Below, piece by piece: positions 1-36,033 of a DNA stretch of 36,033 nucleotides. The stretch covers positions 1-36,033 of the IMG/VR virus record IMGVR_UViG_3300027763_000134. One strand, given 5' to 3'. Every line of letters starts with the position of its first letter. The stretch's first letter is position 1. The notes beneath the pieces are model-generated. The model made no database searches. It was not told where the DNA came from and worked only from the letters and a program-made list of their open reading frames with translations. Source of the stretch: a virus. A program made the translations under genes and the position numbers.

Positions 1-964
1 AGGATCTAAAAGATCTGATAAGATTTCTGGTGTATTAAATGCTGGACAAACTAACGTTACAGAATGGTATGCTGTTGCAGGTTGCGCAACTGCTGCTAAT
101 CAAGTGACTGATGTTGATGGCTGGAACGTTAAGTGTGGTGATATCGTAACTTTAACATTACGTGCTCACTCTTCTTACATTGACACATTGTATTTCAATG
201 GTTTCACTCGTTCAGTAACTGTTCAAGCTCCTTGCTGTGATTGTGGTGGAGATCCTTGTACCACTGTTGATGTTCCTGGTTTGATTGATGCTTTCATTTT
301 GAAATTGCAACAACAAGGTCCTGGTATCAACCCAGACAACATTAGCTTCAACACTTTCTATCAATTCCAAAGAATTGGGGATGATGAAAATGCAATCTTA
401 CGTATTTCTGGTAAGGCATTAACCATCTATGGTCAACCATGTGATGTTGCTGCATTCCCTCAAGAATATGACAGAATGTATTTCCGTACTTTTGTTTACT
501 CAGGTCCTGCTACCACTGCTGATTTCATCGTTGCTGATAACTGTAACATTGTTGCTACAGCTGTAATCACTCAACGTTCTTCTTATGCAACTGGTCAACC
601 TGTTGAAATGAGACAATTAGAGAAAAACTACTATAGCTACCAAGCTGGATATTTGAAGCATTTATACAGAATGGCTGGTTTCAACGAGAACTTTGAATCT
701 TATGTTGAAGATGGTTTTACATATAACACCTACTACATCAAATTCAATGAGTATGACAAATCAGCATACAGCTGGGGTGACTACATCAAAGAAGATTCAA
801 TGGTTATCATAGCTGTTCCAGATAATGGATTAACTGCAACTGTTGAAGCTATTTTAGTTGCTGCGTTGGATTCTCCTGCAGGTGGTAATACATGTGTAAC
901 TACTACAACTAGTACAACTACTGTATGGCCTACTACTTCAACAACAACAACTAATATTCCTTAA
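1..964 (+). CDS. Probable major capsid protein, C-terminal part (5' truncated)
   Basis: The reading frame is open to the left edge (first full codon at base 2), so the gene starts outside the window; a GTG at 104 is internal. About 320 residues are visible. They include a Cys-rich patch (CCDCGGDPC) and a Tyr-rich segment (NYYSYQAGYLKHLYRM), and end in a Thr/Ser tail followed by tandem stops TAA TAG. Codon use differs from the neighbours: AAC and TTC are favoured and about half the Arg codons are CGT, whereas downstream genes use almost only AGA. This suggests very high expression. A strong hairpin terminator follows. In crAss-like phages the major capsid gene sits upstream of the fibre, ring and muzzle block, which fits this position. 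The capsid call comes from codon bias, context and general resemblance, not from a diagnostic motif. Another abundant head protein is the main alternative. Confidence 0.55.
   Translation, partial: GSKRSDKISGVLNAGQTNVTEWYAVAGCATAANQVTDVDGWNVKCGDIVTLTLRAHSSYIDTLYFNGFTRSVTVQAPCCDCGGDPCTTVDVPGLIDAFILKLQQQGPGINPDNISFNTFYQFQRIGDDENAILRISGKALTIYGQPCDVAAFPQEYDRMYFRTFVYSGPATTADFIVADNCNIVATAVITQRSSYATGQPVEMRQLEKNYYSYQAGYLKHLYRMAGFNENFESYVEDGFTYNTYYIKFNEYDKSAYSWGDYIKEDSMVIIAVPDNGLTATVEAILVAALDSPAGGNTCVTTTTSTTTVWPTTSTTTTNIP
899..952 (+). repeat. Thr/Ser-rich codon repeat at the end of the capsid-type gene
   Basis: Runs of ACT/ACA with AGT and TCA encode two Thr/Ser blocks (TTTTSTTT and TTSTTTT) separated by VWP, immediately before the C-terminal NIP and the stop. 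It is a low-complexity, probably flexible and surface-exposed tail. Similar tracts lie in the muzzle gene (16443-16520) and in the next ORF (17142-17205). Confidence 0.8.
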
Positions 965-989
965 TAGGAAAATTAGAAATCATATAACC

Positions 990-1039
990 TATGCCAGGGG
1001 AAAGAGAGGATCATCTCAAAATCCTCTGGCATATTTATT
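990..1039 (+). terminator. Rho-independent terminator after the capsid-type gene
   Basis: TATGCCAG at 990-997 pairs with CTGGCATA at 1026-1033. Inside it, AGAGGAT (1005-1011) can pair with ATCCTCT (1021-1027), competing for two bases at the junction. The result is an interrupted stem with an internal bulge, followed by TTTATTTT. It lies 26 bases past the stop codon, and only about 10 bases separate it from the next ATG. Partial read-through must therefore feed the next genes unless a promoter lies within the capsid gene. Confidence 0.75.
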
Positions 1040-1048
1040 TTAAATAAT

Positions 1049-1609
1049 ATGGCATCTCTAAGATTAGATATACTAGTAGTTCCTACATACGATAGTAGAT
1101 TGTTATCTATTAAAGACATATCTACATATGTAACCACTCCTTCAGCACCAAATATTGAAATAACTATTCCTGGAGGATTTGGAACTGTAAACCTACCATT
1201 CAACATCAACTCAATAAATGTATTTAACTCTGCTTCTCTAGGAATAACAGCTCCCACAGATGCAGAAGTTCCTCTTCCAGATGGTGTATATTTTTTAAAG
1301 TATTCTATCACTCCTGCATTTGAGAACTTTGTTGAGAAATCAATAATGCGTGTGGACCAACTTCAAGAGAAGTTTGATCAAGCATTTATGACATTAGATT
1401 TTATGGAATGTGATAGAGCTATTAAAACACAAGCTAAAGTGGAATTGAATAGTATATATTATTTTATACAAGGAGCTATTGCAGCTGCTAATAATTGTGC
1501 TATAATGGAATCTAATAAACTTTATAATCAAGCAAAGAAAATGCTTGATAATTTTCTTAAAAATGGATGTAGATGTTCTGGGAACAATTACATTATAAAC
1601 TTTAATTAA
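1049..1609 (+). CDS. Conserved small virion-associated protein (186 aa)
   Basis: This 186-residue protein starts at an ATG in an A/T-rich leader just after the terminator. The first ~100 residues look beta-rich, with a Pro/Gly-rich stretch (ITIPGGFGTVNLPF) and a strand ending DGVYFLKYSITP. The second half is helical: a conserved-looking pattern of LDFMECD, a helix with GAIAAANNC, and a C-terminal Cys pair (CRC). I recall a protein of this type, with 'YSITP', 'CD' and 'GAIAAAN' features, behind the capsid gene in crAss-like and related Bacteroidota phages. Its function is not known to me. Context suggests a head or head-tail accessory role. The ORF is certain; the role is inferred from position only. 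Confidence 0.75.
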   Translation: MASLRLDILVVPTYDSRLLSIKDISTYVTTPSAPNIEITIPGGFGTVNLPFNINSINVFNSASLGITAPTDAEVPLPDGVYFLKYSITPAFENFVEKSIMRVDQLQEKFDQAFMTLDFMECDRAIKTQAKVELNSIYYFIQGAIAAANNCAIMESNKLYNQAKKMLDNFLKNGCRCSGNNYIINFN

Positions 1610-1610
1610 T

Positions 1611-1709
1611 ATGGGATGTCAATCAACTAAATGTAGAAATTGTACAGTGCACATGCCTGCTTGTCAATTAGTAAATGGTCTTTGTGCAGGATGTCGTTCA
1701 AAAAGTTAA
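1611..1709 (+). CDS. Cys-rich microprotein (32 aa)
   Basis: A 32-codon ORF begins with ATG one base after the preceding TAA and ends in TAA at 1707-1709. It encodes six cysteines (C3, C8, C11, C18, C25, C28), including two CxxC pairs (CRNC and CAGC) and a His at position 14, the composition of a small zinc-binding knuckle. Close spacing on both sides, the clean ATG and the high Cys density argue for a real gene. At this length chance cannot be excluded. No membrane segment or signal peptide is visible. Function is unknown; a small zinc-stabilised accessory protein is one possibility. Confidence 0.55.
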   Translation: MGCQSTKCRNCTVHMPACQLVNGLCAGCRSKS

Positions 1710-1727
1710 ATAAATAAAAATTTAAAA

Positions 1728-1994
1728 ATGTTATCACCAAGACTTTCGGAATGTATAGAATGTTCTAACATTTCTGTATTGCTTTGTGACATTGATCACA
1801 AGCTTGCAGATCTTGCAATCATTCAATATAATAATATTGTGTTTGCTTTAAACAAGCCTTTTCCTGGAGAAGTGATGAGTGATCTTTTAAATTATAAAAG
1901 AATACTTATGTATAGAACATGTAATTGTGACTATGCAGGAAATTTCTCAGTGAATCAAATTGGAAGTAAAATTAAACTTTTAAAAAATAGATAA
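1728..1994 (+). CDS. Conserved hypothetical phage protein (88 aa)
   Basis: An 88-residue protein starts at ATG after an A-rich leader and ends two bases before the next start. Its N-terminus holds a Cys pair (CIEC) followed by a helix with LLCDIDHKLADLA and YNN. The C-terminal half contains LLNYKRILMYRTCNCDYA and an 'IGSKIKLL' ending. The pattern 'ID.KL..LA...YNN...YK.IL..R' is one I associate with small proteins in crAss-like virion clusters, but I cannot name a function. It belongs to the run of small genes between the capsid and fibre genes, so a structural or assembly role is likely but unproven. Confidence 0.7.
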   Translation: MLSPRLSECIECSNISVLLCDIDHKLADLAIIQYNNIVFALNKPFPGEVMSDLLNYKRILMYRTCNCDYAGNFSVNQIGSKIKLLKNR

Positions 1995-1996
1995 TA

Positions 1997-3079
1997 ATGA
2001 GTTGTTCAAATTGTTATAATGGTTGTACAGAAATAGTTTCTGATCAATGTGTAAGATATACAGGAGTTGATATTCCTGCTTTAGGTATTAAAAATGGAGA
2101 TTCTCTATCATACGTTGAACAAACATTGATAGGGTTTTTAGTTTCTACAATAGATGGTTCTGGAATTGTAATTACTATTCCTCAAACTTCTTATTGTGGA
2201 GTGGTTACAAAGTATCTTCCTACTTGTGGAGATATTACAGCTAATGTATTATTTGAAGCATTAGTGAAAGCAGCTTGTGATCTTCAAGTACAAGTGACAG
2301 CAAATGCAACAGCTATTGCTACACAAACCACAAGAATCAATACAATAGAAGCAGATTATGTTATAAACTGTTTATCAGGTGTAACTCCTTCTTCAGGAAC
2401 TCATAACATACTTCAAGCTGTAATCACACAACTTTGTGCACTTGGTATTGATGTACAAACTAACTATGTTCGTATTTCTGATATAAATACATACATTGCA
2501 AATTATTTAGCTCAAGCTGCTCCTCCAAATAATATATCTAGCAAGATGGTTCCTTATGTAGCTGTTCCATATTTTGGAAATACATCAGGCAACTTTGATA
2601 ATACAGGAGCTGGTCTTATAGGAACTATTTGGGAAAAAATATATTTATGTAATGGTGATAATAACACACCTGATCTTAGAGGTAGAGTGACAGTAGGTGT
2701 TACAACAGGAATGAACGGTGTTACACCACTATCTCCTGTAGTAGATCCTTTTTTTAATAATCCAAACTATTCAATTTCTTCTACAGCTGGTTCAAATAAT
2801 ATTACATTGATTGAGAGTCAAATGCCTACACATACACATGCTGCTGTAGCAACTGTCACTCCAAATCCACACAATCATACGTTAAATAACACTGGAGCAA
2901 ATGCTACAGGTACAGGAGAAGACTCTGGACAAAAAACTATGAGAAGTGGTTCTGGAACATTTGTTACAGGTGATACAACTCTTACTGTATCAGTAACAAA
3001 CGCTAGTGCAGGAGGATCTTTTCCACATCCAAACTTTCAACCTGGAATTGGTTGTTTTTATATAATGTACATCCCTTAA
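1997..3079 (+). CDS. Tail-collar-domain fibre protein (360 aa)
   Basis: The C-terminal half matches the Phage tail collar / microcystin-dependent-protein pattern. There is a Gly-Thr-Ile-Trp strand followed by LCNGDNNTPDLRGRVTVG (about residues 218-235), a histidine cluster (QMPTHTHAAV and NPHNHTL), and a C-terminal QPGIGCFYIMYIP. Collar domains form trimeric foot or collar structures in short tail fibres. The N-terminus is Cys-rich (MSCSNCYNGC) and continues with CVRYTGVDIPALGIKNGDSL. That resembles the start of the next protein and probably attaches the fibre to the particle. The gene opens the fibre block and is followed 20 bases later by another appendage gene. The domain call is firm; the exact place on the virion is inferred. 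Confidence 0.85.
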   Translation: MSCSNCYNGCTEIVSDQCVRYTGVDIPALGIKNGDSLSYVEQTLIGFLVSTIDGSGIVITIPQTSYCGVVTKYLPTCGDITANVLFEALVKAACDLQVQVTANATAIATQTTRINTIEADYVINCLSGVTPSSGTHNILQAVITQLCALGIDVQTNYVRISDINTYIANYLAQAAPPNNISSKMVPYVAVPYFGNTSGNFDNTGAGLIGTIWEKIYLCNGDNNTPDLRGRVTVGVTTGMNGVTPLSPVVDPFFNNPNYSISSTAGSNNITLIESQMPTHTHAAVATVTPNPHNHTLNNTGANATGTGEDSGQKTMRSGSGTFVTGDTTLTVSVTNASAGGSFPHPNFQPGIGCFYIMYIP

Positions 3080-3099
3080 TCTAAATAAATTTAATTATT

Positions 3100-4539
3100 A
3101 TGTCATGTCATCCAGGAACTCCCTGTTACAATAATACAACTGTAGATCCTTGTATAACAGCTAATTCTTCTAGTTGTGAAGGAGTGTTATACTATGGTCC
3201 AGCTCTTCCTAATACAGGAATAGATAATCTTGATAATCTTTGTGTAGCTTTTCAAAAAGTGGATGCTGCTATTGCAAATAGTTCAGCAGCTAGCATCACC
3301 GCAAACAATGGTCTTACTAAAACTGGTAATAACATTCAACTTGGTGGTACACTAATAGAAAGTAGTACTATAATCAATACCAATGGAAATGCTCTACTTA
3401 TAACTAATCTTCCTACAGAATCTACTACCCCTGATTTTCTACTTACACAAACATCAACAGGAGTTGTTAGAAAGATTGCACCCACTTCATTAGGTCAACA
3501 AATCACTTTACAGAATAATGTAGGGCTTGTATGGACAAACCCAGGACAAACAAATCTTTCTACATTATATAACACACTTGTTAATCCTGCATCAGTATCA
3601 GTTCAGGTGGGAGGTGCAGCACCTAATACAGCTGCTAATTGGAGTCAACTTACATTAGTGCAAGTGTTAGATGCTATATTATTTCCATTAAGACTTCCTA
3701 CATATATTGTTCCTACAGTTACAATGACTTTAACACCAACACCTGCTACATATTATGAGATTGGTGCAGTGGTAAGTATTGCTGCAACAGGTGTAGGAAA
3801 TACATGGGATGGTGGAGCATTCACTTCTATGAGTTTAGTGAAATCTATAAATAGTCTTTCTCCATCTCTTACAACATATTCAAGCTTTACTGTTACAACA
3901 CTTGCAGCATTTGGTACAGAGTTTGGGTTTGCAGATCCTAATAGTCCTAATGAATCATATACTGCTCCTCAATATACAGAAACTCTCACTATTCCTGCTC
4001 CAATAACTGCACAAGCAGTATCTACTGTTTTATATCAGTTTACAGGAAGTTATAATGCTGGTCTTCCTAAATTACAAAGTGATGGTGTAGCTGATACTAG
4101 AACTGCTGGTACTAATATAAATACACCACAGGCTGCTAGTAGTACATCAAGCTCTTCTATAACATTTAATGGAATCTATCCAATTTTCTGGGGAGTAGCA
4201 AATACACAACTTAGTCCTGCCCAAATTGCATCTGCTATAGTTGGAGGAACTGCTAACAAAATCTTACTTCCTGCATCTGGAACAATCACAGTTCCATACA
4301 ATAATATTTCTGCTCAATATTTATGGGTGGCATATCTTGCAGTTAATACTACCAAAACAAAATGGTTCAACACTGCTTTAAATAATGGAAACATAGGAGC
4401 TCCTACAGATCTTTTTGGTGCAGTGCAAACAGTGAATGTAAATAGTCCAAATTCATACTGGAGTGGTATTTCTTTTAAAACTCATGTGAGTAATTTTACA
4501 ACAATTGTTAATGGTAATATTGAATTTAGAAATGTATAA
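3100..4539 (+). CDS. Tail/head appendage protein (479 aa)
   Basis: A 479-residue protein that looks almost all beta-structure, rich in Thr, Ser, Asn and Ala with few charges, as in phage fibres. The N-terminus (CEGVLYYGPALPNTGIDNLD) resembles the Cys-rich start of the preceding collar protein, so both may use the same attachment site. Residues ~68-80 hold NGLTKTGNNIQLGG, a module also found in the fibre at 7003-8364. The C-terminal ~120 residues (starting near NGIYPIFWGV and containing KTKWFNTALNNGNIG) form a separate domain that could bind receptor. I cannot assign a named family. The appendage role is inferred from composition, shared modules and position. Confidence 0.7.
   Translation: MSCHPGTPCYNNTTVDPCITANSSSCEGVLYYGPALPNTGIDNLDNLCVAFQKVDAAIANSSAASITANNGLTKTGNNIQLGGTLIESSTIINTNGNALLITNLPTESTTPDFLLTQTSTGVVRKIAPTSLGQQITLQNNVGLVWTNPGQTNLSTLYNTLVNPASVSVQVGGAAPNTAANWSQLTLVQVLDAILFPLRLPTYIVPTVTMTLTPTPATYYEIGAVVSIAATGVGNTWDGGAFTSMSLVKSINSLSPSLTTYSSFTVTTLAAFGTEFGFADPNSPNESYTAPQYTETLTIPAPITAQAVSTVLYQFTGSYNAGLPKLQSDGVADTRTAGTNINTPQAASSTSSSSITFNGIYPIFWGVANTQLSPAQIASAIVGGTANKILLPASGTITVPYNNISAQYLWVAYLAVNTTKTKWFNTALNNGNIGAPTDLFGAVQTVNVNSPNSYWSGISFKTHVSNFTTIVNGNIEFRNV
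3295..3354 (+). repeat. Shared fibre module NGLTKTGNNI, copy 1
   Basis: This encodes the segment TANNGLTKTGNNIQLGGTL. A closely matching segment lies at 7469-7528 in a different fibre gene (TADNGLTKTGNNIKLGGNL). It is a protein-level repeat with moderately diverged DNA, consistent with exchange of fibre modules or an old duplication. Confidence 0.75.
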
Positions 4540-4544
4540 TAATT

Positions 4545-6983
4545 ATGGCAATAATATTAAATGATAATGTAGATACAAGAGCACCTAAGCCTACAGATGA
4601 TAGATTTGGTCCATACACAACAACTGCTGCAGCTCTTGCAGGTATTCCTAACTATCAAAGATATGTAGGACTTACAGTGGGTGTTGGCACTCCTATTGTA
4701 GAATGGTGGTTTGATAGTACATTAACTCTTGTTTTAAAAACTACATCTGGAACTGTTACAGGAATCACTGCAGGAACAGGGATAAATATTACAGGAACTG
4801 TAAACCCAACTATATCAGTAACAACTCCTACACAGCTTACAACAAATATATCAACAGATGTTATTACAGATCAAGCAAGTGATACAAAATATCCTTCTGT
4901 AAAAGCAGTAAAAACATATGTAGATGCTAATGTAGCAGGACTATTAGATGATAGAGGTAATTTTGCAGCATCTCCTTCTCCAGGAAACTATCCTACAACA
5001 GGAGGAAGTGGTCCTGCAGGTGCTATTGTGAAAGGAGACATTTGGTTTATATCTGTTCCTGGATTTTTGAATACAACAGAAGTGGGAATAGGAGCAAGTG
5101 TAAGAGCATTAGTAGATAATCCTGGAGTTCTTACTGATGCTGACTGGGATATACTAGATACAGGGCTTGGATTTATTCCTGAGAATGTTGCTAATAAAGT
5201 CTTAAGTGGTTCATCAATTACATCTGATCCAAACAGCGAAACAAAATATGCTTCTTTAAAAGCTCTTACAGAATATCTAGCATCAATTCCTGCAAGCACC
5301 CCTACATTAGAACAAGTGTTAGCAGTCACCCCAGATCAAACTTCTGCAGGATATGATATTAACTTAGAAAGTTTAGATGGAAACTTAACAACAAATGTTG
5401 GAAGAGGAGAATTTAATGTAACAAATGTATCAGCAGGAACTTCTGTTACAGCTGTTGATGATACAATAGCCATAGCTTCTGTAAATGATGAGGTAGTTAT
5501 TGCATCTGATATGATAGAGTTTACTAATGACACTCTTGGAACATTAACAATCACTGCAGTTCCAAACAACAACACTCTAGTTCTTCCAAACCAAAATGCA
5601 ACACTAGTAGCAAGTGTAAACAGTACTATATTTGCTGATGCCTCTACAGGAGACATCACTATTCCCTATGTAGGAGGAACTGGTACAGAAAATTATGTTC
5701 CTAAATGGTCTGCTTCTACAACTCTTGCAGATTCTCAAATATTTGATAATGGTACAAATGTAGGTGTAGGAACAGCAACTCCTGCATATAAGTTAGATGT
5801 TGTTAATACAGCTACTCCTCAAGCAAACTATGCAAGATTTACAAATGAAGATGGCACTAATAAAAATGCAATAATTCTTTCTACATCAGCATCTTCGGCT
5901 ATTTCTTTATTTGGTGCTTCATCAGAAAGAAAATTATTAATAGGTAATGGTATTGCAGGTCTTGCTCCATTTGTTTCTTATAATGATAATATAATTAATT
6001 TTACTTACAGTGATGCTTTAGGAGGAGCAAAAAATCCTGCATCTCTTGTAACATTTACACCACAATTTGTTTATTCAACAGGAACAAATAATCATACTAT
6101 ATTAGATATTCATCCTGAAATAACAATAACAGGAGGAACAAATACACTAAGAGGAATCTATTACAATCCAAACAATACAACAGGTACTCCAACAACTCAC
6201 ATAGCATTTGAAAATACAACAGGAGATAATTACTTAAACTCTAGTTCAGGTAAGACAATAATTGGATATGCTCCATCTTCTTTCTATACTCCAGTAAATA
6301 AGTTAGAAGTAAATGGAGAAATATATACTAACACTGGAATAAGAGTATCAGTTACTAATACTAAAACAGGAATATATCCGTATGATAATTATGGTGGTGG
6401 TTTAGATTTTTTTGCAGCTTCAAATAGACTAGCAACATTTAGGCTAACAAATCCTGGGGGTCAGCATTATCTTTTTGATGCTGGTCACACTTATGGTTTA
6501 GATGTTCTTCCTTGGAATCCAACAGCATCAATGGTCATTAAAGGAAATGTATCTCCAACTGGACCTAATTCTGTTCCTATAACTCAATTACTTATTAATC
6601 CAGAATATTCTCAAGAACCTAGTGGTAATCTTTGGGGTACTGGAACTTTAAGAGGTATATATTATAACCCTACAGTTACATCTTTAAATACATCTACACA
6701 CATTGCTTTTGAGAATACAAGTGGAGATAATGCTTTTAATTCAAGTTCTGGTAAAACTGCTTTTTTTGGACAAGTGGGAATTGGTACAACTAGTCCAAGT
6801 ACATCAGCAAAGGTTCAAATAGATTCTACAACACAAGGTTTCTTACCACCACGAATGACACAATCTGAAAGATTAGCTATTGTTTCTCCTGCAGAAGGGC
6901 TTATTGTATACGATACAACAAATAGTGCATTAGGTGTTTATTCTGGTGGAGGATGGAGAAAACTTTCAATGGAAGCATTTTAA
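4545..6983 (+). CDS. Long tail fibre / receptor-binding protein (812 aa)
   Basis: The N-terminus (MAIILNDNVDTRAPKP, then NYQRYVGLTVG) is shared with the next fibre gene and is probably the particle-anchoring domain. The shaft has fibre-type repeats (TKYPSVKAVKTYVDANV, then a related SETKYASLKALTEYL), followed by VGVGTATPAYKLDV and later VGIGTTSPS, patterns common in fibres of Bacteroidota phages. A ~39-residue unit (RGIYYNP, HIAFENT, SSSGKT) occurs twice. The C-terminus (GFLPPRMTQSERLAI, then GLIVYDTTNSALGVYSGGGW) is a widespread distal module in fibres and cell-surface proteins of Bacteroidota. No enzymatic motif or chaperone autoprotease motif is obvious. Start choice: ATG five bases after the previous stop. 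Confidence 0.85.
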   Translation: MAIILNDNVDTRAPKPTDDRFGPYTTTAAALAGIPNYQRYVGLTVGVGTPIVEWWFDSTLTLVLKTTSGTVTGITAGTGINITGTVNPTISVTTPTQLTTNISTDVITDQASDTKYPSVKAVKTYVDANVAGLLDDRGNFAASPSPGNYPTTGGSGPAGAIVKGDIWFISVPGFLNTTEVGIGASVRALVDNPGVLTDADWDILDTGLGFIPENVANKVLSGSSITSDPNSETKYASLKALTEYLASIPASTPTLEQVLAVTPDQTSAGYDINLESLDGNLTTNVGRGEFNVTNVSAGTSVTAVDDTIAIASVNDEVVIASDMIEFTNDTLGTLTITAVPNNNTLVLPNQNATLVASVNSTIFADASTGDITIPYVGGTGTENYVPKWSASTTLADSQIFDNGTNVGVGTATPAYKLDVVNTATPQANYARFTNEDGTNKNAIILSTSASSAISLFGASSERKLLIGNGIAGLAPFVSYNDNIINFTYSDALGGAKNPASLVTFTPQFVYSTGTNNHTILDIHPEITITGGTNTLRGIYYNPNNTTGTPTTHIAFENTTGDNYLNSSSGKTIIGYAPSSFYTPVNKLEVNGEIYTNTGIRVSVTNTKTGIYPYDNYGGGLDFFAASNRLATFRLTNPGGQHYLFDAGHTYGLDVLPWNPTASMVIKGNVSPTGPNSVPITQLLINPEYSQEPSGNLWGTGTLRGIYYNPTVTSLNTSTHIAFENTSGDNAFNSSSGKTAFFGQVGIGTTSPSTSAKVQIDSTTQGFLPPRMTQSERLAIVSPAEGLIVYDTTNSALGVYSGGGWRKLSMEAF
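6139..6255 (+). repeat. Internal fibre repeat, copy 1
   Basis: It encodes a ~39-residue unit with key elements TLRGIYYNP, THIAFENT and NSSSGKT. Copy 2 lies at 6643-6758 in the same gene, about 500 bases downstream, with the same order of elements and similar spacing. Confidence 0.8.
6643..6758 (+). repeat. Internal fibre repeat, copy 2
   Basis: Second copy of the RGIYYNP / HIAFENT / SSSGKT unit. It differs mainly in the variable middle (TVTSLN instead of NNTTGTP). It is probably a repeated beta structural unit in the fibre shaft. Confidence 0.8.
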
Positions 6984-7002
6984 AATCAATAAATAATAAA
7001 AG

Positions 7003-8364
7003 ATGTCAATAATACTAAATGATAATATAGATGTACGAGCTCCCAAACCTGCAGATGCTAGATTTGGAACTAATATATCAGGAGTAACAGGATTTTATGC
7101 AACTACATCAAATGCAAATACAGCTATTCCAACATATCAACGTTATATAGGACTCACTGTAGGTATTAAAGTAGGAAGCAATCCTATTCAAGAATATTGG
7201 TATGCTAATGGTATAAACAATGTAGATCTTGTACCAAAAACTGGAACTGTATCAGGTGCAGGAAATGGTCTTAATCTCTCCTCAGGAACAATCAATTTAG
7301 GAGGAACTTTATCAACTCCTACAACACTAGTTACATCAGCAACAAACACACTATCTCTTACAGGGTTAGTAACAACCACTTCACCTTCAACATTCTTAAC
7401 AATTGATCCATCTGGTGTAATTACATCATCTGGATATTCAGGAGTGGCTACAAACATACTGACCGCTCTTACAGCAGATAATGGACTTACAAAAACTGGA
7501 AACAATATAAAGCTTGGAGGAAATCTTACAGCAGGAACAACCATCACTCTTGGAACCAATCAATTATTGTTCACTGGATCAGATTCAAGTAAATATAGCT
7601 ATGCTGCATTTACAAGTAGTTCAAACTTATTTCAAACAGGAGATCAATTTTCAACTGTTCCTACAGGATCATTCACAAGAATTATATCATTTAAAAGTTC
7701 AGCAGCTCTGTGGTTGACAAACTACAATAGTCCTGCATATAATGCTCAAGCTAATTGGATAGCAGCACATCCTTGGATAATATTCAATCCAGCAAATAAC
7801 TTCCAAGTGATAGATGAGATACACGCTGTAAGTAGAGAATCAACAACTATTGCACATTATTTTGATGAAAGAGTGGCTAATCCTAATTGGATAGATTCTT
7901 GGTATAGTGGTGCAGATCCTGGATTTCCCACATGGATCCCTGGAAATGTATATACATTAAGAACATTAGAATTTGGTGATGTTTTTCCTGTAGGTATGGC
8001 TACTTCTACAATAAGCGGTACTCCTGGTTCTGATGGTTGGGTTTTTGTATCTAGTGGTGTAGGTCCAACAATATGGGCTAATGGATCAAGAATAGATGGT
8101 GACTATCCTGTAATAGAATTTGCACAAAACTCTTCAAGGATAGTGCTAGATGAAGACTCTTCAAACGATGGTAGAATTAGAATAGATGCAATAAACACTA
8201 TATTCACATCGTCTATAGATCAAAGACTTGCAACAAGAGGAATAATGCCTGCAAGATGGGACAATGCAGGAAGACCACTTTCTCCTAATAGTGGAGAGAT
8301 GGGGTATAACTCTCAAGTTAATATGATGGAATACTATAATGGTACATCGTGGATACAATTTTAA
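7003..8364 (+). CDS. Second tail fibre sharing the N-terminal anchor (453 aa)
   Basis: The N-terminus (MSIILNDNIDVRAPKP, then YQRYIGLTVG) is clearly homologous to that of the preceding 812-residue fibre, so both likely plug into the same virion site. Residues ~156-173 carry the NGLTKTGNNIKLGGNL module also seen in the 479-residue appendage protein. The distal part is unrelated to the first fibre. It ends with ARWDNAGRPLSPNSGEMGYNSQ and a final YYNGTSWIQF, reminiscent of the Bacteroidota 'GLIVYD..NSALGVYSGGGW' ending in layout. The arrangement suggests two fibres with different receptor-binding ends on one common base. The start ATG lies 19 bases after the previous stop, in an A-rich leader. 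Confidence 0.8.
   Translation: MSIILNDNIDVRAPKPADARFGTNISGVTGFYATTSNANTAIPTYQRYIGLTVGIKVGSNPIQEYWYANGINNVDLVPKTGTVSGAGNGLNLSSGTINLGGTLSTPTTLVTSATNTLSLTGLVTTTSPSTFLTIDPSGVITSSGYSGVATNILTALTADNGLTKTGNNIKLGGNLTAGTTITLGTNQLLFTGSDSSKYSYAAFTSSSNLFQTGDQFSTVPTGSFTRIISFKSSAALWLTNYNSPAYNAQANWIAAHPWIIFNPANNFQVIDEIHAVSRESTTIAHYFDERVANPNWIDSWYSGADPGFPTWIPGNVYTLRTLEFGDVFPVGMATSTISGTPGSDGWVFVSSGVGPTIWANGSRIDGDYPVIEFAQNSSRIVLDEDSSNDGRIRIDAINTIFTSSIDQRLATRGIMPARWDNAGRPLSPNSGEMGYNSQVNMMEYYNGTSWIQF
7469..7528 (+). repeat. Shared fibre module NGLTKTGNNI, copy 2
   Basis: It encodes TADNGLTKTGNNIKLGGNL, the partner of the module at 3295-3354. The two copies lie in fibre genes whose surrounding sequences otherwise differ. 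Confidence 0.75.
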
Positions 8365-8374
8365 ACTTTAATAT

Positions 8375-8596
8375 ATGAATGTATTAATACAATTAACAAT
8401 AGCAGATATAGATACAGGTCCTATATTTAATCTATTTTCAGATGTAAATAACTATTCATCACCGTTTGAAAGTGGTGTTGGTAAAACAGCTCTTTTAACA
8501 GGATATACATCAACTGTAGTTCCTACACTAACATCTATAATAAGAGTGAAATCAACAGGAAACTGTTTAAGTTATGTAGATTTACAAATAAGTTAA
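8375..8596 (+). CDS. Small single-domain beta protein (73 aa)
   Basis: A 73-residue protein with alternating hydrophobic strands. It aligns by eye with the first ~75 residues of the protein at 17251-18120: VLIQLT versus ILIRLT, then GPIFN versus GPFTI, and STGNC versus STGKC, with similar spacing. It therefore appears to be a free-standing copy of a domain fused to a larger virion protein elsewhere in the window. It is the last gene of the fibre block and is followed by a terminator. The function is unknown; a small beta-sandwich decoration or attachment domain is plausible. Confidence 0.7.
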   Translation: MNVLIQLTIADIDTGPIFNLFSDVNNYSSPFESGVGKTALLTGYTSTVVPTLTSIIRVKSTGNCLSYVDLQIS

Positions 8597-8626
8597 AAAT
8601 CCTGTTTTATTGGTTTTACAGGGTAT

Positions 8627-8656
8627 CCCCGAATGTTTCCACATTTGGGGTTTTTT
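8627..8656 (+). terminator. Rho-independent terminator closing the fibre block
   Basis: CCCCGAATGT (8627-8636) pairs with ACATTTGGGG (8641-8650) over ten positions with a single G-T wobble. The loop is TTCC and TTTTTT follows directly. A weaker CCTGT/ACAGG pairing (8601-8605 with 8618-8622) lies just upstream. The site is 30 bases past a stop codon. Confidence 0.9.
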
Positions 8657-8700
8657 ATAACCAGTTTGGTTAAACTATATAATTATGTTAGTTAAAATAA

Positions 8701-8732
8701 TTTGGTATATTTAAAATAAAAATCTACCTTTA
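8701..8732 (+). promoter_or_regulatory. Bacteroidota-type promoter for the phosphoesterase-ring-muzzle block
   Basis: TTTG at 8701-8704 and TACCTTTA at 8725-8732 are separated by 20 bases. The Bacteroidota primary-sigma promoter consensus is TTTG near -33 and TAnnTTTG near -7. Here the second box differs only in its last base. It sits between a strong terminator and the ATG at 8760, the expected place for a new transcription unit. The rest of the 163-base gap (8597-8759) holds only the terminator and A/T-rich sequence. Confidence 0.6.
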
Positions 8733-8759
8733 GTCTAATTTTAACCAAAAAAACTATAC

Positions 8760-9995
8760 ATGTCATTAAACCAGGGATTGTTACAACAGTTGGAACAAAT
8801 GCTCCATTGGAAGAAAAGCAAGAAAGTATATGCTGAGAAACTAGGAGTGACAGAAGAAATGGTGGATGAGTTATTAAAAGAATTAAGAAACAAAGAAAGA
8901 GTGAGGGATGATGCTGAGGTGGCACATTATATTGATGTTCTAGAGGAATTAGTTGTTAAGGTGAATAATGAGAAAGGAACAATGGAATCTACAATAGAAA
9001 CTTCATTTGAACCTAAAGACGATATTGAGCTTGCAAGATTACATAAGATAAACTTAGATAAATACAAAATATCAAACTACTGGACAAAGCAAAAATCTAA
9101 TGGTAAGTTTACAAGTTCTGTATTTGCAACATTAAAACAAGCAAAAGATTATTCTCCTGAAGACTTTGCTAAGTTTTTAGAAAACTATGTTCCTAATAAA
9201 ACAGAAGTTGTTAAGATTGAAAGAAAGGCTGAGTTTGTGCAAGTGGTTGATATTGAGGTGTCTATAGCTGATTTCCATTTAGCAAAGAAAACATTAGAAG
9301 GAGAAACTATAAGAGAAAAGAAAGAACAATATTTAGATGTATTGTGTGATCTTGTTGATAAGGTGAGATCAAACTTTATAATTAACAAGATTGTTTTTCC
9401 AATATCAAATGATTTCTTTCACACAGATAACTACCAAAATCAAACTACAGCAGGTACTCCTCAAGATGTACTTACAGGATATGATCATGAATATGAGGAA
9501 GGGTTTGATCTTTTAGTGCAGGCAATCAATTATTTACAAGAAGTGTGTTATAGTGTTGAAGTGGTGTTAGTACAAGGTAATCATGATCGCACTAAGTCTT
9601 TTTACTTAGCACATGCATTAGAAGTGTTCTTTTCAAACAATGCTAAAATTAAATTCCAAAGAGAACATTCAGTGACTAAGTCTGTTGTATTAGGAAATAC
9701 ATTCATTGGATATCACCATGGTAACTGTAAGATAGATGATCTTCCTTTATTGTTTGCTACAGGAAAAGATTCTTTCAAATTTGGAAGTTGTAAATATAGA
9801 GAGGTGCATACAGGTGATAAACATCACTATATGGCCAAAGAAATAAAAGGTGTCAGAATACAACAAATGCCTTCTTTATCAGGAACTGATAGATGGCATG
9901 CTGATAATAACTTTGTAAATTCAATAAGAGCAGGAATTGTTCTCATCTACGATGTTCTACTTGGGAAGATCGGAGAATATGAATCAAGAATATAA
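8760..9995 (+). CDS. Calcineurin-like metallophosphoesterase (411 aa)
   Basis: The metallophosphoesterase signature is complete and in order: ADFH (D171, H173), NDFFHTDN (N217, D218, H221, D223) in place of the usual GDxxD, GNHD (residues 273-276), GYHHGN, and GDKHH (H355, H356). These residues bind a two-metal centre that cleaves phosphodiester or phosphomonoester bonds. The 'NDFF..DN' form followed by TTAGTPQD is one I associate with phage phosphoesterases. The first ~170 residues are extra: a helix-turn-helix-like segment (VYAEKLGVTEEMVDELLKEL, near residues 23-42) that may bind nucleic acid, then a linker. It is the first gene after a promoter-like site and lies directly upstream of ring and IHF-like genes. 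A DNA nuclease or phosphatase role is inferred; the substrate is unknown. Confidence 0.85.
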   Translation: MSLNQGLLQQLEQMLHWKKSKKVYAEKLGVTEEMVDELLKELRNKERVRDDAEVAHYIDVLEELVVKVNNEKGTMESTIETSFEPKDDIELARLHKINLDKYKISNYWTKQKSNGKFTSSVFATLKQAKDYSPEDFAKFLENYVPNKTEVVKIERKAEFVQVVDIEVSIADFHLAKKTLEGETIREKKEQYLDVLCDLVDKVRSNFIINKIVFPISNDFFHTDNYQNQTTAGTPQDVLTGYDHEYEEGFDLLVQAINYLQEVCYSVEVVLVQGNHDRTKSFYLAHALEVFFSNNAKIKFQREHSVTKSVVLGNTFIGYHHGNCKIDDLPLLFATGKDSFKFGSCKYREVHTGDKHHYMAKEIKGVRIQQMPSLSGTDRWHADNNFVNSIRAGIVLIYDVLLGKIGEYESRI

Positions 9996-10000
9996 TACCT

Positions 10001-10729
10001 ATGTCAATATTAAGAAAATTAGTTTCAGATGTGCGTTCAATGCACAAACTACTATCAACAGATAGCTTAGTAACAGATCGTGCTATTGCATCTGAGATTA
10101 AAAATAATGCTCTCTTATTAATTAAAAGAGAAACAAACTTAAGAAAACTTTGGGCAACCTCAACATTATTTACCACCATCCCTTGTTTAGAGATGGTGGA
10201 AGTTTCTATTTCAGAATGTTGTGAATATGTTGATCCTTGTACAATTGGAAGAAGTAGATTTAAACTCCCAAGAATCACTGAAGGGAACTATCAATACCTT
10301 ATTCAAGGTGTGTATTCTATAAATGCAATGAGTGGTGTTGGTACAAAGTTTAAAGAAATCACTATCAATAGATATGTAAATCTTTTAAAACTTCCTATTA
10401 TAAAGAATGAACACTACTATTGGATTCACAATGATTATCTATATATAAGTAATCCTTTGATGAAAGCTGTTAGACTATCTGCATTGTTTGAGGAAGATGT
10501 ACAAAATGAATTAATGTATCCTGAATGTGGATGTGGATCTAATGAACCTACAGATGAGCAGTGGTGCAAAAACCCATTAGATAAAGAATCATATGTTCCA
10601 GGATATCTGGAAAAACAAGTGTTGGAATTAACATCACAAAAACTTCTTGCTACATATTTCAGATTAAAAACAGATATGACAGATGATGGTGTTGATTCAC
10701 AAGCACCTAATACAAAACCTACAAACTAA
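10001..10729 (+). CDS. Putative ring / head-tail connector protein (242 aa)
   Basis: A 242-residue protein starting five bases after the previous stop and ending three bases before the IHF-like gene. The first ~55 residues are helical (RKLVSDVRSMHKLL, KNNALLLIKRETNLRKL). The middle looks beta-rich, with CCEYVDPC, GNYQYLIQGVYSINAMSG and HYYWIHNDYLYI. The C-terminus has CGCG, SYVPGYLEKQVLELT and an acidic end. In crAss-like phages a structural ring protein commonly sits just before the IHF-like gene. Position and general pattern support that call here, but I see no diagnostic motif. An unspecified neck or tail structural protein is the alternative. Confidence 0.6.
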   Translation: MSILRKLVSDVRSMHKLLSTDSLVTDRAIASEIKNNALLLIKRETNLRKLWATSTLFTTIPCLEMVEVSISECCEYVDPCTIGRSRFKLPRITEGNYQYLIQGVYSINAMSGVGTKFKEITINRYVNLLKLPIIKNEHYYWIHNDYLYISNPLMKAVRLSALFEEDVQNELMYPECGCGSNEPTDEQWCKNPLDKESYVPGYLEKQVLELTSQKLLATYFRLKTDMTDDGVDSQAPNTKPTN

Positions 10730-10732
10730 TAA

Positions 10733-11209
10733 ATGGCTAGAGTAGCAGTTGATTGGAGAAGTGCAAGTAGAGATAATTACAAAAGTTTTTGTAAAAAATA
10801 TCCTTCCATAAAATTAACATTTGATGAATGGAGAAATATTATTTATTCATTCAATGAGGCTTTCAAAATCTACATATTAGAAACTGGAGAAAAGGCTAAA
10901 CTTCCTTTTGGGTTTGGAGAGTTTTCAATTAATAAAAAGAAGAGAAGAAAGAAGAAGGGATTGAATGATGAGTTTATAAATCTTCCTATAGACTGGCAAA
11001 AGACAAAAGAAAAAGGAAAAATAATATATAATTTCAACTACCATACAGAAGGATATTTTTTTGGTTGGATGTGGTTTAAAGAAGCTGTAAGACTTAAACA
11101 CTCTATGCTTTGGTATTTCAAACCATCACGTACAACATCAAGACTTCTTTCCCACTATATAAAAACCAATGACAAATATCAACACCTCTATAGAGAGTGG
11201 AAGCATTAA
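10733..11209 (+). CDS. IHF/HU-like DNA-binding protein (158 aa)
   Basis: The segment AKLPFGFGEFSI (residues 55-66) matches the 'V.L.GFG.F.V' beta-ribbon core of the HU/IHF family. Upstream lies a helical part (LTFDEWRNIIYSFNEAFKIY), as in that family. A strongly basic arm follows (INKKKRRKKKG, residues 66-76) where HU and IHF have their DNA-bending arm. The C-terminal half (FINLPIDWQKTKE, then YHTEGYFFGWMW and FKPSRTTSRLLSHY) is longer than in cellular HU and resembles crAss-like phage IHF subunits. Only one such gene is present here, whereas some crAss-like phages carry two. The gene sits between putative ring and tail-stabilisation genes, which suggests a role tied to the virion or packaged DNA. 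Confidence 0.75.
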   Translation: MARVAVDWRSASRDNYKSFCKKYPSIKLTFDEWRNIIYSFNEAFKIYILETGEKAKLPFGFGEFSINKKKRRKKKGLNDEFINLPIDWQKTKEKGKIIYNFNYHTEGYFFGWMWFKEAVRLKHSMLWYFKPSRTTSRLLSHYIKTNDKYQHLYREWKH

Positions 11210-11226
11210 AATAAAAAACAATTGAT

Positions 11227-12150
11227 ATGAGTTATTACTATAAATATAATTTTGTTTCTCCTGATCCTGTATATGCTACAGTGAAGGAAGAACTTAAGAG
11301 TTACTTTGATACAGGTGCTGTAGATGATCTTATGTTCCCCACCTATCTTGACAAGTGTTTAAGAAAGTTGGGAAGAACAACATATGTAATTTCTGAAACA
11401 ATTCTTCATATAAATGATTTTGAAGCAAGGCTTCCAGATAACTTCTTTGCTGTAAGAGAAGCATGGTTATGTACAGATGTTGCAGGTTATCCCTATCAAT
11501 CAGCCAATTCATTCTATTCTCAAGCAGCTTCACAAACAACAATACAAGTGAGTCCTGTAGTTTCTGGAGGAGTGGCTTGTACAAATGTTGAATGTACAAC
11601 AGGATGTCCTGAATGTATGCCAGAATTGATTCAGGCTGTATATAAAACAAATAATTCAGTTAATAGAACCTATCATAGACAATATCTATTAAAACCAGGA
11701 AACATCTCTGTAAGAGCAAACTGTACATTAGATTGTGCAAATCTTGGTTCATCTGCTGCAGATTCATTTGATGTTAGAGATAATAAGTTTGTCACTAATT
11801 TTAGAAATGGTGTTGTTAATTTGATATTCTACGCTACAGAATATGATGATATTGGAAATCAAATGATTCCTGATAACTACCGTATAAGAGAATACGTTGA
11901 AGCATTTATTAAATACAAAGTGTTTGAAATGTTGTCTAATCAGTTAACTGATGAAACATTCCAACAAATTCAAGCAAAGCTTGTTTATTACAAACAACTA
12001 TCTGAAGAAGCATTCATAATGGCAGATATTGAAATTAAGAAACAAACTGCATGGGATAAGCAAAGAAGAATTAAAAATGATCTTAACAGATTTAATATGT
12101 ATGAGCTTCCTAATAGAACTAATAGGTATGGCTGGAGACGTAATAATTAA
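11227..12150 (+). CDS. Putative tail-stabilisation / ring protein (307 aa)
   Basis: A 307-residue protein directly upstream of the muzzle gene. The N-terminus (VYATVKEELKSYFDTGAVDD, then MFPTYLDKCLRKLG) and the following LPDNFFAVREAWLC form the pattern I associate with the crAss-like head-tail ring or 'tail stabilisation' protein, functionally comparable to P22 gp4-type connectors. A variable insert with several cysteines (CTNVECTTGCPEC) occupies the middle. A helical C-terminus follows (IREYVEAFIKYKVFEMLSNQ and a basic tail with KKQTAWDKQRRIKNDLNRF). The order ring, IHF-like, this gene, muzzle is the strongest support. Family-level confidence is good; the exact ring position in the particle is unknown. 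Confidence 0.7.
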   Translation: MSYYYKYNFVSPDPVYATVKEELKSYFDTGAVDDLMFPTYLDKCLRKLGRTTYVISETILHINDFEARLPDNFFAVREAWLCTDVAGYPYQSANSFYSQAASQTTIQVSPVVSGGVACTNVECTTGCPECMPELIQAVYKTNNSVNRTYHRQYLLKPGNISVRANCTLDCANLGSSAADSFDVRDNKFVTNFRNGVVNLIFYATEYDDIGNQMIPDNYRIREYVEAFIKYKVFEMLSNQLTDETFQQIQAKLVYYKQLSEEAFIMADIEIKKQTAWDKQRRIKNDLNRFNMYELPNRTNRYGWRRNN

Positions 12151-12158
12151 TTTAACAA

Positions 12159-15100
12159 ATGGCAGAAGAACAACAACAAGGTAATATCACTCCTGAATAT
12201 AATACAGCATCTGTAGGAATGAATATGGATAATTCCATTAATCAGGTTCCTAAAGGTGCTCTTACATATGCATTAAATGCTGCTGTTGAAAACTTTGATT
12301 CTAATTCTATCAACTATCAAAATGAACCTGGTAATGAATTCTGTTTGAGTTTTCCTACAGGATTTCAGTTAATAGGAGAACATTTCATCAATGAGCAAAA
12401 CAAACATATATTCTTTATTGTAAATCCTAATACAGGAGAATCACAGATTGGATATATGGATAATAATGATTGTGAATATCGCATTTATATAGATGCTCCT
12501 TGTTTAAACTTTAATGTAAACCATCCTATACATAAGATTGTACATAAGATTACAAATTGCACTACAGAAATTTATTGGACAGATGGTTTTAACCCAAGAA
12601 GATATTTAGATCTTGGAAACATCCCTTACATCATTAAACCAGGAACAGAGCTATGTGATCCTGAATATACAACAACTGTTGACTGTAATCAATTAAAGCT
12701 ACAACCAAACTTCAATATTCCTCAATTAGATATTATTGATATAACTACAGGGGGGGATCTTGTTGCTGGTACATATCAGTTTGCTATTCAATATGCAGAT
12801 CCAAATGGTAATCCTTACACTTCATATTATTCTGTAACAAACCCCACACCTATTGCTAACCCTCAACTCACCACTCCTAATTTTAACTATCAGGTGGGTA
12901 AGTCTATTGTGGTTAATGTTAGTAATCTTGATGCTACAGGACAGTTTCAATATTTCAATCTTGCTGTAATCAAAACAGTTAATGACATCACTTCTGTAGA
13001 ACTTACAGGAACATATTACATTAGTAATACCACTTTACAAATAACCTACACTGGTCAGAACGTAACAAATATACGCTTGGCTATTGCAGATGTGTTTGAA
13101 AAGTTTCCTTATTATGAAATAGCTCAAGATCTTACAGCTGTTCAAGACCTACTTGTATGGGACAACCTTACATCTATTGATAGAATCAACTATCAATCAA
13201 TAGCAAATCAAATCTCTTTATTGTGGGAGAGTTATAGAATCCCTGCTACAGAAAACTATGCAGATGAGTTGAATGCTACAAATCTACGTGGGTACATGCG
13301 TGATGAGGTGTATGCATTTGAAATTGTATTCTTATTAAGGAATGGTAAACAAACAGATGGTTTTCATATTCCTGGTAGAACAAAAAATTATAATGAGATT
13401 TCAAGCCCAGATATTCCAGATACAAATCCTGATTTTATAGGAGATCCTGAATACTACCAAGGTAGTGTTGGATATAGTCCTTATTGGAAGATATACAATA
13501 CAGCTAATATAATAGGACCATCTTCTTCAAAATCCTCAGCAGTAGATTATAAAGGTCCATGGGAATATGGAAGATTTGCATATTGGGAATCAACAGAGCT
13601 CTATCCTTGTAATGAAGCTGTTTGGGGAGAACTATCTGGAAAACCAATAAGACATCATAAGTTTCCAGATATTGCTGTAAGCCCAGCAGTTGAATCTAAA
13701 ATATTTACATCATCAGGTGGTATGGCCATGGGTAATGATGCTGTGTTTCCAATTGGTGTTAGAATAGATTCAACTCAAATAGCAACATTAATAGAAACTT
13801 CAAATCTTACACAAGAGCAAAAAGATGATATTGCTGCATACAAGATTATAAGAGGAAACAGAGGAACAAACAAATCTATTGTTGCTAAAGGGATTTTGAG
13901 AAATGTAGGAAAGTATAATAGAGAAGGAACAGACTACTACTATCCAAACTATCCATATAACGATCTTAGAGATGATCCTTTTTTAAATGTTACAAATAAT
14001 GCATGGGTAGAATTAGCAAATTCATATAGAATAATAATTTCTAAAATAGAACCAGATATTTATGGAGGCCCAGCTTATGCTGAAGTAGAATACACAGATA
14101 TTAATACAAATAGAAAAGCCACTAAAAAATATTACAAAGTGGGAGATAGAGATCAAATTTGTTCTATAGGTTTTCCTATAATGTCATACGGTGAAGGACT
14201 AATTTCATATGCAAAGTATGATTCTTGGAGAGTTGGTGTTAATTCTATTACACCATTTTGTGCTGGTTGGAGAGCAGAGTGGACAAATATATATGGACAA
14301 ACTGAAAGTAGGTTTATTGATGGGTGGCCATATTATGGTGTGCAGTTTATTCAAGTTAAACATGGAACAATTGTTAGATGTGTAATAGATCAGAATTGTA
14401 ATGGATGTGGACAAATTAATGAATATTATAGTACAATTGGAACTGATGATTGTGCAGAACAAGTTCCACTCCCTATAAATTCTAATACAACTGATTCCAA
14501 ATATAGACATGTGTTTAATTCACCTGAAACATCTTTTGGACAGCCATTCTTAGGAGATTATTTAAAGCTTGAGAATGTAATGTTTGGAAGAGGTAGAGCT
14601 CACTTTGTAGAAGTGAAGAAAAATGCAATGTACAAACTTCTTACAAAAGAAGCTCAAGAAGATGCTTTAGGAGCATCAAATTCATTAGCTGGATATACAT
14701 CTCCTTGGAGTGCACAAGCAATGTTTGCTGCATATCAAGCCTATCTTACAATCTATATAAATGGAATAACAAGAAGAAACTATGCTTATTCATACAACTC
14801 TATAGCAGATTATAATTACAATGATACAATAGATAATAATCTTGGTATTAAACAAAGACCATTAGACATTGCACAATATATAATTCCTGGTGTACAATCT
14901 GTAGGAGACAACCACGTTGTGAATAATTGGAATAGAGAATCTTCTGTTTATTTAAAAACAAAAGAATCAATAGACCCACTACCCTTTCCTGATAAAACAC
15001 CAAGTATTGCTCCAGGAGGAATAAGCTTTGTAACAGATGAATCAAGATCTACAATATCATCCTCAAATGTGTGTGCAACCCCAGCACAACAAACAGATAT

Positions 15101-16898
15101 ATCGGTAGTTTCCTATTATGCATCTATAAAGAATATAGCAGTTAGTCAATGGGGACAAATGTATTCTTATGAAACATTAGATACAGGATTCCAAAGAAGC
15201 TTAATCAATATACCAAATGTTGAATCAGAAATCTTTTTTGGTGGTGATACATTCATCAGCAGATTTGCATTTAAAACAAAGCTTCCTTTCTTTATAGACA
15301 ATAGAGTGGGTGCTCCTGATGATTCAGATATATTCTATGATGAGATTGGTAATATTGCCTATCCTAAATACTGGCACTCTGCAAGATCTATTCTATCAGA
15401 TTTTGGTGCTACAGGAGGACTTTTACCTAATATAATTTCATATAAGGCTAATAATTTTGATTGTCCAAACAGTCAGCTTCCTGGACCCCCTGCAAATAAT
15501 CCAAATAGAACATTCTACAATGGGTATTTCTATTTGTTTGCATATGGTATTCCAAACTTCTATTGTGAAACATCTTACAATACAGATCTTAGACAAGCAT
15601 TTAATAATAAAGAAGGTGACTTCTGGCCTCACGTGAATACAGATATTCCTGATGATTGGTTACAAGAAAGCTTTGTTACAATTCTTCAAGACAATACATA
15701 TTATTATAACGTAACATTCTCTAAGCAGAATAAAGAAAACTTTTTTTCACATCTTCCTCAGGATTGGAAACAACAGCTTTGTTTTACAAACTATCCTTTC
15801 AGAGCAATATATTCTGAAGCACAAAGTGCAAATGCTGATAATAGAGTGAACAGTTGGTTAATCTATCGTCCTATTGCATCTTTTGATTTTCCTCAAAACT
15901 ATGGCAAGCTTACATCATTAGATGGTATTCAGAACAGAGCTATCCTTGCTAGGTTTGAGAACAAGAGTCTTTTGTACAACACTCTCCTAACTATAAATAC
16001 AAGTAATCCTCAAGCTGCCTATCTTGGTAATGATACATTGTTCAAGAGTTCACCTCCAATAGATTTTGCTGAAACAGATCTTGGATATGTAGGAAGTCAG
16101 AACAAGATGTTATTAAAGATTCCTCAAGGACAAATCTCTGTTGATGCTAAGAGAGGGCAAGTGTTTTTAATAGCTGGTAATCAAGCTACAGATCTTTCTG
16201 CATTTGGTTCTGGTATGAATAGGTTCTTTACAGATCATCTTGCATTTGAAATCTTAAGACATTTTCCTAATGTTGATGTAGATAATCACTTCAATGGCAT
16301 AGGTCTACATGGTGTATTTGATTCTAAATTTGATCGTGTTATTATATCAAAGCTTGACTACATACCTCTATCTAAAGATATTAAATACGATCCTGAAACA
16401 AAAGAATTTTATATAGAGGAAGAGATAGATTGTATCCCAATAACTACTACCACAACATCAAGTAGTAGTACATCAACTTCTACATCTAGTACAAGTTCTA
16501 CCACTAGTTCAAGTACAACTATTGCAATACCAAGTGCACCTTTCTATTGGCAGTTTAATAGTTTTGGAAGCATCACCGCAACTATACAACTTCAAAACTT
16601 TGCAACTTCTGCATATTTAATTAATGAAACACTGTCATCATCTAACTCTGGAGCAGTTAGTCTTCCTATAGTTCCATATAATTTAACTATAACATGGGAA
16701 AGCGGTGGTAGTCAACCAGTTAAATTTAGACTTTGTGATAGCACTACAGGCACTGAAATATATTATGTAAATAATATTGGAGCTACTCCTACATACACTC
16801 CAAGTGTAACATTATCATTTACACCAATAGTAGGACATGTATATAGTCTTCAAGTGGTAAATGGAGCAGCTGAACCAAGTCCTTGTATTATAATATAA
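12159..16898 (+). CDS. Muzzle (tail tube end / stem) protein with an added C-terminal domain (1579 aa)
   Basis: The N-terminus (GMNMDNSINQVPKGALTYAL, then YQNEPGN, FPTGFQLIG and TEIYWTDGFNPRRYLDLG) matches the pattern of crAss-like muzzle proteins, large beta-rich proteins that close the short tail and gate DNA ejection. The body runs to about residue 1427, ending in LDYIPLSKDIKYDPETKEFY. Then come 26 consecutive Thr/Ser residues (1429-1454) and a ~120-residue beta-type domain (from APFYWQFNSFG to the end at CIII). Muzzle proteins of this type, as I recall them, continue with 'FCNKSWT...SWISFHSY'; here that segment is in the next ORF, in the same frame after tandem TAATAA stops. The linker and last domain therefore look like an insertion that split the gene. 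Assignment to the muzzle family is fairly secure; the split is inference. Confidence 0.8.
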   Translation: MAEEQQQGNITPEYNTASVGMNMDNSINQVPKGALTYALNAAVENFDSNSINYQNEPGNEFCLSFPTGFQLIGEHFINEQNKHIFFIVNPNTGESQIGYMDNNDCEYRIYIDAPCLNFNVNHPIHKIVHKITNCTTEIYWTDGFNPRRYLDLGNIPYIIKPGTELCDPEYTTTVDCNQLKLQPNFNIPQLDIIDITTGGDLVAGTYQFAIQYADPNGNPYTSYYSVTNPTPIANPQLTTPNFNYQVGKSIVVNVSNLDATGQFQYFNLAVIKTVNDITSVELTGTYYISNTTLQITYTGQNVTNIRLAIADVFEKFPYYEIAQDLTAVQDLLVWDNLTSIDRINYQSIANQISLLWESYRIPATENYADELNATNLRGYMRDEVYAFEIVFLLRNGKQTDGFHIPGRTKNYNEISSPDIPDTNPDFIGDPEYYQGSVGYSPYWKIYNTANIIGPSSSKSSAVDYKGPWEYGRFAYWESTELYPCNEAVWGELSGKPIRHHKFPDIAVSPAVESKIFTSSGGMAMGNDAVFPIGVRIDSTQIATLIETSNLTQEQKDDIAAYKIIRGNRGTNKSIVAKGILRNVGKYNREGTDYYYPNYPYNDLRDDPFLNVTNNAWVELANSYRIIISKIEPDIYGGPAYAEVEYTDINTNRKATKKYYKVGDRDQICSIGFPIMSYGEGLISYAKYDSWRVGVNSITPFCAGWRAEWTNIYGQTESRFIDGWPYYGVQFIQVKHGTIVRCVIDQNCNGCGQINEYYSTIGTDDCAEQVPLPINSNTTDSKYRHVFNSPETSFGQPFLGDYLKLENVMFGRGRAHFVEVKKNAMYKLLTKEAQEDALGASNSLAGYTSPWSAQAMFAAYQAYLTIYINGITRRNYAYSYNSIADYNYNDTIDNNLGIKQRPLDIAQYIIPGVQSVGDNHVVNNWNRESSVYLKTKESIDPLPFPDKTPSIAPGGISFVTDESRSTISSSNVCATPAQQTDISVVSYYASIKNIAVSQWGQMYSYETLDTGFQRSLINIPNVESEIFFGGDTFISRFAFKTKLPFFIDNRVGAPDDSDIFYDEIGNIAYPKYWHSARSILSDFGATGGLLPNIISYKANNFDCPNSQLPGPPANNPNRTFYNGYFYLFAYGIPNFYCETSYNTDLRQAFNNKEGDFWPHVNTDIPDDWLQESFVTILQDNTYYYNVTFSKQNKENFFSHLPQDWKQQLCFTNYPFRAIYSEAQSANADNRVNSWLIYRPIASFDFPQNYGKLTSLDGIQNRAILARFENKSLLYNTLLTINTSNPQAAYLGNDTLFKSSPPIDFAETDLGYVGSQNKMLLKIPQGQISVDAKRGQVFLIAGNQATDLSAFGSGMNRFFTDHLAFEILRHFPNVDVDNHFNGIGLHGVFDSKFDRVIISKLDYIPLSKDIKYDPETKEFYIEEEIDCIPITTTTTSSSSTSTSTSSTSSTTSSSTTIAIPSAPFYWQFNSFGSITATIQLQNFATSAYLINETLSSSNSGAVSLPIVPYNLTITWESGGSQPVKFRLCDSTTGTEIYYVNNIGATPTYTPSVTLSFTPIVGHVYSLQVVNGAAEPSPCIII
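16443..16520 (+). repeat. 26-codon Thr/Ser-only tract in the muzzle gene
   Basis: Twenty-six successive codons are all Thr (ACN) or Ser (AGT, TCN), with no other residue. The tract separates the muzzle body from a terminal beta-type domain. The low-complexity DNA (ACA, ACT, AGT, TCT units) could change length by slippage or recombine with the related tracts at 899-952 and 17142-17205. Confidence 0.9.
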
Positions 16899-16910
16899 TA
16901 AAAAATTAAA

Positions 16911-17249
16911 ATGGCAAATAGAAATTGTACACCGATTATAAAAAGAACAGTGGTTAAGATTACAGATCCTGAATACTTCTGTAACAAATCATGGACTCTT
17001 TCTTTTAATTTTAATACAAAGAGTTGGATTTCATTCCACAGTTATATTCCTAACTTTTATATAGCTGAGAATAACTTCTTCTATTCAGGAGTGAATGGGT
17101 GTTGTGATGATCTTGAAGCTATTGCTGTAAATGAGCTTCCTGCAACCACATCAACAACAACAACAAGCAAACCAATAATTACAACAACCACCACATCTAC
17201 AACAGTTCAATATAAATGTGGATTAGAAGGCTTTGCAAAACAATTATAA
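16911..17249 (+). CDS. Apparent displaced C-terminus of the muzzle protein (112 aa)
   Basis: A 112-residue ORF, in the same frame as the muzzle gene and separated from it by TAATAA and nine bases. Residues ~12-60 (VVKITDPEYFCNKSWTLSFN, then TKSWISFHSYIPNFYIAENN and FFYSG) look like the normal C-terminal region of a crAss-like muzzle protein rather than an independent family. After this comes a second Thr/Ser tract (near residues 78-98) and a short VQYKCGLEG end. The protein could assemble with the longer muzzle product as a separate subunit. An ATG in an A-rich leader supports independent translation. If the family resemblance is wrong, it is simply a small virion protein with a Thr-rich linker. 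Confidence 0.65.
   Translation: MANRNCTPIIKRTVVKITDPEYFCNKSWTLSFNFNTKSWISFHSYIPNFYIAENNFFYSGVNGCCDDLEAIAVNELPATTSTTTTSKPIITTTTTSTTVQYKCGLEGFAKQL
17142..17205 (+). repeat. Thr/Ser-rich tract in the small muzzle-like ORF
   Basis: Two blocks of Thr/Ser codons (TTSTTTTS and TTTTTSTT) flank KPII. It is similar in composition to the tracts at 899-952 and 16443-16520. Confidence 0.85.
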
Positions 17250-17250
17250 T

Positions 17251-18120
17251 ATGTCTCAAACAATTCTTATAAGATTAACTTCTAGTAGTAATAGACTTCT
17301 TGGACCATTCACAATCACGGATGATCAAGGAAATGTTATTGCCACTGATGTACCTAAATCAAAGCTTATATTAGGAGTGGCTTATAGTGTTGGAAACAAT
17401 GTAAAAGTAATAATTCTACAATCTACAGGAAAGTGTAAAATAACAAAATACATCAGTGTAACACAACTCACACGTGACCAGCTAACTACTATCGAATACA
17501 AAGAAATTAATACAGGATGTATTTGGAGACACCTTACAGACATTGTAAACTATAACTACTATTATGGAACAGTAGAACCATACATAATAGAATATCCTTT
17601 TTCATATAAGTTCCAAGATGAAATCTTACAGAATATAAAAGATTATACAAAGGCATATAAATACATTAATATTCCTGATGGTGTGTTCAATGATAATGCT
17701 AAAATAGAAACAGATGATAGATGGTTTAACAAAGCTGTTCTATACAATGGACAACAGTCTACAGGTGTATTAGAACTTGTTGCTAAACCAATGCACAATC
17801 TAAACACCTATCTATCCTATCCAATATACAGCACAGAAAGTAAAACCATAACCTACACTAAGAGTGATAACTTCTATCAATACAACACTTTCTGGGGATT
17901 GGTTAAAAACAAATCTCTCCCACTATTTATAACAAGTTGTGAGAGTCTTTCTATAGATAAAATTGTAAATCAAGTAAATATGGACTATGGTAAACGTTCA
18001 TTTAAAAAGGAACCCCTAAGAGCAAAAGATCTTAGAGTGAGACACATCCTTGATAATAGAAGTGATGCACACTTAGTCTCTCAATTCATTATTGTTCCAT
18101 CTCAAATCTCTTACAAATAA
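17251..18120 (+). CDS. Virion-cluster protein with N-terminal GPF/STGxC domain (289 aa)
   Basis: I chose the ATG at 17251, one base after the previous TAA, over an upstream TTG at 17233 inside the preceding gene. Residues 1-75 (ILIRLT, GPFTITDD, QSTGKC) resemble the stand-alone 73-residue protein at 8375-8596. The remaining ~210 residues are a separate domain rich in Tyr (NYNYYYGTVEPYIIEYPFSY, then DEILQNIKDYTKAYKYINIP) with a C-terminal basic stretch (YGKRSFKKEPLRAKDLRVRH). The gene follows the muzzle genes and overlaps the next gene by one base (TAATG). I do not recognise a named family. A muzzle-associated or fibre-docking role is only suggested by position. Confidence 0.7.
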   Translation: MSQTILIRLTSSSNRLLGPFTITDDQGNVIATDVPKSKLILGVAYSVGNNVKVIILQSTGKCKITKYISVTQLTRDQLTTIEYKEINTGCIWRHLTDIVNYNYYYGTVEPYIIEYPFSYKFQDEILQNIKDYTKAYKYINIPDGVFNDNAKIETDDRWFNKAVLYNGQQSTGVLELVAKPMHNLNTYLSYPIYSTESKTITYTKSDNFYQYNTFWGLVKNKSLPLFITSCESLSIDKIVNQVNMDYGKRSFKKEPLRAKDLRVRHILDNRSDAHLVSQFIIVPSQISYK

Positions 18121-21100
18121 TGGCTAAGCAAAAAGGTTGGTTAGATAAATATAGTGAAGAAATAAACGCTAATGAAGGATATTCTTCTGCTCCTAAGGAA
18201 TGGATGGGAGAAGGATATAGTAATGTAGGTAGAGATTTTTCTCCTGCATGGGGTGGACAGTTTAAAGAAGGTGGATATATACCACAAGCTCAGTTTGGTA
18301 AGATCATTCCAGAACCTACAGAAGGAGATAGTCTTGTTCTTTATAATAATACATTAGCTCTTTTAGACTATTATGGGAATAAGAAAAAATATAAAAATAC
18401 TGGATCTGATATTATTCCTAATAAAACTTCTCGTGATATTACAAAGTCTAATATGGATGATGTAAATCGGGTAAAAGAAAGATTAAAAAACTCTTTTCCT
18501 TTTACTACCAATAGATCAAGTTTATATAGTAGAGAAGGTCTTGGTGATAAAGATTTTAAACTGTCTGAATATTATGGAAGATTTAATCCATATCAATATA
18601 GAAAAAGAGAATCTGCAAATACTATTCTTGATTTAGATGCTCCATTTGCAAGATATGATACAAGAATAAATCCTACAATAAATTATAATTTTGAAAATAT
18701 AGATAGAGGTAATGGTTGGAAATCAAATATTCTTTTTGGAGATCAAGTAAGTTTTTATGGATATGATCCTCTTGCAGTTAAACCATATATTTTAAGAACT
18801 CCTAAAGAAAAGATAGAGTGGAATAATAAATATGGTAAAAAAACTTCTCAACCAATTCCTCCTCCTGCTTTAAAGAAAAAAGAAGAAACTCCACAAAAAC
18901 CTAAACCAAAAACACCACAAAATCCTACTATTAAAGTTGGTAACAAAACAGGAAGAATGTCTGGAGATATTTTTGTATTTGACAAACCAATCCCTAAACC
19001 AGAACCTACATTAAAACCAAGACCATTTGTACCTGCTACTAAACTTCCTATGGGAGAACCTTCTGAAGGAATGCAGATACAACAAAGAACATTTCCTAAA
19101 CTAAATATTCCAAATGTAAACATGTCTGGTCCTTATATGGTGGGATATACAGATTATGATACACAACAAGGTGTGGATAGAGGATTTGCAACAGCTGAAG
19201 AAAGAGATGCTTTTGTGCAAACACTTAGAGAAAGAGATAGTAAAGCTAATGTTAATTTAAATTCAAATATTAGTTCTTATTACGATTTGAGTAAAAGAAA
19301 AAAAGAAAAGAAAAAATATGGTGGTAATATTCTACAGGCACAGGAAGGGTTATCTTTTTTACCAGAACAAGATCCTGAAATGATGTATACAGATAGATTC
19401 AATACATCATTAACTAAAAAAGAACAGAAAGAGTTTAATGAATGGGTAGCTAAAGAATCTGAAAGACAGGGTAGAGATATTATGATGGACAAGGGTGCAT
19501 ATGATGTACAAGGTTTTTGGAAGTCTGGTGATTATAAAAAGATGGATCAAGATAATCATGGAACTGATACATGGAAAAAACCAAATCATCCTACATTTAG
19601 TAACCAATCTAACTATCATGGTGTAGATGGATTCTATGGCGGTAACTGGACTAATGATGCTGGGTATCAACCATCTAAACAAACAGCTTCTACATATGGT
19701 CCTAGTTATTATTCTAGACTGTTTGCTGAAGAACCTAATAGACCTGAGCATTTAGATGCAAGTAGATATACATCTGGAGTTAATAGACCTTCTCCTCTTT
19801 ATTATGCAATGGGTGGTTCTCTTCCTGGTTCTACAGGATTCATGTATGCACGTACAGGTGCTCCTTCTAATGGTCCTTATGCAAAGAAGACAAGGCCTTC
19901 AGCACAAACTGGAGTTAATATAACAGAAACACCTCAAGTACAAAGTATGGAAGAAGGTGAATCTGCTGCAAAAGATTGGTTACAAAATTGGTATACAGGA
20001 AGAGCTAAAGATCCAAAGTTTACAGATCTTGCTAATAAAAGACTTGATGCTTTACAAAAATTAAAAGTTGAGGGTGATCCTGATTTATTAAGAACAAGAG
20101 AGGCATATGGTATTTATGGATTTTATCCTAATAACTACACTCCGATTGTTGATGTTAGTTCTGATCCTACTGGTATACAAACTTCAAATATTCTTCATGA
20201 AGAATTACATGGTTTAAGTAATTTAGCTCCACAAGAAGATATTCCAAATATCCTTGCGCAGAATGATTTATTAGATCCATATGAAAATTATGATCTTGTA
20301 AATGAAGATGAAAAGTTAGCTAGATTATATCAGTTTAGAAAGAGATATGGTATAGATCCTAATAAAGAATACACTACAGAAGACATGCAGGAAATAATGG
20401 ATGACTTTAACAGTAGACCAACCCCTAAAGAAAAAGGTAAAGAACTTGATCCCAACTTTGATTGGAATATAAAACAGCTTTTTGAAATTATAGGAAATGA
20501 TCCAGAAAAGCTAAGAAATTTAAATAGGGATGTTGTTAAAAATAATAGTAATCAATCTACAGTTGCAAAGAATGGTATGACTTATTATCAAAATGGACTA
20601 GATTGGAAACCAAAGAGTATTAGTAAGAATGGTAAACGGTTAGATAAGTATGGTCCAGGTGGTTCTATTATGGATGGGTGTCCTCCTTATTTTACTAAAA
20701 ATGCATTTGGTGTTTGTGTAAATGCTTCTGGTCAAACTCCAGAACAAGCTAATGCATTTAAAAATACAATAAACACTGTACTCAATCCTCAAAAAAAATC
20801 AGTAGGAACTCCATATAAAACTAGAAGTCAAGAAGTAAAAGAAGCTACAGATAGAGCTCACAGACAAAATTTCCATATTGGAGAATTTAGTAATCAAGCA
20901 ACTATAAATCAAGGACAAGCTACTACAAAAGAATCAGAAGCTAGAAGAAAAACACTTACTCAGCAAGCAGTTAGCAATATGCCTAATGTTGTATATGATG
21001 AACAAACAGGAACTACGTCTGCTGTAAATCCTAACATGACATATACAGGAGAACCTGCCAACTTCATGGGAGAAAGACAACAAAAATCTGTAGATCATAT

Positions 21101-22223
21101 AATGGGATCTTTAGAAGCTGCAGGTTATATAACAGGAGCAAGTGAGTTAGTTGGTGCTGGATATAATTTATTAAAACCCATCATAGCTGAGTCTGTAGAA
21201 ACTGGACTTCTTTCTAAAGTAGGTAATTTTATAAAACCTTCAGCACCTACATATCTTGGAGAAGCAGTTAGTGAAAGTAAACTATTAAGTAGATATAATC
21301 CTATTACTAAAGCAGATGAGTTTTATACAGCTAATGTTGCAGATAGACTTGTGCCAGGTAGATCTTTTGAAGATGTCTCTCATAAGATGAGTAACTTAAG
21401 AAAAGATTTAGGAATAAGTCGTGCTGAAGATTTTCTTTATAAAAGAGTTCCTAAACTTGGTCCTAAAATTCCTTTAGACCAAGGAAAGGGAATACTTTTT
21501 GATGCTGAGACAGGGCAATTATTTGATTCTAATACAAGGTATTGGTTAAATAGACAATATGGTCATACACCATCTATAAATGAATTATTAGAACCAAGAG
21601 GACTTGTATCTAAGTTTAAATCTATTGGACAAAGTCCTAAACAATCGTCTTTATTTGGAAATAGTGAAATGTTTACAAACCCTAAACAATATTTTACTAA
21701 ACCTTCTGGTGGACCAACATACAATCCTAACTATGAAAGCATTAAAAATGCTATTAGTCAAGGACGTGATCCACTTGCTGAAACTTTAAGTTTTGGTACA
21801 TATACACCAGCACCTAGAGTTTTAGATTGGAAAAAGATTGGACAAACTGCAGCAGGTGTTGGTATTGGATCAGGACTTATTTCAGGAGCGTTAAACCAAA
21901 AGAAAGAAGGTGGTGTAGTAAAAGATGATAATGGATATTGGAATCCTGATAACTGGGGAAAGGTGGTGGAAATAGATTCTCCAGATATAACAATGCAAGG
22001 TGTTAATCAACCTCTATTAGGAATATCAGATGAAGGAGATGTTAAATATATGACACCAGGAAAAAATTATAAATTCAAAGGTAAGAAAGTCAAAGAATAC
22101 CCTGTAGGAAAGAATGGTATAAATCAACAGGATGAGAAAGTCATTGAGCAACTAGATCAATTAACCAATTTCACAAACTATAACAAACCAACCAAAGGTG
22201 GATGGTTAGATAAATACAACTAA
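18120..22223 (+). CDS. Large virion/cargo protein with zincin-like HEELH motif (1367 aa)
   Basis: The start overlaps the previous stop (TAATG). The motif NILHEELHGLSNLAP centres on H693-E694-E695-L696-H697, the HExxH core of zincin metallopeptidases. Zincin-like domains are known in large virion proteins of crAss-like phages. The N-terminal ~50 residues and the C-terminus share a WLDKY motif (residues 7-11 and 1362-1366). Two copies of a GGxIxQAQxG motif occur (residues 51-60 and 401-410), with related YAMGGSLPG and YGPGGSIMDG segments. Residues ~220-330 are Pro/Lys-rich and probably disordered. A hydrophobic Gly-rich stretch (AAGVGIGSGLISGAL) lies near residue 1244. The end has ITMQGVNQPLLGISDEGD and an EYPVGKNG tail. 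A packaged, ejected or maturation protein is likely; protease activity is predicted from motif only. Confidence 0.75.
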   Translation: MAKQKGWLDKYSEEINANEGYSSAPKEWMGEGYSNVGRDFSPAWGGQFKEGGYIPQAQFGKIIPEPTEGDSLVLYNNTLALLDYYGNKKKYKNTGSDIIPNKTSRDITKSNMDDVNRVKERLKNSFPFTTNRSSLYSREGLGDKDFKLSEYYGRFNPYQYRKRESANTILDLDAPFARYDTRINPTINYNFENIDRGNGWKSNILFGDQVSFYGYDPLAVKPYILRTPKEKIEWNNKYGKKTSQPIPPPALKKKEETPQKPKPKTPQNPTIKVGNKTGRMSGDIFVFDKPIPKPEPTLKPRPFVPATKLPMGEPSEGMQIQQRTFPKLNIPNVNMSGPYMVGYTDYDTQQGVDRGFATAEERDAFVQTLRERDSKANVNLNSNISSYYDLSKRKKEKKKYGGNILQAQEGLSFLPEQDPEMMYTDRFNTSLTKKEQKEFNEWVAKESERQGRDIMMDKGAYDVQGFWKSGDYKKMDQDNHGTDTWKKPNHPTFSNQSNYHGVDGFYGGNWTNDAGYQPSKQTASTYGPSYYSRLFAEEPNRPEHLDASRYTSGVNRPSPLYYAMGGSLPGSTGFMYARTGAPSNGPYAKKTRPSAQTGVNITETPQVQSMEEGESAAKDWLQNWYTGRAKDPKFTDLANKRLDALQKLKVEGDPDLLRTREAYGIYGFYPNNYTPIVDVSSDPTGIQTSNILHEELHGLSNLAPQEDIPNILAQNDLLDPYENYDLVNEDEKLARLYQFRKRYGIDPNKEYTTEDMQEIMDDFNSRPTPKEKGKELDPNFDWNIKQLFEIIGNDPEKLRNLNRDVVKNNSNQSTVAKNGMTYYQNGLDWKPKSISKNGKRLDKYGPGGSIMDGCPPYFTKNAFGVCVNASGQTPEQANAFKNTINTVLNPQKKSVGTPYKTRSQEVKEATDRAHRQNFHIGEFSNQATINQGQATTKESEARRKTLTQQAVSNMPNVVYDEQTGTTSAVNPNMTYTGEPANFMGERQQKSVDHIMGSLEAAGYITGASELVGAGYNLLKPIIAESVETGLLSKVGNFIKPSAPTYLGEAVSESKLLSRYNPITKADEFYTANVADRLVPGRSFEDVSHKMSNLRKDLGISRAEDFLYKRVPKLGPKIPLDQGKGILFDAETGQLFDSNTRYWLNRQYGHTPSINELLEPRGLVSKFKSIGQSPKQSSLFGNSEMFTNPKQYFTKPSGGPTYNPNYESIKNAISQGRDPLAETLSFGTYTPAPRVLDWKKIGQTAAGVGIGSGLISGALNQKKEGGVVKDDNGYWNPDNWGKVVEIDSPDITMQGVNQPLLGISDEGDVKYMTPGKNYKFKGKKVKEYPVGKNGINQQDEKVIEQLDQLTNFTNYNKPTKGGWLDKYN

Positions 22224-22224
22224 T

Positions 22225-25200
22225 ATGAAAGCAGAAATCTTAAAAATCGCTGGTGTTAAGAATGAGAAAGAATTCTACAAGAAGTATCCTTCTGAAGAAG
22301 CCTTTATGAAAGTACATGGCAAAGAGTTTAAAAAAGCTAAACTTGGTAAAGCCATAGCTCCCAAAGCACAAGATGGTATAGGTTCTTATACAGGAGGAGA
22401 AAATGTATATAATCCTCAACCTCTCAACTTTCAAAATGCCTATGATTCTTACGATCTTCAAATGACAGGTTCTACAAATGCCCAAAGACAAGCTCAAGCA
22501 CAAGCTGCACAACAAGCTCAACAAGCTGCAAAAAAACCTGCTGCTGGTGGAGGTGGGGGTGGTATGGATGTTTCTAAAATCATGGGAATGATTGGTAGTG
22601 GTGAAGGAGGGATGGATGCTAGTGCTCTAGCAGGAATGGCTAAAAAAGGTAAGAAAGTTCCTAAAGGACAAACTGGTCTTGGATTAAATAGTCCTGCAGG
22701 TGGAACTATGACAGGAATGCAAGCAGCACAAACAAATCCATATATGTATGGAACACTTCCTCCATTAGATGCTTCTGGACAAACTCCTATGTTAAATCCA
22801 AACCAAAATCCTCCAATGTTAGATCCTATGTATGCAGGAACTTTACAGCAACAAATTGCAGGATCTGGAAATCTTCCTAAAAAAGATCCTATGGATGCAA
22901 TCTCTAAATATACAGGTCTTGCAGGAAAAGTGTATGGGGGTATTAAAAAACTAAAAGCAGAAAAAGAAGCAAGAAAGTCAGCAGAACAACAAGCTTCTGT
23001 AAGTGATCTTAGTTTACAAGCAGCTCTGTCACAACCAGAACAAAAAAGACGTATGTATGATAGACCAGATGATCCATATAAAGTAATACAACCAGGACAA
23101 CTTAATGATCCTCAAGGAAGAAATACAAATATTCTTAAGGCACAAGATGGTATGCAGATAGGTGGTAATCAAACAGAGATACAGAACATGTATAATCCTG
23201 GAGACATCTATCAAGATCTTGGATTTGAACCATTGAGTGATTCTGAAATAGTAAAACAATACAGAGCTGGTGGACTTATACATAGAATGCAAACTGGAGG
23301 TGGTATGACTGCATTAGATTTTGGTAATGCAGGTAGTGGAATACCAGCTCCTTCTTGGGCAACTGTAGGAAATGCAGGACAAATGATTGGACAAGGTGTA
23401 ACAGGAAATAATGCAGGTGGTGAAGTGGGTGCTGATATAGGTGGAACAGCTGGTGGAGCTATAGGAATGGCTGTAGGAGGACCTGCAGGAAAAGCTATAG
23501 GTCAAGCAATTGGACAAACTGTTGGAGCTATTGGTGGAGGACTATTAGATAGAAATCCAATGAAAATGGAAAAGGCTCAAAATAGAACAAAACGTAATGT
23601 ACAAACAGCAGCAATGTATTCTATGGGACAAGGATTACAATCTCAATATTCTGCTCATGTAAGAAACGGTGGAGATATTCCTTATGCAGAAGATGGATGG
23701 GTGAGCAATGATTGGTTGCCACAAGTGATTACACAGTTTGGTGAACATAAGGTGAGTGATCTATTAAAACCTGATCCTATGATGGATACATTGAGAACTG
23801 GTGGACGTGTTACACAGAACAATATGTATCCTCAAGATCAATATGCTTTTGGTGGTTCTCTTAAAACTACATGGGGTGGATATGCTGAACCTATTTCAAA
23901 TAATCCTCATGATGATAGTGAGACTGTTATGTTCAGAGGTCTTCCTGGTATGGGTGCACATAGTGAATCTGATGGTAATGGGCATACAGGAATAGGTGTA
24001 GATTATGGTAATGATATTCATGATAGCTATACAGATTATGCAGAATTTGGTTCTAAAAATGCTCCTGCAAAAGTTGAAGTAGAAAAACGTGAACCTGCTA
24101 TAGAGATGAAAGATCCTCAAACAGGGGAAAAGAATATGTTAGTATTTGGTGATCTTATAATGCCTAAACAGTTTCTTAGTAAGATTGATCTCAAAGCTGA
24201 AACAAGTAAAGCTGTAAGAGAAAGTATGCAGAACAAGAAGTTTAAAAACTATATTGCTGATGTTGCACATCAAGAGAATAAATTAAACAAGCTTATAGAA
24301 AAATCAACAAAAAAGCTAAACAATCTCAAATCATTCACTCCAACAGATCTATTAGAAATGAATTCATTTAAGGCAAATTTATATGGAGCAAATAAAGATC
24401 TTGAAAGGTATTCTCAAATAAAAAGAAATGCTGCTGGTGTACAAACTGCACTTCATGATACAGCTAATGAACATGGTGTTGATGTAGTTGCTCTTGCTAA
24501 AGGTAAAATTAAAATAGATAAACAAGCACAAAAAGAAATGGCTAAATACGGTAAAGAAATATTCAAAGCACAAGATGGAACAAATCTTCCTGCATTAAAA
24601 CAAGAAGATTATGAATACTTGAAGAAGCTTTACGATGAGGCTAAGACACAAAAAAAGGGTGATAAGGTACTTAAGTTTCAACAAGAGTTCCATAGACTTG
24701 CTCCAGAATTTGCAAAAAAAGTGATAGGTAGAGAACCTCTTACAACTAAAGGTAAGAAGGAAAAGCTTACAACTGCAGATCTTGCTTCTAATGAAGATGA
24801 AATATTTGGCCAAAGAACAGAACAATACATGTCTCAATTAGATAAGGCTCCAAGATTTAAAGGAAAGGTTACAGCTCCTACTGCTGTAGACTACCCAGAA
24901 ACAACTAGCCCAACTACTACACTTGCTGTACAACCTCTTAAGCAAGATCCTTGGATGACTGCACTTAATCAACTTGCTCCTTATTTAAGACCTAGTGATA
25001 CAGACTATAATGTAGATCTTTATCCTGAGATGATGGCTGCAGGAATGAATCAAGTGGAACCAGTGTTTGCTCAAGGATACCAACCTCAACTATTAACACC
25101 ATATGACATTTCTTATCAGGATCAATTGAATGAAATAACTGCACAAGCAAGAGCTGCAGAAAGAATGGCTGGACAAAACCCTGCAGCTGCTGCATCTATA

Positions 25201-25665
25201 TTAGCAACAGCAAGTGGTGAGAAGAATAAAGTGTTAGGAGAACAGTTTAGACAAAACCAAGCTCAAAGAATGGGTGTGTACAATCAGAACATTGCTACAT
25301 TGAACGATGCTCAACTTAAGAACCTTGGAATATATGCTGATCAAGCTGCTAAACAATCTCAAGCAAGATCTAATACAAAAGCCCAAGCAATGGAAATAGA
25401 AAAATCTATGTCTGATAAGATTGCTAAGAACAAGTCAGAAAATAATGCTCTCCAAATATATGAAAATCTTTACAACTATAGATTTGGTAAATCTGGTAGA
25501 GCACAGAATTACAATCCTCTAGCACAGTTTGATATTTCTGCAGATGGTAAAGTGTCTGCTCAAGCTGCTCCTGAAGGATATGAATATGAAACAATTCTTA
25601 AAAAGAAAAAGAAAGAAGAGACTGCTAGAAATGGTTCTATCGTAAGAGCTCTTAAAAACTTCTAA
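22225..25665 (+). CDS. Large Gly-rich virion/cargo protein (1146 aa)
   Basis: The N-terminal helical segment (EFYKKYPSEEAFMKVHG, near residues 13-29) is followed by a Gln/Ala-rich and poly-Gly region. Residues ~393-445 form a glycine-zipper-like hydrophobic stretch (GGTAGGAIGMAVGGPAGKAI, then GQAIGQTVGAIGGGLL) that could insert into a membrane. The KAQDG motif appears three times (residues 47-51, 305-309, 781-785), with related GGLIHRMQTG and GGDIPYAEDG. The middle has FRGLPGMGAHSESDGNGHTG and VFGDLIMPKQF, and a long helical region follows. The C-terminal ~250 residues are helical and Gln/Ala-rich (EITAQARAAERMAGQNPAAA). This layout fits an ejected internal or cargo protein. No enzyme motif is visible. 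The next gene starts 86 bases downstream behind a promoter-like site. Confidence 0.7.
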   Translation: MKAEILKIAGVKNEKEFYKKYPSEEAFMKVHGKEFKKAKLGKAIAPKAQDGIGSYTGGENVYNPQPLNFQNAYDSYDLQMTGSTNAQRQAQAQAAQQAQQAAKKPAAGGGGGGMDVSKIMGMIGSGEGGMDASALAGMAKKGKKVPKGQTGLGLNSPAGGTMTGMQAAQTNPYMYGTLPPLDASGQTPMLNPNQNPPMLDPMYAGTLQQQIAGSGNLPKKDPMDAISKYTGLAGKVYGGIKKLKAEKEARKSAEQQASVSDLSLQAALSQPEQKRRMYDRPDDPYKVIQPGQLNDPQGRNTNILKAQDGMQIGGNQTEIQNMYNPGDIYQDLGFEPLSDSEIVKQYRAGGLIHRMQTGGGMTALDFGNAGSGIPAPSWATVGNAGQMIGQGVTGNNAGGEVGADIGGTAGGAIGMAVGGPAGKAIGQAIGQTVGAIGGGLLDRNPMKMEKAQNRTKRNVQTAAMYSMGQGLQSQYSAHVRNGGDIPYAEDGWVSNDWLPQVITQFGEHKVSDLLKPDPMMDTLRTGGRVTQNNMYPQDQYAFGGSLKTTWGGYAEPISNNPHDDSETVMFRGLPGMGAHSESDGNGHTGIGVDYGNDIHDSYTDYAEFGSKNAPAKVEVEKREPAIEMKDPQTGEKNMLVFGDLIMPKQFLSKIDLKAETSKAVRESMQNKKFKNYIADVAHQENKLNKLIEKSTKKLNNLKSFTPTDLLEMNSFKANLYGANKDLERYSQIKRNAAGVQTALHDTANEHGVDVVALAKGKIKIDKQAQKEMAKYGKEIFKAQDGTNLPALKQEDYEYLKKLYDEAKTQKKGDKVLKFQQEFHRLAPEFAKKVIGREPLTTKGKKEKLTTADLASNEDEIFGQRTEQYMSQLDKAPRFKGKVTAPTAVDYPETTSPTTTLAVQPLKQDPWMTALNQLAPYLRPSDTDYNVDLYPEMMAAGMNQVEPVFAQGYQPQLLTPYDISYQDQLNEITAQARAAERMAGQNPAAAASILATASGEKNKVLGEQFRQNQAQRMGVYNQNIATLNDAQLKNLGIYADQAAKQSQARSNTKAQAMEIEKSMSDKIAKNKSENNALQIYENLYNYRFGKSGRAQNYNPLAQFDISADGKVSAQAAPEGYEYETILKKKKKEETARNGSIVRALKNF

Positions 25666-25705
25666 TTATTCTAATTACACAAGATTACCGAAAGTTGTTA
25701 CATCC

Positions 25706-25737
25706 TTTGGTAGTTATAATATTTTAAATTACATTTG
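25706..25737 (+). promoter_or_regulatory. Bacteroidota-type promoter upstream of the 894-residue virion gene
   Basis: TTTG at 25706-25709 and TACATTTG at 25730-25737 are separated by 20 bases. The second box is a perfect TAnnTTTG and lies 14 bases before the ATG at 25752. The spacing equals that of the site at 8701-8732. It occupies the second-largest intergenic gap. Just upstream, TACCGAA (25686-25692) and TTTGGTA (25706-25712) can pair with one G-T wobble, overlapping the -33 box, so a small hairpin may matter here. Confidence 0.7.
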
Positions 25738-25751
25738 TTAATAAACTTAAT

Positions 25752-28436
25752 ATGGCTTCATATACTGACGCAATAACACAATTTAATCCCTATGTATCAA
25801 CACTTCCTGTTGAGGCAATGGTAAAGGTGGGTATGCAAAAGCAAGCTCAATATGAGCAAGGTGTTCAAAAGGTACAGCAAAGTATTGACAACATTGCTGG
25901 TATGGACGTGTTGAAAGACGTAGATAAAAACTATCTACAAACAAAACTCAATGAGCTTGGGAACAATTTGAAATATGTAGCAGCAGGAGATTTCTCAAAC
26001 TTCCAATTAGTGAATTCTGTATCTGGAATGGCTAAACAAATTGGTAGAGATGAAACTGTTCAGAATGCTGTAAGCTCTACAGCTAAATATAGAAAGCAAG
26101 TTGGTATAATGGAAGCTAAAAAGAAAGAAGGTAAATCTGATGTAGCTAATGAAGATCTTTTTTCAACACAAGCTAGTAAGTGGATGAATGATAACACTGC
26201 AGGATCATCTTTTTCTGCAGAATATGTTCCTTATACAGATGTATTTAAAAAACTTGGAGAGATTGCTAAATCTGTAGGAGAAGATTCTACAATAGTTCAA
26301 CAGCTATTTAAAACAGATGCTAATGGAAACCCACTTGTTATAAATGGAAAGTTACAATACAATGATGTAATGGCTGAAACTCTTCTTAAAGGAAAAGATA
26401 AAGATAAAATATTAAATGCTTTTCAATCTGGACTAGATTCTAATGATTATAGACAATTAAGTATTACAGGAAGATATAAATTAAAAGGAAGAACTACAGA
26501 TGAATTACATTCAATGATAGATGAAGGATTTAATGAATATCAGAAATCAGCATTGTTACAGAAGAAATATCTACAAGATAAAATCTTAGAACTTAAAACA
26601 AAAAAAGGTGATCCAGAAGTAATAAATAAACTAAGAGAAAGAGTTGTTTCATTAGACGAGAGTATTAATAAAAGAAAAGAATCTATTGAGGGATTAAAAT
26701 CTTCAGATGATGATGTTATTAGGAGTAGCATATACACAAATAATTATTTAGATAGTATAGCTAATTCAATGGCTACAAAAGAAACTTATACAAAGTATTC
26801 TAAGAATCCTGCTGTAGAGGTGATGATGGATAGAGATAAGTTTAAACTTGATGTACGAAAGGCTCAACTTGATGAAGAAAAATTTAGATATCAGCAAAGA
26901 CATGACACTGATGAAATGAATCTTAAAAGATGGACAGAGTTGTTTAAAGCAGGACTTGTTGATGAGAATGGAAAACCTACAGGCGCAGGACTTTATACAG
27001 GAGCAGCTAGAGATCTTGGAATAGATGATCAAAAAGATCCAACATATTTTGAAAATTCCTTCTTACAAGGAATGAAAGATGACTCTGATGCACAATTTAA
27101 ACTTTATGAAAAAGTTGCAATAGCTGACTGGATGGCAACAAATGCTGGTAGAGGACTTACAGAAGATCAAATGAAGCAACAAATAGCAACCTTTGCAAAG
27201 AAAACAGGACATTCTTATAATGATTATATTGTTTTACAAGGACAAAAGGCCACAGAAAAATGGAACAATTCAAAAGGAGAATTTTTAGGGGCTGAGTATT
27301 CACAAGATTTTAGAAACATAAATGATATTGGAAAGAGATTGGGAGTGAGTAAAAGAAAGATGGAGCTTGAACAACAATATATTAATTCTAATGCTGTAGG
27401 ATTTACACCAGTAGATTTTTCTAAAGTGAATGTTGCTCCTATAAATGTATTGTTGGCTACTGGACAAGGGGTGAATAAAGTTACACTTAGTAAGAGCGAT
27501 ATGGTGGATGTTGCAAAATATTATTATCATTATGGAGATGCTGCTATTCCACGTTTTGTTAATTCAGATCTTGTAAAAAGTCAAGCTGAGTCTGCAAAAA
27601 ATAATTTGATAAAAAAATATGGAGAGGTTGGATTTAATCAAATACTTAGACAAACAAGATCACAAGTACAAGGTGGGTTTGGAGGTCAAAATATGATAGG
27701 TATGATAACTAGTGCAACTCCTACAAAATATAATCCATCTATACAAGGTTTGATGAATATAATGGGTCAACAAAATTATACAGAAAGTGCCAAGTTGAAA
27801 GAGCAATATTATAAAGGAATTAGTGAAGTGGGAACTCCCAAAGGAATTCCTTTATATAAAGATAAGCCTGAACAGATGAAACATCTTGCTACATCATTAA
27901 GTAGTATAGCAAGTGACTATAAAGATATTGATAGTGAGTATGAAACAATTGCTAAACTTGCAAATGATGAAAAAGCACAATTTCAAATCAATGTAACTCC
28001 TGCAACAAGTAGATATGGAAAGAATTCTTATGAATTACAGTTTACAGATGCACAAGGAGTTGTTACATTAAAACCTATTAAAGAAAAAGACTATCAACTA
28101 TTAACAGGAAAACAAGCACCTTCTTTATTTGTAAATGAAATTGAATCTACAATAAATGCATCTCCTTATGGTTCTACAAATCTTGCTAATCCTTATACAG
28201 CCGATGATGCATATTCTACAGCATTTATAAAAGACTACCAAACTAATACAAAACAATATAATGTAGCAATTGATTTTGTTAAAGGGAGTGGTGGATATTT
28301 TCCTAAACTTTATGTACAACAAGGAGATGATTGGAAACTATTTCCTTATAATGTTCCTATATCTGATCAATCTGCTGCTAATTTTGCATCTCAGGTTGAT
28401 GATGTTTTTATAAAATCATTAATAAAAAGTAAATAA
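25752..28436 (+). CDS. Virion structural protein of the crAss-like cargo region (894 aa)
   Basis: The N-terminus (FNPYVSTLPVEAMVKVGMQK, then AQYEQGVQKVQQSIDNIAGM, KDVDKNYLQTKLNELG and GDFSNFQL) is a strongly patterned helical domain. I associate it with large virion proteins encoded next to the giant polyprotein in crAss-like and similar Bacteroidota phages. Residues ~245-320 and 370-400 are charged helices that may form coiled coils. The C-terminal quarter looks more beta-rich (YGKNSYELQFTDAQGVVTLK, then GGYFPKLYVQQGDDWKLFPY). There are no membrane segments and no catalytic motifs. It ends three bases before the next ATG, so it is co-transcribed with the giant gene from the promoter-like site at 25706. 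A packaged or ejected structural role is inferred from context. Confidence 0.75.
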   Translation: MASYTDAITQFNPYVSTLPVEAMVKVGMQKQAQYEQGVQKVQQSIDNIAGMDVLKDVDKNYLQTKLNELGNNLKYVAAGDFSNFQLVNSVSGMAKQIGRDETVQNAVSSTAKYRKQVGIMEAKKKEGKSDVANEDLFSTQASKWMNDNTAGSSFSAEYVPYTDVFKKLGEIAKSVGEDSTIVQQLFKTDANGNPLVINGKLQYNDVMAETLLKGKDKDKILNAFQSGLDSNDYRQLSITGRYKLKGRTTDELHSMIDEGFNEYQKSALLQKKYLQDKILELKTKKGDPEVINKLRERVVSLDESINKRKESIEGLKSSDDDVIRSSIYTNNYLDSIANSMATKETYTKYSKNPAVEVMMDRDKFKLDVRKAQLDEEKFRYQQRHDTDEMNLKRWTELFKAGLVDENGKPTGAGLYTGAARDLGIDDQKDPTYFENSFLQGMKDDSDAQFKLYEKVAIADWMATNAGRGLTEDQMKQQIATFAKKTGHSYNDYIVLQGQKATEKWNNSKGEFLGAEYSQDFRNINDIGKRLGVSKRKMELEQQYINSNAVGFTPVDFSKVNVAPINVLLATGQGVNKVTLSKSDMVDVAKYYYHYGDAAIPRFVNSDLVKSQAESAKNNLIKKYGEVGFNQILRQTRSQVQGGFGGQNMIGMITSATPTKYNPSIQGLMNIMGQQNYTESAKLKEQYYKGISEVGTPKGIPLYKDKPEQMKHLATSLSSIASDYKDIDSEYETIAKLANDEKAQFQINVTPATSRYGKNSYELQFTDAQGVVTLKPIKEKDYQLLTGKQAPSLFVNEIESTINASPYGSTNLANPYTADDAYSTAFIKDYQTNTKQYNVAIDFVKGSGGYFPKLYVQQGDDWKLFPYNVPISDQSAANFASQVDDVFIKSLIKSK

Positions 28437-28439
28437 TAT

Positions 28440-31400
28440 ATGCCAGAAGAAATAAAACCAGTGAATCAACCAGGATATTTACCCTCTTTGGTTCCTGATT
28501 ATGCATCACAACTAAGTTCTACTAGTGGACCAATAGATGCTTATGACTTAATGTCTTCTAGACTAGCAGCATTAGAAAAACCTGCTGGAGCATATTTTAC
28601 AAACACTCCTGCAACAGCACTACCTGGAACTGGTAGATATGAAAAGATATTTCCTGGAGAGAACATGGAAGAGATATATGCTCAAGGACAGGGTTGGGGA
28701 TCTAAGATGGTAAGTGGTGTTGGTAAAGGTATTGCCACCACAGGTACTACTTTTTTACAATCTACTGTTGGGCTTATTAATGGACTTGGTCAGTGGTATA
28801 ATGATGGTAGAGCAGCTTCATTTTATGATAATGATTTTAATAGAAAGCTCGATGAGTTTAATAAAGAATTAGAAGACTCTCTTCCTAACTATTACACTGA
28901 AGCTGAAAAAAGTGCTGATTGGTATTCTCCAAAAAAACTATTTACAGCAAACTTTTTATGGGATGGTATTGTAAAAAACTTGGGATTTGCTGCAGGAGCT
29001 GCATTATCTGGACAAGTGTTTTCAGCAGGACTGTTAGCAACATCTAAAGGATTGAGTTCAATTCCAGGTCTTGCTAAATTGTTTTCTATGGGGAAAGCAG
29101 GTGAGGCACTAGCTGCTACAGAAGAAGCATTGGTAGCAACAAATAAAGCAGCTGAGACTTATGGAAAGGTGAAGAGTCTTTCTGATAAATTTTTAGGTCA
29201 ATATAATTTATTAAATAAAGGACAACGAGCAGTAGTTGCAGGACTTTCTACAACAGGAGAAGCAGGTTTTGAAGCATATGGAAATCTTAATCAATTTAGA
29301 AATAACTTGATAGAAGAATATAAAAATGCAAATGGAGGAATGCTTCCTAGGGGAGAAGATCTTGAGAGAATTAATGCTCAGGCTGATAATGTAGGAAACT
29401 CATCATTTCTTTTAAATACAGTGTTGCTCACTGCTACAAACTATATACAATTTCCAAAAATATTAGGAAGTTCTTATAAAGCAGAGAAAGGAATCATCAA
29501 TGGTCTTACAAGAGAAATTGGAGACATTGCAACAGATGCTACAGGAAAATTTATTGCAAAGCCTGCTAGATTTGGAAAACTAATTTCTGCAGTGGATAAA
29601 ATAAGACCTTATACATTTTCTATTGCGGAAGGGTTTGAAGAAGGTTCTCAGTTTGCTATTCAAGTGGGAACACAAGATTATTATAATAAAAAATATAGAG
29701 GACAAGATAGTGATTGGTTAGGAAGTCTTGCTGAAGGGGTGGAAAAAACTATTGGAACAAATGAAGGAATGGAGAATGTTCTTATAGGAGGTCTATCTGG
29801 AGCATTGATGATGGCTAAAGGGAATTATAGAGAAGGTAAACAAAGAGCAAAAAATACAGCAGAAGCAATTGCTGAATTTAATAAATTCAAACTATCTGAC
29901 TTTACAAAAGACACTGTAGATTCAGTTGATAGAGGTATTGCTATACAGCAAGATAGAGAAGTTGCATTAAAACAAGGAGATGTACTTGAGAGTAAAGATC
30001 TTGAGAAAGACTATATAATCAACTACTTAACACCTCGTATTAAGTTTGGTAGAATGGATCTTGTGAAAAGTGACATCAATGATCTTAGAGCTCTTGCATC
30101 TACAGTGGATGGGTTTAATCAACTTGTTCAAGAAGGAAAAGCTCTTGCTGGAGATAAACCAGAAGCATTTCTAAAAAGACTTAATGGATTAGAATCTACA
30201 GCAGACAATATAAAATCTCTATATCAATCTTTAAATTTACGTTATGGAAATATAGTGAATGAAGATGGTACACTTGTATATACACCAGAAGTGATGGATA
30301 AGATGGTGTACGCAGCTACAAAGGTGGCTGATTATGATCAACGTATTCCTGAATTAACTTCTAAGTTGGTAGGAACTAACATAGACATACTATCTATATT
30401 CAATGAAGTGTTAGCTGGAAACACTGATAATTATAATAAATTAATTACAGATCTTGAAAGTGGTAATAGATTAGATAAGGAAGAGATGTTAGAAACATTA
30501 CAAGATGCAAATGAACTTAATCTTCGTAGAGAAAAATTCTTAAATGAATATAACGATCTTAAAAAGAATCCAGGAAAATATGTAGAAATAGAAAAACCTA
30601 AAATACAACCTAAGGATGTAGGAAGAATACTACCTATTAAAACAAAAGATGGAGATTTTGAATTTGAGATAGGAAAGGAGTATTATTCAGGAGCTCCTAT
30701 GAGAAGAAGTAAAGAAGGTACATACTATCAGGAGTTTTCTAAATTCACTGTTATAGGTGAGACACCAGAAGGCAAACTTATAATACAAGCCACTTCTTTA
30801 GATCCTAATATACAAGGACAAACTTATGAAGTTGAAAAGAGCTTTTTTGAGAAGCATCAAGTTGGAGAAGTGTCTGCTTTAGAAAAAAATCCTAATGCTA
30901 AATTTTATGTAGAAACTGCAGGTCAAATTTTTACATATCAATTAGGAGGTGGTAAATCTGTTGAAGGAACTATTAGATATAATCGTAAGACAGATAAGTT
31001 ACAATTTGTTTCTTTAGATGGAAAGAAGAAATTTAATGTAACTAGAGATCAGTTTAAAGCTAAGAAAGGATTTGACAAAGCTAAGATATATTCATCTGGA
31101 CAATTAACAGCAAGAGCAAAAGCTGCATTAGATGAAGAAGTGACAGCAGAAGAAATACAAGCTAGATATGATCAAAGAGATGAGATTATATCTGAGGTTT
31201 TTAAAACTGCCACTGAAAGATTAGAACAGATCAATAAAGATCTTGAAGGTGCTAAGAAAGAGATGGATAGAATTAATGAGGCCATTGAGAATCTTAGTAT
31301 GACAAAAGCTGGTGTTAAAAGAAAAGCTTTTGTAGGTGCTGCAAAGAAAACATTAAATGCACTAAATGAAGAGTATAAAAAAGTAGAAAGTATTGTAGCT

Positions 31401-34400
31401 AGTTTAGAGGCAGAGAAAGAAGAACTTGAAAACAACCTTCCTTACTTCCAGGAAATGTATGACAATAGAGACATGCTTCCTGAAAGTTATTCTGAAGTGG
31501 TTAAAGATCTTAAAGCAGAAATTGAGGCTATTGAAGAAATGATTGACAATACCACTGATGCCATTAAACAAGGTAAATCATTATTAGATTCTATAAAAGG
31601 AGCTATTAATACAGCAATGTCTTTGTTCAATGATTTCCTAAAAAGAGTTAAAGAAGAAAATCCTAATATACCATTGTTCATGTCTGACTATATAGAAAGA
31701 CTTGAAAAGTATTTAGGAGAACAAGGTGCTCAACAATTCATTAATGATAGATTAGGATTTACAGAAATAGTTTCTGATTTACAAGATCAGATAGAATCTT
31801 TTGGAGAAGAGTTGAATATTCCTAATATGGAAAAGAGGGCTGATAAACTTTCAGCTCAGCTTAAAGAACTAGAGAAAGGTCTTGATGATTTAATTAACCA
31901 GAGTGTTGCAAAAGGTGCATTGTTAGAAGCTTTTCAAAAAGCTGCGGATGCTTATGAACAAAAGGTAGAACAAGAAAAGAAGTTTGCTGAAAACACTGAA
32001 CTAATTAAGAAGTTTCTTGGTACAGCAGATTCAGGAATTAGTATAGAAACTAATGAAGAAGAATATGAAGCAGATGCTAAGAAGTCAGACATCAATGTTG
32101 TTACAGGTACAACTGCTCCTTCAGAATTGTTTGCTGGTGGAGAACTAGCTCCTCATCATGTAAGAGCTAATCAATTTGGTGCAAATTTAGAAACACTTCC
32201 TAATAGAGGTCAGATTCGTGGGATGGTTGTAACAAGTGAGAATGAAAAAGACATTCTTCCTGGTCTTACACAATTCTTAAAAGATAATGGTGACACAACA
32301 CAAGAAGTAGATCCTAAAAAGACTATAGCTCTTGTTATGGTTGAAGTGGATGCTGAAGATGGTTCAGTGCATTTAGTGGGAGTGGATGGTCAAAGACTTT
32401 CTACACAAGATCTTAATGCTGCAATATTCCAAGTGTTTCCTATAACTACCACTTGGTCTAATGGCAAATCTATGTTCAGAGATTCAACCTCTGAAACTGT
32501 TAAAGATTCATTAACTGATCAGTATAATAAATGGAGAGCAGAAACTCTTAAAAATCCTCCTAAAGCTCCATTTGAAATTAATGCATCATTTGGTATTCCT
32601 GAACCACTTAGTTATGTAGATGATAAAGGTGTTAAACAACCTCTTCCTACAAAAACATCTGTACAAGATGCAGGGCTTATAACAGAGAATGATCTTTTAG
32701 AAAATCCTGTTGTTGAGGTTTCTACCAACAAAGAAATCATGGAGAATGGTTCTACCAGATTTACAAATGCAATTGGTAAAGTTTTCTTAAACCTTAAAAA
32801 TGCATACGTAGAACTTAAGAACAGAAAGCTAACTAAACAAGAGGCTAACAATGTTTATAATGCAATGTTACGTGTTTGCGTAAATATGTTTGAGAATGAG
32901 GAAGAAGGACTTGATTCTACAGAAGCACAATACCTACTTAGCTATTTAAGATCTATTGTTTATTGGGGTACACCTAAAGACCAAGATGGCAATCGTAAAC
33001 CTGCAGGATATAATAGTGTGTTCTTTGACATAGAACAAGGTAATGATGATGTATTAAAACCCCTTAAACTATTTATATCTGGAAAAGGAGAAAACATATC
33101 ATTCACACCATCAGCACTTCGTACTAATAAAGATCTTATAATTGGTCTTCTAGAAGGAATTTACAATAATGTAAACTCTAGAATGACAGAGTCTGATTGG
33201 AATGAACCATATCAAGAAATAGTTTCTATTAGTGAAGAAGGTGAAGTTGTAAAAAGAGATTGGCCAAACTATCAATCTTTCCTACTATCTAAAAATCTTC
33301 CTGATGAGAACGGTGGATTGAATGGTGATGTTAGAGATGAGGAAACACTTCCTCTAACAGTTAGTATGAAACCAATTGAAGAAGGAGAAACTAATAGAAA
33401 GGGCATATATTTTACAATCACACATCCTGAAGATAAGTTTGAAATACCAAAAGAAGAACAAAAGAAGAAAAGAGTGATGAAAGTGTCTGGTCTTTTAGAA
33501 GAGGAAGAAGAACCAAAAGAAAAGAAAGGAAAGAAGAAAGATGATGGTAAGGTGAAGTTTGCTCCTAAAGGTAAAGTGGTGTTAGATGGTAAAACAATAA
33601 ACACTTTTATTACATCAAAAGGTAAAACATTATACTACTTTGCAGATGGTCAAGCTTTACAAAATAAAGATCTTGAGAATGGTATAAAAGTTTTATTTAA
33701 AAAAGGAGATGCTCCTAAAGTTATAGAGGCATTAGTTGCGTCTGGAAAGAAAGAGTTTGCAGCTTTTACAGAAGTGAAGGCAATTATTGCTAAGGCAATT
33801 ATGTCTGAAGTGAATAAATACAAACCTGAAGTAAAAGAAGAAGATTCAATTATTATTGAAGATGATGAAAATGAAGAAGATACAGCAGTGGTGGCTGAAA
33901 AGGTTGAAGAGATTATTGGAGATGATGGAGATGAGACAATAGTAATTGATGATGAGTTGAAGGACGATCTTGATGATATGGAAGATGATGATACTGAATT
34001 GCCATTCAGACTTGCTATGGAGCAAAGAATAAAAAACTTTGAAGGAGAAAACTGGACTAAACTTGAATCTTGGTTAAAGGCCAACTTCCCTAATGTTCCT
34101 GTATATAGAGTGAAAAACATCATTAATGCTACAAATGGTAGACAAGCTTGGGGTATGCTCAAGGATGGTGCTATTTACATATATGAGAATGCAGAGGTTG
34201 GTACAGCATACCATGAAGTGTTTGAAGCTGTGTGGAAGATGTTCTCTGATCCTAAAGAGCGTACAGCTGTTCTTGCTGAATTTAGGGCTAGAAAAGGAAC
34301 GTTTATAGATAGAGAAACACAAAGAGAAGTTAATTATAAAGATGCTACAGATAAAGAAGTTAAAGAACAACTAGCTGAAGAGTTTAGAGATTACGTACAG

Positions 34401-36033
34401 GAAGGAAAGATTCCTGCTAAACCTACAGAAGGAAAACCTTTTATAGTTAAACTATTTGCTGATCTTGTAAACTTCATTAAAGAATTCTTCACAGGAGAAA
34501 AAGCACAAACTAATACAGCTAACTTGTTTGCAAAAATAGGTAGTGGATATTATAAAAACTATTCTCCATATCATTCTAAACTAGCATTTGCTAAAGAAGG
34601 AATTATAGATGTAGAGAATGCTTATGCAAATGATGATTCTGAATTTAGTATAGCAAGCTTCACAGGACAAGAGGTGCATGATATTATGCAACACATGACC
34701 TATCTAACTCTTGGTGATATTATAGAAAAGAACGAAAGTCTTTTCAATGTTGCTAATAAGAACAAGGCTGAGGTGTATGCAAATCTTAGAGAGCAAATTA
34801 GAAAAACTGTTACTAGAGGATATAAAACTGCAAAAGATCTTGTTGATGCAGGCAAAGTGACTAAAAAACAAGCTGCTGGTGAAATGGCTAAATCATTAGC
34901 TATGAGAGCTGCTATTATGAATGATGTCACTTGGGACAATATAGTTGCTAAACACAAAGAATACCTTAGGAAGTATAACATTGAGTTTGATGAGAATGAT
35001 CAACTACAATTAACAGATGAAGATAATTCTGGAAAATCAGACTATCAGGAATCTGATAAAATAGATCATTTCAAGAAAGCTAACGCTGCAGTTAAACTTT
35101 TACTTTCTACACTACCTTCTGTGGAAATGAGTACAACCACTCCAGGTAAGACAGAATTAGTAAGATCTTCTATAGGTGGAGCTACACTTCTTTCAACAAT
35201 TGAAGTGTTTGTAAAGGTTCTTAACAAGACATATAATTCTCGTAATGTAGAAGATATGCTTGATAGAATAAGAGAGATGGCAAAAGAAGATCCTGATTTT
35301 AGAACATTATACACTCGTATCACTAGAAGAAAGGTGGATACTCCAGGACCAGTTGATCTATCCAATCTTACAAAAGACTACGATCTTGATCTTTTAAATG
35401 CTCTATGGAAATCATTTAAGAAACAAAACCCTGATGTAAAGATTCATTACATATTAGAGAATGGTGATATACAGATAGGTGATGCAAACTTAGCAAGTGC
35501 TGCCAACCAAGCTAAGTCTGACATGATTAAGTCTATTATAAAAATTATTAAAGGAGGAAAGAGTCCATATTTTAAAGAAAATAAAGACACAAAAACATTT
35601 GATGGTGTTCAAGGATCTGTTCCTAGAGCATTAGGTAGTGTGTCTGATAGAGTGGCTTTCTTAAAAACTCTTGGTATTCAGTTTAAAGGAAGTGATCTGA
35701 TGAAACTTAGAAAAGATAAGTTAGATACATTCAATAAAGCTGTTAATGGTCTTAGAGATAGTATAGGAAAAGCTGGTAAGATAGCAACTCTTAGTGGTAA
35801 GGTTTTAAATATTAACAAGCGTCTATCACAACTTGCTCAAATAAAAGCTGCCATTGAAAACCCAGACTTTGATAGTACATACTTTGGAATCAGTGGTGAA
35901 AGAAAACAAACTTTTATAGGAACGAACGCAGCTAGTGATCTTTATGATGCAATATCTCAAGTGGAAAACTTGAATGATATTCCTAAATTATATCCTCATC
36001 TTTCCTATCTACTTACAGATTCATTTGTAAAAG
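28440..36033 (+). CDS. Giant virion polyprotein, N-terminal 2531 residues (3' truncated)
   Basis: The frame starts at ATG 28440 and stays open to the window edge. Hydrophobic Gly/Ala segments lie near residues 87-118 and 173-205, followed by AEGFEEGSQF and a helical region. A long coiled-coil-like region spans ~911-1180. A Lys-rich stretch (~1675-1705) and an acidic stretch (~1798-1855) precede a zincin-like segment, YHEVFEAVW (H1925, E1926, E1929), with EEFRDYV (~1980-1986) downstream. In proteins I recall, the motif reads HExFH, so here the second His is Glu. Helical regions follow. This matches the N-terminal half of crAss-like giant proteins that include the virion RNA polymerase, whose D-x-D-x-D catalytic site is expected downstream of the window. 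The polymerase assignment is a prediction. Confidence 0.7.
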   Translation, partial: MPEEIKPVNQPGYLPSLVPDYASQLSSTSGPIDAYDLMSSRLAALEKPAGAYFTNTPATALPGTGRYEKIFPGENMEEIYAQGQGWGSKMVSGVGKGIATTGTTFLQSTVGLINGLGQWYNDGRAASFYDNDFNRKLDEFNKELEDSLPNYYTEAEKSADWYSPKKLFTANFLWDGIVKNLGFAAGAALSGQVFSAGLLATSKGLSSIPGLAKLFSMGKAGEALAATEEALVATNKAAETYGKVKSLSDKFLGQYNLLNKGQRAVVAGLSTTGEAGFEAYGNLNQFRNNLIEEYKNANGGMLPRGEDLERINAQADNVGNSSFLLNTVLLTATNYIQFPKILGSSYKAEKGIINGLTREIGDIATDATGKFIAKPARFGKLISAVDKIRPYTFSIAEGFEEGSQFAIQVGTQDYYNKKYRGQDSDWLGSLAEGVEKTIGTNEGMENVLIGGLSGALMMAKGNYREGKQRAKNTAEAIAEFNKFKLSDFTKDTVDSVDRGIAIQQDREVALKQGDVLESKDLEKDYIINYLTPRIKFGRMDLVKSDINDLRALASTVDGFNQLVQEGKALAGDKPEAFLKRLNGLESTADNIKSLYQSLNLRYGNIVNEDGTLVYTPEVMDKMVYAATKVADYDQRIPELTSKLVGTNIDILSIFNEVLAGNTDNYNKLITDLESGNRLDKEEMLETLQDANELNLRREKFLNEYNDLKKNPGKYVEIEKPKIQPKDVGRILPIKTKDGDFEFEIGKEYYSGAPMRRSKEGTYYQEFSKFTVIGETPEGKLIIQATSLDPNIQGQTYEVEKSFFEKHQVGEVSALEKNPNAKFYVETAGQIFTYQLGGGKSVEGTIRYNRKTDKLQFVSLDGKKKFNVTRDQFKAKKGFDKAKIYSSGQLTARAKAALDEEVTAEEIQARYDQRDEIISEVFKTATERLEQINKDLEGAKKEMDRINEAIENLSMTKAGVKRKAFVGAAKKTLNALNEEYKKVESIVASLEAEKEELENNLPYFQEMYDNRDMLPESYSEVVKDLKAEIEAIEEMIDNTTDAIKQGKSLLDSIKGAINTAMSLFNDFLKRVKEENPNIPLFMSDYIERLEKYLGEQGAQQFINDRLGFTEIVSDLQDQIESFGEELNIPNMEKRADKLSAQLKELEKGLDDLINQSVAKGALLEAFQKAADAYEQKVEQEKKFAENTELIKKFLGTADSGISIETNEEEYEADAKKSDINVVTGTTAPSELFAGGELAPHHVRANQFGANLETLPNRGQIRGMVVTSENEKDILPGLTQFLKDNGDTTQEVDPKKTIALVMVEVDAEDGSVHLVGVDGQRLSTQDLNAAIFQVFPITTTWSNGKSMFRDSTSETVKDSLTDQYNKWRAETLKNPPKAPFEINASFGIPEPLSYVDDKGVKQPLPTKTSVQDAGLITENDLLENPVVEVSTNKEIMENGSTRFTNAIGKVFLNLKNAYVELKNRKLTKQEANNVYNAMLRVCVNMFENEEEGLDSTEAQYLLSYLRSIVYWGTPKDQDGNRKPAGYNSVFFDIEQGNDDVLKPLKLFISGKGENISFTPSALRTNKDLIIGLLEGIYNNVNSRMTESDWNEPYQEIVSISEEGEVVKRDWPNYQSFLLSKNLPDENGGLNGDVRDEETLPLTVSMKPIEEGETNRKGIYFTITHPEDKFEIPKEEQKKKRVMKVSGLLEEEEEPKEKKGKKKDDGKVKFAPKGKVVLDGKTINTFITSKGKTLYYFADGQALQNKDLENGIKVLFKKGDAPKVIEALVASGKKEFAAFTEVKAIIAKAIMSEVNKYKPEVKEEDSIIIEDDENEEDTAVVAEKVEEIIGDDGDETIVIDDELKDDLDDMEDDDTELPFRLAMEQRIKNFEGENWTKLESWLKANFPNVPVYRVKNIINATNGRQAWGMLKDGAIYIYENAEVGTAYHEVFEAVWKMFSDPKERTAVLAEFRARKGTFIDRETQREVNYKDATDKEVKEQLAEEFRDYVQEGKIPAKPTEGKPFIVKLFADLVNFIKEFFTGEKAQTNTANLFAKIGSGYYKNYSPYHSKLAFAKEGIIDVENAYANDDSEFSIASFTGQEVHDIMQHMTYLTLGDIIEKNESLFNVANKNKAEVYANLREQIRKTVTRGYKTAKDLVDAGKVTKKQAAGEMAKSLAMRAAIMNDVTWDNIVAKHKEYLRKYNIEFDENDQLQLTDEDNSGKSDYQESDKIDHFKKANAAVKLLLSTLPSVEMSTTTPGKTELVRSSIGGATLLSTIEVFVKVLNKTYNSRNVEDMLDRIREMAKEDPDFRTLYTRITRRKVDTPGPVDLSNLTKDYDLDLLNALWKSFKKQNPDVKIHYILENGDIQIGDANLASAANQAKSDMIKSIIKIIKGGKSPYFKENKDTKTFDGVQGSVPRALGSVSDRVAFLKTLGIQFKGSDLMKLRKDKLDTFNKAVNGLRDSIGKAGKIATLSGKVLNINKRLSQLAQIKAAIENPDFDSTYFGISGERKQTFIGTNAASDLYDAISQVENLNDIPKLYPHLSYLLTDSFVK

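Follow-up and report, generated by a model that had tools for sequence, protein, structure and literature searches.

A short degenerate peptide recurs in two adjacent large proteins, here called cargo A and cargo B, encoded on a 36,033-nucleotide viral sequence (IMG/VR record IMGVR_UViG_3300027763_000134, analyzed at full length and referred to as the window), which raises the question of what these copies are for. The window also encodes CrAss_Ring_1 and a muzzle protein (phrog_37948), and CrAss_Ring_2, P22_portal and weak Ring_3/4 matches were found in a relative (G006). A preliminary description had listed copies of a GGxIxxAQxG/KAQDG motif together with an HEELH zincin motif, and had proposed either maturation cleavage or docking in the capsid. 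Six-frame translation placed every listed copy and HEELH in frame where they had been reported and revealed one overlooked copy (SAQTG, ending at 19913). The analysis upheld both the recurrence of the motif in proteins likely to be virion cargo of a crAss-like phage and the irregular spacing of copies between unrelated segments, which arises because modules have been inserted.

Chance or low-complexity glycine-rich linkers might account for such a pattern, as the motif is degenerate and GA-rich stretches are present in both proteins. A PSSM was derived from the eight window copies and scored on relatives only. In the relatives' cargo B (15,070 aa), 21 matches of at least 12 bits were obtained, compared with 0.52 ± 0.70 after shuffling, and no match of at least 12 bits was found in the relatives' muzzle, ring 1, 289-aa protein or protein C. 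The signal was much weaker in the relatives' cargo A at the same width (2 matches, 0.2 expected). A[QE]xG occurred 334 times in 125 A proteins (67 when shuffled) and 483 times in 120 B proteins (168 when shuffled), and 669 distinct motif windows from A and B proteins gave the consensus [KY]-x-G-[GK]-x-[ILV]-P-K-A-Q-[ND]-G, or about GGxIPKAQNG in short form. Together with the border and breakpoint tests described below, the PSSM and shuffle tests refute the chance or linker explanation, whose probability we consider negligible.

Cargo A is organized around a scaffold of ~205 aa, the five pieces of which (S1–S5) keep a fixed order across 125 distinct proteins and provide five slots for inserts, three of them occupied in the window (Table 1). 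The IMG/VR loci comprised 80 of ~336 for S4 and 80 of ~289 for cargo B. Family members lacking any insert exist (L120, 243 aa; L149, 239 aa), and in the relatives examined cargo A family genes sit between the muzzle and large cargo genes. S4 is the sole scaffold part with a confident predicted structure, and S1–S3 are predicted to be disordered. Foldseek searches with the scaffold model matched phage proteins, including Cellulophaga phage phi4:1 gp040 (E 3e-4); no PDB match reached E ≤ 0.001, and a match to Hint was not significant (E 0.23). A tblastn search of 50,697 phage records with cargo A and B gave no match, and S4 was not found in a genome-contig collection.

Table 1. Positions of cargo A, cargo B and their parts in the window (aa, amino acids).
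Feature	Position	Strand	Remark
Cargo A, mosaic scaffold protein, 1367 aa	18120..22223	+	ORF; S1–S5 common with 124 other distinct proteins
Scaffold piece S1 (KGWLDKY...SPAWGGQF)	18135..18263	+	
Slot 1 insert, 514 aa	18264..19805	+	
Motif copy GGYIPQAQFG	18270..18299	+	Slot 1 5' border
Motif copy GGNILQAQEG	19320..19349	+	Within slot 1 insert
Scaffold piece S2	19806..19913	+	C-terminal border motif SAQTG
Slot 2 insert, zincin-like module, 221 aa	19914..20576	+	Cargo A residues 599-819
HEELH of slot 2 zincin-like module	20196..20210	+	
Scaffold piece S3 (MTYYQNGLDWKPKSIS) and next border	20577..20633	+	
Slot 3 insert, ~426 aa	20634..21911	+	No function assigned; C-terminal KKEGG
Scaffold piece S4 (KDDNGYWNP...EYPV)	21912..22100	+	Small beta-rich domain
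Scaffold piece S5 (LDQLTNFTNYN...GGWLDKYN)	22152..22220	+	
Cargo B, 1146 aa	22225..25665	+	
Motif copy KAIAPKAQDG	22348..22377	+	
Motif copy GKKVPKGQTG	22648..22677	+	
Motif copy NTNILKAQDG	23122..23151	+	
Motif copy GGLIHRMQTG	23269..23298	+	Syntenic VKQYxxGGxIxKAQxG in relatives
Motif copy GGDIPYAEDG	23668..23697	+	
Region with putative portal-binding-domain homologue	23839..24507	+	Aligned to gp45 439-505
Motif copy GKEIFKAQDG	24550..24579	+	

Modules carried in the slots are unrelated to one another, with Pfam matches to zincins, ADP-ribosyltransferases, SLT/lysozyme, glucosaminidase and His-phosphatase domains, and HExxH is present in 39/155 modules compared with 0.43 after shuffling. Several disparate enzymatic domains per polypeptide occur across the cargo A family: two modules match ART-PolyVal (Pfam), the L016 protein combines ADPrib_exo_Tox with a second large module, and that of L110 carries two zincin-family modules. 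The zincin-like module is the only recognizable one of cargo A in the window; it shares 52% identity with the slot 2 module of L110 (HEFGH), terminates in AKNG and gave no match in a Pfam search. The first ~190 aa of the slot 1 insert are 55% identical to a slot 4 module (L145), and the internal GGNILQAQEG copy probably marks the boundary of two modules within that insert. Zincin, ADP-ribosyltransferase, muralytic and other modules may act on the envelope or on the host at entry.

Comparison of these sequences makes it very probable that this peptide marks the borders of exchangeable modules in the paired mosaic cargo proteins of crAss-like phages. Among 5' borders, 85% have AQxG or xGG no more than 14 aa away, as do 71% of 3' borders and 3.4% of interior positions. 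Since SAQxG already closes S2, there is some circularity in this border count. When only the insert side is counted, AQxG was found at 13/16 slot-4 starts and 21/45 slot-3 starts, compared with 0.6% inside modules. DNA breakpoints and cross-slot comparisons offer less circular tests, yet the sequences used are related. Relatives of at least 93% identity (e.g., L070/L078, 98-100% nt identity, and L018/L019) gave 115 distinct DNA breakpoints; their median distance to a motif was 3 aa, and 78% lay no more than 6 aa away compared with 18% of random positions. Homology between different slots was detected for 195 module pairs, and in the best of these it stops at the motif (e.g., slot 1 of L151 and slot 2 of L160, 72%). 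A zincin module of phi4:1 gp041 and phi14:2 gp081 is 79% identical in amino acids and 80% in nucleotides and is bounded by GG motifs; the muzzle and ring 1 proteins of the two phages share 27-28% identity. Recent gains, losses and swaps in cargo A break at the motif, and modules have relocated from slot to slot and from one phage to another. Inserts at motif copies were also observed in cargo B, several copies of which lie at none of the insertions seen. At the KAIAPKAQDG site, for example, L002 carries a ~180-aa insert between GDVIHKMQDG and QGGLIQAQDG, and exchangeable segments of relatives 3' of GKEIFKAQDG include SLT (L014) and weak GH108 (L011) matches.

As breakpoints coincide with the motif, the copies might be DNA recombination sites only, acting through short homology and encoding a peptide without a role. 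CAG is over-used at the motif Q in cargo A (47% outside the S2 site and 84% at S2, compared with 20% overall), a pattern that would follow if the motif spread by copying. However, codon likeness of copies within a protein was 0.45 where 0.52 was predicted from codon usage, and cargo B keeps the amino acids without the codon signature, making this explanation very unlikely. A site-specific DNA recombination site was rejected, the codons being too little conserved.

Cargo B is likely a divergent homologue of the crAss001 cargo protein C1 (gp45), judging from alignment and gene order. Pairwise hhalign gave modest E values of 1.2e-4 for the C-terminal stretch and 1.4e-3 for gp45 residues 439-505, compared with 0.16 or worse for reversed and unrelated controls, and the order muzzle, cargo, large cargo applies to cargo B. 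Foldseek with the cargo B model returned no match to gp45, cargo B searches by PDB profile and by Foldseek yielded spurious matches only, and comparison of protein C with crAss001 gp46 gave no support for homology. The cryo-EM-resolved portal-bound domain of gp45 (425-552) starts with AFGGWLNTQGG, and a tail-bound segment of the protein (214-245) is preceded by AYGGPLE (PMC10172136; 7qog, 8ckb). Within the crAss001 stretch scanned, xxGGx[ILV] was enriched in gp45 alone (12 vs 1.2), with ~4 of the 12 matches falling in its glycine-rich membrane-like stretch. Cargo B is encoded a short way past the muzzle gene and shows modest collinear similarity to the portal-bound domain and C-terminal region of gp45, and GG-type motifs are present in both proteins. 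Cargo B differs in its divergent sequence, in the exchangeable inserts that it carries and in its AQxG-type motif. In phi4:1 and phi14:2, the counterparts of cargo A and B (gp040/gp041 and gp080/gp081, respectively) are annotated as virion proteins by MS/MS, which, with the homology to gp45, suggests that cargo A and B would be packed in the virion and injected.

Cargo A and B might instead be polyprotein-like, with a protease that frees the modules by cutting at AQxG/GG, either inside the particle or once they have been injected. The position of the motif between modules, in predicted disordered stretches, is consistent with this. In six relatives A and B form a single chain joined at KxGKxxKKAQxG, similar to GKKVPKGQTG of cargo B, as if processing equalized fused and separate forms, and S4, part of cargo A here, stands at the beginning of different cargo genes in phi4:1 and Lbo-JY46. 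Polyvalent proteins have been proposed to undergo zincin processing, and P1 DdrB is a processed protein (PMC5512222); SPN3US head proteins are cut by a prohead protease (PMC10052503). Conversely, a Pfam search of 20 conserved G006 genes recognized no protease, and neither "cleave" nor "protease" occurs as a word in the crAss001 structure paper. Motifs are kept in scaffolds whose slots are empty, where cuts would yield scraps of 20-40 aa. Zincin modules are also optional and motif density does not track them: in proteins with and without a zincin it was 3.8 and 3.4 per 1000 aa for B (p=0.06) and 2.8 and 3.5 for A (p=0.04, slightly lower). The HEELH zincin, linked in the preliminary description to maturation cleavage, is itself exchangeable and is absent in L002, L120 and L149, which keep the motif, and was discarded as a general maturation protease. 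Protein D is a weak candidate for a universal protease, since crAss001 gp47 has YHEAFH but the zincin-like site is HExxE in the window and in many motif-keeping lineages. Cleavage at the motif is, on balance, unlikely. Reading LSDSEIVKQYRAGG as a C39-type double-glycine leader was dropped as the spacing seemed not to fit.

An uncleaved joint or docking peptide is somewhat favored over cleavage. Each copy would form a disordered, uncleaved joint and double as a short peptide that docks to the virion interior; such joints would let folded modules hang in a row, allow them to unfold in turn through portal and tail, and permit in-frame module exchange that leaves neighbors unharmed. All six PSSM-scored cargo B copies lie in segments with pLDDT<50, a weak argument for disorder given the low quality of the two AlphaFold models (mean pLDDT 50 and 47), with 56% of B below 50 in any case. 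The copies could also serve primarily as address peptides for the portal, a ring or the capsid interior. Cargo B keeps the peptide with motif Q codons near background (CAG 29% vs 23%), the short conserved S1–S3 share their predicted disorder with many binding peptides, and GGWLDKY at the ends of cargo A resembles AFGGWLNTQGG, with which the ordered portal-bound domain of gp45 starts (PMC10172136), a parallel that may lend indirect support to the docking option of the preliminary description. However, copies are few or absent in proteins C and D, which are likely to be cargo as well, and copy number and position are highly variable; a primarily addressing role is less likely than not. The full explanation, combining the border role, packing and injection with the virion, and an uncleaved joint or docking peptide, appears fairly probable.

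Multidomain proteins delivered with phage DNA that mix zincins, ADP-ribosyltransferases and muralytic domains have been described as polyvalent proteins (PMC5512222); relative to the part of that account considered here, cargo A differs in that a non-catalytic conserved scaffold, fixed slots and a border motif organize the domains. The words "crAss" and "linker" are absent from the polyvalent-protein paper (PMC5512222). Cellulophaga phi4:1 gp041 and phi14:2 gp081 likewise have tandem zincin/lysozyme-like modules with GG motifs between them at the genomic place of cargo A, but S1–S5 were not recognized in them and S4 starts phi4:1 gp040. Protein fragments are also exchanged between phages in domain-shuffling mosaicism (PMC10684548), where crAss phages, ejection proteins and linkers are unmentioned, whereas the joints here carry a defined peptide. 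Like bacterial polymorphic toxins, cargo A combines a constant part with swappable effector modules, but it is phage cargo with five swap slots, some of them internal. No earlier description of slotted polyvalent cargo with such punctuation was found in the literature searched.

CrAss-like phages rank among the most abundant known viruses. With the border motif, their unannotated long cargo genes would become readable as strings of modules, and the limits of unknown payload domains could be predicted. As the motif marks recombination in cargo genes, payload turnover would be traceable between phages with a common host, and the motif may offer a handle on packing and ejection, during which joints could be cut, docked or threaded. 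That the motif is a recognized address-and-joint signal, by virtue of which crAss-like virions package any domain flanked by two copies and later thread it out, seems rather unlikely; if true, cargo A would be a natural plug-in chassis for protein delivery, its payload evolving by slot-wise swaps.

The window is a complete 36,033-base IMG/VR contig of a crAss-like phage, with a ring 1 protein matched by Pfam CrAss_Ring_1 and a muzzle matched by phrog_37948 (6e-105). Direct relatives of its two cargo proteins are few, and nearly all share the gene order ring 1, muzzle, 289-aa protein, cargo A, cargo B, protein C and protein D. The closest named muzzle relative is Leptolyngbya phage Lbo-JY46 (L022), whose host on record is a cyanobacterium, unlike the Bacteroidota hosts of most other named relatives. 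Several genes of the virion region have Thr/Ser-rich TTTSTT stretches at their C termini or close to them (window 2-964, 12159-16898 and 16911-17249).

Cargo genes of the window
Feature	Coordinates	Product length
Cargo A	18120-22223	1367 aa
Cargo B	22225-25665	1146 aa

All copies of the GGxIxxAQxG/KAQDG motif listed in the preliminary description were confirmed in frame at the positions given, as was HEELH, and an additional copy, SAQTG, ends at 19913. Pairwise alignment with the cargo A of a relative (L002, 205-233 aa) identified four stretches that are separated in window A and contiguous in L002; window A is therefore an L002-type scaffold with three large inserts, of which the second (221 aa) is the zincin and the first and third measure 514 aa and about 426 aa. 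IMG/VR searches gave 336 relatives by scaffold piece S4 and 289 by cargo B, of which 80 each were taken in. With HMMs of the five scaffold pieces, seeded with the first relatives, the order S1-S5 was constant in at least 125 distinct proteins, with inserts of 60-900 aa occupying five slots in many combinations. Some scaffold proteins carry no insert, and some lack one recognisable piece, mostly S3 or S1; the L014 protein lacks both S2 and S3, with the junction at KNGG. In the relatives G001 and G006, the presumed major capsid gene (517 aa) is 94% identical and the portal 82%, and cargo A similarity is confined to the scaffold pieces.

The motif recurs at insert edges (GGQF>EDGGxIPMAQNGK; SAQDG>...PIAQNG<QEMKFYQ; SISRDG>SEIPNAQKG...KKxG<GVIKDD; EYPV>AQKGK...KQRNGGVNNADAQP). 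At 85% of 5' borders and 71% of 3' borders, AQxG or xGG lay no more than 14 aa away, versus 3.4% of interior positions; this count is partly circular because S2 itself terminates in SAQxG. The insert side alone retained the contrast, with AQxG, for example, at 13 of 16 slot-4 starts versus 0.6%. That the motif marks module borders is well supported.

Modules also move between slots. Homology was found for 195 module pairs from different slots, and in the best of them it stops at the motif or close to it; examples are L151 slot 1 and L160 slot 2 (72%), and the L016 N-terminal slot and L004 slot 4 (74% over 504 aa), while the window zincin family occurs twice in L110 (slots 2 and 4). Among cargo A genes of at least 93% identity, 115 distinct DNA breakpoints lay a median of 3 aa from the nearest AQxG/GG versus 25 aa for random positions, and 78% versus 18% fell within 6 aa. 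In L070/L078 (98-100% identity), swaps occurred at SA|QTG, A|SGG and EYPMAQN|G. Outside the window's group, two distantly related Cellulophaga baltica phages have a zincin module in common: in their cargo proteins phi4:1 gp041 and phi14:2 gp081 it is 79% identical and bounded by GG motifs, with muzzle and ring 1 only 27-28% identical; phi4:1 gp040/gp041 and phi14:2 gp080/gp081 are annotated as virion proteins from MS/MS. In three relatives, HNH/homing-endonuclease-like ORFs identified by eye lie immediately upstream of cargo A, separating it from the 289-aa gene (L002:8865-9386, L008:8516-9061, L021:7713-8471); they could promote recombination there.

Pfam named only some modules (SLT, ART-PolyVal, glucosaminidase, histidine phosphatase, ADP-ribosyltransferase exoenzyme, phage lysozyme and DUF6973) and assigned no identity to the window slot 1 and slot 3 modules. 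HExxH was present in 39 of 155 modules versus 0.43 in shuffles. Beyond its last motif copy, cargo B of L014 matched SLT, and that of L011 showed a weak match to GH108.

A PSSM built from eight window copies and applied to relatives only gave 21 matches of at least 12 bits in cargo B (0.52 in shuffles) and none in muzzle, ring 1, the 289-aa protein or protein C; at the same width, cargo A was only slightly enriched. A[QE]xG occurred 334 times in 125 A proteins (67 in shuffles) and 483 times in 120 B proteins (168). Flanking positions left free by the search pattern yielded the consensus [KY]-x-G-[GK]-x-[ILV]-P-K-A-Q-[ND]-G.

Codon data count against the motif being a DNA site alone: within one protein, copies shared codons no more than usage predicts (0.45 versus 0.52). 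CAG is nevertheless over-used at the motif in cargo A (47% of AQxG glutamines outside S2 to 84% at the S2 site, versus 20% overall in relatives), suggesting some spread by copying. Cleavage has precedents in P1 (PMC5512222) and SPN3US (PMC10052503), and at the motif it would suit the six loci where cargo A and B are fused (L005, L008, L083, L087, L132, L133) through KxGKxxKKAQxG or close variants. The HEELH zincin of the window fits poorly as the cleaving enzyme, being an optional module with motif density similar or lower where zincins are present. Also against cleavage, the zincin-like site of protein D (GTAYHEVFEAV) reads HExxE in many motif-carrying lineages, including the window (~34200) and L026 (~32576), versus YHEAFH in crAss001 gp47. 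No Pfam protease was found among 20 conserved genes of one relative, and a protease that Pfam does not recognise is possible. Motif copies fall in low-confidence stretches of the AlphaFold models, and S1-S3 are predicted to be disordered, with S4 the sole folded piece; both models are poor. We lean slightly towards an uncleaved joint that would also serve in docking.

Cargo B is likely homologous to the crAss001 cargo protein gp45, judging from pairwise comparison with a single template sequence: the gp45 C-terminal stretch aligned at E 1.2e-4 and residues 439-505 at E 1.4e-3 (at best 0.16 for reversed and unrelated controls), with both parts collinear in B. Two parts of gp45 are visible by cryo-EM: 214-245, which sits in the tail barrel, and the portal-bound 425-552 (PMC10172136). 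The 439-505 match falls inside the portal-bound domain, which opens with AFGGWLNTQGG, resembling GGWLDKY of cargo A; 214-245 is directly preceded by AYGGPLE. Of the proteins in the crAss001 and phi14:2 stretches scanned, those enriched in xxGGx[ILV] were gp45 and gp080/gp081; gp45 has twelve matches, some four of them within its glycine-rich membrane-like stretch.

A slotted scaffold or border peptide was found neither in the literature, preprints and most subscription papers excluded, nor in the passages on zincin processing of the polyvalent-protein paper (PMC5512222). The polyvalent protein is the nearest known concept, and its tested features are present in the family as a whole. The cargo proteins may likewise be delivered into the host.
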